NCBI RefSeq assembly: GCF_000745955.1
Contig: NZ_JQKH01000004.1
Coordinates: 1-64,000 of the forward strand
Direction of reading: 5' to 3'
DNA from: Alysiella crassa DSM 2578
GTDB lineage: Bacteria > Pseudomonadota > Gammaproteobacteria > Burkholderiales > Neisseriaceae
DNA length: 64,000 nt
Under the pieces are notes generated by a model. That model was not told the DNA's origin and ran no database searches. It saw only the letters and a list, made by a program, of their open reading frames with translations. Position numbers and translations under genes: made by a program. This document shows, piece after piece, positions 1 through 64,000 of this stretch. Position 1 is the stretch's first letter; every line of letters starts with the position of its first letter.

Positions 1-2
1 AA

Positions 3-305
3 ATTGAAATGCTGTTTAGCTGCCTGAAAAAACGCGGTTTTGACTTGGAAGCCACGCACATGACTGACCCTGTTAAAATGGAAAAGTTGTTTGCGATTCT
101 GGCAGTTACATTGGCTTGGGCTTATGTCATTGGGCGTTGGCAACATGCGCTTAATCCAATTAAGCCTAAATCTCATGAACGTTTATCGCAAGGTATTTTT
201 CGTGTTGGTTTAGAGCAGCTTGCCAAAGCTGCCATGTTGATGATGGCAACTTTGGACTATTTTTCAAACCCAAAACAGGTCGTCCGATTTTTTGTCGTGT
301 ACTGA
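3..305 (+). CDS. IS4-like transposase, C-terminal end (partial at window edge)
   Basis: Only the C-terminal part is in the window; the reading frame is open from base 3. The visible protein begins IEMLFSCLKKRGF. This fits the Y-(2)-R-(3)-E-(6)-K signature of IS4-type DDE transposases, so the Glu at bases 6-8 would be the third catalytic acid and the Lys nine codons on the conserved basic residue. About 90 residues follow. The gene ends in FFVVY plus TGA, and the codons for VVY and the stop lie inside the sequence TGTCGTGTACTGAAAGG. That sequence is the terminus of the DUS-capped palindromic repeats found across the window. It therefore probably marks the right end of the insertion sequence. 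Family assignment rests on the motif only. Confidence 0.7.
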   Translation: MEMLFSCLKKRGFDLEATHMTDPVKMEKLFAILAVTLAWAYVIGRWQHALNPIKPKSHERLSQGIFRVGLEQLAKAAMLMMATLDYFSNPKQVVRFFVVY

Positions 306-318
306 AAGGCTGCCTGAA
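291..318. repeat. Right end of insertion sequence, shared with palindromic repeat family
   Basis: The stretch TTTGTCGTGTACTGAAAGG followed by a DUS is the complement of the left end of the repeats at 13704, 38350, 41854 and 44433. It lies on the last codons of the transposase fragment, where the terminal repeat of an IS is expected. Confidence 0.6.
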
Positions 319-319
319 A

Positions 320-1258
320 TTATTTTGTCAATGATTGCCAAATTTCTTGGGCGGTATCATCGGATAAAGTGTAAAAATAGAAATAATCTTCATGTATTTC
401 AATATGTTTTAAATGATTGATAGATGGATTGTCTTGTTTCCATAAAAGCCATTCGCCAAGTGAACGGTTATTTTTCTGCGCCCTCCATTTTTCCAATTGC
501 TGCTTGGCTGATGGCGTGAGATGCAAAATGATGATGTGAACGGGCATCTCTTCCATGTCTTTGGCTGCGCTACCAAAAACGGTTTTTGCGGTTTCCTGTT
601 GCCATTCAATTTTTGAAAAATCATTGTTTTTTAATATGAAATTATCATGGATAAACAAATTGACAGACGGTGGCGTGGGCGCACTTTTTTGGTACATCAC
701 CATTTCATCATGTGCCAATTTTGCCCCAAATGGCTTTTCAACCACTTCATGAATTGTCACTTTTTTCTGCAAACGCGAAACCAAGTCATTGAGTTCAGAA
801 TACATAACGCCTGTCATTTGAATTTTTCCACCTGCAATGGGTTCGTTGATGCGTGGCGCAGAAATAATATTCTGTCCCAATGTATCTACCAATGCCAGCA
901 TTTTCCCTTTGTGCTGTTGGGTTATGCGATGAAACAAAGCGCGACCGTTTGGGTTCAAGTGAATATTAATGGTGGGGATATTGATATCCGAATCAAAACC
1001 TGCGTATATTTTTTTAATATGAAGTTGATTCATCAACGGTTTTTTCTTAATAATATGGGGAATATTTTGTTCGTGTGTTTGATGATTGGTAAAAGTGTAT
1101 GACTGATAATGAACACGTTGTTTTTTCGGTACAATATCGGGATTGGTCGCCACGATGCCGATTCTCACATTTTCATTTACTTGGGCGGTTTGGGCATGCA
1201 CGAGTGTGGTTGCACCAAAGAAAAACAGAAATAGGGATTTTTTCAATAAATTTAACAT
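320..1258 (-). CDS. Secreted protein with SecD P1-head-like domain
   Basis: The protein has 312 residues with a clear N-terminal signal peptide (hydrophobic core LFLFFFGATTLVHA, cleavage probably after residue 22-23) and no further membrane segment, so it is predicted to be periplasmic. Residues about 90-155 resemble the periplasmic P1 head of SecD: an INIHLNPNGRALF strand-helix start, then GKMLALVDTLGQNIISAPRI, then the glycine-containing IAGGKIQMTG. Full SecD would have six transmembrane helices, which are absent. The last 110 residues contain a weaker similar pattern (HLTPSAKQQLEKW). Function is unknown; isolated P1-head domains are known from other secreted proteins. It lies downstream of der on the same strand, separated by an inverted DUS pair. 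Confidence 0.6.
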   Translation of the reverse strand: MLNLLKKSLFLFFFGATTLVHAQTAQVNENVRIGIVATNPDIVPKKQRVHYQSYTFTNHQTHEQNIPHIIKKKPLMNQLHIKKIYAGFDSDINIPTINIHLNPNGRALFHRITQQHKGKMLALVDTLGQNIISAPRINEPIAGGKIQMTGVMYSELNDLVSRLQKKVTIHEVVEKPFGAKLAHDEMVMYQKSAPTPPSVNLFIHDNFILKNNDFSKIEWQQETAKTVFGSAAKDMEEMPVHIIILHLTPSAKQQLEKWRAQKNNRSLGEWLLWKQDNPSINHLKHIEIHEDYFYFYTLSDDTAQEIWQSLTK

Positions 1259-1280
1259 GATATTTTGCCGTTTTATCTGT

Positions 1281-1325
1281 TTCAGGCAGCCTGAAAACGA
1301 AAAAATCTTTTCAGGCTGCCTGAAT
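1281..1325 (-). terminator. Inverted DUS pair, likely terminator of der
   Basis: Two DUS copies in opposite orientation (1281-1296 and 1308-1325) can form a strong stem between the der stop codon and the next gene. Paired DUS commonly serve as intrinsic terminators in Neisseriaceae. Confidence 0.55.
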
Positions 1326-1337
1326 TGTTATTTTCAC

Positions 1338-2807
1338 TTATTTCTGATGTGATTTCTTACTGGAAACTTGCCGTTTCTTCGTTTTGCCACCGCTATTGCG
1401 CGCTTTTTCGTCTTTGCGACCTTCGCGTTTGGCAATGCGGTTACTCAAACTCACACGTCTCAACGGTTTGTTTTTCGTTTCTTTTGCCGTTTCTTCATAC
1501 GGATTTTCGCTCACATTATACTGAATCCGCAACGGCGTTCCCTGTAAATTGAATGCCTTACGGAAAGTCTGCGTCAGGTAGCGCGTGTAGCTGTCGCCAA
1601 TCGCGTGCAAAGAATTGCCGTGTATCACAATCACAGGCGGATTGCTGCCGCCTTGGTGGGCATAGCGCATTTTCGGGCGCACCAAACCTGCGCGTGGCGG
1701 TTGTTGGCGTTCCACAGCCGTTTGCAAAACGCGCGTGATTTTGGGCGTGGGCATTTTGATGAACGCGGCATCGTAGGCAGCCTGAATGCTTTCAAACAAG
1801 CCGTCAATGCCTTTTTCTTTGAGCGCGGAAATGTAATGAAATTTTGCAAAATCAAGGAAATACAGTTTACGCGCGATGTCGCGTTTGATGTCGTTGCGGC
1901 GTTCTTCGGAAATGCCGTCCCACTTGTTCACGGCAACCACCAAGGCGCGTCCTGCTTCCAGCGCGAAACCTGCGATGGTTGCGTCTTGGTCGGCAATGTC
2001 CTGTTGCGCGTCCAGCACCAGCACGGCAACATTGGCGGCTTCAATCGCTTGCATGGCTTTAATCACGGAGAATTTTTCCACCGCTTCATCTACTTTGCCG
2101 CGTCTGCGTACGCCAGCCGTGTCAATAATCGTGAACGGCTTGTTTTCGCGTTCAAAATCAATGTGTATGCTGTCGCGGGTCGTGCCTGCCATGTCAAAGG
2201 CAATCACGCGCTCTTCGCCCAAAATTGCGTTTACCAAGGTGGATTTGCCCACATTGGGGCGACCGATAATGGCGAAAGTGGGGTGGTGGTTTTCAGGCTG
2301 CTCGTCTTCCGCTTCGGGGAATTTTTCCAACACATCTTCAATCAAATGGTAAACGCCATCGCCATGCGCCCCTGAAATCACATGGGGTTCGCCCAAAGCC
2401 AATTCGTAAAATTCAGCTGCCAAAACGGGGCGGTTGCCGCCTTCGCCTTTATTGACCGCCAAAAACACGGGGCGCGGACTTTGGCGCAAGCGGTCGGCGA
2501 TGATTTTGTCTTGTGGGGTCAAGCCAGTGCGCGCGTCCACCAGAAAAATCACGGCATCGGCTTCGTCAATGGCTTGCAGAGTTTGTTTTGCCATTTCGTG
2601 CAAAATGCCGCTATCCACCACAGGCTCAAAACCGCCTGTGTCCACCACCAGATAGGGTTTGCTGCCGACACGTCCGTGTCCATAATGGCGGTCGCGCGTC
2701 AAACCGGGTAAGTCGTGCACGAGGGCGTCTTTGGTGCGCGTTAAGCGGTTGAATAAGGTGGATTTGCCGACATTGGGTCTGCCAACTAGGGCGATGGTTG
2801 GTTTCAT
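1338..2807 (-). CDS. der: Ribosome biogenesis GTPase Der (EngA)
   Basis: This is an essential double GTPase acting in late assembly of the 50S subunit. Two tandem G domains are visible: GRPNVGKST at residues 8-16 and again near residue 183, with [10 protein letters not shown] as G3 of the second domain and NKWD as its G4. A KH-like domain follows (residues about 350-440). The tail is strongly basic (many Lys/Arg, residues 440-489), as in other beta-proteobacterial Der proteins, though a little longer. The start [16 protein letters not shown] is the family's usual one. It appears to be transcribed alone, with DUS-containing spacers on both sides. Confidence 0.97.
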
Positions 2808-2993
2808 GTTTTTGCTTTCTCTGTTTCAGGCTGCCTGAAAATATTTTTGGCAGCAAGCAGGTGTATTTTTCAATACACAGGGTTAATCAATTGAGCTAAA
2901 GTATTATTATCGCACACTTTCACATTTCAGGCTGCCTGAAATCGGCGTAAAAGCAAAGGCAGCCTGAAAACCATTTCAGACTGCCTATTTCTA

Positions 2994-4418
2994 TTATTCG
3001 CCAATAAAACTTGCTTTTTCTTTTAATTCACGCGTTTCATTGGGTGCTTTATCAGGGAAATAAGTGAATGTAAATTCAATCGGGTGGCTGCCTTTACGCG
3101 CATATTCGGGTTGCGTGGCGACTTGCACCGTAATCATCTCGCTGCCACCACCTTGTACCAGAGTACCGTTTTCAGGCTGCCCTGTTAAACGAATGTCTTT
3201 TAAACCAGAAACGCTGACTTTTACACGTTGTGGGTGTTCACTGGCATTGGTAAAGCGCAGGCGGTAAGTGTTTTCCAGCAAACCTTGCTTATTGGTACGC
3301 GCCATTACCGCGCGGTCTTTCATCACGTCCACATTCAGCGTATCGCGCGTAAACGCAAATGCGAACAAACCGACCGCCGCCAACACCAAAGCTGTTGTGT
3401 AAATCATCACTTTCGGGCGTGCCAAGCGTTTTTTGATGTCCGTGTCTGTGTAATCTTTGTTTAACACGCCTTCGGTGGTGTAACGAATCAAGCCACGCGG
3501 ATAATTCATCTTATCCATAATCTCATTACACGCGTCAATACACGCCGCGCAGCCAATACATTGATATTGCAAGCCATCACGAATATCAATCCCAGTCGGG
3601 CAAACCTGCACACACGCCATACAATTAATGCAATCGCCCAAAGGTTTGTCTTCGGGTTTTGCGTTTTTCTTACGCGCCCCACGCGGTTCGCCACGCGCCG
3701 CGTCATACGAAATAATCAAAGTGTCATGGTCAAACATCGCACTTTGGAAACGCGCATACGGACACATATGCAAACACACTTGTTCACGCATAATATGCCC
3801 AAACAACCACGTTACCAAACCATACACAAACGCCGTTCCCAACGCCACATTGCCCGCCGTGCCTTGAAAAATATCAGGCACAAATTGACGAATCGGCGTA
3901 AACCAGCCCGCAAACGTAATCCCCGTCCACGCTGCCACCACAAAAATCAGCAAATATTTGGTTAATTTAATGCGAATTTTGCGTGCATTCCAAGGTTCTT
4001 TGTCTAATTTCAAACGCTTATTGCGGTCGCCTTCCACCAAATGGTCTATCCAAAGCATGATTTCCGTGTAAACCGTTTGCGGACAAGAATAGCCACACCA
4101 CAAACGCCCCGCAATCGTCGTCCACCAAAACAAACCAAACGCCGAAATCATCATCAAGCCCGTTAGCAACAGCAAATCATTCGCCATCAACACCAGCCCA
4201 AAAATATAAAAATGCCGCCCCATCAAATCAAACCACACCGCCTGACGGTCGTCCCACATCAGCCACGGCATGCCATAGAAAAACAATTGCGTGGCGATAA
4301 TCATGAAAATCCGAATATTGGCGTATTTGCCATCGGCTTTTTTGGGGTGAATGCGCTCGGCTTTTTTGTATAGATGGACAACTTGTTCTTTAGATTGCGG
4401 TTTATTGGTTTCGGACAT
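2994..4418 (-). CDS. ccoG: Cytochrome c oxidase accessory protein CcoG
   Basis: This membrane iron-sulfur protein (FixG/RdxA family, 474 residues) is involved in copper handling for assembly of cbb3-type cytochrome oxidase. The N-terminal half holds several transmembrane helices and the polyferredoxin-like WCGYSCPQTV segment. Two [4Fe-4S] motifs follow, CINCMACVQVCP and CIGCAACIDAC. After another membrane helix there is a C-terminal periplasmic Ig-like domain (VKVSVSGLKDIRLTG region). The ATG is preceded by an AAGGAA ribosome site. The ccoNOP genes are not in the window. Confidence 0.95.
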   Translation of the reverse strand: MSETNKPQSKEQVVHLYKKAERIHPKKADGKYANIRIFMIIATQLFFYGMPWLMWDDRQAVWFDLMGRHFYIFGLVLMANDLLLLTGLMMISAFGLFWWTTIAGRLWCGYSCPQTVYTEIMLWIDHLVEGDRNKRLKLDKEPWNARKIRIKLTKYLLIFVVAAWTGITFAGWFTPIRQFVPDIFQGTAGNVALGTAFVYGLVTWLFGHIMREQVCLHMCPYARFQSAMFDHDTLIISYDAARGEPRGARKKNAKPEDKPLGDCINCMACVQVCPTGIDIRDGLQYQCIGCAACIDACNEIMDKMNYPRGLIRYTTEGVLNKDYTDTDIKKRLARPKVMIYTTALVLAAVGLFAFAFTRDTLNVDVMKDRAVMARTNKQGLLENTYRLRFTNASEHPQRVKVSVSGLKDIRLTGQPENGTLVQGGGSEMITVQVATQPEYARKGSHPIEFTFTYFPDKAPNETRELKEKASFIGE

Positions 4419-4775
4419 GGTTTGTGTTCCTTAATTATTGATTATGGCTTTGCAGGCTGCCTGAAAAGCATTTTGGGCTAATTATAGCAAATTTTAATAC
4501 AAAATATCCGTCAAAACGCTCAATAATTGGTGTTTTGATTTTTCAGGCAGTCTGAAAGTTTTGTTAATGAGATAATAAAATTATCTATAATTAACAATAT
4601 TTTATATTTTAATTCGTTTGCCATCATTCAATGCAAACAACAACACGCCATAAAAAAAGTTGAGAATGATGTAAACTTTGTTAAAATAAGCTTTATTTTT
4701 ATCCCTGCAAAATCTGTCTATTTGTTGCAGGCAGCCTGCAATTTTTTAATCTCTTTCATTATTAAAGGAAAAATC
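4419..4775. other. Divergent intergenic region between ccoG and ndk
   Basis: No gene is seen in these 357 bases. They are AT-rich and hold one DUS (4450-4464), one degenerate DUS (4543-4556) and a small palindrome, TTGCAGGCAGCCTGCAA, near 4725-4741. A candidate ndk promoter lies at 4660-4687. Confidence 0.6.
4660..4687 (+). promoter_or_regulatory. Candidate sigma-70 promoter for ndk
   Basis: TTGAGA (4660-4665), a 16-base spacer and TAAAAT (4682-4687) stand about 90 bases before the ndk start. The match is fair to both consensus boxes. Confidence 0.4.
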
Positions 4776-5210
4776 ATGGCGATTGAACGCACCATTTCTA
4801 TTGTAAAACCTGACGCTGTAGGCAAAAACGTGATTGGCAAAATCTACGACCGCTTTGAAAGCAATGGCTTGAAAATTGTTGCCGCGAAAATGAAACACTT
4901 GTCTCGCGCCGAAGCCGAAGGTTTCTACGCCGTTCACAAAGAACGCCCATTTTTCGGTGAATTGGTAGAATTCATGACCAGTGGTCCTGTGATGATTCAA
5001 GTGTTGGAAGGCGAAAACGCCGTTGCCAAAAACCGCGAAATCATGGGCGCAACCAATCCAGCCAACGCAGACGTAGGCACCATTCGCAAAGATTTTGCCG
5101 ACAGCGTAGGCGAAAATGCCGTTCACGGCTCTGACAGCGCGGAAAACGCGGCGATTGAAATTGCTTATTTCTTTGCAGCTACGGAAATTTGCCCACGCAC
5201 TAGGGGGTAA
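4776..5210 (+). CDS. ndk: Nucleoside diphosphate kinase
   Basis: It transfers the gamma-phosphate from ATP to nucleoside diphosphates through a phospho-histidine. The 144-residue protein has the usual start [17 protein letters not shown] and the active-site histidine in NAVHGSDS. The C-terminus ICPRTRG is slightly longer than usual. The ATG at 4776 was chosen over an upstream in-frame start because AAAGGAA (4764-4770) sits directly before it and the family begins at M-A-I-E-R-T. The stop codon is one base from the next start, and the last codons (TAGGGGGTAA) supply that gene's ribosome site, so the two are probably translationally coupled. Confidence 0.97.
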
Positions 5211-5211
5211 T

Positions 5212-6009
5212 ATGAAACCACTATTTCAGATGATGGCTTTGGCTTGCGCGGTGGCGTTGAGCGCGTGTGGCGACAATGCCCAAACCGCCCCAAATGCCGC
5301 TACCGCCCCCGCCCCTGCCGCAGGAAAAGTGTATAAAGTGGTGAGCGAAAGCGTGAAACCACCTTTGATAACTTATGTGGAAGGCAAGCCAACTGGTTTT
5401 GAATACGATGTTTTGCAAGCGATTGCGGCGAAACAAGGCATTGTGTTTGAATACCAAACCGTTCCCATGCGCGAGCATTTGTTAGCCACCATTCAGCAGG
5501 GTAAAGCAGACGTGGCAATCGGTGCGATTACCATTACCGATGATCGTAAGCAACAAGTGGATTTTTCAGACCCCATCTTGAATTACACCACCGCCGTATT
5601 GGTAACAAAAGACTTAGCAGGAGCAAAAAGTTTTGCAGAATTACGTGGTAAACGAGTGGCTTCACGCAAGGGCACAATTTATGAGCAAATGGCATTGAAT
5701 GAATTGGCAGACGAAAAAGGCGATAATATCCGTTACTACGATACCGCTTGGCTGCAAGTTAAAAGTGTATTAAATGGCATGGAGGAAATCGTATTGGGCG
5801 ACAGCCATATTCTGGAATATTATGTTCAGCAACACGGTAAAGACAATGTGGCATTTGTGCAAGGCATGACTTTCCCCCAAGACAATTATGGTTTTGCCGT
5901 GAAAAAAGGCGACACCGAGTTGCAAAAACAACTCAATGATGGCTTGGCGGCAATTAAAGCCGATGGCACTTATGGTAAAATTTACCAAACTTATTGGCAT
6001 AAAAAATAA
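5212..6009 (+). CDS. Polar amino-acid ABC transporter substrate-binding lipoprotein
   Basis: This 265-residue periplasmic binding protein belongs to family 3 (SBP_bac_3). It has a lipoprotein signal with lipobox LSAC (Cys 19), a short Ala/Pro-rich linker, then the two-lobe domain. Family signatures include GFEYDVLQAIAAKQG and DVAIGAITITDDR. The ATG at 5212 is used because it starts the signal peptide and is preceded by AGGGGG. No permease or ATPase is adjacent. The transporter genes at 13.9-15.4 kb and a second binding protein at 19.8 kb are the nearest candidates for partners. The ligand cannot be read from the sequence. Confidence 0.88.
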   Translation: MKPLFQMMALACAVALSACGDNAQTAPNAATAPAPAAGKVYKVVSESVKPPLITYVEGKPTGFEYDVLQAIAAKQGIVFEYQTVPMREHLLATIQQGKADVAIGAITITDDRKQQVDFSDPILNYTTAVLVTKDLAGAKSFAELRGKRVASRKGTIYEQMALNELADEKGDNIRYYDTAWLQVKSVLNGMEEIVLGDSHILEYYVQQHGKDNVAFVQGMTFPQDNYGFAVKKGDTELQKQLNDGLAAIKADGTYGKIYQTYWHKK

Positions 6010-6010
6010 G

Positions 6011-6049
6011 TTTCAGGCTGCCTTATTTTTAAATTTAGGCAGCCTGAAA
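6011..6049 (+). terminator. Inverted DUS pair after binding-protein gene
   Basis: TTTCAGGCTGCCT (6011-6023) pairs perfectly with AGGCAGCCTGAAA (6037-6049), directly after the stop codon. It is a likely terminator. Confidence 0.55.
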
Positions 6050-6102
6050 AAATAATTGTTATAAAATATTATCTTTAAATTATCTGAAAACACATTCACA
6101 CA

Positions 6103-7194
6103 ATGAAAACCAATCTGCTCAACTACGACCTCGCCCAATTAACCGACCATTTCGCGCAAATGGGCGAAAAACCCTTTCGCGCCAAGCAAGTCATGCGCTG
6201 GATACACCAAAGTGGAGCAGAAAATTTTGAACAAATGACCGATTTGGCAAAATCACTTCGCGCCAAATTGGAGCAACAAGCCGTTGTTGGCATTCCCGAT
6301 TTGATGGCGGCGCAAGAATCCAAAGACGGCACACGCAAATGGCTGTTGGACGTTGGCACAGGCAATGGCGTGGAAACCGTGTTCATTCCCGAAACCGAAC
6401 GCGGCACTTTGTGCATTTCATCACAAGTGGGCTGCGCCTTGGAATGCACCTTTTGCAGCACGGGGCGACAAGGTTTCAATCGCAATTTATCGGCAGCAGA
6501 AATCATTGGGCAACTGTGGTGGGCAAACAAGGCTTTGGGCGTTACCCCCAAAAATGAGCGCGTGATTTCCAATGTGGTGATGATGGGCATGGGCGAACCG
6601 CTTGCCAATTACGACAATGTCGTTACCGCCCTTTCCATTATGCTGGACGACCACGGTTACGGCTTGTCGCGCCGCCGCGTTACCGTTTCCACATCGGGCA
6701 TGGTGCCACAAATGGACAGATTGAAAGAAGACATGCCCGTTGCGCTCGCCGTGTCTTTGCATGCGAGCAACGATAAAGTGCGCAATGAAATCATTCCCTT
6801 AAACAAAAAATATCCGCTCAAAGAATTGATGGCAGCCTGCAACCGCTATTTGGCAAAAGCCCCACGCGATTTTGTTACCTTTGAATATGTGATGTTGGAC
6901 GGCGTGAACGACAAACCCGAACACGCGCGTGAATTGATTGATTTGGTGAAAGACACGCCGTGCAAATTCAATTTGATTCCGTTTAATCCATTCCCTAATT
7001 CGGGTTATGAGCGTTCTACGAATAAAAACATCAATATTTTCAAAGAAATTTTGATGGAAGCGGATTTGGTTACCACAGTACGCAAAACGCGCGGCGATGA
7101 TATTGACGCAGCCTGCGGTCAATTGGCGGGACAAGTTCAGGACAAAACCAAACGTCAGGCAAAATGGCAACAAATTTATTTGGAGACAAAATAA
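6103..7194 (+). CDS. rlmN: 23S rRNA/tRNA adenine-C2 methyltransferase RlmN
   Basis: This radical-SAM enzyme methylates A2503 of 23S rRNA and A37 of some tRNAs. It has 363 residues. The radical-SAM cluster motif is CALECTFC (CxxxCxxC). The [11 protein letters not shown] motif and the C-terminal catalytic cysteine region ([12 protein letters not shown]) are present. Its TAA stop overlaps the ATG of the pilW-like gene by one base (TAATG), a coupled arrangement also typical of Neisseria. Confidence 0.97.
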
Positions 7195-8042
7195 TGCTGA
7201 ATAATAAATGGTTAATATTGTTTACGCTTTCAGGCTGCCTGATGTTGGGTGGGTGCGTGGCGGACAAGAAAAACAGTTCGTCTTCCACATACGAGCCAGC
7301 CAAATTGCGCGGTCAAACCAAAAAAGAGCAGCGCGAAGAAGCCACGCGCATTAAAACAGAATTGGCGGTGGCGTATATGACCAGCGGTAATTACCGTCTT
7401 GCCACCAAAACCATAGACGAAACGCTGAAAGAAAACGATAAATACGATTTGGCATGGCTGGTGCGCGCGCAAATTTATCAACATTTGAAAGTGTATGATA
7501 AAGCAGAAGAAAGTTTTCAACGCGCTTTGAAATTAAACCCAGCAGGTGCGGAAATCAACAATAATTACGGCTGGTTTTTGTGCGGCGTGATGAATCGCCC
7601 CAATGACGCGATTGCCTATTTTAATAAAGCGATTGCCGACCCGACTTATCCCACCCCCGAGGTGGCGTATTTGAACAAGGGCATTTGCCACGCGAAAATG
7701 CAGCAATTTAATTTGGCAGATGAGTATTTTGAACGAGCTTTGCGTATGAATGAGCAATTTATACCTGTGTTTAAAGAGAGGGCGCGGGCATTTTTGTTGG
7801 CAGACAATATTAAGGAAGCCGACCGCTTGTTCCGCCAATATCAAAGTATGGTGGACAGACTCAATGCCGATGATTTGCTATTGGGTTGGAAAATCGCCAA
7901 ACATCAAGGTTTAACGCAGGCTGCCTCGGAATATCAGGCGCAATTATTAACGCATTATCCCTATTCTGATGAATTGAAAGCGATTAAATCGGGCGATTTT
8001 GATGGCGAATTTGGCAATGCGCCTACCGATGAAACAGAATAA
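7194..8042 (+). CDS. pilW: Type IV pilus biogenesis lipoprotein PilW/PilF
   Basis: This 282-residue outer-membrane pilotin carries tetratricopeptide repeats and helps assemble or stabilise the PilQ secretin and pilus fibres. The lipobox is LGGC (Cys 21). A DUS lies inside the signal-peptide codons and encodes the Ser-Gly-Cys-Leu just before the lipobox. TPR helices run from about residue 50 to 230, with NNYGWFLC and AYLNKGICHAKM typical. The start is the ATG overlapping the rlmN stop; the longer frame has no ribosome site. Type IV pili drive DNA uptake, in keeping with the DUS-rich genome. Confidence 0.9.
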   Translation: MLNNKWLILFTLSGCLMLGGCVADKKNSSSSTYEPAKLRGQTKKEQREEATRIKTELAVAYMTSGNYRLATKTIDETLKENDKYDLAWLVRAQIYQHLKVYDKAEESFQRALKLNPAGAEINNNYGWFLCGVMNRPNDAIAYFNKAIADPTYPTPEVAYLNKGICHAKMQQFNLADEYFERALRMNEQFIPVFKERARAFLLADNIKEADRLFRQYQSMVDRLNADDLLLGWKIAKHQGLTQAASEYQAQLLTHYPYSDELKAIKSGDFDGEFGNAPTDETE

Positions 8043-8062
8043 TATTTTACAGGAAAATCAAT

Positions 8063-8968
8063 ATGATAAATAATTTACTGGAAACCAATGACACACCACT
8101 CAATGATTTGTCTGGCAACAGCAATGAATTGGGCGCGGAATTACGCCATTTGCGTGAACAAAAAGGTTTGACGATTAAGGAAGTGGCTGACCGTTTGAAA
8201 TTGCCCACGCGCCAAATTGAAGCTTTGGAAAATGGTTTGTATGATGGGCTGCCTGAACCTGTGTTTATTCGCGGCTTTTTGCGCAGCTATGGGCGATTTT
8301 TGGACATGGACGAAACGCGTTTGTCGGGCTATCTTGACCGCATTGCGCCACCAAGCACCAAGCCACGCAGCAGCGAAACGCAGCATGATTTGAATTTTGC
8401 CAATTCTGCCGTGAAAAAATCAGCCCCCAAATGGATTTGGGGTGTGGTGGCGGTGGCGATTATTGGTGTGGGCGTGTATTTCTGGCAAGCTAAATCCAAT
8501 GCGGAAAATGAAGCACAGGAAAATGTGTCCACCATTCCCGTTGATAATCAGGAAGTGGCACCGCCGAATTTGAATGCAGACAATATGATTGTGCGTCCCA
8601 TGAATCCAAGCGACACGGCTACCGAAACCGCCGTTGCCAGCACGGTTATGCAGCAAAACAATCAAACGCTGACGCAAACTCCGTCTACTCCTGTCGCGCC
8701 TGTAACGGCGGTGGCGGGCGAATTGGTGATTAGCAATAAACACCGCACCATGCTGACGGTTACTGATGTGCATGGCAAAGTGTTGTTGAACAAAATTGTG
8801 CCTGCGGCGAGCGAACACCGTTTCAAAGAAGGTGCGCCGTTTGAAGTACGCATGGGCTATGCGGAAGGGGCAACGGCTACGTTTGCAGGTCAGCCGATTG
8901 ATTTGAACGCGCAGCAAAAAGAGGGGCAATCTGTGGCGTTTACCGCAGGGGCTGCGCCGAAACCTTAA
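8063..8968 (+). CDS. rodZ: RodZ-like cytoskeletal membrane protein
   Basis: The 301-residue bitopic protein has an N-terminal helix-turn-helix domain (residues about 26-90, LRHLREQKGLTIKEVADRL) that in RodZ contacts MreB. A single transmembrane helix (WIWGVVAVAIIGVGVYF, residues about 122-138), a low-complexity Ala/Thr/Pro/Gln linker and a C-terminal DUF4115 beta domain (residues about 215-295) follow. The gene starts 20 bases after pilW behind AGGAAAA, and the order pilW-rodZ-ispG is common in this family. In some proteobacteria such proteins also affect pilus production. Confidence 0.85.
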   Translation: MINNLLETNDTPLNDLSGNSNELGAELRHLREQKGLTIKEVADRLKLPTRQIEALENGLYDGLPEPVFIRGFLRSYGRFLDMDETRLSGYLDRIAPPSTKPRSSETQHDLNFANSAVKKSAPKWIWGVVAVAIIGVGVYFWQAKSNAENEAQENVSTIPVDNQEVAPPNLNADNMIVRPMNPSDTATETAVASTVMQQNNQTLTQTPSTPVAPVTAVAGELVISNKHRTMLTVTDVHGKVLLNKIVPAASEHRFKEGAPFEVRMGYAEGATATFAGQPIDLNAQQKEGQSVAFTAGAAPKP

Positions 8969-8981
8969 TTGTGAAGCGTGT

Positions 8982-9017
8982 TTTCAGGCAGCCTTATTGT
9001 TTTCAGGCTGCCTGAAA
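8982..9017 (+). terminator. Inverted DUS pair after rodZ
   Basis: TTTCAGGCAGCC (8982-8993) and GGCTGCCTGAAA (9006-9017) form a stem between rodZ and ispG. A third DUS follows at about 9064-9078, just before the ispG ribosome site. Confidence 0.45.
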
Positions 9018-9094
9018 TATTTTATTATTTTTAATTTTATGAAATGAAATGGCTGCCGTATTTTTCAGGCTGCCTGAAGATTAGGAACATCATC

Positions 9095-10360
9095 ATGCCA
9101 AACATCACACGCCGCAAAACCCATCAAGTGCCGATTGACCATTTGACGGTGGGTTCAGATTTCCCCGTTGTCGTGCAATCCATGACCAACACCGACACCG
9201 CAGACGCAGCAGGCACCGCCCAACAAGTCAAAGAATTGTCTGACGCTGGCTCGGAAATGGTGCGCATTACGGTTAATTCGCCCGAAGCCGCGTCCAAAGT
9301 GGCAGAAATCCGCAGCCGTTTGGACGATATGGGTTGCAGTACGCCATTGGTTGGCGATTTCCATTTCAATGGCGAAAGATTATTGGCGGAATTTCCCGAT
9401 TGCGCCAAAGCCTTGTCCAAATACCGCATTAACCCGGGTAATGTGGGCAAAGGCGCGAAAGGCGATGAAAAATTTGCTTACATGATACGCACCGCCGCCG
9501 AACACGATAAAGCCGTCCGCATTGGCGTAAACTGGGGCAGTTTAGACCAAAGCCTTGCCAAAAAAATGATGGACGCAAATTTGGCGTCCGCCAACCCCAA
9601 ATCGCCCGATGAGGTAATGAAAGAAGCCTTAATTGTGTCGGCTTTGGAATCGGCACAAAAGGCGGTGGATTTGGGGCTGCCTGAAAACAAAATCATTTTG
9701 TCGTGCAAAGTATCCAATGTGCAAGATTTGATTCAGGTTTACCGCGATTTGGGTTCGCGTTGCGCCTATCCTTTGCATTTGGGTTTGACCGAAGCGGGCA
9801 TGGGCAGCAAGGGGATAGTCGCGTCCACCGCCGCTTTGTCGGTTTTGTTGCAAGAGGGCATTGGCGACACAATCCGCATTTCGCTCACGCCCGAACCCAA
9901 TTCTTCACGCACGCAAGAAGTGATTGTGGCACAAGAAATTTTGCAAACCATGGGTTTGCGTTCGTTCACGCCCATGGTTACGGCTTGCCCTGGTTGTGGG
10001 CGCACCACGAGTACGGTTTTTCAAGAATTGGCGCGTGATATTCAGCATTATTTGCGTGAACAAATGTCGGTGTGGCGTTGGCAATACCCTGGGGTGGAAA
10101 GTTTGAATGTGGCAGTGATGGGCTGTGTGGTCAATGGGCCGGGCGAAAGCAAATTGGCGGACATCGGCATTTCACTCCCTGGTACGGGCGAAACGCCTGT
10201 TGCGCCTGTGTATGTGGACGGCGAGCGCAAAGTTACCCTAAAAGGCGACAATATGGCGCAAGAATTTTTGGCGATTGTGCAAGAATACGTTGAACAAAAC
10301 TACGGCGAAGGTGGCAAAAAACGTGCTACCAACAAAATCATTCCCATTCAATCGGTTTAA
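9095..10360 (+). CDS. ispG: 4-hydroxy-3-methylbut-2-enyl diphosphate synthase (IspG/GcpE)
   Basis: This [4Fe-4S] enzyme of the MEP isoprenoid pathway reduces MEcPP to HMBPP. It has 421 residues. The N-terminal TIM-barrel part starts [17 protein letters not shown]. Cluster cysteines are seen in ACPGCGRTT and [11 protein letters not shown]. The ATG at 9095 follows TTAGGAAC and is the family start; the longer frame begins inside a DUS and is unlikely. It is the last gene of the rlmN-pilW-rodZ-ispG run. Confidence 0.97.
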
Positions 10361-10376
10361 TTTTGCGTGAACTATT

Positions 10377-10409
10377 TTTCAGGCTGCCTTTAATTAAGAC
10401 AGCCTGAAA
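10377..10409. terminator. Bidirectional DUS stem between ispG and recD
   Basis: TTTCAGGCTG (10377-10386) pairs with CAGCCTGAAA (10400-10409), and the TTTAATTAA interior is also nearly self-complementary. It lies between convergent genes. Confidence 0.5.
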
Positions 10410-10418
10410 TATTTTAAC

Positions 10419-12104
10419 TTAATGATTTTTTAATAAAAATTCACTTAATGCCGTGCGCCGCATTTCCCGATTTTCGCAGGCAGCCTGAAAACTTGCCACA
10501 TCGCCCCAATAAACAAATTTCTGCTTGGCGCGTGTAATCGCGGTATAGAGTAGGGCGCGGCTAAATCCTTGTTCTGCTTCATTATCATCGTGAGATGTGG
10601 GCGGCAGTAACCACACTTCGCCGTATTCCGAACCCTGGCTTTTATGTACGGTCATCGCAAACGCTGGCTCGTGGGCAGGCAAACGGCTCAATGGCACGGC
10701 GCGAAACGTGTTGCCCGTATCGGGAAACCACGCCGCTAAACCATTGCCGTGCGCCAAAACTATGCCAATATCGCCATTAAACAAGCGCGTGGCAGGGTCG
10801 TTACGCGTCATCATCAGCATTTGCCCCGCATACCACAGCGTGTCGCTGCTGATGATACGCCCATGTTTTTGCAAAACTTTTCGGTAGTGTTCATTGAATA
10901 AAGCCGCGTCCGCTCGCCGCGCCGCCAACACCACCACATCGCTTTGGTGGCGAAAAGCGGCGGCAACATCTTGATTGTCCACCGCTTGCCAATAGTTGGT
11001 GTGTTGGGCGTACAATTCTTTGGCTTGTTGTTCGGTAGATTTTTGTTTGGCAATCAATTCGTTGGGAAATTGGCTAAATTGCGCCCACGCCGCCAACGCG
11101 TCTCCCTGCACCACGCTACGCGCCAAGCAACCAATGCCGCTGTCCGCCCCAAAACGATGGCTAATGCTCAATCGGGCAACGGGCGGAATTAAGTTATCCA
11201 ATTGATGAGACGATAAAATTTCATGAATCGGCGAATCTTCAGGCAGCCTGAACGCGCTGTGAACCAATGCCGCCAACACCGCCCCCGCATTCACCGATGG
11301 CAATTGATGTTCATCGCCCAACAAAATCACGCGGCAATGGTCGGGCAGGGCTTGCAATAATTGCAGCAATAAATACGCGTCCAACATAGACGCTTCGTCA
11401 ATCACGACAATATCCAAAGGCAAACGGTGTTGTGCGTGGTATTCAGGCTGCATTTGTGGTGGTTTTAGCCCCAGCAAGCGGTGTACGGTTTGCCCATCTA
11501 ATTGTGCCAAAAAGGCGTGTTCAGGCTGCGTGTTAATCCGTGCCAACGCGTTTTTGAGTGCTTCCGACATCCGCGCCGCCGCCTTACCTGTAGGTGCGGC
11601 AAGCGCAATGCGCGGCTGACGGTCGCCACTCAACAACACCAGCAATTTCGCCACAGTCGTGGTTTTGCCCGTTCCCGGCCCGCCGCTAATGACGGTAAAA
11701 TTTTGCCACAAAGCCAACGCGGCGGCGGCTTGTTGGTCGCGGCTGCTGGTGTCGGGGAACAGATTTTGCAATTGTGAACGCGTGTGTGCGACATCGGGCA
11801 ATGCGTGGATGGGTGTAGATAATCGTTTGATTTCTTGAGCTAAATCGTATTCCAATTGAAACATTCTGCCCAAAAATAAGCGTTGCCCTTGTAAAACCAA
11901 AGGCGTGTTTTCTTTGCCAACTATGGGGTTTAGGGCGGACAGTTGGGCGGCGTCATCTTTGTTCACATAAATAAACGTATGCCCATCTGCCAACGCATTG
12001 AATAAACGGTGAATAATCGGCGCAAGCGTGTCCACAGAATCGGGCGCGTATTCGGCAAATAATGCCAACACCTGTTCAGCAGGAGAATAGGGTAATTCAG
12101 TCAT
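10419..12104 (-). CDS. recD: Exodeoxyribonuclease V subunit alpha (RecD)
   Basis: RecD is the 5'-3' helicase of RecBCD, used for double-strand-break processing. The protein has 561 residues. The superfamily-1 helicase core shows Walker A (SGGPGTGKTTT, near residue 140), the DEAS motif (VIDEASMLDA) and the late motif MTVHKSQGSEYGEV with ALLYTAITRAK. The N-terminal domain that contacts RecC is present but short. An internal DUS encodes FRLPE near residue 287. Translation starts only three bases from a DUS and no good ribosome site is visible, so the exact start is less certain. recB and recC are not in the window. Confidence 0.95.
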   Translation of the reverse strand: MTELPYSPAEQVLALFAEYAPDSVDTLAPIIHRLFNALADGHTFIYVNKDDAAQLSALNPIVGKENTPLVLQGQRLFLGRMFQLEYDLAQEIKRLSTPIHALPDVAHTRSQLQNLFPDTSSRDQQAAAALALWQNFTVISGGPGTGKTTTVAKLLVLLSGDRQPRIALAAPTGKAAARMSEALKNALARINTQPEHAFLAQLDGQTVHRLLGLKPPQMQPEYHAQHRLPLDIVVIDEASMLDAYLLLQLLQALPDHCRVILLGDEHQLPSVNAGAVLAALVHSAFRLPEDSPIHEILSSHQLDNLIPPVARLSISHRFGADSGIGCLARSVVQGDALAAWAQFSQFPNELIAKQKSTEQQAKELYAQHTNYWQAVDNQDVAAAFRHQSDVVVLAARRADAALFNEHYRKVLQKHGRIISSDTLWYAGQMLMMTRNDPATRLFNGDIGIVLAHGNGLAAWFPDTGNTFRAVPLSRLPAHEPAFAMTVHKSQGSEYGEVWLLPPTSHDDNEAEQGFSRALLYTAITRAKQKFVYWGDVASFQAACENREMRRTALSEFLLKNH

Positions 12105-12153
12105 TTCAGGCAGCCTGAAAAATGGAAGTAGGGCGAATTTTACCGTAAAATAA

Positions 12154-12314
12154 GAACCTGTGTTCGTAAGATTGATAGCTTGATTTTATTGATAATTCTT
12201 GCGAATACAAGGCGGCTTTTCATGCCAATATTGAAATATTGGCGTGGAAAGCCAACGCAGTAGACGCATGAAGTAGCGATAAAAGCAAGCTATTCAGATT
12301 ATGAACACAGGTTC
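12154..12314. mobile_element. 161-bp MITE, copy 1 (TIR GAACCTGTGTTC)
   Basis: The non-coding element is bounded by the inverted repeats GAACCTGTGTTC (12154-12165) and GAACACAGGTTC (12303-12314). It is flanked by the direct repeat TAA on both sides (12151-12153 and 12315-12317). It is the same length as the copy at 16863-17023 and about 96% identical by eye (six differences). Its middle contains a palindrome, CATGCCAATATT/AATATTGGCGTG. It has no coding capacity, so it would depend on a transposase elsewhere. Confidence 0.85.
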
Positions 12315-12322
12315 TAAAATTT

Positions 12323-12354
12323 AGGCAGCCTGAAAATTTATTTTCAGGCTGCCT
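12323..12354 (-). terminator. Inverted DUS pair after the YceI-family gene
   Basis: AGGCAGCCTGAAAA (12323-12336) pairs with TTTTCAGGCTGCCT (12341-12354). It lies downstream of the leftward YceI gene. Confidence 0.55.
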
Positions 12355-12374
12355 GTATTCAGTTAAACAGGTTG

Positions 12375-12941
12375 TTACTCTTTACCTGCTTCAATTTGGA
12401 TATTCAATTTCACTTTTTTGGTCATGCCCACATCAACCAAATAATTCATGCCCCATTTGCTGCGGTCAATGGTGGTGGTGAAATCGCCGCCACATACTTG
12501 GGTTTTCAACATGGGGCTTTGGTAGCAGTTGAATTTGGTAGCGGTCAAAGTAACGGGGTGGGTTTTGCCCAACAAAGTCAATTTGCCTTGAACTGCTTTC
12601 ACTTTTTTGCCTGAAAACACAAATTTAGTGGATTGGAAACGCATTTCAGGGAATTTTTCGGCGTTGAACAAATCGGCTGATTTCAAATGGTCGGTAAAAT
12701 GTTGTGAACCCGTTTGCAAATTCGCCAAAGGCAATTTCACATCAATGCTGCCTGTGCGTTTGGCAAGGTCAAAATCTAATTTGCCTTCCAAGCCGTAAAT
12801 GCCGCCCACGTTTGAGCTGGTGCCGAAGTGGTCAATTTCAAAACGGGCATTGGTGTGTGCGCTGTCAATTTTGTAGCTGGCTGCGCTGGCGGTGGCGGCA
12901 GAAAGGGCGATAATGCTTGCCAATAAAATGCGTTTCATCAC
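12375..12941 (-). CDS. YceI-family periplasmic protein
   Basis: This 188-residue secreted protein has a signal peptide (MKRILLASIIALSAATASAA) followed by a lipocalin-like YceI domain: YKIDSAHTNARFEIDHFGTS at the start, then FPEMRFQSTKF, and a C-terminal half typical of the family (SKWGMNYLVDVG). Family members bind polyisoprenoid-type lipids. The physiological role is not established here. The ATG has TAAGGA a few bases upstream. It appears monocistronic. Confidence 0.9.
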   Translation of the reverse strand: MMKRILLASIIALSAATASAASYKIDSAHTNARFEIDHFGTSSNVGGIYGLEGKLDFDLAKRTGSIDVKLPLANLQTGSQHFTDHLKSADLFNAEKFPEMRFQSTKFVFSGKKVKAVQGKLTLLGKTHPVTLTATKFNCYQSPMLKTQVCGGDFTTTIDRSKWGMNYLVDVGMTKKVKLNIQIEAGKE

Positions 12942-13095
12942 AAATCCTTAAATTTAATTAAAATTAAAAAACCAATGTTAGCAGAATTTAATGTGAGATA
13001 AAAGTCATTTTTATTTAACATGGTTTTTATCATGAGTTAATATTCAGGCTGCCTGAACAGATTATTTTTTAAAATTTGGAACGCCATTTCATTTT

Positions 13096-13701
13096 ATGAA
13101 CGCTTATTCTCAACTCATTACCGCTTTACGCCTGTTGCCCAATGTTGGTGTGAAAACCGCACAACGTATGGCGCACACCCTGTTGCACCAAAACCGCGCA
13201 GGCGCAGCCCAATTGGTGCAAGCCCTAGATAATGCCCTGAAAAACATACACAATTGCCAAATGTGCCACGATTTTTGCGAAAGCGAATTGTGCGCCATTT
13301 GTGCCAATCCGCAACGCGACCCCAGCCGCCTGATGATAGTCCAAATGCCCGCCGATGTGGCGGCAATGGAAGCGGCGCGGTGTCATGATGGGCTGTATTT
13401 TGTGCTGATGGGGCAAGTCAATCCCGCGCAAGAAATGGATTTGAGCAGCATTGCCTTACAACAATTGGTGGCGCGGCTTTCAGGCAGCCCTGTTAATGAA
13501 ATCATCATCGCCACCGCCCACACCGCCGAAGGGGACGCAACCGCCTATATTCTCGCCGAATTATTCAAAGAACAGCCCTATAAAATCAGCCGTTTGGCGC
13601 GTGGCATACCATTGGGCAGCGAATTAGAATATGTGGACGCTGGTACACTCGCCCAAGCCGTTTATGAACGCAATTTATTAAAAGAAACAACTGGAGAATG
13701 A
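13096..13701 (+). CDS. recR: Recombination mediator protein RecR
   Basis: RecR acts with RecO and RecF to load RecA on gapped DNA. The protein has 201 residues. The N-terminal helix-hairpin-helix region (ALRLLPNVGVKTAQRMA) is followed by the four-cysteine zinc motif CQMCHDFCESELCAIC and a Toprim domain (SRLMIVQMPADVAAMEA to AEGDATAYILAEL). The C-terminus has the Walker-B-like segment SRLARGIPLGSELEYVD. It is followed directly by a palindromic mobile repeat. Confidence 0.96.
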   Translation: MNAYSQLITALRLLPNVGVKTAQRMAHTLLHQNRAGAAQLVQALDNALKNIHNCQMCHDFCESELCAICANPQRDPSRLMIVQMPADVAAMEAARCHDGLYFVLMGQVNPAQEMDLSSIALQQLVARLSGSPVNEIIIATAHTAEGDATAYILAELFKEQPYKISRLARGIPLGSELEYVDAGTLAQAVYERNLLKETTGE

Positions 13702-13703
13702 GT

Positions 13704-13850
13704 TTCAGGCTGCCTTTCAGTACACGACAAAACTCATGTAGGGTGCGTATTATGCACCGAATTATCCAGTAATTTGAATGATTTGGTGCGTGGTACGCCC
13801 CACATTTTAGGCGTTTGTAAAAATTATTGTGTACTGTAAGGCAGCCTGAA
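13704..13850. mobile_element. DUS-capped palindromic repeat A
   Basis: The left end is DUS plus CCTTTCAGTACACGACAAA. The inner part is GTAGGGTGCGT and a diverged complementary arm, and the right end is GTGTACTGTAAGG plus DUS. It is non-coding, about 147 bp, and lies between recR and the permease gene. Confidence 0.75.
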
Positions 13851-13923
13851 ACACAGAACTTCAGCATGATGTCATCAAATTGACGTATAATTAAGCCCAT
13901 TTTTTTCCACGAAAGAACATCTC

Positions 13924-14640
13924 GTGTTACAACAATTTCTCTCTTCACTTCCCTTTATGACTGACACACGCGCCGAATTGGTGATGAATGCGTTTTTGCC
14001 TATGGTGAAAGCAGGTTTTCTCGTGTCATTCCCATTGGCGATAGCGTCATTTATTTGCGGCATTATGATTGCTGTGTTGGTGGCATTGATACGGATTTCG
14101 CCGTCTGAAAATATTGTTCACAAAATCCTGTTGTACATCGCCAAAGCTTATGTTGGCATGATACGCGGCACGCCTTTGTTGGTGCAAATTTCCATTGTAT
14201 TCTATGGTTTACCTGCGCTGGGGATTTATATTGACCCGATTCCCGCCGCCATTATTGGTTTCTCGCTGAATACGGGTGCATACGCTTCGGAAACCATACG
14301 CGCCGCCATTTTGTCCGTACCCAAAGGGCAATGGGAAGCAGGTTTTTCCATTGGCATGACCTATATGCAAACCTTTCGCCGCATTATTGCGCCGCAAGCG
14401 TTCCGTGTGGCTGTGCCGCCGTTGAGTAATGATTTTATTGGTTTATTTAAAAATACCTCGCTGGCTTCGGTGGTTACCGTTACTGAGATGTTTCGCGTGG
14501 CGCAACAATATGCCAATTTGTCCTACGATTTCCTGCCGATTTACATTGAAGCTGGTGTGATTTATTGGTGCTTCTGCATGATTTTGTTTATGATTCAATC
14601 GCGTATTGAAAAACGCTTCAATCGCCATATTGTCAAATAA
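13924..14640 (+). CDS. Amino-acid ABC transporter permease
   Basis: This is an inner-membrane subunit of a polar-amino-acid importer (HisMQ/TcyB type) with 238 residues and several hydrophobic helices. The EAA loop that docks the ATPase is visible (EAGFSIGMTYMQTFRRI). The GTG at 13924 is preceded by GAAAGAA; an ATG eleven codons later lacks a ribosome site. The ATPase gene follows 13 bases after the stop. The binding protein is not adjacent; the lipoproteins encoded at 5212 and 19766 are candidates. In Neisseria a similar set is annotated as a cystine-type importer, but substrate specificity is inferred. Confidence 0.88.
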   Translation: MLQQFLSSLPFMTDTRAELVMNAFLPMVKAGFLVSFPLAIASFICGIMIAVLVALIRISPSENIVHKILLYIAKAYVGMIRGTPLLVQISIVFYGLPALGIYIDPIPAAIIGFSLNTGAYASETIRAAILSVPKGQWEAGFSIGMTYMQTFRRIIAPQAFRVAVPPLSNDFIGLFKNTSLASVVTVTEMFRVAQQYANLSYDFLPIYIEAGVIYWCFCMILFMIQSRIEKRFNRHIVK

Positions 14641-14653
14641 GTGAGTTAATAAA

Positions 14654-15400
14654 ATGATTAAAATCAAAAATATACAAAAAACATTTGGCAATAACACCAT
14701 TTTGCGTGGCATTGATTTGGATATTGTCAAAGGGCAAGTGGTGGTGATTTTAGGACCTTCGGGTTCGGGAAAAACCACGTTTTTACGCTGCCTGAACGCA
14801 TTGGAATTGCCCGAAGCTGGCACGATTGAGTTTGAAAACAATCCCTTAAATATTGATTTTACCAAAAAACCAAATAAAAAAGACATTTTGGCATTGCGCC
14901 GCCGTTCAGGTATGGTGTTTCAGCAATACAATTTGTTTCCGCACAAAACCGCTTTGCAAAATGTGATGGAAGCTCCCGTGCAAGTGCAGGGCAAAAGCAA
15001 ATCGCAAGCCGAAGTGGAAGCCTTGAAATTATTGGAAAAAGTGGGTTTGGCGGACAAGGCGGATTTGTATCCACACCAGCTTTCGGGTGGGCAACAGCAG
15101 CGTGTGGGGATTGCGCGAGCGTTGGCGTTGCAGCCTGAATTGATGTTGTTTGACGAGCCGACTTCCGCGCTTGACCCTGAATTGGTGCAAGATGTGTTGC
15201 AAACCATGAAAGAATTGGCGCAAGAAGGCTGGACGATGGTGGTCGTTACCCACGAAATCAAATTTGCGCTGGACGTGGCAGATGTGGTGGTAGTGATGGA
15301 TGGCGGTGTGATTGTGGAACAAGGTTTCCCCGATGATTTGTTTGCCAATCCGCAACACGAGCGCACGCGCAGTTTTTTAAGTCGCATTGCCGCAGAATAA
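14654..15400 (+). CDS. Amino-acid ABC transporter ATP-binding protein
   Basis: This 248-residue GlnQ/TcyC-type ATPase energises the permease encoded just upstream. Walker A is GPSGSGKTT, the signature is LSGGQQQR, and Walker B is LMLFDEPTSALDPE. The His switch is in VVTHEIKFA. Codons for LRCLNALE overlap a DUS-like sequence. The pair is co-transcribed. It ends at a hairpin with a DUS in its loop. Confidence 0.92.
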   Translation: MIKIKNIQKTFGNNTILRGIDLDIVKGQVVVILGPSGSGKTTFLRCLNALELPEAGTIEFENNPLNIDFTKKPNKKDILALRRRSGMVFQQYNLFPHKTALQNVMEAPVQVQGKSKSQAEVEALKLLEKVGLADKADLYPHQLSGGQQQRVGIARALALQPELMLFDEPTSALDPELVQDVLQTMKELAQEGWTMVVVTHEIKFALDVADVVVVMDGGVIVEQGFPDDLFANPQHERTRSFLSRIAAE

Positions 15401-15407
15401 GAATAGA

Positions 15408-15451
15408 AGATGAAACGAGTGTTCAGGCAGCCTGAAGACTCGTTTTCATCT
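15408..15451 (+). terminator. Terminator with DUS in the loop, after the ABC transporter genes
   Basis: AGATGAAACGAGT (15408-15420) pairs with ACTCGTTTTCATCT (15438-15451, one bulged T), with a full DUS as the loop and TTTT at the 3' side. This is an intrinsic terminator whose loop carries an uptake site. Confidence 0.7.
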
Positions 15452-15479
15452 TTTCAGGCTGCCACAAATCCAACGCGCA

Positions 15480-15567
15480 AAAAAAAGGTGTGGAAAACCA
15501 CACCCCAAACACACACACATCAAGAGGAAAAGGAAAATTACAGAAATTTGCTTGCTGTAAATTTGTT
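15480..15567 (-). ncRNA. Predicted FNR-activated small RNA (FnrS/AniS-like)
   Basis: No protein gene is present here. On the minus strand a perfect FNR box (15602-15615) and a perfect TATAAT (15580 to 15575) place a start near 15567, exactly 41.5 bases from the centre of the FNR box. The transcript would run leftwards about 88 nt to an intrinsic terminator: stem GGTGTGG/CCACACC with a TTTT loop (15487-15504) and eight Us (15486-15479). A 5' stem UUACAG/CUGUAA is followed by the unpaired pyrimidine run UUUUCCUUUUCCUCUU (complement of 15522-15537), which is complementary to Shine-Dalgarno sequences. This is the layout of FNR-dependent sRNAs such as E. coli FnrS and meningococcal AniS. Expression is inferred, not shown. 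Confidence 0.7.
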
Positions 15568-15574
15568 AAATCGG

Positions 15575-15615
15575 ATTATAAATAAATTAAAAAAACAGAT
15601 ATTGATACAAATCAA
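15575..15615 (-). promoter_or_regulatory. Perfect FNR box with class II promoter for the sRNA
   Basis: TTGAT-ACAA-ATCAA at 15602-15615 matches the FNR consensus at all ten fixed positions. On the minus strand TATAAT lies at 15580-15575. On the plus strand TAATAT (15637-15642) has the mirror-image spacing, so the same box could also drive the HDAC-family gene at 15760. Confidence 0.75.
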
Positions 15616-15759
15616 GTTCAGATAAAATCATGCAAATAATATTCATCAAATTTACTTTTCAGGCAGCCTGAAAAATCAAATTCCCCATCTTTACATAAAA
15701 GCAGTACAATACTGCCCGCCGCAAAACGTGTTGCCAGCCAAATTGTTCACAGATTAGCC

Positions 15760-16797
15760 ATGAAATTGCCCAGACCTTTAACCATTCCCACCTTTATAAG
15801 CTATGCGCGTTATCTGAAACGCCGCTTCCTACGCCTGATTGGGCTGAAAGGACGCACGGCGTGGATAAGTGCGTCAGCTTGCCACGCGCATTTTGCAGGC
15901 AGGGAACACCCCGAAAGCCCCAAACGCTTGCAAGCCATTGAACAAGTGTTGCGCCGAAGCCACATTTGGGCGCGTATGCAAAAAGTAGAAGCGGTGGAAG
16001 TGAGCGAAATTCAATTGGCACGGGTGCATACGCTAAATTATATTAATAATTTGGAACATCATACGCCCAGTCAAGGTTTACACAAGGTCAATGAAGACAC
16101 TTATTTGGGCAAAGACACCTTTACCGCCGCCAAATATGGCGCGGGGGCTGCCGTTGCCGCCGTGAATATGGTGATGCAACGCCATGCTAAAAATGCGTTT
16201 TGCGCCGTCCGCCCTCCTGGGCATCACGCTCATGCCGACCACGCAAGCGGTTTTTGTTTTATCAATAATGCGGCGGTGGCGGTCATGCACGCGATTGCCG
16301 AATTTCGTTTGGAGCGGATTGCGGTCATTGATTTTGACTTACATCACGGCGATGGTACGCAGTCTATTTTTGAAAACGATGAGCGTGTGTTGTTTTTATC
16401 GTCTTTTGAATCACCGCTTTACCCATTCACAGGCACAGGCGAAACGCCGCCGAATGTGGTAAACACCATTTTCCAAGCTGGCGATAGCAGCGAAGTGTTC
16501 CGTGAACGCATTCGTGCCAAATGGTTGCCTAAATTGGCGTCTTTTCGCCCACAGTTGATTGTTATCAGCGCGGGTTTTGACGCGCACCGTGATGATAAAT
16601 TGGGGCATTTGAATTTGACGGAAGACGATTTTGGTTGGCTGACACATAAAATCATGCTGGTCGCCGACCGCCACGCCGATGGGCGCATTGTGTCGCTGCT
16701 GGAAGGGGGCTACAACCCCGATAGTTTGGCGTTGAGTGTGAAAGCACATTTGTCGTGTTTGGTGAATGCGAGTCGCTTCAGTCGGAATAGGGATTGA
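15760..16797 (+). CDS. Histone-deacetylase-fold (AcuC-like) hydrolase
   Basis: The 345-residue zinc-dependent hydrolase belongs to the arginase/deacetylase superfamily. Members remove acetyl groups from lysines or polyamines, but the substrate here is unknown. Motifs: VRPPGHHAHADHASGF with the catalytic His pair, VIDFDLHHGDGTQ with the zinc-binding Asp and His, and SAGFDAHRDD with another zinc Asp. The C-terminal LLEGGYNPDSLA motif is present. About 45 basic residues precede the domain. An FNR box lies about 150 bases upstream, suggesting oxygen-responsive expression. A strong hairpin terminator follows the stop. Confidence 0.88.
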   Translation: MKLPRPLTIPTFISYARYLKRRFLRLIGLKGRTAWISASACHAHFAGREHPESPKRLQAIEQVLRRSHIWARMQKVEAVEVSEIQLARVHTLNYINNLEHHTPSQGLHKVNEDTYLGKDTFTAAKYGAGAAVAAVNMVMQRHAKNAFCAVRPPGHHAHADHASGFCFINNAAVAVMHAIAEFRLERIAVIDFDLHHGDGTQSIFENDERVLFLSSFESPLYPFTGTGETPPNVVNTIFQAGDSSEVFRERIRAKWLPKLASFRPQLIVISAGFDAHRDDKLGHLNLTEDDFGWLTHKIMLVADRHADGRIVSLLEGGYNPDSLALSVKAHLSCLVNASRFSRNRD

Positions 16798-16805
16798 TGA
16801 ATAAA

Positions 16806-16839
16806 AAAACACGCGAAATCATGAAGTTTCGCGTGTTTT
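16806..16839 (+). terminator. Intrinsic terminator after the HDAC-family gene
   Basis: AAAACACGCGAAA (16806-16818) pairs perfectly with TTTCGCGTGTTTT (16827-16839) across an 8-base loop, followed by more Ts. Confidence 0.85.
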
Positions 16840-16862
16840 TTATTTTCAGGCTGCCTGAATTA

Positions 16863-17023
16863 GAACCTGTGTTCGTAAGATTGATGGCTTGATTTTATTG
16901 ACAATTCTTGCGAATACAAGGCGGCTTTTCATGCCAATATTGAAATATTGGCGTGGAAAGCCAACGCAGTAGGCGCATGAAGTGGCGATAAAAGCAAGAT
17001 ATTAAGATTATGAACACAGGTTC
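16863..17023. mobile_element. 161-bp MITE, copy 2 (TIR GAACCTGTGTTC)
   Basis: The ends, length and internal palindrome are those of the copy at 12154. Flanking direct repeats are TTA (16860-16862 and 17024-17026). The right-hand TTA is also the complement of the TAA stop codon of the membrane-protein gene that follows. Confidence 0.85.
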
Positions 17024-18583
17024 TTATTCTTCTTCTGTTAAACGTGTGATTTTCACGCGTTCAATTTTATGCCCATCTTTTTCAATCACTTCAAACTGCC
17101 AGCCGCTAAATTTCACCGTATCGCCCACATTGGGCAAATCGCCCAATTCTTCCAAAATCAAACCAGCGACCGTGTGAAAATCCGCGTCATCAGATTGCGG
17201 CGGCAAACCCAGTTGCGGCGCGAGTTCCACATATTCCAATGCCCCATCTACCGTTAAACTTTCATCGCCATTGGTTTGCACGGCGGGTTCATCTTGGCGT
17301 TCAAATTCTTCGGGGAATTCGCCTGCGATGGTTTCCAGTAAATCTTTCATGGTAACCATGCCCAGCACTGCGCCAAATTCGTCCACCACCAAAGCATAAT
17401 CTGCGCTGTGTTTGCGGAATAATTCAATTGCCATGAGTGCGGTGGCACTTTCAGGCAGCATAAGCGGTTGTTTTAAGGCAGCCTGAATATGCCACTCGCC
17501 CGTTTGCAGCAGTTGATTCAGCAAATCTTTTTTATTGATGTAACCCAAAGGCTCGTCCACCCCCGCTTTGCCCACCACCAACATTCGCGCATAGGGGCTG
17601 CTCATTAATTTGGTTTTTTGTTCTTCGCGGCTTTGCGAAATATCCAAACGCTCAATATCGCTGCGTGGAATCATCACGCCGAAAATAGGGCGTTCTGCCA
17701 AAGTCAGCACGCTGCGTATCATGGATTTTTCGTTTTCTTCAAAATGCTTGTTATCATTGGATTTATTGCCATTGTTTGCCAACAAAGTTTCGCGCATACC
17801 CATCATGCCCAACACATTTTCGGCGGTACGTTGCCGCCATGAGCTGCTGATGTATTCGTTTTTCTTGGTATTTTTTTGCGAAACTTGATTGAAAATTTCA
17901 ATTAAAATAGAAAAACCAATTGCCGCGTACAAATAACCTTTCGGAATATGAAAATGGAAGGCTTCCGCAATCAAGCTGAACCCAATCATTAACAAAAAGC
18001 CCAAACACAACATCACAACCGTAGGGTGTTTGTCCACAAATGCCGTGAGCGGTTTGCTCGCCAAAATCATCACTGTCATGGCAACCACTACCGCCGCCAT
18101 CGCCACGACAATATGCTCCACCATTGCTACCGCCGTAATCACGCTGTCTATGGAAAATACCGCGTCCAACACCAAAATTTGCGCCACGACAGCCCAAAAG
18201 GGCGCGTGTTTTTTGTGATTATCTGCCACTTGGAAATGGTTAGAGCCTTCCAAGCGTTCATGTAATTCGGTGGTGGCTTTGTAGAGCAAAAATATGCCGC
18301 CGCAGAACATAATCAAATCTTTTCCAGAGACATCTTTTTGAAACAATTGGAAAAGTGGTTCGGTCAGCGTCATGATTTTTGCCATAAACGCCAGCATAAT
18401 CACCCGAATCGTTACCGCCAATACCAAGCCCGTGAGCCGAGCCTTGTCGCGCAAAGACGGTTTGACTTTGTTGGCTAAAATCGCCACAAAAACCAAATTA
18501 TCAATGCCCAGCACCACTTCCAAAATCAGCAAAGTTGCAAAACCTATCCATGTTTGCGGCTCGGCAAGCCAGCTTAAGTCCAT
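17024..18583 (-). CDS. TerC-type membrane protein with CBS and CorC/HlyC domains
   Basis: The 519-residue protein has the YoaE/YegH architecture. It has an N-terminal TerC domain with about seven membrane helices (residues 1-230, acidic motifs EVVLGIDNLVF and LDAVFSIDSVI), a CBS pair (residues about 300-425), and a C-terminal CorC/HlyC FAD-like domain (residues about 435-515). Related proteins are linked to metal ion, especially manganese, export or resistance; the substrate here is inferred. The stop codon lies in the target duplication of the adjacent MITE, so the native 3' region, including any terminator, has been displaced. Confidence 0.9.
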   Translation of the reverse strand: MDLSWLAEPQTWIGFATLLILEVVLGIDNLVFVAILANKVKPSLRDKARLTGLVLAVTIRVIMLAFMAKIMTLTEPLFQLFQKDVSGKDLIMFCGGIFLLYKATTELHERLEGSNHFQVADNHKKHAPFWAVVAQILVLDAVFSIDSVITAVAMVEHIVVAMAAVVVAMTVMILASKPLTAFVDKHPTVVMLCLGFLLMIGFSLIAEAFHFHIPKGYLYAAIGFSILIEIFNQVSQKNTKKNEYISSSWRQRTAENVLGMMGMRETLLANNGNKSNDNKHFEENEKSMIRSVLTLAERPIFGVMIPRSDIERLDISQSREEQKTKLMSSPYARMLVVGKAGVDEPLGYINKKDLLNQLLQTGEWHIQAALKQPLMLPESATALMAIELFRKHSADYALVVDEFGAVLGMVTMKDLLETIAGEFPEEFERQDEPAVQTNGDESLTVDGALEYVELAPQLGLPPQSDDADFHTVAGLILEELGDLPNVGDTVKFSGWQFEVIEKDGHKIERVKITRLTEEE

Positions 18584-18934
18584 TATGTGTATTCCTTATT
18601 TCAAAATAAAAAGGGTTGATTTGATTTTCAGGCTGCCTTAATTTATCTCAAGCCCAAAAATGTAGGGTGCATACCACGCACCAAATCATTCAAATCACTT
18701 AATCATTCTAAAAGGCAGCCTGAAAACCCATTATTCAAAACGCAACAAAAGGCTGCCTGAACAACACGCCACAGCGTTTCAGGCAGCCTGAAGATTTTAA
18801 TGTGTTGTAAAACCCAATGGTTTGGGGTCATTCATTGCGTGAAAAATGTGTTTAAAAGATGATTTAAGTTTAACAGTTTACAAGATAAATGTAAAATCGC
18901 TACTGAATTCATTTTTTGCGGAAACGAGTTGCCC
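18584..18934. other. Divergent intergenic region between the TerC gene and surE
   Basis: No gene is seen. It contains a decayed copy of the palindromic repeat (18627-18724) and two further DUS (18751-18762 and 18778-18793). No convincing promoter for surE could be picked out of the AT-rich part (18850-18900). Confidence 0.6.
18627..18724. mobile_element. DUS-capped palindromic repeat B (decayed)
   Basis: DUS at both ends and one GTAGGGTGC/CGCACC arm remain. The second arm and the CAGTACACGACA termini are gone. Confidence 0.55.
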
Positions 18935-19690
18935 ATGAATATCCTAATTTCCAATGATGACAGCTATTTAGCACAAGGTATTGCCATTTTAGCGCGTGTG
19001 GCGGGCGAATTTGCCAATGTGCGCGTGGTTGCACCAGAACGCAATCGCAGCGGCGCAAGTAATTCGCTCACGCTAGACCGCCCCTTGAGTTTTCGTACGG
19101 CGGAAAACGGCTTTTATTATGTAACGGGTACGCCAACCGATTGTATTCATTTGGGTTTACATGCGCTGCCTGATTTTAAACCCGATTTGGTGATTTCGGG
19201 GATTAATCACGGCGCGAATATGGGCGATGACACGCTCTATTCAGGCACGGTGGCGGCGGCGATGGAAGCGTATTTGATGGGTATTCCTGCGGTGGCGTTT
19301 TCGCTCAATACGCACGATTTCGCGCATTATGCGGACACGGCGGAACAGGCTGCGTGGATTATTTTATCGCATTTGCTGAAAAATCCGCCACTTGCGCCGG
19401 TGTTGTGGAATGTGAACATTCCAGCCGTTGCACCCGATGAATTGCAAGGTTACAAAATTACCCGTTTGGGGCGGCGACATCATGTGCAAAACGTGATTCC
19501 ATCCACCGACCCACGCGGTGCGCCGATTTATTGGATAGGCGCGGCGGGCGATGTGTGTGATAGTGAAGATGGCACCGATTTTGCCGCCTGTGAATCAGGG
19601 TTTATCAGCATTACGCCTTTGCAAGTGGATTTGACGGCTTATAGGCAAATGGACGATTTGCGCGAATTTTGGCGCGGTATGTCGGTTTGA
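18935..19690 (+). CDS. surE: 5'-nucleotidase SurE
   Basis: This 251-residue metal-dependent nucleotidase hydrolyses nucleoside monophosphates and is often encoded near stationary-phase genes. The N-terminal NDD metal motif reads [12 protein letters not shown], where most family members have Gly after NDD. Other family signatures are [12 protein letters not shown] and [21 protein letters not shown]. The start is taken as the ATG at 18935, giving the usual MNILISNDD; a TTG two codons earlier is possible. It converges on a binding-protein gene with a shared hairpin terminator between them. Confidence 0.95.
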
Positions 19691-19712
19691 TTTTCAGGCT
19701 GCCTGAAAATCA

Positions 19713-19745
19713 AAATAGGGTTATTTCTATGAAATAACCCTATTT
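19713..19745. terminator. Bidirectional terminator, surE and binding-protein gene
   Basis: A perfect 15-base-pair stem, AAATAGGGTTATTTC (19713-19727) and GAAATAACCCTATTT (19731-19745), closes a 3-base loop between convergent genes. Confidence 0.9.
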
Positions 19746-19765
19746 ATTATTGGATTGAATTGAAA

Positions 19766-20596
19766 TTAATGTGCAAAATATTTGCTTTCAATTTCTTTGT
19801 ATTTGCCATTTTCTTGAATTTTTTTCAAAGCAGAATTCAGCATATTCAGCGTTTCGGTGTCGCCTTTTCGTACGGCGAAGCCATAGTTTTCTTCCGTAAA
19901 GTCAGGTACTTGAATCATAGAGAAACCTTTGCCTGTGTTGTTTTTGATGTAGTGCTGAATCACTGCGCTGTCGCTCACGGCTGCGTCCACGCCACCATTT
20001 TCCACTTCTTTAATCAGCAAAGTGATGGTGTCAAAACGTGCGATATTGTTGCTGGTTGCGCCAAAAATTTTCTGGGTGGCAAAGTCGCCCGTTTGCCCAG
20101 ACACCACGCCGACTTTAGATAATTGTTTCACATCTTCCACCGATTTTACCGTTTTGCTGGGTGGCACGAGTACCACTTGCGTAATTTTGTAATATGAATC
20201 GGTAAAATCCATGGTTTTTTTGCGGTCATCGGTAATCGTTACTGCCGAAGCCACCACGTCCACATCTTTATTATTTAAAGCTGCGAAAATGCCGTCCCAA
20301 GGTGTGTGTTTAAATTCTACTTGGAAGCCGCCTTCTGCCGCCATCGCTTTTAATAAATCAATGTCAAAGCCTTGAATTTCTTGTTTTTCATTCAAAGACT
20401 CAAAGGGCGCAAATTCGGCGTTTGTGCCAATGCGCAATACTTTGCCGCTTGCGGTAGCCGAAGCGGTGGCAGGTGCGCTGGCAGGAGTGGCTGAAGCGGC
20501 AGCATTATTATTGCTGTTGCCTGAAGACGAACCGCCGCCGCAGGCTGCCAAAACCAATGCCGCGCTTAATGTAGTAACCAATTGATTTAATTTCAT
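19766..20596 (-). CDS. Polar amino-acid ABC transporter substrate-binding lipoprotein
   Basis: This is a second family-3 periplasmic binding protein (276 residues). Lipobox LAAC is followed by a Gly/Ser/Asn/Ala-rich linker of about 45 residues and then the ligand domain (VLRIGTNAEFAPFESLNEK, FDIDLLKAMAAEGGF). The start is one of two adjacent ATGs; the second (20596) has better spacing to AAAGGAAC. It stands alone with no transport genes beside it. It lies downstream of fnr, separated by a perfect hairpin, so is probably transcribed separately. Confidence 0.88.
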   Translation of the reverse strand: MKLNQLVTTLSAALVLAACGGGSSSGNSNNNAAASATPASAPATASATASGKVLRIGTNAEFAPFESLNEKQEIQGFDIDLLKAMAAEGGFQVEFKHTPWDGIFAALNNKDVDVVASAVTITDDRKKTMDFTDSYYKITQVVLVPPSKTVKSVEDVKQLSKVGVVSGQTGDFATQKIFGATSNNIARFDTITLLIKEVENGGVDAAVSDSAVIQHYIKNNTGKGFSMIQVPDFTEENYGFAVRKGDTETLNMLNSALKKIQENGKYKEIESKYFAH

Positions 20597-20679
20597 CATC
20601 GTTCCTTTGTAAGAAGGGGGAAATAAAGCGTGGATTTTATCATAAATTGACCCGATAAATTCAGGCTGCCTGAAAACAA

Positions 20680-20706
20680 AAAAGTCGGTGTAAAATACCG
20701 ACTTTT
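20680..20706 (-). terminator. Intrinsic terminator of fnr
   Basis: AAAAGTCGGT (20680-20689) pairs perfectly with ACCGACTTTT (20697-20706). On the minus strand it lies just after the fnr stop codon and is followed by Ts. Confidence 0.85.
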
Positions 20707-20720
20707 GAGCACAATCCAAT

Positions 20721-21455
20721 TTACAAAATCATTTTATGTGAACAACCCGACACCAATTCTCTCAATAAATCGGGTTTTAAAATGCGAATGTGCTTGTGTT
20801 CCACATCAATCAAGCCATCATGATTAAAGCGCGATAGGGTGCGGCTGACCGTTTCCAATTTCAAACCCAAATAACTGCCAATTTCTTCACGCGACATACG
20901 CAAAATAAAATCGTTTGCTGCAAAACCACGCGCCGCTAAGCGTTGCGACAAATTCAGCAAAAAGGAAGCCAAGCGTTCTTCCGCACGCATATTGCCCAAT
21001 AGCAACATCACATTTTGATTGCGGACAATTTCGCGGCTCAATAGGCGGAAAAAATGCGTGCTTAATTCGGGAATGCTTTGATTAATTTGTTCTAAGTTAT
21101 CAAAGGGTAATTCGCACACTTCGCTGTCTTCCAGAGCCACTGCGTCATTGGTGTAAATGCCGCTACTGATGCCGTTCATGCCCATCAGTTCGCCCGACAT
21201 GAAAAAACCCGTAACTTGGTCGCGCCCATCGTGCGTATTAACCGAAGTTTTGAAAAAACCCGTGCGAATGGCGTAAAGCGATGAAAACGGCTCGCCCACA
21301 TGAAACAAATATTCGCCTTTTTTCAAACGGCGACTGACTTTTATCACATGGTCTAATCGTGAAAAATCTTCGGTTTGCAAACCACTGGGCAAGCACACAT
21401 CATGCAGAGAGCAACTGGAGCATTGATTTTTGTTAAGCACAAACGATTTCTGCAT
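20721..21455 (-). CDS. fnr: Oxygen-sensing regulator FNR
   Basis: This CRP/FNR-family activator (244 residues) binds DNA as a [4Fe-4S] dimer when oxygen is low. Three N-terminal cluster cysteines are in CSSCSLHDVC, and the fourth is in SEVCELPF near residue 115. A cyclic-nucleotide-binding-like domain and a C-terminal helix-turn-helix follow. The recognition helix region LGLKLETVSRTLSRF carries the E..SR residues that read TTGAT half-sites. A perfect FNR box stands 48 bases before its start and is shared with the divergent hemN, so autoregulation is likely. Confidence 0.95.
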   Translation of the reverse strand: MQKSFVLNKNQCSSCSLHDVCLPSGLQTEDFSRLDHVIKVSRRLKKGEYLFHVGEPFSSLYAIRTGFFKTSVNTHDGRDQVTGFFMSGELMGMNGISSGIYTNDAVALEDSEVCELPFDNLEQINQSIPELSTHFFRLLSREIVRNQNVMLLLGNMRAEERLASFLLNLSQRLAARGFAANDFILRMSREEIGSYLGLKLETVSRTLSRFNHDGLIDVEHKHIRILKPDLLRELVSGCSHKMIL

Positions 21456-21502
21456 GAGACCACCTTATTTGTTTTAATAAATAATTGAATAATTAGATAA
21501 AT

Positions 21503-21543
21503 TTGATATAAATCAAAGCAACCCTATAAAAATTAAGTATATT
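21503..21543 (+). promoter_or_regulatory. Perfect FNR box and class II promoter for hemN (shared with fnr)
   Basis: TTGAT-ATAA-ATCAA occupies 21503-21516. TATATT at 21538-21543 predicts a start near 21551, which is 41.5 bases from the box centre, the classic position for FNR activation. Confidence 0.85.
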
Positions 21544-21617
21544 CTAACAAATTTTGCCTGAAACGTGGCGACAAGTTGTCTATAATATTATTTTATCAAA
21601 CATAATTAAGTAATTAT

Positions 21618-23018
21618 ATGAAAACCATTACCATTGCCAACACACCCGAATTTGTTTTTGACCGCGAACTGATTAGCAGCCTGCCAGCAAGTGGCCCGCG
21701 CTACACGTCTTATCCCACCGCCGACCGTTTTCACGATGGTTTCAGGCTGCCTGAATATGTGCAAACATTGGAAAATACGTTAAAAAACAATGATAAACCT
21801 GTTTCACTCTATGTGCATATTCCATTTTGTAATGTGATTTGCTATTACTGCGGCTGCAATAAAGTCATCACAAAAGACACGAGTAAAGCCGATGAGTATT
21901 TGACTTATTTGGAAAAAGAAATGGCTTTGCTCAAACCGCATTTGCATGGCAAACATAAATTGGCGCAATTGCATTTTGGTGGCGGCACGCCCACGTTTTT
22001 GAACGATGAACAATTGGAACGTGTGTTCAAAATGATACGCGAACATTTTGAATTGTTGCCCGATGGCGAGTATTCCATTGAAATTGACCCGCGCAAAGTG
22101 AGCCGCGAAAGTGTGTTTAAATTGGGGCAACTGGGTTTTAATCGCATGAGCGTGGGCATTCAGGATTTTGACCCGAAAGTGCAGGCTGCCGTGAACCGCA
22201 TTCAAACGGTGGAAGAAACCAAAACGGTGATTGAGGCAGCGCGTGAAGCAGGGTTTAAATCCATCAGCGTGGATTTGATTTATGGCTTGCCCCATCAATC
22301 GGTTACGAGTATTCAGCCAACTTTGGACACGGTGTTGAACGAGTTAAATCCCGACCGTTTGGCGTTGTATCATTACGCGCATTTGCCGCATATTTTCAAG
22401 CCGCAACGCCGCATTGACACCAACGCCGTGCCCTCTAGCGAAGAAAAATTGGATATTTTGCAATACGCGGTGCATTTGTTGAACGAAAAAGGCTATGTAT
22501 TCATCGGCATGGACCATTTTGCTAAACCCGAAGATGAGTTGGCGATTGCGCTAAAAGAAGGGCGTTTGCAGCGCAATTTTCAGGGCTATTCCACGCATGC
22601 GGATTGTGATTTGGTGGCGATTGGAGTGTCCAGCATTGGCAAAGTGGGCGACACTTACAGCCAAAATCAGCGCAATTTGGACGATTATTATGCGGATTTG
22701 GACGCGGACACCTTGCCGATTATGCGCGGCTTTCAATTGAACGATGATGATGTGTTGCGCCGCCAAATGATTCAGGATTTGATGTGTCGTTTTGCGCTGG
22801 AATTGGCGGATTATGGTGTGGATTTCAAAACGTATTTCGCCGAAGAATTGCCCGAATTGGACAATATGGCAAAACTCGGTTTGATTGAGTGGAACGCGCT
22901 TTCAGGCAGCCTGAAAGTTACGCCCAAAGGCAGATTTGTGATTCGCAATATTGCCATGATTTTTGATTATTATCTGCGCCATAAAGAAACCCACGCGAAA
23001 TATTCGCAAACAGTTTAA
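21618..23018 (+). CDS. hemN: Oxygen-independent coproporphyrinogen III dehydrogenase HemN
   Basis: This radical-SAM enzyme of anaerobic haem synthesis decarboxylates coproporphyrinogen III to protoporphyrinogen IX. It has 466 residues. The cluster motif is CNVICYYC (CxxxCxxC with the extra family cysteine in CGCNK). GGGTPTFLN is the SAM-binding glycine motif, and the C-terminal HemN domain is complete. Two DUS in the coding region give FRLPE near residue 43 and SGSLK near residue 433. Transcription is probably activated by FNR through the box described above. Confidence 0.97.
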   Translation: MKTITIANTPEFVFDRELISSLPASGPRYTSYPTADRFHDGFRLPEYVQTLENTLKNNDKPVSLYVHIPFCNVICYYCGCNKVITKDTSKADEYLTYLEKEMALLKPHLHGKHKLAQLHFGGGTPTFLNDEQLERVFKMIREHFELLPDGEYSIEIDPRKVSRESVFKLGQLGFNRMSVGIQDFDPKVQAAVNRIQTVEETKTVIEAAREAGFKSISVDLIYGLPHQSVTSIQPTLDTVLNELNPDRLALYHYAHLPHIFKPQRRIDTNAVPSSEEKLDILQYAVHLLNEKGYVFIGMDHFAKPEDELAIALKEGRLQRNFQGYSTHADCDLVAIGVSSIGKVGDTYSQNQRNLDDYYADLDADTLPIMRGFQLNDDDVLRRQMIQDLMCRFALELADYGVDFKTYFAEELPELDNMAKLGLIEWNALSGSLKVTPKGRFVIRNIAMIFDYYLRHKETHAKYSQTV

Positions 23019-23044
23019 TTATTTGAATTAAATTAAAAAAAATC

Positions 23045-23082
23045 AAACAGGCAGCCTGAAAAATTTTTCAGGCTGCCTGTTT
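23045..23082. terminator. Perfect DUS palindrome between hemN and ccp
   Basis: The sequence reads the same on both strands for 38 bases (a DUS, AAAAATTTTT, then the inverted DUS). It lies between convergent genes and can end transcription in either direction. Confidence 0.75.
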
Positions 23083-23096
23083 ATTTTACTGCGCTA

Positions 23097-24200
23097 TTAT
23101 TTAGGCAATTCAGGCACTTTCAATGCTTCCGCAGACACTTCGCCTGTGGTCGCGCCCAAGAATGCCACGATGTCATCTACATCTTGTTTAGACAAGGTTT
23201 TGCCCAATTGTGTTTCGCCCATCACTTTGACCGCAGTTGCCAAATCTTTCACGCTGCCGTTGTGGAAATAGGGGGCGGTTTTGGCGATATTGCGCAAGGG
23301 TGAAACGCGGAAGAAGTATTTGTCTTCTTCTTTTTTCGTTACTTCAAACAAGCCTTCGTCATGTGGTGCTTTACTTTCAATGAAATCCCAATAAGGACCT
23401 TTTACCAAGCCAAATTTTTGGAAGGTATCATTGGTCAAATTCACGCCAGTATGACACGCGATACAGCCATTGCCAATAAAGGCTTTCAAGCCGCGTTTTT
23501 CTTGTTCATTCAATGCGTTTACATCGCCTTTTAAATAATCGTCCCATTTGCTTGGCGTGAGCAAGGTGCGTTCAAATGCGCCAATGGCGTGGACAATATT
23601 GTCAATGCTTGGTTTGCCACCTTTATCTGCGTAAACAGTTTTGAACGTGTCTGCATAACCTTGAATACTTTCTACTTTTTTCTCAACTGCTGCCCAATCA
23701 GGCATAGCCATTTCCACAGGATTTACTAATGGACCTTTGGCTTGTTCTTCCACCGTTTTGGCACGACCGTCCCAGAATTGTGAACCCAGCAAGAACGCAT
23801 TTAAAGCTGTGGGCGAGTTACGTGCCCCAAATTTACCTGCGTGTGCGCCTTCGCTGGTGGGGGTCATGCGGTCGTCTGCGCCGTGATTGGTTAAGCTGTG
23901 GCAAGTGTTGCAGCTTTGCGAATCGTTTACGGACAAGCGGTTGTCATACCACAATTGTTGCCCCAATTTCACTTGTTCATCGGTGTAAGTGTAGGATTGT
24001 TTGCTTTCTTCTAAACTGGGCAAGGGTTTGAAAATGCCTTGCGCTTGTTGCAACAAAGCCGCGTCATCAGTATTTGCGCTGGCTGGTGCAGATGTGCTGG
24101 CTTCGGAAGCGGCGGCAGGTGGCGGCGCGTCAGCAGGTGGATTGGGTTTGCAGGCTGCCAGAGCGAGTAGGGCAGCAATCATGGTTAATTGGGTTTTCAT
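23097..24200 (-). CDS. ccp: Di-haem cytochrome c peroxidase
   Basis: This periplasmic lipoprotein (367 residues, lipobox LAAC at Cys 17) reduces hydrogen peroxide using cytochrome c electrons. Two haem-binding motifs are visible: CNTCH (peroxidatic haem) and CIACH (electron-transfer haem). An Ala/Pro/Ser-rich linker follows the lipid anchor. In Neisseria the homologue is FNR-activated, and a matching FNR box is found upstream here. Confidence 0.95.
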   Translation of the reverse strand: MKTQLTMIAALLALAACKPNPPADAPPPAAASEASTSAPASANTDDAALLQQAQGIFKPLPSLEESKQSYTYTDEQVKLGQQLWYDNRLSVNDSQSCNTCHSLTNHGADDRMTPTSEGAHAGKFGARNSPTALNAFLLGSQFWDGRAKTVEEQAKGPLVNPVEMAMPDWAAVEKKVESIQGYADTFKTVYADKGGKPSIDNIVHAIGAFERTLLTPSKWDDYLKGDVNALNEQEKRGLKAFIGNGCIACHTGVNLTNDTFQKFGLVKGPYWDFIESKAPHDEGLFEVTKKEEDKYFFRVSPLRNIAKTAPYFHNGSVKDLATAVKVMGETQLGKTLSKQDVDDIVAFLGATTGEVSAEALKVPELPK

Positions 24201-24517
24201 GGTTTGTGTTCCTATTGTTTTGTGAATTTATGCGTGTGTTTTTCAGGCAGCCTGAAAAACACACAATTGTGTCAAGCAAGGTAAGTATAGGGACAATTCA
24301 GTTGAAATAATTTGCGTTAAATCAAGAGTCATTTATTGATTAATTTGTTTAATGAATCTATCTCATCAGACTATTTGATGGCAGTTTTGCTTTTGTTTTT
24401 CTGATTACACCCACTTTCAGGCAGCCTGAAACAGGCGTACAATACTGTTCTTTAAAATTTTCCATACTGGGGCGAATGCCCAAGTTTTTATTTCATTTTA
24501 TTTTAGAGAATTAAAAA
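24201..24517. other. Divergent intergenic region between ccp and the malic enzyme gene
   Basis: No gene is seen. It holds the ccp promoter with its FNR site and two DUS (24242-24257 and 24417-24431). TACAAT at 24438-24443 may be the -10 box of the malic enzyme gene, but no matching -35 box is evident. Confidence 0.5.
24284..24325 (-). promoter_or_regulatory. FNR box and class II promoter for ccp
   Basis: On the minus strand TTGAT-TTAA-CGCAA (24325-24312) matches 8 of 10 fixed FNR positions. TATACT at 24289-24284 predicts a start near 24277, again 41.5 bases from the box centre. Confidence 0.7.
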
Positions 24518-25792
24518 ATGAGCGATTTGAAACAGCAAGCACTTGATTTTCATGAATTTCCCGTAGCGGGCAAAATTTCTGTTGTACCAACCAAATCATT
24601 GGCAACGCAGCAAGATTTGGCATTGGCGTATTCCCCTGGTGTGGCAGAACCTTGTTTAGCAATTGAAAAAAATCCGCAAGACGCGTATCGCTATACCGCC
24701 AAAGGCAATTTGGTTGCCGTGATTTCCAATGGCACGGCGGTGTTGGGTTTGGGCAATATTGGCGCACTCGCCAGCAAACCTGTGATGGAAGGCAAAGGCG
24801 TATTGTTCAACAAATTTGCGGGCATTGACGTGTTTGACATTGAAATCAATGAAACTGACCCCGATAAATTGGTGGACATTATCGCAGCACTAGAACCCAC
24901 ATTCGGCGGCATTAATTTGGAAGACATCAAAGCCCCAGAATGTTTTTACATTGAACAAAAATTGCGCGAGCGTTGCAAAATCCCCGTGTTCCATGACGAC
25001 CAACACGGCACCGCCATCATAACCGCCGCCGCCGCATTAAACGGTTTGCGTTTGGTGGGCAAGAATATTGCCGATGTTACGCTGGTGTGTTCAGGCGCGG
25101 GCGCGGCGGCGATTGCCTGTGTGAATTTGTTGGTGGAATTGGGCTTGAAACGCGAAAATGTAACCATGTGCGATTCCAAAGGCGTGATTTACCAAACGCG
25201 TGAAGACCGCGACCGCATGGACGAGAGCAAAGTGGCGTATGCCATTCCCGACAACGGTCAGCGCGTGTTGGCGGACGCGGTGGTGGGCAAAGATATTTTC
25301 TTGGGCTTGTCCAGCGCAAATGTATTGACACCTAAAATGCTGAAAACCATGGCGGACAAACCTTTGGTGTTTGCGATGGCAAACCCAAATCCTGAAATCA
25401 CGCCACCTGTGGCAAAAGCGGCGCGTGATGACGTGATTATTGGCACAGGTCGTTCAGATTATCCAAATCAAATCAATAATGTATTGTGCTTCCCATTTAT
25501 TTTCCGTGGGGCGTTGGATTGCGGCGCAACCACCATTAATGAAGCGATGAAATTGGCAACTGTTCATGCGATTGCGGATTTGGCGACTGAAGCGGTTACC
25601 GATGAAGTGCGTGCGGCGTATGGCAATGCGGATTTGCAATTTGGTGCGGATTATCTGATTCCTACGCCGTTTGACCCACGCTTGATTTCGCGCATTGCCC
25701 CTGCGGTGGCGAAGGCGGCGGCAGAGAGTGGTGTGGCAACGCGTCCGATTGCAGATTTGGCGGCGTATGCGGCGAAATTGGCAGAGAAATAA
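24518..25792 (+). CDS. NAD(P)-dependent malic enzyme, short form
   Basis: It converts malate to pyruvate and CO2. The 424-residue protein covers the malic N-terminal domain ([24 protein letters not shown]) and the NAD-binding domain ([17 protein letters not shown]). It lacks the C-terminal phosphotransacetylase-like domain of MaeB, so it is the short bacterial form. The cofactor preference cannot be judged. It is transcribed alone and ends at a DUS palindrome shared with yebC. Confidence 0.93.
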
Positions 25793-25812
25793 TTGAATTA
25801 ATATAAAAAATA

Positions 25813-25850
25813 TTCAGGCAGCCTGAAAATATATTTTCAGGCTGCCTGAA
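25813..25850. terminator. Perfect DUS palindrome between the malic enzyme gene and yebC
   Basis: TTCAGGCAGCCTGAAAATA and its complement form a 38-base palindrome between convergent genes. Confidence 0.75.
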
Positions 25851-25863
25851 ATTTATTTATGGA

Positions 25864-26592
25864 TTATTCATCAAAATGCAAAACTGCTGATGTGTACACA
25901 TTTTGCACATCGTCCAAACTTTCCAGCGCGTCCAACAATTTCTGCATTTTCACCGCGTCATCGCCCGACAACACCGTCTCGTTTTGCGCGCGCATGGTAA
26001 CATCGCCGTCCACCGATTCAAAACCTGCTTGCGCCAAAGCTGCTTTCACTTGCGCCCAATCCGCAGGTTCGGTAATCACTTCAATCACACCATCTTCATC
26101 GCTAATCACGTCTTGCGCCCCAGCTTCCAAAGCGGCTTCCATCAATTTATCTTCGTCCGCGTTTGTAAACACCAAATAGCCCTGATGAACGAAATTAAAC
26201 GCCACGCAACCGTCTGTACCCAAATTGCCACCGTGTTTGGTAAACGCATGTCGCACATCTGCAACAGTACGCGTTTTATTATCGGTCATGCAATCCACCA
26301 TCAATGCCGCGCCACCAATGCCATAGCCTTCGTAGCGAAGTTCAATATAATCAACACCTTCCAAATTACCCGTGCCTTTGTCTATGGCGCGTTGCACATT
26401 GTCTTTTGGCATATTCGCGTCCCAAGCCTTGTCCATCGCCAAACGCAAACGCGGATTAGAAGCAGGGTCGCCACCACCTTGTTTGGCGGCAACTGTAATC
26501 TCTTTGATTAATTTAGTGAAAATTTTACCGCGTTGAGCGTCCACACGCGCTTTTTTGTGTTGAATATTCGCCCATTTACTATGACCAGCCAT
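25864..26592 (-). CDS. yebC: YebC/PmpR-family protein
   Basis: The 242-residue protein has the family start [20 protein letters not shown]. Members have been described as DNA-binding regulators and, more recently, as factors that relieve ribosome stalling at proline-rich stretches; which applies here is not known. All three domains are present, including the acidic C-terminal part. An AAGGAT ribosome site precedes the ATG. Confidence 0.95.
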
Positions 26593-26974
26593 CGGATTAT
26601 CCTTAAAGAAAAAGGAAAAATTTTAGCATAAATAAATTGTCAAAAAAAACCTTAAACCCTTTTTCAGGCTGCCTGAAAAAATATATTTATTGAAAACAAA
26701 TTGATTTTTCAGCATATTTAAATTTCAAGCCCATTCAGGCAGCCTGCAAGCCATATTCTTTGACTAATCAACAGATTTTGTAAAACAAAAAAGACCCAAA
26801 AAGGGCTAGAAATGCCCATTTTAGTCAGGTAGAATAAAAAATGGATAATGTAGACACAAAATCCGTAAAAAAGCGCAAGAATAACGCCGTCTTTTTTCAC
26901 AGATTTTAACAAAAACCTTGACTAATTCAGGCAGCTTCATTATCATTTCACGCAATTACACATAGGCAGAACAA
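26593..26974. other. Divergent intergenic region between yebC and the atp operon
   Basis: No gene is seen. A 64-codon leftward frame (26718-26912) has no family resemblance or ribosome site. It contains a DUS at 26662-26678, another near 26734-26747, and the atp promoter at 26918-26946. Confidence 0.6.
26918..26946 (+). promoter_or_regulatory. Promoter of the atp operon
   Basis: TTGACT (26918-26923), a 17-base spacer and TATCAT (26941-26946) are a close sigma-70 match 29 bases before the first gene. The spacer contains a degenerate DUS. Confidence 0.75.
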
Positions 26975-28526
<1,552 letters not shown>

Positions 28527-28577
28527 TTTATCTACCATCTCGGATTTGATTAACCCTAACGAAAAAGGTTAAGTAAA

Positions 28578-29048
28578 GTGAATTTAAATGCAACCTTAAT
28601 CGTTCAATTAATTGTGTTTGCAATTTTGGTGCAATTTACCATCAAGTATGTGTGGCCACCTATTGCAAAAGCACTTGATGAACGTGCTAACAAAATCGCG
28701 GAAGGTTTGGCTGCGGCTGAACGCGGAAAAAGCGATTTTGAACAAGCAGAAAAGAAAGTTGCAGAACTCTTATCCGAAGGACGCACACAAGTTACCGAAA
28801 TGGTAGCCAATGCGGAAAAACGTGCAGCGCAAATTGTGGAAGAAGCCAAAGCGCAAGCTACTCAAGAAGCTGCACGCATTACAGCACAAGCTAAAGCTGA
28901 TGTGGAAACTGAAATCAACCGTGCGCGTGAAGCATTGCGCGAACAAGTTGCAGTTTTAGCGGTTAAAGGGGCTGAATCAATTTTACGCCGTGAAGTGGAC
29001 GAAACACAACACGCGAAAATTTTGAGCACCTTGAAACAGGAGCTGTAA
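28578..29048 (+). CDS. atpF: ATP synthase subunit b
   Basis: The 156-residue stator subunit has one N-terminal membrane helix (residues 5-24) and a long Ala/Glu/Lys-rich helical stalk. The start is GTG at 28578, giving [17 protein letters not shown], preceded by AAAAGG. The gene lies between atpE and atpH. Confidence 0.95.
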
Positions 29049-29052
29049 TCTT

Positions 29053-29601
29053 ATGATTGAGTTCGCAACTGTTGCCCGTCCCTATGCAAAAGCATTGTTT
29101 GAATTGGCTGAACAAAAAAAGCAAATTGAAACATGGCTGAATGGACTTGCGGAATTGGCTTGGTTGATGCAACAGCCCAAAGTGGTTACATTGCTGGAGC
29201 AAGCCGATTTGAGCGCGACCCAAAAAGCAGATGATTTGATTCAATTGATGGCAGACTCAAAAGCCATGCAAGATGTTGAATTTAAAAATTTCCTGCATGT
29301 GGTCGCTCAAGAAAAAAGACTGGTTGCTTTACCTGAAATCTATGCTCAATACAAAACATTGGTTCTGTCGCGCAACAATACCAAGCAAGCCGTAATCTAT
29401 ACTGCTTTTGATATTGCAGGCGAAGGACAACGAGCGAAGATTATCAGTGATTTGGAGCAACATTTTAATACTCGGTTGCAAGCAACTTTTAAAACACAGC
29501 CTGATTTAATTGGTGGTGTAAAAGTGGAAGTGGGTGACCAAGTATTGGATTTGTCGGTGCAGGGTAAATTAAAAGCACTGTATGCGACTATGACAAATTA
29601 G
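29053..29601 (+). CDS. atpH: ATP synthase subunit delta
   Basis: The 182-residue stator protein links the b dimer to the top of F1. It starts with the typical [13 protein letters not shown] and ends with the conserved [21 protein letters not shown] region. It follows atpF by four bases. Confidence 0.95.
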
Positions 29602-29611
29602 GAGAGTTTTC

Positions 29612-31159
29612 ATGCAGCTTAATCCTGCTGAAATCAGTGATTTGCTGAAAGCCAAAATTGAGAACTTGAATACCAAACAAGAAGTTCGTACTCGTGGTAC
29701 GGTGATTTCTGTAACAGATGGTATCGTTCGCGTACATGGCTTATCAGATGTAATGCAAGGCGAAATGCTGGAATTTCCTGGCAACACGTTCGGCTTGGCG
29801 ATGAACTTGGAACGTGATTCAGTTGGCGCGGTTGTGCTGGGTGAATACGAACACATTAAAGAAGGCGACGAAGTGAAATGCACAGGTCGCATTTTGGAAG
29901 TGCCAGTTGGTCGCGAATTAGTGGGTCGTGTGGTCAATGCTTTGGGTCAGCCTATTGATGGTAAAGGTCCAATCAATACCAGCCAAACTGCGCCGATTGA
30001 AAAAATTGCCCCAGGCGTGATTGCTCGTCAATCTGTTGACCAACCTATGCAAACAGGTATCAAAGCCATTGATTCTATGGTACCCGTTGGTCGTGGTCAG
30101 CGTGAGTTGATTATTGGCGACCGTCAAACAGGTAAAACAGCTGTTGCATTGGATGCGATTGTTAACCAAAAAGGTACAGGTGTTGTGTGTATCTATGTGG
30201 CAGTTGGTCAAAAAGCATCTTCTATTGCCAATGTGGTTCGTAAATTGGAAGAGCACGGTGCAATGGAACATACCATTGTGGTGGTTGCAACTGCTTCTGA
30301 AGCGGCGGCATTGCAATTTATTGCGCCTTATTCAGGTTGCACAATGGGCGAATACTTCCGTGATATTGGCGAAGATGCATTGATTGTTTACGATGACTTG
30401 TCTAAACAAGCGGTGGCTTACCGTCAAATTTCATTGTTGTTGCGCCGTCCACCAGGTCGTGAAGCGTATCCAGGCGATGTATTCTACTTACACTCTCGCT
30501 TGTTGGAACGCGCTGCGCGTATTAACCCTGATGAAGTAGAAAAATTGACCAATGGTGCAGTAAAAGGCAAAACAGGTTCATTGACTGCCTTGCCAATTAT
30601 TGAAACACAAGCTGGTGACGTATCTGCATTCGTACCAACCAACGTGATTTCCATTACAGACGGTCAAATTTTCTTGGAAACAGATTTGTTTAACTCTGGT
30701 ATCCGTCCAGCCATCAATGCAGGTATTTCCGTATCTCGCGTGGGTGGTGCAGCGCAAACGAAAGTCATTAAGAAATTGGGTGGCGGTATTCGTTTGGCTT
30801 TGGCTCAATACCGTGAGTTGGCAGCGTTCTCACAATTTGCGTCTGATTTGGATGAAGCAACACGCAAGCAATTGCAGCATGGTGAAGTGGTTACTGAATT
30901 GATGAAACAAAAACAATTCAACACTTTAAACACGGCAGAAATGGCATTGACTTTATGGGCAATTAACAATGGCTCTTATAGCGATGTGCCAGTATCAAAA
31001 GCATTGGCTTTTGAAGCAGATTTCTTGTCGTTTGTTCGTGCGCAACACAGCGATTTGTTGAATGCGGTGAATGCGTCAGGTGCATTGTCTGATGAGCATG
31101 AGAAAACACTGACCGAAGCTATGAAAGTGTTTAAGACTTCCAATAACTACACTGCTTAA
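29612..31159 (+). CDS. atpA: ATP synthase subunit alpha
   Basis: The 515-residue F1 subunit binds nucleotide at a non-catalytic site. The P-loop is [10 protein letters not shown]. The family signature [17 protein letters not shown] is present. Spacing to atpH is 10 bases with GGAGAG as ribosome site. Length and domain order are standard. Confidence 0.98.
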
Positions 31160-31188
31160 CCATTAGGCATAGATAGAAGGAGTCTGAA

Positions 31189-32070
31189 ATGGCAGTCGGT
31201 AAAGAGATTCTTACCAAAATTCGCAGTGTGCAAAACACGCAAAAAATTACCAAAGCGATGCAAATGGTATCAACCTCTAAAATGCGCAAGACTCAAGAAC
31301 GTATGCGTTTAGCTCGCCCTTATGCAGATAAAGTGCGTTTGGTGATGCAACAGCTGGCGCAAACGAATGAATATCATGGCGTAAAAATCTTGGAACAACG
31401 CGAGCAGGTACAACGCGCTGGCTTTATTCTGATTACCACCGATAAAGGTTTGTGTGGTGGTTTAAATGCCAATTTGTTGAAGAGATTTTTCGCCAAGGTT
31501 CAAGAATATCAAAGTCAAGGCATTGAAGTTGATGTGGTTTGTTTTGGTAGCAAAGGTTTGATGGCTTGCCAACGTATCGGTTTAAACGTGGTCGCCAGCG
31601 TAACCAATTTAGGCGATACGCCGAAAATGGAAATTTTGTTAGGTCCACTATCTGAATTTTTCAAACGCTATGTAAATGGTGAGTTGGATATTATTCATTT
31701 GGTTTATTCTGGTTTTATCAATACGATGAAACAAGAGCCGCGTTCAGAAGTGTTGTTACCAATTGGTTCTGGCGTGTTAGCAGAAAAACAATCCCAAGAA
31801 AAAGAGAGATTTAATTGGGATTATCGCTATGAACCCGACCCATTGACGGTATTGGAATATTTGGTTCGCCGTTATTTAGAATCTGTGGTGTATCAAGCAG
31901 TTTGCGATAATATGGCTTCTGAACAAGCAGCGCGTATGGTAGCCATGAAAGCGGCAACCGATAATGCGGGTAATGCTATTAAGGAATTACGCTTGATTTA
32001 CAACAAGTCTCGCCAAGCAGCAATTACCACAGAATTGTCAGAAATTGTGGCAGGTGCAGCAGCCGTTTAA
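31189..32070 (+). CDS. atpG: ATP synthase subunit gamma
   Basis: The 293-residue central rotor shaft has conserved N-terminal (KEILTKIRSVQNTQKITKAM) and C-terminal (MKAATDNAGNAIKELRLIYN) helices that form the coiled coil. AGAAGGAG precedes the ATG. A DUS overlaps the stop region just before atpD. Confidence 0.97.
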   Translation: MAVGKEILTKIRSVQNTQKITKAMQMVSTSKMRKTQERMRLARPYADKVRLVMQQLAQTNEYHGVKILEQREQVQRAGFILITTDKGLCGGLNANLLKRFFAKVQEYQSQGIEVDVVCFGSKGLMACQRIGLNVVASVTNLGDTPKMEILLGPLSEFFKRYVNGELDIIHLVYSGFINTMKQEPRSEVLLPIGSGVLAEKQSQEKERFNWDYRYEPDPLTVLEYLVRRYLESVVYQAVCDNMASEQAARMVAMKAATDNAGNAIKELRLIYNKSRQAAITTELSEIVAGAAAV

Positions 32071-32098
32071 GGCAGCCTGAAACTGTCAAGAAGATTAG

Positions 32099-33505
<1,407 letters not shown>

Positions 33506-33515
33506 GGAGGCTGGC

Positions 33516-33938
33516 ATGAGCATCATGCAAGTTGAGGTGGTGAGTAATGAGCAAAGCATTTATGAAGGGGAAGCCAGTTTTGCGGTTATCCCGACTGTAA
33601 ATGGTGAACTCGGTATTTACCCACGACACGAGCCCGTGATGAGTTTGGTGCGTCCAGGTGTGTTACGTCTGACTGTGCCAAATGAAAAAGAAGAAGTTTT
33701 GGTTGCCGTTGCTGGCGGTGTGTTGGAAGTTCGTCCACACAAAATTACTGTGTTGGCAGACGTTGCCGTGCGTAGTTCAGAAATGGACGAAGCACGCGCC
33801 GCCGAAGCAAAAAAAGCAGCAGAAGAAAATTTGGCAAAAGCACAAGATTCACAATCGCGTGCCAAAGCCCAAGCTGCTTTGGAAGCTGCAATCGCACAAC
33901 TGAAAACTTTAGATTACATCCGCACGCACAAGCGTTAA
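33516..33938 (+). CDS. atpC: ATP synthase subunit epsilon
   Basis: The 140-residue F1 subunit couples rotation and inhibits hydrolysis. It has an N-terminal beta-sandwich (GELGIYPRHEP) and a C-terminal helical hairpin rich in Ala/Lys. It is the last gene of the operon and is followed by a strong terminator. Confidence 0.96.
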   Translation: MSIMQVEVVSNEQSIYEGEASFAVIPTVNGELGIYPRHEPVMSLVRPGVLRLTVPNEKEEVLVAVAGGVLEVRPHKITVLADVAVRSSEMDEARAAEAKKAAEENLAKAQDSQSRAKAQAALEAAIAQLKTLDYIRTHKR

Positions 33939-33950
33939 GTGATGAAACAG

Positions 33951-33986
33951 AAAAACCGTTTTTGAGTTTACTCAAGGGCGGTTTTT
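33951..33986 (+). terminator. Terminator of the atp operon
   Basis: AAAAACCG (33951-33958) pairs with CGGTTTTT (33979-33986), with a second nested stem TTGAG/CTCAA, then Ts. Confidence 0.85.
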
Positions 33987-33990
33987 CTTT

Positions 33991-34137
33991 TTCAGGCAGC
34001 CTTACAGTACACGACAATTTTTACAAACACCCAAAATGTAGGGTGCGTACCACGCACCAAATCATTCAAATAATTGAAATTTCGGTGCGTACCACGCACC
34101 CTACATGTAGGTGTCGTGTACTGTAAGGCAGCCTGAA
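33991..34137. mobile_element. DUS-capped palindromic repeat C (most complete copy)
   Basis: The order is DUS, TTACAGTACACGACAA, GTAGGGTGCGT, ACGCACC, an AT-rich centre, then the complement of all these ending in DUS. Both arms contain GTGCGTACCACGCACC, itself a near-palindrome. It is the best copy for defining the family. Confidence 0.85.
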
Positions 34138-34207
34138 AATTCTTTAATTTGTTTTGATATAAAGCATAGAAAATTTAAACCAGAAAAGTTATAGTGGATT
34201 CCATTCT

Positions 34208-34262
34208 GATTGGAACAAAGTCAGCCAACATTGTTCTAATCTAAAAAAATCTAATTTATAAT
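34208..34262 (+). promoter_or_regulatory. Candidate cycA promoter with inverted repeat
   Basis: GATTGGAACAA (34208-34218) and TTGTTCTAATC (34231-34241) are inverted copies with one mismatch. TTGTTC overlaps a possible -35 position and TATAAT (34257-34262) is a perfect -10 box, though the 20-base spacing is long. The repeat could be an operator. Confidence 0.35.
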
Positions 34263-34301
34263 TCTTGTTGCATTTTTTATAAAGTAGAAAGAGAGATATA
34301 T

Positions 34302-35705
34302 ATGGAACAGGTAAAACAACCGCAAGAACATTTGCAGCGCAATCTGCAAAATCGGCATTTGCAACTGATTGCCATCGGTGGTGCGATTGGTACAGGTTTG
34401 TTTATGGGTTCGGGGAAAACCATTAGTTTGGCGGGACCTTCGGTGGTGTTTGCGTATATGCTGATTGGCTTTTTCTTGTTTTTTATTATGCGGGCAATGG
34501 GCGAACTGCTGTTGTCCAATTTGGAGTATAAATCGTTTACCGATTTTTCTTATGACCTTTTAGGTCCATGCGCGGGTTTTTTTGTGGGCTGGACGTATTG
34601 GTTTTGCTGGGTCGTGATTGGTATGGCAGACATCATCGCCATCACGGGCTATGTGCAGTTTTGGGAACCTAATGTCCCGCTATGGCTACCAGGTTTAATT
34701 TGTATCGCCATTATGGCGGGCATGAATTTATTAACCGTGAAATTATTCGGCGAAATGGAATTTTGGTTTGCGCTGATTAAAGTGATTGCCATCATAGGCT
34801 TGGTGGGTGTGGGGATTTATTTACTGGTAACAGGATTTGTGAATCCGAATACGGGCATTCCTTCATCATTGACCCATCTATGGGCGCGTGAAGGCGGTGT
34901 ATTCCCACATGGTATTGGTGGTTTTTTCTCGGCATTCCAAATTGCGGTGTTTGCTTTTGTGGGCATTGAGCTGGTTGGCACGGCGGCGGCTGAAGCCAAA
35001 GACCCCTACAAAACCCTGCCGCTTGCAATTAACCGCATTCCCATTCGCGTGATTGTGTTTTATGTTTTGGCATTGGGCGTGATTATGACGGTTACGCCTT
35101 GGGACGCTGTGGACCCGAAAAAAAGCCCATTTGTGAATATGTTTACCCTGATTGGCATTCCGATTGCGGCGACTTTGATTAATTTGGTGGTGCTGTCATC
35201 GGCATTGTCATCGGCAAATGGCGGTATGTTTTCTACGGGGCGGATGTTGTTTGGTTTGGCGCAAACGGATTCTGCGCCACGCATGTTTAGTGTGTTGAAT
35301 AAAAATGGTGTACCTGCGCCTGCCTTGTTGTTTTCGTGCATGTTTTTGTTGTTGGGGATTGTGTTGTTGTATCAAGATGGCGATATTATGAATATGTTTA
35401 CCATCGTTACGACTATTTCCAGCATTGGTTTTATTTTTGTGTGGATGATGATTTTGTTTGCCTACATCAAATACCGCAAAATGCAGCCTGAAAAACACGC
35501 GCAATCGGTTTACAAAATGCCAGGTGGTGTGCTGATGTGTTATCTGTGTATCGCGTTTTTGGTGTTTTCACTGTTTTTGTTTACGCGCGATAAAGACACT
35601 TTGGAAGGCATGTTGTACACGCCGATTTGGTTTGGGATTTTGGCAATTGGTTACGCCATCAATCGTAAACGAATTGCCGCTTATGCCAATTCCAGAAAGA
35701 AATAA
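34302..35705 (+). CDS. cycA: D-serine/D-alanine/glycine:proton symporter CycA
   Basis: This inner-membrane transporter (467 residues, 12 predicted helices) belongs to the amino acid-polyamine-organocation superfamily. It closely resembles E. coli CycA across its length, for example NRHLQLIAIGGAIGTGLFMG, MRAMGELLLSNLEYKSF and SSANGGMFSTGRMLFGLAQ. The start follows AGAAAGAGAG. The substrate assignment rests on this similarity. Two bases after the stop a small ATAGTC-type mobile repeat begins, probably displacing the terminator. Confidence 0.9.
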   Translation: MEQVKQPQEHLQRNLQNRHLQLIAIGGAIGTGLFMGSGKTISLAGPSVVFAYMLIGFFLFFIMRAMGELLLSNLEYKSFTDFSYDLLGPCAGFFVGWTYWFCWVVIGMADIIAITGYVQFWEPNVPLWLPGLICIAIMAGMNLLTVKLFGEMEFWFALIKVIAIIGLVGVGIYLLVTGFVNPNTGIPSSLTHLWAREGGVFPHGIGGFFSAFQIAVFAFVGIELVGTAAAEAKDPYKTLPLAINRIPIRVIVFYVLALGVIMTVTPWDAVDPKKSPFVNMFTLIGIPIAATLINLVVLSSALSSANGGMFSTGRMLFGLAQTDSAPRMFSVLNKNGVPAPALLFSCMFLLLGIVLLYQDGDIMNMFTIVTTISSIGFIFVWMMILFAYIKYRKMQPEKHAQSVYKMPGGVLMCYLCIAFLVFSLFLFTRDKDTLEGMLYTPIWFGILAIGYAINRKRIAAYANSRKK

Positions 35706-35707
35706 AT

Positions 35708-35814
35708 ATAGTCGCAGAACTGAAAAAGCAGTACGGCGTTGCCAGCTCCCTTATGTACTAGGTGTACACTGCGGTCGCTGTCGCCTTGAACTGCATTTTC
35801 ATTTCTACGACTAT
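35708..35814. mobile_element. ATAGTC-type MITE, copy 1
   Basis: The ends ATAGTCGCAGAACTGAAAA and its near-complement (three mismatches over 24 bases) enclose a core including TACGGCGTTGCCAGCTCCC and GCGGTCGCTGTCGCCTTG. The core is almost identical to the inverted copy at 41195-41299, but the arms are different sequences. The core resembles a repeat common in Neisseria genomes that ends in ATAGTGGATT. Confidence 0.7.
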
Positions 35815-35868
35815 ACACTCAAGGTAGCCTGAAAACTTTTCAGGCTGCCTTTGTTTTGAATGGACACT

Positions 35869-36894
35869 TTAATGAACAATCGGCGGCGTAAACATCAACG
35901 CCAATTGATTTTGATAATAACGGTTGCCATTGCGTTCATCAAATTCACGCGCCAAACCACGCGCCGCCAACAAAGCTTCTTCATTAAACGGCGCAACCGC
36001 AATCAAATACTGCAAATAATCATAGCGGCTGTTTTGAATCACTTGGATAATGGTGTCGTTATAATCGTCCAGCAGTGATTCTGCCCAATCTTTGTCGTTT
36101 AATTTGTACGCCAGTTGAATCAATTTGGGCATGATAAACATAAAGTTATCTCCAGCCTCATCAATATATTGTATGGCTTCGGTCAAAGAATCGGTTGCGT
36201 CTTCCACTTCGCCAAGCTGAATCAGGCTGTCAATGGCGGGATAATAGGTCAAATGCGGCACTTCGCCACAGCTCAATTCGCCCAATAAAATCGGTTTCGC
36301 CAATTTCACCGCTTGCTGATAATCGCCAATAAAATGGTAATAATCCACCAAAGCATTGGTTTCACAGGCTTCGCAATCGTTCATATCGTCTTTGTCGGCG
36401 GCTTGCCATTTGGCGAAATGTTCTTGTGCGGCTTGCGTGTCGCCCATTAAAATGGCTTGTTCCATCAAAGCCTTATCTACCATGCGGCGGCTGAAATTAA
36501 ATTCTTCATACAAATCTGCCATATGCTGCACCGCTTCGGCAATGTCTTCACGCGATTCGTGCAAATCGCTGGGCAATACGCCCACCAACCATTTGAATTT
36601 CCACAAGCAATCCAGTAAACCCGATAAACTTTCGTCTTCTTCTTCGCTGTCATCGGGGGAATTGCGCCAACGTGAAAAATGGTGTGCTGTCAGCCAATTC
36701 AAGCAGTGCATTTGCCAGCCGCGTGAAAACATTTTATTGCTCACATCATCGGCATTGATAACGTAATCGGCGATGGCGTGAGCGGTTTCGCTGTCTTCGG
36801 CTTCCATTGCGGCGTTGAATTGGTCAATGGTGGCGCGTTGGCGGGCTTGGTGGTCGTCTAAATCGTCAAGTGCTTCGGGGGAAAATTTGGACAT
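35869..36894 (-). CDS. Uncharacterised acidic helical-repeat protein
   Basis: No family was recognised. The 341-residue cytoplasmic protein is rich in Asp, Glu and Ala and looks all-helical. Stretches such as ALMEQAILMGDTQAAQEHFAKW and YYHFIGDYQQAVKLAKPIL resemble TPR-type helix pairs. A cluster DDMNDCEACETN holds two cysteines spaced CxxC. The ATG at 36894 was chosen over an upstream start because the longer form begins inside a mobile repeat. It lies between cycA and the argD-type gene. A role in protein-protein contact is possible but cannot be shown. Confidence 0.75.
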   Translation of the reverse strand: MSKFSPEALDDLDDHQARQRATIDQFNAAMEAEDSETAHAIADYVINADDVSNKMFSRGWQMHCLNWLTAHHFSRWRNSPDDSEEEDESLSGLLDCLWKFKWLVGVLPSDLHESREDIAEAVQHMADLYEEFNFSRRMVDKALMEQAILMGDTQAAQEHFAKWQAADKDDMNDCEACETNALVDYYHFIGDYQQAVKLAKPILLGELSCGEVPHLTYYPAIDSLIQLGEVEDATDSLTEAIQYIDEAGDNFMFIMPKLIQLAYKLNDKDWAESLLDDYNDTIIQVIQNSRYDYLQYLIAVAPFNEEALLAARGLAREFDERNGNRYYQNQLALMFTPPIVH

Positions 36895-36936
36895 GATGGT
36901 GTCTTTATTATCAGAATTAAAAATAAATAATGGTAT

Positions 36937-37081
36937 TTCAGCTTGCCTGACAGTACACGACAAAACTTATGTAGGGTGCGTATTACGCACCAAAATTCCA
37001 GATTATTTGCATGATTTGGTGCGTGATACGCACCCTACATTTGGGTTGGTAAAAATTGTCGTGTACTGTAAGGCTGCCTGA
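36937..37081. mobile_element. DUS-capped palindromic repeat D
   Basis: Ends are TGACAGTACACGACAA and TTGTCGTGTACTGTAAGG with a degenerate DUS on each side. Both GTAGGGTGCGT arms are intact. It lies directly before the uncharacterised gene. Confidence 0.8.
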
Positions 37082-37119
37082 TAGTTTTTGTTGTACCAAA
37101 AGGCAGCCTGAAAACGTGA

Positions 37120-38301
37120 TTATCCCACAAATTCGCGTACTGCTTCACGCAAACGTGTCATGCCTTCGTGCAAATCTGTGTCATTGAGCAAAAGTGATGG
37201 GGCAAAGCGCACCACATGATTGCCCGCTTGCAAAATCATCAAACCATGCTGCAAAGCCAATTTCACCAAATCGCCCGCACGGTTTGCATAATCCGCCGCC
37301 AATACCGCACCGACCAGCAAACCCATGCCGCGAACTTCCGCAAATACGCCGTATTCCGCGCCGATTTGATTTAAGGCAGCCTGCAAATTCGCCGATTGCT
37401 GTTGCACATTTTGCAGCGTTTCGGGCGCGTTAATCACATCAAACGCGGCATTTGCCACCGCGCACGCCAAAGGATTGCCGCCAAACGTGCTGCCGTGCGA
37501 ACCCAAAGACAAACTCGGGGCAAATTTATCAGTCGTCAGCATCGCGCCAATCGGGAAACCGCCACCCAAAGCCTTTGCTGCGCTGACAATATCGGGCGAC
37601 ACGCCGTATTGTTCATAGGCAAACAATGTGCCTGTGCGCCCCATGCCCGTTTGCACTTCGTCCAAAATCAAGGCAGCCTGAAAACGGTCGCATACTTCAC
37701 GCGCCGCTTGCAAAAATTCGCGTGTGGCGGGCAAAACGCCACTTTCGCCCTGAATCGGCTCAATGATGACGGCACAGGTTTTGTCCGACACGGCAGCCTG
37801 CAACGCCGCCACATCATTAAACGGAATATGCGTAATCCCAGCAGGAAGCGGTGCAAAATCCTGACTGTATTTCGGCTGACCGCCCACCGAAACAGTAAAC
37901 AAGGTGCGCCCATGAAACGCATTCACACACGCCACAATTTCCGATTTTTCCGCGCCAAAGTGGTCGCGGGCGTGTTTGCGGGCTAATTTGAGTGCGGCTT
38001 CATTGGCTTCCGCGCCCGAGTTGGCAAAAAATACTTTGTCGGCAAAACTGTGTTCCACCAATTTTTGCGCCAATTCTTGTGCTGGGCGCGTGGTGTATAA
38101 ATTGGAAACGTGCCAATATTTTTGCGCTTGTTCGGTCAAGGCGGTAATCAGAGTAGGGTGGCAATGCCCCAAAGCGTTTACGGCAATGCCACCTGATAAA
38201 TCAATGTATTCTTTGCCATTTTCGTCCCAAACGTGGCTGCCTGAAGCACGTTCTGGCAGCATGGGGGCGAAAGCGAAATTGGGGGTTAAATAGTTTTGCA
38301 T
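37120..38301 (-). CDS. argD: Acetylornithine/succinyldiaminopimelate aminotransferase
   Basis: This PLP enzyme of class III (393 residues) transfers an amino group from glutamate in arginine, and often lysine, synthesis. The PLP lysine lies in SAAKALGGGFPIG, with the Asp of LILDEVQTGMGRTG contacting the ring. The start MQNYLTPNFAFAPM fits the family. AstC or ornithine-transaminase roles cannot be excluded from sequence alone. Upstream on the same strand, after a truncated repeat, lies the 654-residue unknown gene. Confidence 0.9.
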   Translation of the reverse strand: MQNYLTPNFAFAPMLPERASGSHVWDENGKEYIDLSGGIAVNALGHCHPTLITALTEQAQKYWHVSNLYTTRPAQELAQKLVEHSFADKVFFANSGAEANEAALKLARKHARDHFGAEKSEIVACVNAFHGRTLFTVSVGGQPKYSQDFAPLPAGITHIPFNDVAALQAAVSDKTCAVIIEPIQGESGVLPATREFLQAAREVCDRFQAALILDEVQTGMGRTGTLFAYEQYGVSPDIVSAAKALGGGFPIGAMLTTDKFAPSLSLGSHGSTFGGNPLACAVANAAFDVINAPETLQNVQQQSANLQAALNQIGAEYGVFAEVRGMGLLVGAVLAADYANRAGDLVKLALQHGLMILQAGNHVVRFAPSLLLNDTDLHEGMTRLREAVREFVG

Positions 38302-38349
38302 ATTTTTTTAGCCTTTTGATTTTTTTGTTAATTTGTTTGTGAACGCGTT

Positions 38350-38430
38350 TTCAGGCTGCCTTTCAGTACACGACAAAAAATAATCGTAGGGTGTTGGTAA
38401 AATTATCGCGTACTTTTCAGGCTGCCTGAA
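38350..38430. mobile_element. DUS-capped palindromic repeat E (truncated)
   Basis: A left end (DUS, TTTCAGTACACGACAA), one GTAGGGTG and a right end with DUS remain. The second arm is deleted. Confidence 0.6.
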
Positions 38431-38434
38431 AATC

Positions 38435-40399
38435 TCACAACACATCACGCCAACTTTTGCGCCACCACAAACGTGGCGTATTTTGCTGTGGCGCGAAAAA
38501 GTCGTCCATGCCCAAATACAGAGATTGAATCACGGTTTCCGCCACCGCCGTATCGGGCAAGGTGTCGGCGTTGATGGCAATGCTGCCGTTGATGAATTGC
38601 GTTTCATCGCCTGCGTGCATAAAGGGGAAAAGGGCGAATAAATACAAAGGCTTCTTGCCCTGATAAACGCACATTTCCAAAGCCATCGCGTCAAAACGCC
38701 CTTGTGGTAAATTGGCAAAACTTTCGTAGATAAATGCTTGATGTTGCACACGTTCTGGATTTTTTTTCAACATTTCGCGCCCACTTTGCATGGCTTCGGC
38801 AATGCTGTCGGTGTTTAATTTTAATAAATTAATGCCCGCGCCATTGGGTTGCACCAAAGTGGGGGTAAACAAATCCGCCTGCTGCCGCTTTTCCCACAAC
38901 GCCCACGCCGCACCAAAACCCGCCGCCTTGAGCGCAAGCTGCCATTCAAACGGCAACTTACTGCGCGTAAATTCGGTTTTCGGCGCAATTTGCAGCAGCG
39001 AACCGCGATATTTTTGTTGAATTTCAAGGGCTAATTCGGTGCAAGTTTGCGGTTTGGGGTGTTGCCAAATTTGCGCGGTAATCAGTTGCAAGGGGAAAAA
39101 CAGTTTGCCGCCAATCAACGCGCCATAGCGATGGAAAAATTCATTGGGCAAGGCTGGCTGAAATTGTTTTGCTTCCTGATAATTCAAAAATTTCAATGAA
39201 TTATTAGACAAATGCGCCGCCGTTCTCGCCCAATAAAAGGCGCACAAATGCAGGAAATTTTGCGTGTGCGGCGCAGCAGCAAATCGGGTAAATTCGGGTT
39301 GGCTGGTGCGGATAATGTTCAATAATTTGTCTAATTTTTCAAGGGAATGCTGATTGTAATCCAAGCCAATATCGCGTAAATCATCGGCGTAGGCAACATA
39401 GGGCGTGGGGCAGCCATCGGGCGACGCGCCACGCACAAATCCATCAACGGCGCGGCGTGCCACTTGGTTGATGTCGGTGTGGTCGGGCTGGTGTTCGGCG
39501 ACTTGGGTTTCTTCGTGGCGCAAATAGTCCAGCCAACCTGTGCTGCTGACGGCTGGATTGGTAAACATTTGCTCCACAATCCCCAAAACGGGCGTTACCA
39601 CGCCATTGCCCAAATCGGCAACGATGCTGTCAAAAAAGTCTGCCGAAACAGGCTGTTTGGTGATTTCAGCCAGCCTGTTGGCATTGTTCCACATAATCGT
39701 TTGCCCCAATTGTTTGGCAACGGTTTCGCCAATATAAAATCCGAGCAATAAGAATAGGTTGCGATAAGCTGGCGTTTGCACCGCCCAACGGCGCACGGTG
39801 TCGGGGCGCAATTGATGGTGTTTGGCGAGCAGGGTAATGAGTTTGTCAATTTGCTGCAAACTGGTTTCGCTAAAATCAAAGCTAATGCTGGTGAGCGCGG
39901 ATTGGTTCGCCAAACCTTCGGGCAAGGCTTTTTTCTGCAAAAATCGCCCTAAAATCAGGTGGCGCAATTGCAATTTATCGGCGTTCAGCCCAAAGCAAAG
40001 CAGTTGCCACAGGGGACGGTCTAGTTTGATTTCGTGGTCGGGGCGGTCTATGGCGTGGCAAACGGCTTGCACGACTGGGAAAATGGTCATGCCTGTGCCA
40101 ATGGTGCCATCTTCATACCATTCGGTTGGTACGCCACTTTGATTAGCTAAATAATTTGCCAAATAGGCGGCGAGTGTGTTGATGAAATTCGCGCCCGATG
40201 GTTTTTGCTTAATGCTGCGGCTGGTGTATTCGGTGGTGGTGCGAATTTGTGTAAGTAAGCGATTGATTCTTTTGATACTATCGGGTGTGTAATCCAGTTT
40301 GAGTGGCTGCCACACGGCAGGAAATGCCAAGCCACCCATGGGCTGCTGATTGTGGTGCAGACAATCGAGTAATTCTTGCATTTGGTCGGCGATGGGCAT
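38435..40399 (-). CDS. Large uncharacterised protein with three internal repeats
   Basis: No known family was recognised. The 654-residue protein has no signal peptide or clear membrane helix. Three copies of one module are visible, near residues 33-105, 172-250 and 350-430. Each starts with a pattern like LDYTPDSIKRINRLL, FDFSETSLQQIDKLI or LDYNQHSLEKLDKLL, then about 30 residues later an FxxLxAFYxAxxxA helix. The C-terminal third is different (MALEMCVYQGKKPLYLFALF). The gene follows a FhuF-like gene on the same strand with about 100 bases between. A shared function with iron reduction is only a guess. Confidence 0.7.
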   Translation of the reverse strand: MPIADQMQELLDCLHHNQQPMGGLAFPAVWQPLKLDYTPDSIKRINRLLTQIRTTTEYTSRSIKQKPSGANFINTLAAYLANYLANQSGVPTEWYEDGTIGTGMTIFPVVQAVCHAIDRPDHEIKLDRPLWQLLCFGLNADKLQLRHLILGRFLQKKALPEGLANQSALTSISFDFSETSLQQIDKLITLLAKHHQLRPDTVRRWAVQTPAYRNLFLLLGFYIGETVAKQLGQTIMWNNANRLAEITKQPVSADFFDSIVADLGNGVVTPVLGIVEQMFTNPAVSSTGWLDYLRHEETQVAEHQPDHTDINQVARRAVDGFVRGASPDGCPTPYVAYADDLRDIGLDYNQHSLEKLDKLLNIIRTSQPEFTRFAAAPHTQNFLHLCAFYWARTAAHLSNNSLKFLNYQEAKQFQPALPNEFFHRYGALIGGKLFFPLQLITAQIWQHPKPQTCTELALEIQQKYRGSLLQIAPKTEFTRSKLPFEWQLALKAAGFGAAWALWEKRQQADLFTPTLVQPNGAGINLLKLNTDSIAEAMQSGREMLKKNPERVQHQAFIYESFANLPQGRFDAMALEMCVYQGKKPLYLFALFPFMHAGDETQFINGSIAINADTLPDTAVAETVIQSLYLGMDDFFAPQQNTPRLWWRKSWRDVL

Positions 40400-40501
40400 G
40401 GGGATTCCTGTTTTTATTAATTATCAACGAAATAATATTATAAAAGAAAAAACATTCAGGCAGCCTGAAAATCCGCCTAATTTTAACTGAAACGCACCCA
40501 A

Positions 40502-41191
40502 TCAACCACACCCACAGTCCAATCGTCTGTTTTTCGGGCAAGTATCGCACATCATCGTGTCTGAATCGCGCCGATAATGTTGGCAACAAGCCAACATGTT
40601 TACCTGAAACGTATCGCCCACCCAAAGCAATTCGCCAAAACACCGCGCCGCAATGGTTTCCCGCCAAACGCGTTCCCCATATTCCACTTCCGCCCGAGTT
40701 TGCCAGCCAAAACGATGTGCCGCCGCCAATGCTTTCAATATGCCATCGTAGACAAAATAATGCGCCAATTTTTCGCTGATTTGCCAATGGGGGGCGCACA
40801 AGGCGAATTGTTCTGCCGTCCAAATTTGCAAATTTTGCCACGCTAATTCAATGGCTTGTTTGGGTGTGTGGTGGTGCAAAATTTGTTCAGGCAGCCTGAA
40901 AGAATCGGTGAACGCTGCCGCCGTTTCGTGTGCGCCACCACGCAAATCCACCGCAAACCCACGCGCCGCCACCCACACCGCCACATACGCAGGCTGCCAC
41001 AACCACAATTGCCATGTTCGCGCCGCCCAATACACGTCATCGGCTTGCGGGTGGGCGGCGTGTAGATTGGCAAATAATTTGTGTAATTCAAATTCTTGTG
41101 TTTTCAGGCAGCCTGAAACGGTTTGGGTGGACGCATTGAGCGCGGGAAATAGGCGATTGCATTCGCTCAATAGGTTTGATAATAAAATCAT
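40502..41191 (-). CDS. FhuF-like siderophore ferric reductase
   Basis: The 229-residue protein ends in the FhuF-type [2Fe-2S] motif: CC, eleven residues, then CDTC (CCQHYRRDSDTMMCDTCP). FhuF proteins reduce iron in imported ferric siderophores on the cytoplasmic side. The N-terminal part (QLWLWQPAYVAVWVAARGF) fits the AHA_1954-type siderophore ferric iron reductase family. Two internal DUS encode SGCLK and FRLPE. Its ATG lies three bases from an ATAGTC-type MITE and has no visible ribosome site, so the native 5' region seems to have been replaced. A tail of CGCG follows the cluster motif. Confidence 0.75.
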   Translation of the reverse strand: MILLSNLLSECNRLFPALNASTQTVSGCLKTQEFELHKLFANLHAAHPQADDVYWAARTWQLWLWQPAYVAVWVAARGFAVDLRGGAHETAAAFTDSFRLPEQILHHHTPKQAIELAWQNLQIWTAEQFALCAPHWQISEKLAHYFVYDGILKALAAAHRFGWQTRAEVEYGERVWRETIAARCFGELLWVGDTFQVNMLACCQHYRRDSDTMMCDTCPKNRRLDCGCG

Positions 41192-41194
41192 ATC

Positions 41195-41299
41195 ATAGTC
41201 GTTTCAAATTAAAAGAAGACAAGGCGACAGCGACCGCCGTGTACACCTAGTACATAAGGGAGCTGGCAACGCCGTATTATTTTAATTTGAAATGACTAT
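41195..41299. mobile_element. ATAGTC-type MITE, copy 2
   Basis: Ends ATAGTCGTTTCAAATTAAAA and TTTTAATTTGAAATGACTAT are complementary apart from one base. The inner core is the reverse complement of the copy at 35708-35814 with about one difference in 55 bases. It is wedged between two genes and touches both. Confidence 0.7.
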
Positions 41300-41844
41300 T
41301 ATGGTTTAATTTCAATCGGCGCATTATGCACCACGCTGCGAAACAGCTCGTCCACTTCTTCATCGGTAACGGCAATGCAGCCATTTGTCCAATCGTGGCG
41401 CAAATGTTGCCGTCCCAACGCCCCCGAACCATTGGGCAAACCGTGAATTTTAATCAGCCCCCCCGCGCTTTTGCCTTGCGATTGGGCAAATGCGGTATCT
41501 TGTTGATTTGGATAGGAAATGCCCAAATTTTTATGGTAGCCGCTTTGGGCGTTGCGCTCATTAATGCGGTACACGCCTTCGGGGGTTTTGCCATCGCCTT
41601 CAAATTGCTTGTGTCCGATGGGCGAAAAGCCCAGCGAAATATCGTAGCTTTTCAATAAATTATCGCCATCGTAGGCAAACATTTTGCGCTCACTTTTATG
41701 CACCACCAAACGCGTGATTTGCGCGTTTTCAGGCAGCCTGAACGCGTTTTCGGGCGACACAGGCGGCACGGGGCGCGTAAACATCAACACGCCACCGACC
41801 AATACCATCAATACCAATAGGCTGATTAAAATCAATTTTTTCAT
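41299..41844 (-). CDS. L,D-transpeptidase (YkuD) family protein
   Basis: The 181-residue protein has an N-terminal membrane anchor or signal (LILISLLVLMVLVGGVLMF) and a periplasmic YkuD domain. The conserved His is in IKIHGLPNG, and the catalytic Cys is in DWTNGCIAVTDEEVDEL. Members cross-link peptidoglycan or attach or detach lipoproteins; the precise reaction is unknown. The linker encodes FRLPE from a DUS. The stop codon overlaps the end of the adjacent MITE. Confidence 0.88.
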   Translation of the reverse strand: MKKLILISLLVLMVLVGGVLMFTRPVPPVSPENAFRLPENAQITRLVVHKSERKMFAYDGDNLLKSYDISLGFSPIGHKQFEGDGKTPEGVYRINERNAQSGYHKNLGISYPNQQDTAFAQSQGKSAGGLIKIHGLPNGSGALGRQHLRHDWTNGCIAVTDEEVDELFRSVVHNAPIEIKP

Positions 41845-41853
41845 TTAATCACT

Positions 41854-42002
41854 TTCAGGCAGCCTTTCAGTACACGACAATTTTTACAAACGCCCAAAAT
41901 GTAGGGTGCGTACCACGCACCAAATCATTCAAATAATTGAAATTTCGGTGCGTAATACGCACCCTACATGAATTTTGTCGTGTACTGTAAGGCAGCCTGA
42001 AA
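41854..42002. mobile_element. DUS-capped palindromic repeat F
   Basis: This is a complete copy: DUS, CCTTTCAGTACACGACAA, GTAGGGTGCGT arm, AT-rich centre, ACGCACCCTAC arm, TTGTCGTGTACTGTAAGG, DUS. Its right end supplies the last codons and the stop of dapC. Confidence 0.85.
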
Positions 42003-43184
42003 ATACGTGTCGTACCAAGCGATAATCCGCTCTGCCGCTTCCACGCATTTTTCCAACTCGTCCACCAGCGCAATGCGGACAAAACCCACGCCCGAATTGC
42101 CATGTGGCGTATCCCGCGCAAAAAATCGCCCTGCCAAAACTTGCACACCTGTGGCGCGATACAATTCTTGCGTGAATTTCAAATCATCGCCATCGGGAAT
42201 GTGCAGCCAAATGTAAAAAGACGCGTCTGGCAAACGCACCTCAAATTTTTGGCGCAAAATGGGCAATACGCGGTCAAATTTGGCTTGATATTGGGCGCGG
42301 TTTTCAATCACATGGGCTTCATCGTTCCACGCGGCAATGCTGGCGCGTTGCACGGGCAAACTCATCGCGCTGCCGTGATAGGTGCGATAGAGCAGAAAAT
42401 CTTTCAACAATTTTGCGTCCCCAGCCACAAAGCCCGAACGCAAACCTGGTACATTGGAGCGTTTGGATAAGCTGGTAAACATGACCATTTTGTCAAAACC
42501 GCGTCCCAATTCCGCCGCCGCTTGCAGGCAGCCGAGCGGTTTTTTGCCGTCAAAATAAATTTCCGAATAGCATTCGTCTGACGCAATGATGAAACCGTAT
42601 TTGTCTTGCAAATCAAACAATTCTTGCCAATCTTGTTTTTGCAACACGCTGCCAGTTGGATTATCGGGCGAGCAGACAAACACCAATTTACAACGCGCCC
42701 AATGTTCATCGCTCACTTGCGACCAGTCGGGCAAAAAGCGTGGCGCGGTGGTGTTGGCGAACACGATTTCGCCACCGCCCAAAAATGTTGCGCCTTCATA
42801 AATTTGGTAAAACGGATTGGGGCTGACGATAACGGGGTTTTCCTGCTCATTCAGCACCACTTGCACGAATGAAAACAGGGCTTCGCGGCTGCCCAAAACG
42901 GGCAAAATTTCGGTTTCGGGGTTGAGCGTTAAACCATCGTAGCGGCGTTTGAGCCAGCCTGCACACGCCTCGCGCAATTCAGGCAGCCCGAGCGTGAGCG
43001 GATATTTGGACAATTCGTCCAATGAATTGATGAGCGCGTCTTTCACCACTTGGGGTGTGGGGTGTTTAGGTTCGCCGATGTAGAGCGGAATTTCGGATAA
43101 ATGCGCGGGCGGGGTAATGCCTTGCATGGCTTCACGCAAGCGGGCGAAGGGGTAGGGTTTAAGTTGTTGCAAATGGGGGTTCAT
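41964..43184 (-). CDS. dapC: Succinyldiaminopimelate transaminase DapC
   Basis: This PLP aminotransferase of lysine and peptidoglycan precursor synthesis has 406 residues. It starts with the family's MNPHLQQLKPYPFARLREAM. The PLP lysine is in SLSKRSNVPGLRSGF and the final Arg in GFVRIAL. The last 12 residues (FQAALQYTTKFM) and the TAG stop are encoded by a DUS and the palindromic repeat, so the original C-terminus was replaced. The fold should tolerate this because it lies after the last conserved helix. Confidence 0.93.
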   Translation of the reverse strand: MNPHLQQLKPYPFARLREAMQGITPPAHLSEIPLYIGEPKHPTPQVVKDALINSLDELSKYPLTLGLPELREACAGWLKRRYDGLTLNPETEILPVLGSREALFSFVQVVLNEQENPVIVSPNPFYQIYEGATFLGGGEIVFANTTAPRFLPDWSQVSDEHWARCKLVFVCSPDNPTGSVLQKQDWQELFDLQDKYGFIIASDECYSEIYFDGKKPLGCLQAAAELGRGFDKMVMFTSLSKRSNVPGLRSGFVAGDAKLLKDFLLYRTYHGSAMSLPVQRASIAAWNDEAHVIENRAQYQAKFDRVLPILRQKFEVRLPDASFYIWLHIPDGDDLKFTQELYRATGVQVLAGRFFARDTPHGNSGVGFVRIALVDELEKCVEAAERIIAWYDTYFQAALQYTTKFM

Positions 43185-43220
43185 TTTTTTTAATCCTTTG
43201 ATGATTGTGTTGAATGATTT

Positions 43221-43374
43221 TTCAGGCTGCCTTACAGTTCACGAAAAAAATCGTAGGGTGCGCCGTGCGCACCAAATTTGCCACAATATTTAAATAATTC
43301 AGTTATTTGGTGCGCACGGCGCACCCTACATTTTCGTGATTGGAAAAGGGTCGTGTATTTTCAGGCAGCCTGAA
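43221..43374. mobile_element. DUS-capped palindromic repeat G (GCGC-type core)
   Basis: Same plan as the other copies, but both arms carry GTAGGGTGCGCCGTGCGCACC-type cores (quoted in part: GGTGCGCCGTGCGCACC). The left terminus is CAGTTCACGA. With copy J it forms a distinct subfamily. Confidence 0.8.
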
Positions 43375-43376
43375 AC

Positions 43377-44408
43377 TCATTGACGATAATGTACCCAATT
43401 CGGGTCATATTCACAATTAATCTGCGTGTTTAAATGCGAAAATTTCGCGCACAATTTCTCCGCTTGCGCCAACAAAATTTCAGGTTCAGACGTTACCGCA
43501 AACACCGTGCGCATACCTTGCGACAAATTCATCACGCTTAAAGTGGGAATGCCTTGCTGATTTTGTTGAGCGTAGCTGTCAAATTCATCTTGTAAATCGT
43601 AGGCAGCCTGCACATCGTCTTCGCTACCGATTTCGCAAGTGATGGCAAGTGTCCACGCCATATCGGCACGCCCCAGCAAGCTGTTCGCTGACTGATTGCG
43701 TGTCAACACCAGCGCATCTTGTTCCCCATCTTCTTCCACTTGGGCGACCGCGTATTGCCATTCGGGTTCGGGATACGCGCCGTTGCGACCGAGTGCCAAC
43801 CATGTTTGGCGCAATTTTTCAGGCAGCGTGTCCAATGGTTCAAATTCATCATTGGCTTGTGGTATAAAATCCACCGCGCCAATTTTCACCGCGCTGTTCC
43901 ATTCGCCCAAAATATGGTCAAGCATAATAAACGTCATATTTTGCGCGTGTGGCACAAATTCATCGTCAATTGTTTTGGTAAACGCGATTTCCAGCGCGGG
44001 CATTTCGCGCCAAACGTCTAATTTCACCACAATATCGTTTACTGCCAATTCAAAGCCGTTCATACCCATCATAAAATTGCCAATATCGGGCATGGCTTGA
44101 CGGAAACCACGCACGGGGCAGGGTAAATTTTTCGGGGCTTGCGTGCACACCGCTTGCACTTGAATAAACCTGCCTATTACCCCATGCGCGGTAAACACGA
44201 TGGTGCTGTGAGTAAATACATTGTCGCTGGCAGACAAATTTGCATTTTCCAATTCCAATGAAATATCAGGCAGATACTGTTGCAAAATCTCATTGCTTTG
44301 TTCCATCACTTCGGGTGCGGACAAATGTTGAAAATTCGGATACGCCGCCAACCATGTTTGCCAAAAATCTTGGGCGCGTTGCTTGTAGTCAATTAATTGG
44401 TTTAACAT
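43377..44408 (-). CDS. Uncharacterised protein, possibly DUF695-like C-terminal domain
   Basis: This 343-residue soluble protein has no signal peptide. The N-terminal two-thirds contain FTHSTIVFTAHGVIGRF and MGMNGFELAVNDIVVKLDVW, not assigned to a family. The last 120 residues (WQYAVAQVEEDGEQDALVL, then DLQDEFDSYAQQ and MRTVFAVTSEPE) resemble the general pattern of DUF695 domains; this is a weak by-eye similarity. The ATG at 44408 has TAAGGAAA upstream; a longer frame begins inside a repeat. It lies between two palindromic repeats, upstream of dapC. Confidence 0.65.
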   Translation of the reverse strand: MLNQLIDYKQRAQDFWQTWLAAYPNFQHLSAPEVMEQSNEILQQYLPDISLELENANLSASDNVFTHSTIVFTAHGVIGRFIQVQAVCTQAPKNLPCPVRGFRQAMPDIGNFMMGMNGFELAVNDIVVKLDVWREMPALEIAFTKTIDDEFVPHAQNMTFIMLDHILGEWNSAVKIGAVDFIPQANDEFEPLDTLPEKLRQTWLALGRNGAYPEPEWQYAVAQVEEDGEQDALVLTRNQSANSLLGRADMAWTLAITCEIGSEDDVQAAYDLQDEFDSYAQQNQQGIPTLSVMNLSQGMRTVFAVTSEPEILLAQAEKLCAKFSHLNTQINCEYDPNWVHYRQ

Positions 44409-44432
44409 TTTGATTTCCTTATTGTTTAAAAT

Positions 44433-44528
44433 TTCAGGCTGCCTTTCAGTACACGATAAAAACAACAGTAGGGTGCACCCTACATTTTCTGCCTTGTTAT
44501 TTTGTTTTCATACCAAAGGCAGCCTGAA
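44433..44528. mobile_element. DUS-capped palindromic repeat H (internally deleted)
   Basis: The left end DUS plus CCTTTCAGTACACGATAA is intact. The arms are fused to GTAGGGTGCACCCTAC, and the right end keeps AAAGGCAGCCTGAA. Confidence 0.65.
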
Positions 44529-44533
44529 AATCA

Positions 44534-45793
44534 TCAAGCCTTACGCTGCAAAACCGCCGCAAAAAAACCGTCCGTGCCATGCTCTGCCGTGTTCAGCTCC
44601 AAAAATTTGCCCGTATTTAAATCCACTTTTTGCGCCGCCAAAATATCGCCACAATCCAACCATTCAAATTCAGGATTATTTTCTAAAAAATCAATAATTT
44701 GATGTTCATTTTCTTCGGGTAACACGCTGCAAGTGGCATACACCAAACGCCCACCGCCGCGCACCAATTGACTGGCAGCCTGCAAAATACTTTGCTGTTC
44801 TTTCAATAATTTAGCCAAAGTTTCAGGCGATTGACGGTATTTCAAATCAGGATTGCGGCGCAACGTCCCCAAGCCCGAACACGGCGCGTCCACCAACACA
44901 CGGTCGGCTTTGCCGTGCAATCGCGCAATGCGTGGGTCGTGTTCACTTTCAATGCGCTCTGGCGTGATATTGGTTAAACCTGCGCGGGTCATGCGCGGTT
45001 TCAAATTTGCCAATCTTTTTTCTGATACATCAAAGGCATAAATCCGCCCCTTGTTTGCCATTTGTGCGCCGATTGCCAAAGTTTTGCCGCCTGCGCCCGC
45101 GCAAAAATCCACCACCATCTCGCCCCGTTTCGCGCCCACCAATTGCGCCAATAATTGACTGCCTTCGTCCTGCACTTCCAACGTGCCGTCCAAAAACAAT
45201 TCGTGTTTGTTCAGCGCAGGTTTGTCGGGGAAGCGAATGCCGTGTGGCGCGTAGGGCGTGGCGATGGCTTTGGGGAACTCGTTTTGCAGTTGCGCCAAAA
45301 TGTTGTTGCGTTTGCCCTTGAGCGTGTTTACGCGCACATCAAGCGGCGCGGTTTGCGCCACGCTGCGCCCAAAGGTTTGAATTTGCTCGTCTTCCCAATG
45401 AACTTGTAAACGCGTAATCAACCATTCAGGCAATTCGGCAATCGTGTTCAGGCTGCCTGAAAACTCGGTTTTACGCGCTTTGACGTTAGCAAGAAATTCC
45501 TGTTCATCTTCTTCCAAAAAATCAGACAATTGCGAAATATTGAAACCGCGCCCCAACACCAAAGCCGCTAACGCTGCTTTTCGCGCTTGAGCGTGCGGAC
45601 GGCGCAAAATCGCCGCAATTTTTTGATAATGGCGCAACGCCGCAAATGCCGTTTCCGCGATTTCATGGCGGTCAGTGCGCCCTAGTTTGTGATGATTGCG
45701 GAAATATGCGGAAATGACCGCGTCAGCAGGTTGTTGAAAAGTGAGCATATTTTCTAAAACTTGGGCGGTATGATTCAATTGATGTGCATTCAT
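44534..45793 (-). CDS. RsmB-family RNA (cytosine-5) methyltransferase
   Basis: The 419-residue SAM-dependent enzyme belongs to the NOP2/Sun family. Motif I is VVDFCAGAGGKTLAIG. Motif IV has VDAPCSGLGTLRRNPD, with the release Cys. Motif VI has YATCSVLPEEN, with the nucleophilic Cys. The N-terminal region is shorter and lacks the full NusB-like domain of RsmB (16S m5C967), so the exact target base is uncertain. An internal DUS encodes SGSLN. Confidence 0.88.
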   Translation of the reverse strand: MNAHQLNHTAQVLENMLTFQQPADAVISAYFRNHHKLGRTDRHEIAETAFAALRHYQKIAAILRRPHAQARKAALAALVLGRGFNISQLSDFLEEDEQEFLANVKARKTEFSGSLNTIAELPEWLITRLQVHWEDEQIQTFGRSVAQTAPLDVRVNTLKGKRNNILAQLQNEFPKAIATPYAPHGIRFPDKPALNKHELFLDGTLEVQDEGSQLLAQLVGAKRGEMVVDFCAGAGGKTLAIGAQMANKGRIYAFDVSEKRLANLKPRMTRAGLTNITPERIESEHDPRIARLHGKADRVLVDAPCSGLGTLRRNPDLKYRQSPETLAKLLKEQQSILQAASQLVRGGGRLVYATCSVLPEENEHQIIDFLENNPEFEWLDCGDILAAQKVDLNTGKFLELNTAEHGTDGFFAAVLQRKA

Positions 45794-45839
45794 GATAGCG
45801 ATTTCAAATTTAACAAATAAAGCAGATTCTACCCGAAAA

Positions 45840-45880
45840 AAGGCAGCCTGAAACGGAAAAATCCATCTTCAGGCTGCCTT
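45840..45880 (-). terminator. Inverted DUS pair after acpS
   Basis: AAGGCAGCCTGAA (45840-45852) pairs with TTCAGGCTGCCTT (45868-45880), downstream of the leftward pdxJ-acpS operon. Confidence 0.5.
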
Positions 45881-45902
45881 ATTTAAAATTAAATAATTGA
45901 AA

Positions 45903-46301
45903 TTAAAGTAATTCTGCTACCACATAAGCGACAACATAACGCTCTTCATCGCTCAAACTCAAATGCACTTTGCCAATGCCTTTGGCTTCAAGCCATTGTT
46001 TTAATTCGGCTTCAAACACAAATTCGGGTTTGCCCAAATCTGTGTGTGTGATGTTGATGTTGTGCAGACTCACAGGTTCGCGCACCCCCATGCCAACTGC
46101 TTTGGCAAACGCTTCTTTTGCTGCAAAACGCTTCGCCAAAAAACGCACCGCGTCCGCGCTATTTTGTTGCGCGAAACGGTTGGTAAATTCCAATTCTTCA
46201 ATGCGTGTTAAAATGCGGCGCGGCAGGGCTTCACCGTATTTTTTGTATAATTGTTCAATGCGTTTGATGGCTAAAATATCTGTGCCGATACCATAAATCA
46301 T
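45903..46301 (-). CDS. acpS: Holo-[acyl-carrier-protein] synthase
   Basis: It transfers phosphopantetheine from CoA to ACP. The 132-residue protein starts IYGIGTDILAIKRIE (magnesium-binding Asp) and has the FAAKEAFAKAVG motif. It follows pdxJ by 28 bases on the same strand, the arrangement common in proteobacteria, so the two are co-transcribed. Confidence 0.96.
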   Translation of the reverse strand: MIYGIGTDILAIKRIEQLYKKYGEALPRRILTRIEELEFTNRFAQQNSADAVRFLAKRFAAKEAFAKAVGMGVREPVSLHNINITHTDLGKPEFVFEAELKQWLEAKGIGKVHLSLSDEERYVVAYVVAELL

Positions 46302-46329
46302 GAGTAAAATCTCCAGAATTATCAGTTTA

Positions 46330-47058
46330 TTATGCTTGAGCCACTCGAGCGCGGAACATGGCTTCTTTCATCTGTTCAATCGCTTTGGGTAAACCCAAAA
46401 ACACCGCTTGGGCAATCAAAGAATGCCCGATATTTAATTCCACAATTTGCGGAATTCGCGCAATCGGCGCAACATTTTGAATGGTCAAACCATGTCCTGC
46501 ATTCACCGTCATGCCTAAATTTGCCGCAAATTCGGCAGCCTGCACAATGCGCGCCAATTCCGCCGCCCGACCATGCGCGGGCGCGTCCGCATACGCCCCC
46601 GTGTGAATTTCAATCACACGCGCCCCCACATCAAAAGCAGCCTGAATTTGCGCCAAATCCGCACCAATAAACAGCGAAACGCGAATATCATTATCGTGCA
46701 AAGTTTGCACATAATCCGCCACTTTTTCTTGTTGCCCCAACACGTCCAAACCGCCTTCGGTGGTAACCTCTTCGCGTTTTTCAGGCACAAGGCAAACGTC
46801 TTCGGGGGCGACCGTGATTGCATTTTCCAGCATTTCTGCTGTCATTGCCATTTCCAAATTCATGCGTGTTTTGATTGCCTGTTTGATGGCAAACACATCG
46901 GCGTCTTTAATGTGGCGGCGGTCTTCGCGCAAATGCAGCGTAATCAAATCTGCGCCGTGCGTTTCGGCGATTAATGCCGCTTCCATCGGGCTGGGGTAGC
47001 CTACGCCACGCGCATTGCGCAGCGTGGCAACATGGTCAATATTGACACCTAATAACAT
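46330..47058 (-). CDS. pdxJ: Pyridoxine 5'-phosphate synthase
   Basis: It condenses 1-deoxyxylulose 5-phosphate with 3-amino-2-oxopropyl phosphate in vitamin B6 synthesis. The 242-residue TIM-barrel protein starts [18 protein letters not shown]. The substrate-binding [14 protein letters not shown] segment and the catalytic Glu in [12 protein letters not shown]-type position ([12 protein letters not shown]) are present. The ATG at 47058 has AGGAGAAA directly upstream. The longer frame runs into a palindromic repeat and is rejected. Confidence 0.96.
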
Positions 47059-47079
47059 ATTTTCTCCTAAAAATTGAAT

Positions 47080-47178
47080 GTAGGGTGCGTACCACGCACC
47101 AAATTGTTCAAATAACTGCTTATTGGTGCGTATACACACCCTACATAAGTTTTGCCGTGTACCAAAAGGCAGCCTGAA
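47080..47178. mobile_element. DUS-capped palindromic repeat I (left end lost)
   Basis: Both inner arms (GTAGGGTGCGT and its complement) and a right end with GCCGTGTACC plus DUS remain. The left terminus is missing next to the pdxJ ribosome site, so the repeat probably contributes to the pdxJ leader. Confidence 0.65.
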
Positions 47179-47200
47179 AATCAGTAAACACCTAACTGAA

Positions 47201-48229
47201 TTAGAATAATAACATAGACTGCCTGAAAAAAACCGAAAGTGGCTTCGGCAAACCCAAATCTTCGCTATTTTGCAACCAAATCCCTGCACCCACAGGCTGC
47301 CCACCTTTTGCGCTAAACGGCATAATTTCCAACAAACGATGGGTTAAACGATGAGTAATCGCCGCTTCTTCCTGCAAATCTTCGGGTAACACGCCACATT
47401 GTGCGGCAAAATCCATCATCTCCGCCAAACTGTCAAAACACGGCACACAATACAATCCTGCCCAAATCCCTTTTTGCGGACGTTTTTGCACCCAAATCGC
47501 GCCATCATCGCGCCGCAAAATCAGCCAAAACAAGGATTTTTGCTTCACCGCCACCGCCGATTTTTTGCGCGGCAATTCGGCAATGCGATTTTCTGCATAC
47601 GCCACACAATCCGCGCTCATGGGACACGATGGGCAATCGGGCTTGCTGCGTTTACACACGGTCGCGCCCAAATCCATCAAACCTTGCGTATAACTGGGCA
47701 TATCAGATTGATTTTTCGGTAACAATTCTTCTGCGTGCGCCCACAATTGCGTTTCAAATTTTTTGTCGCTGGGGTCGCCGTCCAAACCGAAAACGCGGCA
47801 CAATACGCGTTTCACATTGCCGTCCAAAATCGTTTCGCGCTGCTGAAAGGCAAACGCCGCAATCGCCGCCGCCGTGCTGCGCCCCACGCCGCATAATTTT
47901 TCTAACTCATTGCGCGAATGGGGAAATTTCCCGTCAAACTCATTGACAATTTGCTGCGCCGCTTTGTGCAAATTGCGTGCGCGACTGTAATAGCCCAGCC
48001 CCGCCCACAGTTGCAACACGCTGTCTTGTTCCGCCGCCGCTAAATCATGTACGGTGGGGAAGTGATTGATAAATTTGGGATAATAGTCTAATACGGTTGC
48101 TACTTGCGTTTGCTGTAACATGATTTCCGATAGCCACACGCCATACGGGTCTTGCGTTTGCCATGGTAGGTGGTGGCGACCGTGTTGGCGTTGCCAAGTG
48201 ATTAATTTGTCTGCGAATTGTGTTTTCAT
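47201..48229 (-). CDS. mutY: Adenine DNA glycosylase MutY
   Basis: It removes adenine opposite 8-oxoguanine. The 342-residue protein has the helix-hairpin-helix [15 protein letters not shown] with its catalytic Asp in [10 protein letters not shown]. Iron-sulfur cysteines are in [17 protein letters not shown], and a C-terminal NUDIX-like domain recognises oxoguanine. The last residues (FRQSMLLF) come from a DUS and following bases. Confidence 0.95.
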
Positions 48230-48345
48230 GAGGGTTCAGGCTGTCTGAAAAAATCGCATTTAAACACATATTCAGGCAGCCTGAAAACCGTTTTTCCGCT
48301 AAAATATGGACAACTTAAATTTAATATATTGATAAAGAGAAAAAC

Positions 48346-50256
48346 ATGAGCATTTTGGCATTGGAAAACGCCAGTTTCGCGGTCGGACACGTTCCGCTTT
48401 TGGACAAAACCTCGTTTCAACTCAATCAGGGCGAAAAAGTCGGCTTGATTGGGCGCAATGGCGCGGGCAAATCATCGCTGCTGAAAATTTTGGCAGGCGT
48501 GCAAAAATTGGACGATGGGCAAATCATTGTGCAAAATGGGTTGAAAATCGTTTATGTGCCGCAAGAAAGTTTCTTTGAAAATCAAGATACTGTGTTTGAT
48601 GTGGTGTCGGCGGGATTGGGCGAGTTGCGCGATGTGTTGCGCGAATATCATCGCGTGAGTTTGGCTTTGGAACAAAACCACGATGAAAATTTAATCAGCC
48701 AACTCAACGATTTGCAAAACCAAATTGAAGCGCAAAACGGTTGGCAATTTGACGCGGCAATCAAGCAAACAATCGGCGAACTTGGGCTGCCTGAAAATGA
48801 GTTAATCGGCAATTTGTCGGGCGGACAAAAAAAGCGCGTGGCTTTGGCGCAAGCGTGGGTGCAAAAACCCGATATTTTGCTGCTGGACGAACCGACCAAC
48901 CATTTGGACATTAACGCGATTATTTGGCTGGAAAACCTGTTGCAAGGCTTTTCAGGCAGCATGGTGGTGATTACCCACGACCGCCGTTTTTTGGACAACA
49001 TTGCCAAGCGCATTGTGGAATTGGACAGGGGCATTTTGCGTTCATACGAAGGCAGTTTCCGCCAATATTCGGAAAAAAAAGCACAAGAATTGGCGGTGGA
49101 AGCCGAACACAATCGCCTGTTTGACAAATTCCACGCCCAAGAAGAAGTGTGGATACGCAAAGGCATTGAAGCGCGGCGCACCCGCAATGAAGGGCGCGTT
49201 CGCCGTTTGGAAGAATTGCGTAAACAACGTGCCGCGCGGCGCGAGCGCGTGGGGCAAGTCAATTTCAAACTGGATGCAGGCGAAAAAAGCGGCAAAATCA
49301 TTGCCGAATTGGAAGACGCGAGTTTCCATTATCCCAACAAAAAGATCATGGAACGTTTCACGACCGTGATTCAGCGTGGCGACAAAATCGGCTTAATCGG
49401 TGCAAATGGCGTGGGCAAAACCACGTTTTTAAAGCTGATTTTGGGCGAATTGCAGCCGACTTTCGGCAAAATCCGCTTGGGCAGCAAGCAGGAAGTGGCG
49501 TATTTTGACCAATTCCGCAGCGCGTTGAACGAAAACGACACGGTGTTTTACACCTTGGGGCAGGGCAACGATTTTGTGGAAGTGGGCGGCAAGAAAAAAC
49601 ACGTCATGAGTTATTTGGAGGATTTTTTGTTCCACCCAGCGCGGGCGCAATCGCCTGTTTCATCGTTGTCGGGTGGCGAGCGCAATCGTTTGTTGCTGGC
49701 AAAATTGTTCACGCGCCCTGCCAATATTTTGGTGCTGGACGAGCCAACCAATGATTTGGACATTGACACGCAAGAATTGTTGGAAGAATTGTTGCGCGAT
49801 TACGCTGGCACGGTGTTTTTGGTGTCGCACGACCGCGAATTTTTGGACAATGTGATTACGCAAAGCATTGTGTTTGACGGTTCAGGCAGCCTGAAAGAAT
49901 ATGTGGGCGGCTATCAGGATTATGTGGACGCCAAACAGCGCGAAGACAAAATTCAGGCAGCCGTGTTGCCCAAAAATCAAACTGAAAATCAAGAAATTAA
50001 GGAAAAACCCAAAGCCAATCGCACGGTCAAATTGTCGTACAAAGAGCAACGCGAATTGGATGCGCTGCCCGATGAAATTGCGGCTTTGGAGGCGGAGCAA
50101 GCGGAGTTAGCCGAACAGTTGTCCAATCCCGATGTGTTTAAAGATTATGAAAAAGCAGGCAGCCTGCAAAGTCGTGCCGAAGAAATTGAATTGATTTTAT
50201 TGGAAAAATTGGAACGTTGGGAAGTGTTGGAACAGAAACAAAATGGGGTGGTGTGA
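48346..50256 (+). CDS. uup: ABC-F ATPase Uup
   Basis: The 636-residue soluble ATPase has two ABC domains: Walker A GRNGAGKSS with signature LSGGQKKR, and GANGVGKTT with LSGGERNR. An Uup-type C-terminal coiled coil follows (residues about 560-636). ABC-F proteins act at the ribosome. Uup also affects DNA-repair phenotypes and transposon excision. No transmembrane part exists. A second ABC-F protein, EttA, is encoded at 61835. Confidence 0.93.
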   Translation: MSILALENASFAVGHVPLLDKTSFQLNQGEKVGLIGRNGAGKSSLLKILAGVQKLDDGQIIVQNGLKIVYVPQESFFENQDTVFDVVSAGLGELRDVLREYHRVSLALEQNHDENLISQLNDLQNQIEAQNGWQFDAAIKQTIGELGLPENELIGNLSGGQKKRVALAQAWVQKPDILLLDEPTNHLDINAIIWLENLLQGFSGSMVVITHDRRFLDNIAKRIVELDRGILRSYEGSFRQYSEKKAQELAVEAEHNRLFDKFHAQEEVWIRKGIEARRTRNEGRVRRLEELRKQRAARRERVGQVNFKLDAGEKSGKIIAELEDASFHYPNKKIMERFTTVIQRGDKIGLIGANGVGKTTFLKLILGELQPTFGKIRLGSKQEVAYFDQFRSALNENDTVFYTLGQGNDFVEVGGKKKHVMSYLEDFLFHPARAQSPVSSLSGGERNRLLLAKLFTRPANILVLDEPTNDLDIDTQELLEELLRDYAGTVFLVSHDREFLDNVITQSIVFDGSGSLKEYVGGYQDYVDAKQREDKIQAAVLPKNQTENQEIKEKPKANRTVKLSYKEQRELDALPDEIAALEAEQAELAEQLSNPDVFKDYEKAGSLQSRAEEIELILLEKLERWEVLEQKQNGVV

Positions 50257-50258
50257 TT

Positions 50259-50387
50259 TTCAGGCTGCCTTTTAGTAGGGTGCGCCGTGCGCACCAAACG
50301 ATTTGAATGATTAAAATAGGGTAGTGTATTTGGTGCGCACGGCGCACCCTACGATTATTTTTGTTGTGTACCGAAAGGCTGCCGAAA
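50259..50387. mobile_element. DUS-capped palindromic repeat J (GCGC-type core)
   Basis: It follows uup directly. The arms are of the GGTGCGCCGTGCGCACC type shared with copy G. Terminal segments are shortened. Confidence 0.7.
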
Positions 50388-50528
50388 TTACGTTAAACAG
50401 TTGAATTAACAAAAAAGTGTGGCAATAATACGCCACCGATTTTTATTTTCCTGTTATTTATTTTCAGGCTGCCTGAAGAGTGTGGCATAATGTATTTGTT
50501 TAATTTTTTGAATGAGTTAGGATAAGTA

Positions 50529-51254
50529 ATGTCAGATTTGGCTTTGCAAAATAAGCATATTTTGGTAACAGGCGCATCACAAGGCTTGGGTGAGCAAGTT
50601 GCCAAAGCGGTGGCGGCGGCTGGTGCAACGGTGATTTTGGTGGCGCGTAGCCAAAAGCGTTTGGAAAAGGTGTATGACGATATTGTCGCGTTGGGCGGTC
50701 AAGAGCCGTTTGCGATAGTATTTGATTTAATGACGGCAAAAGAAGATGAGTTTGCCCAATTGGCTGCCACCATCGCGCAAGCCACAGGCGGTAAACTAGA
50801 TGGCGTGGTGCATTGCGCCAGCTATTTTTATGCCGTGTCGCCTTTGGATTTTCAGACGGTGGACGAGTGGATAAATCAGTATCGCATTAATACGGTTGCG
50901 CCTATGGGCTTGAATCGTGCCTTGTTCCCGATGTTGAAGGAATCGCCTGACGCGTCTGTGGTGTTTGTCGGCGAAACGCATGGCGAGTTGCCCAAAGCGT
51001 ATTGGGGGGGGTTTGGCGCGTCCAAAGCGGGGGTGAATTATTTGTGCAAAGTGTCGGCGGACGAGTGGGAACGCTTTACGCATTTACGCGCCAATGTGCT
51101 TGTACCTGGGGCGATTAATTCGCCGCAACGCGTGAAAACCCACCCAGGGGAAACCGCCAGCGAGCGCAAAAACATGACCGATATCACGCCTGCTTTTGTG
51201 TGGTGGTTGAGTGAAGCCAGCAAAGGGCGCACGGGCGAAATTGTTTATCTGTAA
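50529..51254 (+). CDS. YciK-like short-chain dehydrogenase/reductase
   Basis: The 241-residue protein has a Rossmann fold with the glycine motif [10 protein letters not shown] and the NxxG-equivalent VVHCASYFY. The usual catalytic Tyr-x3-Lys reads GGFGASKAG here, so Phe stands where Tyr is expected and only the Lys is kept. A nearby Tyr three residues earlier (YWGGFG) might compensate or the enzyme may be altered. The substrate is unknown. It is preceded by TTAGGATAAG and ends at an inverted DUS pair. Confidence 0.85.
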
Positions 51255-51268
51255 ATCATGACCATCAA

Positions 51269-51303
51269 TTCAGGCAGCCTGAAACGCTTTCAGGCTGCCT
51301 GAA
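51269..51303 (+). terminator. Inverted DUS pair between the SDR gene and panC
   Basis: TTCAGGCAGCCTGAAA (51269-51284) pairs with TTTCAGGCTGCCTGAA (51288-51303) across a 3-base loop. Confidence 0.6.
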
Positions 51304-51355
51304 AATGTTTTTCGCGGTACAATTTCATTTTTTACTGTTGAAAAATATTCAAATT

Positions 51356-52192
51356 ATGAAAATTATCCATACCATCAAAGAATTACGCCAATGGCGACAA
51401 AGTGTGCAAAGCGTGGCATTTGTGCCGACGATGGGCAATTTGCACGCGGGACATTTGGCTTTGGTGCAACGCGCCCAAAGTGAAGCGGAACATGTGGTGG
51501 TGAGCATTTTTGTCAATCGCCTGCAATTTGGGCAAGGGGAAGATTTTGACCGTTATCCGCGCACGCTGGAACAGGATGCGGCGAAATTACGCGATGTGGG
51601 CGTGGCGGTGCTGTTTGCGCCCGATGAGCGCGAGTTGTACCCGAATGTGGCGCAAAATTATCAGGTGGAACCGCCGCATTTGCAAAATGAATTGTGTGGC
51701 GCGTTTCGCCCGAATCATTTTCGTGGCGTGGCGACTGTGGTGTGTAAATTATTCAATATTGTTCAAGCAGATACGGCGTGTTTTGGCAAAAAAGATTATC
51801 AGCAGCTTGCCATTATTCGCGGCATGGTGGACGATTTGAATATGCCCATCAAAATTGTGCCTGTGGACACGGGACGCGCGGACGATGGCTTGGCTTTGTC
51901 CAGCCGCAACCAATATTTGAGCGCAACGGAACGCGCCGAAGCCCCCAGAATGTTCCAGCAATTACAATGGCTTGCTGAACAAGTGCGCGGCGGCAATCAC
52001 GATTATGTTGCTTTGGAGCAAGCGGCGGCGGCAGAATTGACGGCGCACGGTTGGCAGGTGGATTATGTGGAAATTCGTGAAGCAGGCAGCCTGAATGTGG
52101 CGCGTTTGGGCGATAAAAATTTGGTGGTGTTGGCGGCGGCGCGATTGGGTACAACGCGTTTGATTGATAATTTGGAATTTCAGGCTGCCTGA
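51356..52192 (+). CDS. panC: Pantothenate synthetase
   Basis: It joins pantoate and beta-alanine with ATP. The 278-residue protein has the HIGH-type motif [12 protein letters not shown], the [16 protein letters not shown]-like region and LSSRNQYLS. The ATG at 51356 gives the usual [10 protein letters not shown]; the longer frame starts in a DUS. The stop is followed after two bases by the next ATG, so the two genes are co-translated. Confidence 0.96.
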
Positions 52193-52194
52193 AA

Positions 52195-52779
52195 ATGAAA
52201 TCGTGGATTTTTCTGTTGCTTTTATCGCTTAATTTGGCGGCTTATGCTCATCCAGAGATTGCGCCAACTCGCCCCGAAACATGGGCGCAAAGCGTTCACA
52301 GCGCGGCGAATTTGTATCGCGTGGACGATAAATTGTACCGCAGCGAACAGCCAATTGGCGATGATGTGGCAATTTTGTTGCAAAATAAAATCAACAGTAT
52401 CATCAATTTACGCTATTTTAATCGCAAGAAAGACCAACAAATATTTTCGTCCCACGCTGGTGTAAAACTGATTAATCAGCCACTTTTAACATGGCGTGTC
52501 AAACCGAAACACATTGCCGCCGTTTTGTATCAAATTGAGCAAAATCAAAAAGATGGCGCGGTATTGGTGCATTGCTATCATGGTGCAGACAGAACGGGGA
52601 TTGTGGTGGCGTTTTACCGCATGGTGTACCAAAATTGGTCGTTGGACGCAGCGAAAGCGGAGATGATGGGCGGCGGTTTTGGTTATCATAGCGTGTGGAA
52701 AAATTTGGAAAATTTGTTTACAGAACAAAATCTTGCCGATGTAAAAGCCGAGTTGAACCAATTGCGCCAAATGCGTTAA
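52195..52779 (+). CDS. Secreted dual-specificity/tyrosine phosphatase-like protein
   Basis: The 194-residue protein has a signal peptide (IFLLLLSLNLAAYA) and a cysteine-phosphatase loop, HCYHGADRTG (Cx5R), so it is predicted to be a periplasmic phosphatase. LYRSEQP at the start of the domain fits the bacterial DSP group. The substrate is unknown; phospholipid- or inositol-phosphate targets are known for related proteins. Its ribosome site lies in the panC 3' end, which is also a DUS. Confidence 0.85.
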   Translation: MKSWIFLLLLSLNLAAYAHPEIAPTRPETWAQSVHSAANLYRVDDKLYRSEQPIGDDVAILLQNKINSIINLRYFNRKKDQQIFSSHAGVKLINQPLLTWRVKPKHIAAVLYQIEQNQKDGAVLVHCYHGADRTGIVVAFYRMVYQNWSLDAAKAEMMGGGFGYHSVWKNLENLFTEQNLADVKAELNQLRQMR

Positions 52780-52788
52780 TTAAACTAA

Positions 52789-52820
52789 TAGGCAGCCTGA
52801 AAACTTTTCAGGCTGCCTGA
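52789..52820. terminator. Inverted DUS pair between the phosphatase gene and sucP
   Basis: AGGCAGCCTGAAAA and CTTTTCAGGCTGCCT form a stem between convergent genes. Confidence 0.6.
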
Positions 52821-52836
52821 ATTGAATCAAATCACA

Positions 52837-54291
52837 TTACAACGTGATTTCGCGCGTTACACCATTTGCCGTTTCGGTAATTTGGAAGGTGCGGTTTTCG
52901 GTGTTTGCCACCAATTTGGCGGATACGCCTGCGGCTTGATTGTCCCACACGATTTCCAATTCTTTCGCGCCCAAGGCTTTCACGCTGAATGCGCCATCAA
53001 ACGCGGCAGAAGTGTTGCGGAATTTCAGCAAATTGAACAGTTGTTGCACCACTGGGCGTTGTACCGTTTCATCAATTTCTGCCAAAGAATAATAATGGCG
53101 GTTGATGTTGCGACCTTCTTTGGTGCGTTCCAGCAATTCAATGTCGTTTTCGCCAGCCAGCAAGCCCACATAGTAAATTTGCGGAATACCAGGGGCGAAA
53201 CATTGCAACACACGCGCCAAAATATAGGCTTGGTCGTTGTTGCCCAAAGCGGAATAATAGGTGCAGTTGATTTGGTAAATGTCCAAATTGTTGTATTCGG
53301 CGGAGCTGTATTTTTTCTTCACGTTTGCGCCTTGTGCGTACAGGGCTTCGCGTGTGGCTTCGCATTCTTCGTCTGTCATCAAATCTTTCACGTCCACCAC
53401 GCCAATGCCGTCATGGGTGTCCAAAGTGGTGAATTGTTTGCGTGGGCAGATTGCCATCCAATTTACCAAACGGTCTACATTGCCGCTAAACAGGGTGTGC
53501 AACACCAGCATGGGCAAGGCAAAATCGTAAACATAATAATCGTGTTCGGCAATTTTCAACTGGATTGTGTAGTGTTCGTGGATTTCAGGCAGCACGGTAA
53601 CATTGTGCGCGTCCAACACATCGGTGCATTCTTTCAGCGTTTCCCAAATATCGGGTTCAACAAAGAAACAATTTGTGCCAATGCGTTTGTTGGCATAGGC
53701 AAATGCGTCCAAACGGATAATGGCTGCGCCTTGTTTGCTCAAAAATTCCAGATTGTCTTTGATGAATTTTTTGGTGGTGGCGGTGGTTACGTCCAAATCC
53801 ACTTGTTGCTCGTCAAAGGTACACCATACTTTTTCTGATGTGCCATCGGCAAATTCTGCCATGCGATAGGGGGCGCGGGGTTTGCGTTTGTAGATTAAAT
53901 CCACTTGTTCTTCGGTGGGTTCGCCGCCAAAATCTTTCCAGAAATCTTTGTAGCGAATGAACAAATCGCGGTATTCGGATGCGTCTTTTTTTGCCAAAAA
54001 GTCTTTAAAATAAGGCGATTGGGCGGAAATGTGGTTCACCATAAAATCAAACATCAGGTAATAATCTTTTGCCAAAGCCTGAATGTCGTTCCAATCGCCA
54101 AAGGCTGGGTCCACTTTGGTGTAGTCCATGGGTGCAAAGCCACGGTCGCCCGATGATGGGAAAAACGGCAAAATGTGTACGCCGCCAATCACGCCTTGTA
54201 AATGTTTTTCCAAAACGTGTTTTAAATCTTTTAAATTGTTGCCCAAGCTGTCGGAATAGGTAATGAGCATGGCTTGATTTTTGACTTGCAT
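52837..54291 (-). CDS. Sucrose phosphorylase
   Basis: This GH13-family enzyme splits sucrose with phosphate to glucose 1-phosphate and fructose. It has 484 residues, the size of GtfA/SucP proteins. The nucleophile Asp is in IRLDAFAYA, the acid/base Glu in LPEIHEHY and the transition-state Asp in LDTHDGIG. The N-terminal HILPFFPSSGDRGFAPMDY is typical. No sucrose transporter, fructokinase or regulator is adjacent. The gene is otherwise unusual among Neisseriaceae core genes, so acquisition by transfer is plausible. A LacI-type palindrome lies upstream. Confidence 0.9.
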   Translation of the reverse strand: MQVKNQAMLITYSDSLGNNLKDLKHVLEKHLQGVIGGVHILPFFPSSGDRGFAPMDYTKVDPAFGDWNDIQALAKDYYLMFDFMVNHISAQSPYFKDFLAKKDASEYRDLFIRYKDFWKDFGGEPTEEQVDLIYKRKPRAPYRMAEFADGTSEKVWCTFDEQQVDLDVTTATTKKFIKDNLEFLSKQGAAIIRLDAFAYANKRIGTNCFFVEPDIWETLKECTDVLDAHNVTVLPEIHEHYTIQLKIAEHDYYVYDFALPMLVLHTLFSGNVDRLVNWMAICPRKQFTTLDTHDGIGVVDVKDLMTDEECEATREALYAQGANVKKKYSSAEYNNLDIYQINCTYYSALGNNDQAYILARVLQCFAPGIPQIYYVGLLAGENDIELLERTKEGRNINRHYYSLAEIDETVQRPVVQQLFNLLKFRNTSAAFDGAFSVKALGAKELEIVWDNQAAGVSAKLVANTENRTFQITETANGVTREITL

Positions 54292-54569
54292 GGTGGTTTT
54301 CCTTAAACAAGAAAGTTTGTGAAGATAACTGTGTCATTTCTACAAAATATTAACACAATTTAAAAACACAGTAATACAAGCATTGGATACTTTGTGTTAA
54401 ATAATTGATTATGAAATTATTTTTATATGACACCGATGTCAATTTATGGCGGTCATAGTCTGAATGTAAATTTACCCAATCTTTCAGGCTGCCTGCACAT
54501 CTACTCCCCTAAAATCAGTCAAAATAGCGTAGAATAGAGAGTTTATTTTATTTTCAAGGAAATCATCAA
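54292..54569. other. Divergent region between sucP and the DUF808 gene
   Basis: No gene is seen in these 278 AT-rich bases. They contain TTAACACAA (54350-54358) and its inverted copy TTGTGTTAA (54392-54400), a palindrome at 54428-54441 and one DUS (54483-54494). Confidence 0.6.
54428..54441. promoter_or_regulatory. LacI/GalR-type operator candidate
   Basis: TGACACCGATGTCA is a 14-base palindrome with one mismatched pair and a central CG, the form of LacI-family operators. It stands 137 bases before the sucrose phosphorylase start and 129 before the DUF808 gene. Confidence 0.35.
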
Positions 54570-55451
54570 ATGGCTTTTGCCTCACTTTTTACCCTTTTAG
54601 ACGACATCGCCAGCGTGATGGACGATGTGGCTGTGATGACCAAAATGGCGGCGAAAAAAACCGCAGGCGTGGTGGGCGATGATTTGGCGTTGAATGCCAA
54701 TCAGGTTACAGGCGTGCGTGCGGAACGCGAATTGCCAATTGTGTGGGCTGTGGCAAAAGGTTCTTTGATTAATAAGGTTATTTTGATTCCGATTGCTTTG
54801 GTGTTGGCGGTGTTTGCACCTGCTTTGATTATTCCCTTGTTGATGATAGGTGGCGCGTTTTTGTGTTTTGAAGGCGTGGAAAAATTATTACACAAATTCC
54901 TGCATAAACATGATGATACGCACGACACCAGCCACAAGGAAAGCAATGGCGAAGACGAAGCCGATAAAATCAAAGGCGCGATTCGCACCGATTTTATTTT
55001 GTCGGCTGAAATTATTATTATCGCGCTAGGTGTGGTGAAAGACAGCTCTTTGATGATTAAAATCATGGCATTGTCGGCGGTTGGTGTTGGGATTACGGTG
55101 GCGGTGTATGGTTTGGTGGCGTTTATTGTGAAAGCGGACGATTTTGGCGCGTATCTGATCACCAAAGGGCAAGGCGTGGCAAAAACGATGGGGCAAGCGA
55201 TTTTGTGGTTTATGCCATGGTTTATGCGGGCATTGAGTGTGGTTGGTACATTGGCGATGTTTTTGGTGGGTGGCAGCATTTTCACGCACAATACGCCAGC
55301 GATTCATCACTTTTTGCATGAGAAACATTGGGATACGGGCATAATGGCGATGTTGGCAGATTTGAGCGTGGGCGTGGTTGTGGGGGCGATTGTGTGCGCG
55401 GTGGTGTTGCCGATTTTGAGTTGGTGGGAAAAACGTAAAAAAGCGGCGTAA
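54570..55451 (+). CDS. DUF808 (YedI-like) inner-membrane protein
   Basis: The 293-residue protein starts MAFASLFTLLDDIASVMDDV, the family's typical beginning, and has several hydrophobic helices (residues about 73-95, 150-190, 215-245, 262-285). A charged histidine-rich loop lies near residues 108-125 (HKFLHKHDDTHDTSH). The function of the family is unknown. The start follows CAAGGA. Confidence 0.88.
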   Translation: MAFASLFTLLDDIASVMDDVAVMTKMAAKKTAGVVGDDLALNANQVTGVRAERELPIVWAVAKGSLINKVILIPIALVLAVFAPALIIPLLMIGGAFLCFEGVEKLLHKFLHKHDDTHDTSHKESNGEDEADKIKGAIRTDFILSAEIIIIALGVVKDSSLMIKIMALSAVGVGITVAVYGLVAFIVKADDFGAYLITKGQGVAKTMGQAILWFMPWFMRALSVVGTLAMFLVGGSIFTHNTPAIHHFLHEKHWDTGIMAMLADLSVGVVVGAIVCAVVLPILSWWEKRKKAA

Positions 55452-55496
55452 TCAATATTCAGGCTGCCTGAAAACCTTTGTCGGATAAGCAAAACC

Positions 55497-56279
55497 ATGA
55501 ATACAAATCCTTTGCTCACAGTTGCCCTAATTACCAAAAATGAGGCACACCAATTGGCGGCGTGTCTGGACAGTATTGCACCACTTCATTGTGAAATTAT
55601 TGTGATTGATTCGGGTAGCACGGATAATACATTAAAAATCGCGCAACAATATGGCGCAAATTGCCATATTTTTAGTGATTGGCAGGGCTTTGGTGTACAG
55701 CGCAATCGCGCTCATGAATTTATCCACACGCCTTGGGTGTTGTGGCTGGATGCAGACGAACGTTTGAGTGAGCAAACTTGCCAAGATATTTTATTCAGGC
55801 TGCCTGAAACGCCCGCAGATGGAAGAACTGTATTTTCTATCAACCGTTTAACCATTGCTTATGGACATGCTATTCGGCATTGTGGTTGGTATCCAGACCG
55901 CGTAGTGCGTTTGTATCCTGTGGCACATTGTGCTTACAATTTTGATTTGGTTCATGAATCTGTACAAACTCAGCCTGAAACGAAGATTATCCCATTAGCC
56001 GACCATGTTTATCATGAAACATATACTGATTTAAATCAACACCTTAATAAATTGATGCATTACACTAGTGCGTGGGCGCAGCAGTATCAAGGCAAACGCC
56101 AAGCCTCGCCCATTAGTGCATGTTGGAAAGCCTGTTTTTCATTTTTGCGAATTTATGTGTTGAAAAAAGGAGTTTTAGATGGCAAAGCAGGTTTGATTAT
56201 CGCGGTGATGGGTGCAATTTATACTTTTGTTAAATATACACAATTATGGTTATTAAACCAAAAAAGTGAGCGTATGTGA
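55497..56279 (+). CDS. WaaE/LgtF-type family 2 glycosyltransferase
   Basis: The 260-residue enzyme has the GT-A start VALITKNEAHQLAACLDSI and DAD metal motif (WLDADERLS). The segment HCGWYPDRVVRLY and the C-terminal LDGKAGLIIAVMGAIYTFVKY match WaaE/LgtF proteins, which add beta-1,4-glucose to the lipopolysaccharide inner core. It overlaps the next glycosyltransferase gene by one base (TGATG), so the two probably work in sequence on LPS/LOS. A DUS encodes FRLPE inside the protein. Confidence 0.85.
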   Translation: MNTNPLLTVALITKNEAHQLAACLDSIAPLHCEIIVIDSGSTDNTLKIAQQYGANCHIFSDWQGFGVQRNRAHEFIHTPWVLWLDADERLSEQTCQDILFRLPETPADGRTVFSINRLTIAYGHAIRHCGWYPDRVVRLYPVAHCAYNFDLVHESVQTQPETKIIPLADHVYHETYTDLNQHLNKLMHYTSAWAQQYQGKRQASPISACWKACFSFLRIYVLKKGVLDGKAGLIIAVMGAIYTFVKYTQLWLLNQKSERM

Positions 56280-57316
56280 TGAAAATTGTTCATGCGAATT
56301 TGGCGCGTGGTTTTCGTGGAGGGGAACGGCAGACAGTTACCCTCATACAAGCCTTATCTCAACAATATCCTGATATTCAACAAGTTTTGCTCTGCCGAGC
56401 CGATTCGCCCATGCGTGAAATGTTGAAAAATCGTGAGCATATTCAATTTGTTGATGCAAATAAACAATGGCAAGGGCATTTTGCTATTGGGCAAGCCGAT
56501 GTGATTCATGCGCACGAAGCTAAAGCTGTGCATTGGGCGTGGTTGCACCATTTGGTTTGGAAAACGCCGTATCTCATCACGCGCCGTGTAGATTTTCCTT
56601 TGAAAAACAATTTTCTGGGTAAGCAGACTTTTGGTAATGCACACGCTATTATTGCCATCTCACAAGCCATTCAAACACGATTACAGTCATTTTCGCAGAA
56701 TGTAGATGTGATTACCGATGCTTATTCAAGGCTGCCTGAAAATCCACCAACCATTGAAAAATTACAAAAACAATTTGCTAATCGTTTTGTGATTGGGCAT
56801 ATTGGTGCGTTGGTGGACAGCCATAAGGGGCAATTGGATTTGCTGCAAGTGGCGCGACAATTTCGCCAACAATATCCCGATTGTGTGTTCCTATTTTTGG
56901 GGCAAGGCGCGGACGAGGCGATGTTGAAAGCACAATCGGCGGATTTGGACAATGTGCATTGGCTGGGTTTTCAAACTGATGTGGGCAGTTATTTGGCGGT
57001 GATGGATTTGTTTGTGTTTCCATCGCGGACAGAGGGTTTGGGGTCGGCTTTATTGGATGCGATGGTGTATAATGTGCCGATTATTGCCAGCCGAGTAGGC
57101 GGCATTCCTGATATTATTCAACATGAAAACAATGGTTTATTATTTGAAACTGGGCAAACTGTGCAATTAGCCGAGCAAATTGAAAAAATGTATCACAATT
57201 CTGTGTTCAGGCTGCGTTGCGCGGCAGCGGCGAAACAACAATTGGCAAATTTTTCGCCTGAAAATATGGCAGCAAAATATATGGTGCATTATCAGAATGC
57301 GGTTCGGGCTACCTAA
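56279..57316 (+). CDS. Family 4 glycosyltransferase (LPS core type)
   Basis: The 345-residue GT-B enzyme has the N-terminal GGERQTVTLIQAL acceptor-side motif and the C-terminal nucleotide-sugar motif FPSRTEGLGSALLDAM (E-x7-E type). The ATG at 56279 overlaps the previous stop; a GTG one codon earlier is possible. The adjacent WaaE-like gene suggests LPS/LOS core assembly, comparable with the lgtF-rfaK pair of Neisseria, but donor and linkage are unknown. A DUS encodes SRLPENP. Confidence 0.82.
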   Translation: MKIVHANLARGFRGGERQTVTLIQALSQQYPDIQQVLLCRADSPMREMLKNREHIQFVDANKQWQGHFAIGQADVIHAHEAKAVHWAWLHHLVWKTPYLITRRVDFPLKNNFLGKQTFGNAHAIIAISQAIQTRLQSFSQNVDVITDAYSRLPENPPTIEKLQKQFANRFVIGHIGALVDSHKGQLDLLQVARQFRQQYPDCVFLFLGQGADEAMLKAQSADLDNVHWLGFQTDVGSYLAVMDLFVFPSRTEGLGSALLDAMVYNVPIIASRVGGIPDIIQHENNGLLFETGQTVQLAEQIEKMYHNSVFRLRCAAAAKQQLANFSPENMAAKYMVHYQNAVRAT

Positions 57317-57390
57317 AAAATCATAAAAGCCACGCAAGCGTAGTTTGATTCTGAGGTTTGCTACATAACTATTTGATTTGATATAAAATA

Positions 57391-57433
57391 AGGCAGTCTG
57401 AAAACCACATTTTGCGCTTTCAGGCTGCCTGAA
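57391..57433. terminator. Inverted DUS pair between the glycosyltransferase gene and potE
   Basis: AGGCAGTCTGAAAA (one base off the DUS) and TTTCAGGCTGCCTGAA can pair between convergent genes. Confidence 0.45.
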
Positions 57434-57448
57434 TATTATTTAACTCAA

Positions 57449-58765
57449 TCAAAACGGCTGTTTCAAATCATATTTGGTAGAAACCACTTTGCCGTACAAC
57501 ACCCAACCCGCAAACACCGCCATACCGCCCCAGAACATCGCTTCTTGCCCCGAACCATACAGCGCGTAAAAACTGTACAAATTACCAATGAAGGCAATGA
57601 TGCTGGTAAACACCATTTCCTTGCGTGGCACATTTGCCGCTTTTTGCAAGACAATAATCGCCGACATAGACAAAATATACGGAATCAAATTGGTTACCAC
57701 CGCTAAATTCACCAAAATATCAAACTGTTTGCTCAAACCTTCGTCCATAGTCATAAACGCCAAAGCCGTTTGTACCGCCGCAATGATGCTCATGCCCAAA
57801 ACAGGGGTGTTGGTGGCGGTTACTTTGCCAAATTGGGGAATAAAATAGCCCTCGTCTGCGCCTGATTTAAACACTTGTCCAATGGTAAATTGCCAACCCA
57901 ATAATGAACCCGTGCAAGACAAAATCAACAACGCCATCACAATTTGTCCCACCGTATGATTAAACATACTGGCAAACACCAAACCAAACGGTGCATCACT
58001 TGCCGCCAAATCCGCGTTTGGCACAATCCCTGCTACCACATTAGTAGAAACAATATAAATAATTGCGGTAATTAATGTTCCCCATAATACGGCAATGGGT
58101 ACGTTTTTTTCTGGATTTTCAACCGCTTCTGAGTTGGCACAAGCCGATTCTAAACCCAAAAATGCCCATAAAGTAATCGCAATAGACGCTGGTACGGCTT
58201 CAAAAAAACCCATATTGTGCGGATTCCATGCCTCTGCGTACATACTCGGACTAAACCAAAACCAACCCAGCAAAGACACACCAATCACAGGAATAATCGC
58301 GCCCCAAACCGTTACGCTACTGATTTTCCCTGTAATGCGGGCACCACCAAAATTGGCAACCATCGTCAGCCAAACAAAGGCAATTGTACCCAATGCTACG
58401 CCCAATGGCGACAAATTCCAACCCATAAACGCCGCCAAATACCCCACAGCCGAAATCGCAATCGCCACATTCGCAATCAACAAAGACACGGCATAAGTAT
58501 AATTCGCCATAAAATTACCGCCTTTGCCAAACGAATATTCCGCATAACCGCCCATGCCCCCTGATTTGGTGCTAAAACGTCCGCATTTGGCAAACGCATA
58601 CGCCAAACACATTGACCCTACTGCTGTTACCAACCACGACAAAATGGAAATCGTGCCGACTTTCGCCAATTTTGCGGGCAACATGATAATGCCCGAACCC
58701 ATCATGTTTACGACTGTTAAAATCGTGAGTTGCACCACACTCATTTTGCTTTTATTTGTTGCCAT
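57449..58765 (-). CDS. potE: Putrescine-ornithine antiporter PotE
   Basis: This inner-membrane APC-family exchanger (438 residues, 12 helices) starts KMSVVQLTILTVVNMMGSGIIMLPAKLAKVG in segments typical of PotE (quoted in part: VVNMMGSGIIMLP). Its gene lies downstream of ornithine decarboxylase, so it should export putrescine in exchange for ornithine, giving acid resistance and energy. The ribosome site AAAAAGGAAAAA is complementary to the pyrimidine run of the predicted FNR-dependent sRNA. A 315-base structured spacer separates it from speF. Confidence 0.92.
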   Translation of the reverse strand: MATNKSKMSVVQLTILTVVNMMGSGIIMLPAKLAKVGTISILSWLVTAVGSMCLAYAFAKCGRFSTKSGGMGGYAEYSFGKGGNFMANYTYAVSLLIANVAIAISAVGYLAAFMGWNLSPLGVALGTIAFVWLTMVANFGGARITGKISSVTVWGAIIPVIGVSLLGWFWFSPSMYAEAWNPHNMGFFEAVPASIAITLWAFLGLESACANSEAVENPEKNVPIAVLWGTLITAIIYIVSTNVVAGIVPNADLAASDAPFGLVFASMFNHTVGQIVMALLILSCTGSLLGWQFTIGQVFKSGADEGYFIPQFGKVTATNTPVLGMSIIAAVQTALAFMTMDEGLSKQFDILVNLAVVTNLIPYILSMSAIIVLQKAANVPRKEMVFTSIIAFIGNLYSFYALYGSGQEAMFWGGMAVFAGWVLYGKVVSTKYDLKQPF

Positions 58766-58825
58766 GATTTTTTTCCTTTTTGAGGGATTTTCAGGCTACC
58801 TTTTACTACCCTACAAATTTTTGCC

Positions 58826-59020
58826 TACTACCCACCTGTTCCCTCTCCCGTGGGAGCAGACTTGCCAAGTTCTGTACTTCGTAGGGGCAGATTTCATATC
58901 TGCCCTTTCTACGATATTTGAATTGTGGTACTTCCCACAAGGCGGATATAAAATCCGCCCCTACGACACGATGAGAACTTGGCAGGTCTGCTCCCAAAGG
59001 AGAGGGGGTAGATGGTAGTA
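58826..59020. repeat. Long imperfect inverted repeat between speF and potE
   Basis: The outer arms run inwards from TACTACC (58826) and GGTAGTA (59020). They include CCCTCTCC, GGGAGCAGAC, TGCCAAGTTCT and their complements. Inside are two separate hairpins, GGGCAGAT/ATCTGCCC (58884-58905) and GGCGGAT/ATCCGCC (58941-58959). The whole could fold as a branched structure in the speF-potE transcript. It is unrelated to the other repeats in the window. Confidence 0.7.
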
Positions 59021-59080
59021 TTTCAACCATTGTGGGCAATATTTTATTTTTCAGGCAGCCTGAAAACTATTTCCCTTGTT

Positions 59081-61246
59081 TTAATTTTCCAAATCAATCA
59101 CATAACCAAATGCACGGCGTGAACCATCTTCCACCTTTTGCAAATACACGCCTTGAATTTCAGGTTCAAACCCTGGTAAGCAATTGATGCCTTCTTCCAA
59201 AGCCAAGAAGTATTTTTGCACCGCGCCACCCCAAATTTCACCTGGAACCACACACAACACACCTGGGGGATACGGTAATGCTCCTTCCGCCGCAATTTGC
59301 CCTTCAATTTCGCTCAAGCGCACCAATTTCACTTGATTGCGAATCAAACATTGTTGGGCGTCATAAGCCGACATCGCCTGTTTGCCCCAACCATCATGGC
59401 GGAACATATCGCGTTGCAATTGCTTCATATTATTGCGTTTGTAGAAATCGTGCATTTCTTGGCACAAACGGCGAATGGTGTAACCACGATAATAATCTTC
59501 GTTTTTGCCATAAACAGTTGGTACAACGTCTTTCATCAGGCTATTGTTTTCAATGTGTTTTTCAAATTGGGCAATCAAAGCCACCAAATGTTGCATTTTC
59601 GCCAGACTTTCGGCTGGTGTCAGCAAGAATAAAATGGAATTCAAATCGCATTTTTCAGGCACAATGCCATTGTCACGCAAGAAATTCGCCAAAATGGTCG
59701 CTGGAATACCAAAATCTTGGTACTCCCCCGTTTCCACATCAATACCAGATGTGGTCAATAACAATTTGCATGGGTCGACAAAATATTGATTTTCGCCATA
59801 ATTGGGGAAAGAATGCCATTTAGCATCGGGTTTAAACTGGAAGAAACGCAAATCGTCCAACATGTTTTCGGTGGGGTGGTCTTGCCATAATTTGCCGTCC
59901 ACCGTGTCTGGCACAAAAGGCTTAATCATGGTGCAATGTTTCAACAATAATTTGCGTGCTTCAATGCCTACGCGCACACAATCGCGCCACAATTTGCGTC
60001 CTGCTACACCCTCATGCATACGTGCATTCACGTCTAAAGCTGCAAACATTGGGTAGAAAGGGCTGGTTGATGCTTGTAACATAAAGGCATTATTGAAACG
60101 TTTATGATTGCAATAACGTTTTTGTCCTTTGATATGACGGTCTTTTTTGTGAATTTGCGAAGTTTGTGAGAAACCCGCTTGTTGTTTATGCACGGATTGG
60201 GTAACGATAATACCTGGGTCGTTTTCATTTAATTCCAATAATAAAGGCGAACAATCACGCATCATCGGAATAAATTGTTCATATCCTACCCAAGCCGAGT
60301 CAAATAAAATGTAATCACATAAATGACCAATTTTATCAACTACTTGTCTGGCATTGTAAATTGTGCCGTCATACGTTCCCAATTGAATGACCGCCAAACG
60401 GAATGGGCGTGGCAAATCAGCACGTTCAGGTGCGACTTTGCGGATTTCTTCACGAATGTATGGTTCATCAAAACACGCTGCGTCAATTCCGCCAATAAAA
60501 CCATAAGGATTACGCGCGGTTTGTAAATAAACAGGTGTTGCGCCATTGATGATTAATGCGCCCATGTGAATGGATTTATGATTATTACGGTCAAATAAAA
60601 CCAAATCGCCTTTGGCAAGCAATGCGCTGGTTACCACTTTATTAGAAGAAGATGTGCCATTTAAGACAAAATAGGTTTTATCGGCATTGTAAACTTTGGC
60701 AGCGTGCTGTTGTGCGGCGCAGGCTGCCCCTTCATGAATTAATAAATCGCCCAATTTCACATCGGCATTGCACAAATCGGCACGGAACAGGTTTTCGCCA
60801 AAAAAATGGAAAAATTCGCGTCCAGCAGGGTGTTTGGCGAAAAATTGTCCGCCCTGATGTCCAGGGCAATCAAAAGCGGCATAACCGCGTTTGGTGTATT
60901 CTTTTAATACGCTGAAAAAAGGAGGCGCGAGTTTGGCGGTGTAATCATCAGCTACGGCATCAATTTGTTTGCCATAATAATGGCGATTACCAAAACCCAA
61001 TTGAATCACGCCTTTGAGTTTGGGCAAAATGCCATCGGGAATGCTTTCTTCTGGTTGCAAAGCGATAAACACAGGCACATCAAAACCTGTTTCTTCCATT
61101 TTTTCAATGGCATAGTAAATATCGTCTGCTGAAGCCACCGCCGCCGCGATATTGGTAAAATCGGTTTGGCGAATATCCACCATTTCATATTCGGAAATAA
61201 AACCAGCTTGAACGGATGGACTGGCTGCGACTTTTAATGTTTTCAT
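59081..61246 (-). CDS. speF: Ornithine decarboxylase (SpeF/SpeC family)
   Basis: This PLP enzyme (721 residues) turns ornithine into putrescine. It has the three-domain form of the large bacterial decarboxylases: a receiver-like N-terminal wing, the PLP domain with its lysine in TQSVHKQQAGFSQ, and the C-terminal domain ending LPYPPGVLCVVPGE. Similarity to E. coli SpeC/SpeF is strong throughout. The start MKTLKVAASPSV at 61246 follows GGAG; the longer frame is rejected. With potE downstream this is the inducible, acid-stress type (SpeF). Confidence 0.95.
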   Translation of the reverse strand: MKTLKVAASPSVQAGFISEYEMVDIRQTDFTNIAAAVASADDIYYAIEKMEETGFDVPVFIALQPEESIPDGILPKLKGVIQLGFGNRHYYGKQIDAVADDYTAKLAPPFFSVLKEYTKRGYAAFDCPGHQGGQFFAKHPAGREFFHFFGENLFRADLCNADVKLGDLLIHEGAACAAQQHAAKVYNADKTYFVLNGTSSSNKVVTSALLAKGDLVLFDRNNHKSIHMGALIINGATPVYLQTARNPYGFIGGIDAACFDEPYIREEIRKVAPERADLPRPFRLAVIQLGTYDGTIYNARQVVDKIGHLCDYILFDSAWVGYEQFIPMMRDCSPLLLELNENDPGIIVTQSVHKQQAGFSQTSQIHKKDRHIKGQKRYCNHKRFNNAFMLQASTSPFYPMFAALDVNARMHEGVAGRKLWRDCVRVGIEARKLLLKHCTMIKPFVPDTVDGKLWQDHPTENMLDDLRFFQFKPDAKWHSFPNYGENQYFVDPCKLLLTTSGIDVETGEYQDFGIPATILANFLRDNGIVPEKCDLNSILFLLTPAESLAKMQHLVALIAQFEKHIENNSLMKDVVPTVYGKNEDYYRGYTIRRLCQEMHDFYKRNNMKQLQRDMFRHDGWGKQAMSAYDAQQCLIRNQVKLVRLSEIEGQIAAEGALPYPPGVLCVVPGEIWGGAVQKYFLALEEGINCLPGFEPEIQGVYLQKVEDGSRRAFGYVIDLEN

Positions 61247-61259
61247 GCTAGATACTCCA

Positions 61260-61292
61260 TTAAATTGATAAATTGTGCTGCTGTTTAGCCAT
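61260..61292 (-). other. Possible leader peptide frame before speF
   Basis: ATG at 61292 opens a frame for MAKQQHNLSI that ends in TAA just before the speF ribosome site (GGAG). E. coli speF is controlled by a leader peptide, but no sequence similarity to it is visible, so this is speculative. Confidence 0.2.
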
Positions 61293-61592
61293 TTTACGCC
61301 CATTAATTTCATATTAGCAAAAGGCAGCCTGAAGTTTTTTATTGCGAAAAATATTGATTTTGTGAAATTTTATATTTAAATTTGAGCAAATTTGACGAAT
61401 AGGGCGGTTTAGATAAGTCCATAAAGCATTTATTGATACAAAATGCTGAACTGGGGTTTTATTGATGTAAATTAATAAATAAATAGTTGATTGAATTTAA
61501 AAAAATTTAATTAAATTTCATTGGGATTTTTATTGGTGTAATTAGATAACAAATGATTTTTGATTGAATATGAATAAATTGGGTGTAAGATT

Positions 61593-61742
61593 TTCAGGCT
61601 GCCTGACAAGTACACGACATTTTTTACAAACACCTAAAATGTAGGGTGCGTACCACGCACCAAATGATTCAAATAATGTGGAATTTCGGTGCGTAATACG
61701 CACCCTACATGAGTTTTCTCGTGTACTGTAAGGCAGCCTGAA
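61593..61742. mobile_element. DUS-capped palindromic repeat K
   Basis: This is a complete copy with GACAAGTACACGACA at the left, both GTAGGGTGCGT arms, CGTGTACTGTAAGG at the right and a DUS on each side. Confidence 0.8.
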
Positions 61743-61834
61743 ACTGCTTTTTATGTCAAAATTTGTTAAAATGCCGATGATGTGAAACACAAACAGCAAC
61801 TTTTTCTTTTTGTTTATTTTTTGGAGCGAGAAAT

Positions 61835-63508
61835 ATGTCTCAATACGTTTATTCCATGTTGCGCGTGAGCAAAGTTGTGCCACCGCAAAAAACCATCATC
61901 AAAGACATTTCCCTGTCGTTTTTCCCTGGTGCGAAGATTGGCTTGCTGGGTTTGAACGGTGCAGGCAAATCCACCGTTTTGCGGATTATGGCGGGTGTGG
62001 ACAAGGAATTTGAAGGCGAAGCCGTGCCAATGAGCGGCTTGAAAATCGGTTATTTGCCGCAAGAGCCAGAACTTGACCCCGAAAAAACCGTGCGCGAAGA
62101 AGTGGAAAGCGGTTTGGGCGAAGTGGTTGCCGCGCAAAAGCGTTTGGAAGAAGTCTATGCCGCCTATGCCGAGCCTGACGCGGATTTTGACGCGCTGGCA
62201 GAAGAACAAGCGCGTTTGGAAGCGATTATTGCCGCAGGTTCGTCCAGTAGCGGTGGCGCGGAGCATGAGTTGGAAATCGCGGCAGACGCATTAAGGCTGC
62301 CTGAATGGGATGCGAAAATCGCCCATTTATCGGGTGGCGAAAAACGCCGCGTGGCTTTGTGCAAATTGCTGTTGTCCAAACCCGATATGTTGCTGCTGGA
62401 CGAGCCGACCAACCATTTGGACGCGGAATCCGTTGAATGGCTGGAACAATTTTTGGTGCGTTTCCCAGGGACGGTGGTGGCGGTAACGCACGACCGCTAT
62501 TTCTTGGACAATGCGGCAGAATGGATTTTGGAGCTTGACCGTGGGCATGGTATTCCTTGGAAAGGCAATTATTCATCTTGGTTGGAACAAAAAGAGCAGC
62601 GTTTGGCAAACGAAGCCAAATCCGAAGCCGCGAGAATTAAGGCGATGAAACAAGAGCTGGAATGGGTGCGCCAAAACGCCAAAGGTCGCCAAGCCAAATC
62701 CAAAGCGCGTTTGGCGCGTTTTGAAGAAATGTCCAATTACGAATACCAAAAACGCAATGAAACGCAGGAAATTTTCATTCCTGTGGCAGAGCGTTTGGGC
62801 AATGAAGTGATTGAATTTGTAAATGTTTCCAAATCGTTTGGCGACCGCGTTTTGATTGACGATTTGAGTTTCAAAATCCCAGCAGGTGCGATTGTGGGCG
62901 TGATTGGTGCGAACGGTGCAGGTAAATCCACGCTGTTCAAGCTGATTTCGGGCAAAGAGCAGCCTGATTCGGGCGAAGTGAAAATCGGTCAAACCGTCAA
63001 ATTGTCTTTGATTGACCAAAGCCGCGAAGGTTTGGGCAACGACAAAACCGTGTTTGATGAGATTGCCGAAGGGCGCGACATTTTGCAAGTGGGGCAATTT
63101 GAGTTGCCTGCGCGCGCGTATTTGGGGCGGTTTAACTTCAAGGGCAGCGACCAAAGCAAAATCGTGGGCAATTTGTCGGGCGGCGAGCGCGGACGTTTGC
63201 ATTTGGCGAAAACGCTGATTGCAGGCGGCAATGTTTTGCTGCTGGACGAACCGTCTAACGATTTGGATGTGGAAACCTTACGCGCTTTGGAAGACGCTTT
63301 GCTGGAATTTGCAGGCAGCGTGATGGTGATTTCGCACGACCGTTGGTTCTTGGACAGAATCGCCACCCACATTTTGGCGTGTGAGGGCGATTCCAAATGG
63401 GTGTTTTTTGACGGCAACTATCAGGAATATGAAGCGGACAAAAAACGCCGTTTGGGTGAAGAGGGCGCAAAACCGAAACGCATTAAATATAAACCTGTAA
63501 CACGTTGA
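61835..63508 (+). CDS. ettA: Energy-dependent translational throttle protein EttA
   Basis: This ABC-F ATPase (557 residues) gates the ribosome's first elongation step according to the ATP/ADP ratio. The two ABC domains have Walker A GLNGAGKST and GANGAGKST and signatures LSGGEKRR and LSGGERGR. The EttA arm domain and the linker (LEWVRQNAKGRQAKSKARL) are present. GGAGCG precedes the ATG. Confidence 0.96.
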   Translation: MSQYVYSMLRVSKVVPPQKTIIKDISLSFFPGAKIGLLGLNGAGKSTVLRIMAGVDKEFEGEAVPMSGLKIGYLPQEPELDPEKTVREEVESGLGEVVAAQKRLEEVYAAYAEPDADFDALAEEQARLEAIIAAGSSSSGGAEHELEIAADALRLPEWDAKIAHLSGGEKRRVALCKLLLSKPDMLLLDEPTNHLDAESVEWLEQFLVRFPGTVVAVTHDRYFLDNAAEWILELDRGHGIPWKGNYSSWLEQKEQRLANEAKSEAARIKAMKQELEWVRQNAKGRQAKSKARLARFEEMSNYEYQKRNETQEIFIPVAERLGNEVIEFVNVSKSFGDRVLIDDLSFKIPAGAIVGVIGANGAGKSTLFKLISGKEQPDSGEVKIGQTVKLSLIDQSREGLGNDKTVFDEIAEGRDILQVGQFELPARAYLGRFNFKGSDQSKIVGNLSGGERGRLHLAKTLIAGGNVLLLDEPSNDLDVETLRALEDALLEFAGSVMVISHDRWFLDRIATHILACEGDSKWVFFDGNYQEYEADKKRRLGEEGAKPKRIKYKPVTR

Positions 63509-63518
63509 TTTTGTGGTA

Positions 63519-63564
63519 TTCAGGCAGCCTGAAAATGCGAAAATGGCGTTTCAGGCTGCCTGAA
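63519..63564 (+). terminator. Inverted DUS pair after ettA
   Basis: TTCAGGCAGCCTGAAAA (63519-63535) and TTTCAGGCTGCCTGAA (63549-63564) form a stem after the ettA stop. Confidence 0.55.
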
Positions 63565-63597
63565 GATTTATTTTTCAATTAATACAAGGATTTTATG

Positions 63598-64000
63598 ATG
63601 AAAAAATCATTACTCACTTTATTATTACTCGGTGTATTGAGCGCGTGTTCGCAATCTGATGACACGCAGAAACCCACATCACCATCATCGTCTGCGACAA
63701 AAGTTGCTGCACCATCGGTTAATTCATCTACCGAAAAATCAGCAGAACAACCAGCAGTACAATCAGATAAAGCCAATTCTGATGATGCAGGGATTCTGAA
63801 TTACAAAGAAAAATTAGACATTGCCAAAATTGGTTTGGCATTACAAGAAGCAGGTTTTGCTGAAGCTGCAAATAATGGTAAAGAAGCAGAATGGAATCAA
63901 CGTCTTGCTTCTGCTAAAAGCAATGAAGATGTACAATCCGTGTTGCGCGAACAATTGGCGATTTACCGTAAAGGCGCGGAATATTTGGCAAGCAAACAGA
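63598..64000 (+). CDS. Lipoprotein of unknown function (partial at window edge)
   Basis: The first 134 codons are visible. The signal peptide KKSLLTLLLLGVLSAC has lipobox LSAC. A Ser/Thr/Ala/Pro-rich linker of about 50 residues follows, then a helical part with Ala/Glu/Lys (LDIAKIGLALQEAGFAEAA). No family was recognised. Two adjacent ATGs (63595 and 63598) follow AAGGA; the second has better spacing. Confidence 0.75.
   Translation, partial: MKKSLLTLLLLGVLSACSQSDDTQKPTSPSSSATKVAAPSVNSSTEKSAEQPAVQSDKANSDDAGILNYKEKLDIAKIGLALQEAGFAEAANNGKEAEWNQRLASAKSNEDVQSVLREQLAIYRKGAEYLASKQ

Follow-up and report, generated by a model that had tools for sequence, protein, structure and literature searches.

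The locus lies in the window, by which we mean the whole 64-kb stretch of Alysiella crassa DNA that was analysed, between two genes that are both encoded on the plus strand. An amino-acid ABC ATPase gene ends at 15400, and a histone-deacetylase-like gene starts at 15760. The elements between them are on the minus strand, and the gene for their presumed activator is located about 5 kb away:

15602-15615, minus strand: FNR box TTGATACAAATCAA (TTGATTTGTATCAA read towards the sRNA), palindromic, without mismatch
15580-15575, minus strand: -10 element TATAAT, from the sequence
15567-15479, minus strand: AniS-type small RNA (sRNA) of about 89 nt, predicted start at A15567, from the alignment with Rfam RF02274
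15534-15564, minus strand: weak 5′ stem-loop UUUACAG...CUGUAA (local fold -4.5 kcal/mol), equivalent of the 5′ stem in the Rfam AniS consensus
15505-15530, minus strand: conserved core UUUCCUCUUGAUGUGUGUGUGUUUGG, presumed pairing region, from the core pattern in Neisseriaceae and Chromobacteriaceae
15479-15506, minus strand: intrinsic terminator, a hairpin and a U8 tract, from sequence and fold
20721-21455, minus strand: fnr, presumed activator (NCBIfam NF008365, 231 bits, above the cut-off)

The original prediction described an FNR-activated small RNA from three elements: a perfect FNR box, a minus-strand TATAAT at the class II position, and a GC-rich hairpin with eight Us that serves no minus-strand gene. 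All of them are present. Two perfect FNR boxes are found in the 64-kb window, against 0.19 expected, and the composite of box, N21 and TATAAT with zero mismatch occurs there only once. With the predicted start at A15567, the centre of the FNR box is placed at -41.5, which is class II spacing. Along the minus strand, the FNR box is followed by TATAAT, an AT-rich 5′ part, UUUUCCUUUUCCUCUUGAUGUGUGUGUGUUUGG, the hairpin and the eight Us. The hairpin is GGGGTGTGG-TTTT-CCACACC, with a GGGGUGUGG/CCACACC stem, at about 15506-15487, and the eight Us are at 15486-15479. No minus-strand gene reading into this terminator was found among the neighbours; since both flanking genes are on the plus strand, it ends no gene. 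The overall fold of the sRNA is mildly more stable than its shuffles (z -1.73). On the plus strand, a 71-codon ORF (15410-15625) runs antisense to the sRNA and could be miscalled as a gene; AniS itself was formerly annotated as a coding sequence (NMB1205/NGO0796). The second perfect FNR box of the window, at 21503-21516, is located between fnr on the minus strand and hemN on the plus strand (start at 21618), and TATATT follows it in the hemN direction at class II spacing. Judging from this arrangement, hemN is likely to be under FNR control through this box, and fnr is possibly autoregulated by it.

A covariance comparison with AniS bears out the proposed class of RNA. In a permissive Rfam search, positions 1-106 of the AniS model (RF02274) aligned end to end with 15567-15479 of the minus strand, core and terminator included (45.7 bits, E = 4.9e-7), and the ends of the alignment are the start and the U-tract end to which promoter and terminator had independently pointed. 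The score does not reach the gathering cut-off of 50 bits, and the Rfam search of the window at the gathering threshold gave no match. An AniS match at E<=1 is found in 79 of 83 Neisseriaceae genomes, and only 37 of these 79 reach 50 bits. Thus, the low score reflects a model best suited to Neisseria, and no special weakness of the locus in the window. When 15380-15700 was scanned with all Rfam families, AniS alone matched, and the enterobacterial FnrS family did not. As far as its sequence tells, the RNA is a diverged homologue of AniS and not an Rfam-certified member. Weak second AniS matches of 27-30 bits occur in two other genomes (G086:C26:96418-96519, G086:C8:53816-53914 and G002:C1:1882319-1882393), and these are either paralogues or chance.

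The AniS/FnrS RNA of pathogenic Neisseria is well described. In the gonococcus it measures 108 nt, its FNR box is at -41.5, and a 5′ stem-loop is followed by an unstructured middle and a terminator; a fusion of its promoter to lacZ is induced 260-fold without oxygen, and the RNA was reported to be the most strongly FNR-induced transcript of this organism (PMC3032703). AniS/FnrS requires FNR, is induced when oxygen is absent, and binds Hfq and ProQ (PMC3032703, PMC7272453, PMC5458458), and meningococcal AniS was found to be bound by both proteins (PMC7272453). The window sRNA shares with AniS/FnrS of N. meningitidis and N. gonorrhoeae the box at -41.5, the 5′ stem-loop, an identical UUUCCUCUUGAUGUGUGUGUGUUUGG, the terminator and the U tract. 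However, it is shorter (89 nt against 106-108 nt), its 5′ half and terminator stem have diverged, and its gene neighbourhood is different. Enterobacterial FnrS follows a similar principle, as it is an anoxic sRNA with a terminator, produced from an FNR class II promoter; no relation in sequence to the window sRNA was detected.

The original prediction expected box, -10 element and terminator to be conserved in relatives, and they are. The 16-nt core query TTCCTCTTGATGTGTG, with one mismatch allowed, matched in 80 of 83 Neisseriaceae genomes, or in 79 after G008 is dropped, where the remainder of the element is absent; the core was thus undetected in G010, G018, G008 and G024. Core and terminator are normally single-copy in a Neisseriaceae genome, and the few second matches of the pattern lack the remaining element. 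An exact 18-nt scan of 84,980 species added Chromobacterium, Vogesella, Aquitalea, Paludibacterium and Gulbenkiania; a few matches in unrelated taxa all lack the element. The terminator varies in sequence across the relatives, and its stem is kept. An FNR-type box with a -10 element at 27-29 nt is found upstream in all 98 distinct cores (at exactly 28 nt in 83), against just 6 of 98 when the upstream regions are shuffled. Since all 98 loci have such a box, FNR control is, to judge from the promoters, general to the whole AniS family. Homology to AniS, the promoter architecture of all 98 relatives, and the presence of fnr and hfq in the genome, the latter elsewhere than in the window, give strong support to the view that the window encodes an FNR-activated sRNA related to meningococcal AniS. 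The pyrimidine run UUUUCCUUUUCCUCUU, to which an anti-Shine-Dalgarno (anti-SD) role had been assigned, is present, and the predicted ensemble leaves most of it unpaired, but conservation in the relatives is limited to UUUCCUCUUGAUGUGUG..., and the preceding UUUUCC is specific to the window genome.

The distance from box to core is bimodal among the 98 loci, 52-193 nt or 209-303 nt. In the long class, an intact ORF of 40-50 codons lies between the FNR promoter and the core, and it belongs to Pfam DUF3149 (PF11346; best E 2.4e-10). When four example ORFs were tested with PF11346, three were at or above the cut-off, and the ORF of the A. crassa congener scored 19.1 bits alone and 23.2 bits with its frame neighbours. 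Thus, 50 of the 98 AniS cores are the 3′ UTR of genes for membrane proteins of about 45 aa, with promoter and transcript common to gene and core, as expected of a 3′-UTR-derived sRNA. The other 48 copies, the window copy among them, are solo: their coding region has disappeared, has decayed or is found at an FNR locus of its own. The window sRNA has FNR promoter spacing, core and terminator in common with the DUF3149 mRNAs of Neisseriales, but these mRNAs keep the ORF between promoter and core and the window copy does not, and no DUF3149 match was found in the window genome. The sole congener in the set (G001) has the DUF3149 ORF together with the core. No synteny around the core was found between the two genomes, so that the step from the ORF-plus to the solo state is not seen in place in this genus.

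Within Neisseriaceae, DUF3149 is almost confined to the position directly upstream of the AniS core. In three genomes (G036, G087 and G090; loci L206, L207 and L208), DUF3149 has a locus to itself, complete with FNR box and ordinary terminator, and a solo AniS is found elsewhere, apparently a splitting of the two functions. DUF3149 and AniS are split likewise in the Chromobacteriaceae genomes G109 and G235. In one genome (G019, locus L004), the ORF interval is of full length and the reading frame is broken. DUF3149 genes without an AniS core also occur in several other Burkholderiales families (L176-L205), where an FNR box often precedes the start codon by 67-90 nt. From this, the DUF3149 micropeptide seems to have a widespread role in the anoxic response. 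No paper on DUF3149, and no report of an AniS origin from its mRNA, was found in the open-access literature searched.

From the observed sequence elements, the AniS homology, conservation, promoter linkage and the presence or absence of the ORF in relatives, we consider it very probable that 15567-15479 of the minus strand encodes a stand-alone, FNR-driven sRNA of the AniS type, a putative anti-SD repressor aided by Hfq and descended from the emancipated 3′ UTR of a DUF3149 mRNA. We infer for A. crassa that the RNA is transcribed, depends on FNR, binds Hfq and pairs with targets, as follows. Without oxygen, FNR (20721-21455) would bind the box at -41.5 and recruit RNA polymerase to TATAAT. The product would be an RNA of about 89 nt with the 5′ stem-loop, a largely single-stranded UUUCCUCUUGAUGUGUGUGUGUUUGG and the terminator with its U8 tail, and Hfq, perhaps also ProQ, would bind its 3′ part. 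The U/C-rich segment would then pair with the ribosome-binding sites of mRNAs that are unwanted in anoxia and repress them. SD-type sequences are complementary to the invariant segment UUUCCUCUUGAUGUGUG, which is predicted to be open at its U/C-rich end and partly paired in its GU repeat. Anti-SD repression is a plausible working model by analogy with the NmsR RNAs and with NMB1468 and prlC, reported as targets of AniS (PMC5458458). NmsRA/NmsRB (RcoF) of N. meningitidis have UC-rich anti-SD regions, with sdhC among the reporter-validated targets (PMC5362039), and the likeness to the window sRNA is drawn from this description. Unlike the window sRNA, they are tandem copies with three stem-loops under stringent response control.

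Targets were searched for in the window genome with the pattern AAGAGGAA-N3-10-ATG. It gave 7 matches against 5 for the reversed control, which is no genome-wide signal, and most of the matches are inside genes. Two are at convincing gene starts, and one of these is sdhC, identified from sequence. The sdhC leader (L289; G000:C1, about 46040, minus strand) reads AAAGAGGAAAUCUUUAUG, in which AAGAGGAAA is the perfect complement of UUUCCUCUU in the core. Of 30 sdhC leaders in the family, 11 have the 8-mer AAGAGGAA, and many of the remainder have AGAGGAA. In calculated energy, duplexes of the core with sdhC leaders have only a small advantage over shuffles (mean z -0.64; +0.49 for atpD), and GU repeats inflate these values. 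Because SD sequences of orthologues are often conserved anyway, and the duplex energies are unimpressive, sdhC stays a lead. It makes sense physiologically and is a better candidate than potE and ndk, but it is unproven, and the balance of probability is somewhat against it. The latter two genes had been put forward as local targets but find no support: their motifs (58770-58781 and 4764-4773) are ordinary purine-rich SDs, which would pair with the non-conserved, genome-specific UUUUCC.

The lack of a genome-wide excess of perfectly complementary SDs would also be expected if the conserved 3′ segment were merely a terminator with a conserved leader, serving as a docking site for Hfq or ProQ or as an mRNA-stability element without any pairing in trans. 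In half of the loci the segment is simply a 3′ UTR, and in N. meningitidis ProQ binds the base of the AniS terminator and the flanking single strand (PMC11912907). Nevertheless, we hold this explanation to be unlikely: the invariant part, with its anti-SD sequence, precedes the hairpin, whose own sequence varies, solo copies under an FNR promoter are retained in many lineages, and AniS-dependent repression of NMB1468 was reported in a reporter assay (PMC5458458).

The direction of change was examined with 70 scored genomes on a tree built from the atp locus by maximum likelihood. Eleven changes of the ORF state are needed on it, against a mean of 21 with shuffled labels, and all 11 can be read as losses; as a single locus was used and some branches are weak, this number is an estimate. 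The inferred losses fall in the window genome, G002 (Eikenella group), G009 (Conchiformibius group), the Snodgrassella group, G004, G086, G087, G019, the G071/G088/G023 group, the large Neisseria clade including the gonococcus, and the split Chromobacteriaceae. This pattern suggests that AniS arose as the tail of a DUF3149 mRNA, whose coding part was lost about eleven times. Parsimony on the tree alone cannot separate gain from loss, and the two states are about equally frequent (48 solo, 50 ORF-plus). Both points would agree with an ancestral solo sRNA, into which the DUF3149 ORF was inserted, once or repeatedly, between FNR promoter and core. This history is quite unlikely, since eleven insertions at a single spot are improbable, and most of the Chromobacteriaceae copies that were scanned by accession or name are ORF-plus. 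Loss is favoured over insertion because FNR-boxed DUF3149 genes without the core exist in other Burkholderiales, one ORF has decayed, and split pairs are found.

An ORF has been lost from an sRNA before. SgrS/SgrT of enteric bacteria similarly combines a small 5′ ORF with a 3′ pairing region and a terminator. SgrS encodes SgrT in most enteric bacteria, and SgrS of Yersinia is truncated and has no ORF (PMC4021124), which makes it a precedent. Regulator, peptide and sequence are different from those of AniS, and no homology is claimed. In the window genome, the DUF3149 coding region would have been lost, and the 3′ UTR left as an independent sRNA. Since the 3′ UTR is conserved, the ORF-plus mRNAs would presumably release a processed sRNA. 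For the order as a whole, we regard it as fairly likely that AniS is a bifunctional transcript of Neisseriales, in which a single FNR-induced RNA codes for a DUF3149 membrane micropeptide and bears an anti-SD sRNA within its 3′ UTR, that the coding half was discarded or transferred to an FNR locus of its own about eleven times and the sRNA was left alone, as in the window, and that sdhCDAB may be an old target.

That the FNR box instead serves the plus-strand histone-deacetylase-like gene (start at 15760), with the minus-strand features incidental, is very unlikely, for although a weak plus-strand -10 element (TAATAT, 15637-15642) has equal spacing from the palindromic box, this element has two mismatches whereas the minus-strand one is perfect, and both the AniS homology and the linkage of box to core in 98 loci belong to the minus strand. 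A divergent FNR promoter at 15602-15642, directed also towards that gene, is possible.

The placement in a 3′ UTR would explain the origin of AniS, and it extends AniS from Neisseria to the whole order Neisseriales. At its cut-off, the present Rfam model recovers fewer than half of the Neisseriaceae copies. The invariant segment is the part to mutate in searches for targets. Genomes with the ORF, with a decaying ORF, with split loci and with a solo sRNA form a natural series for the passage from the tail of an mRNA to an independent regulator.
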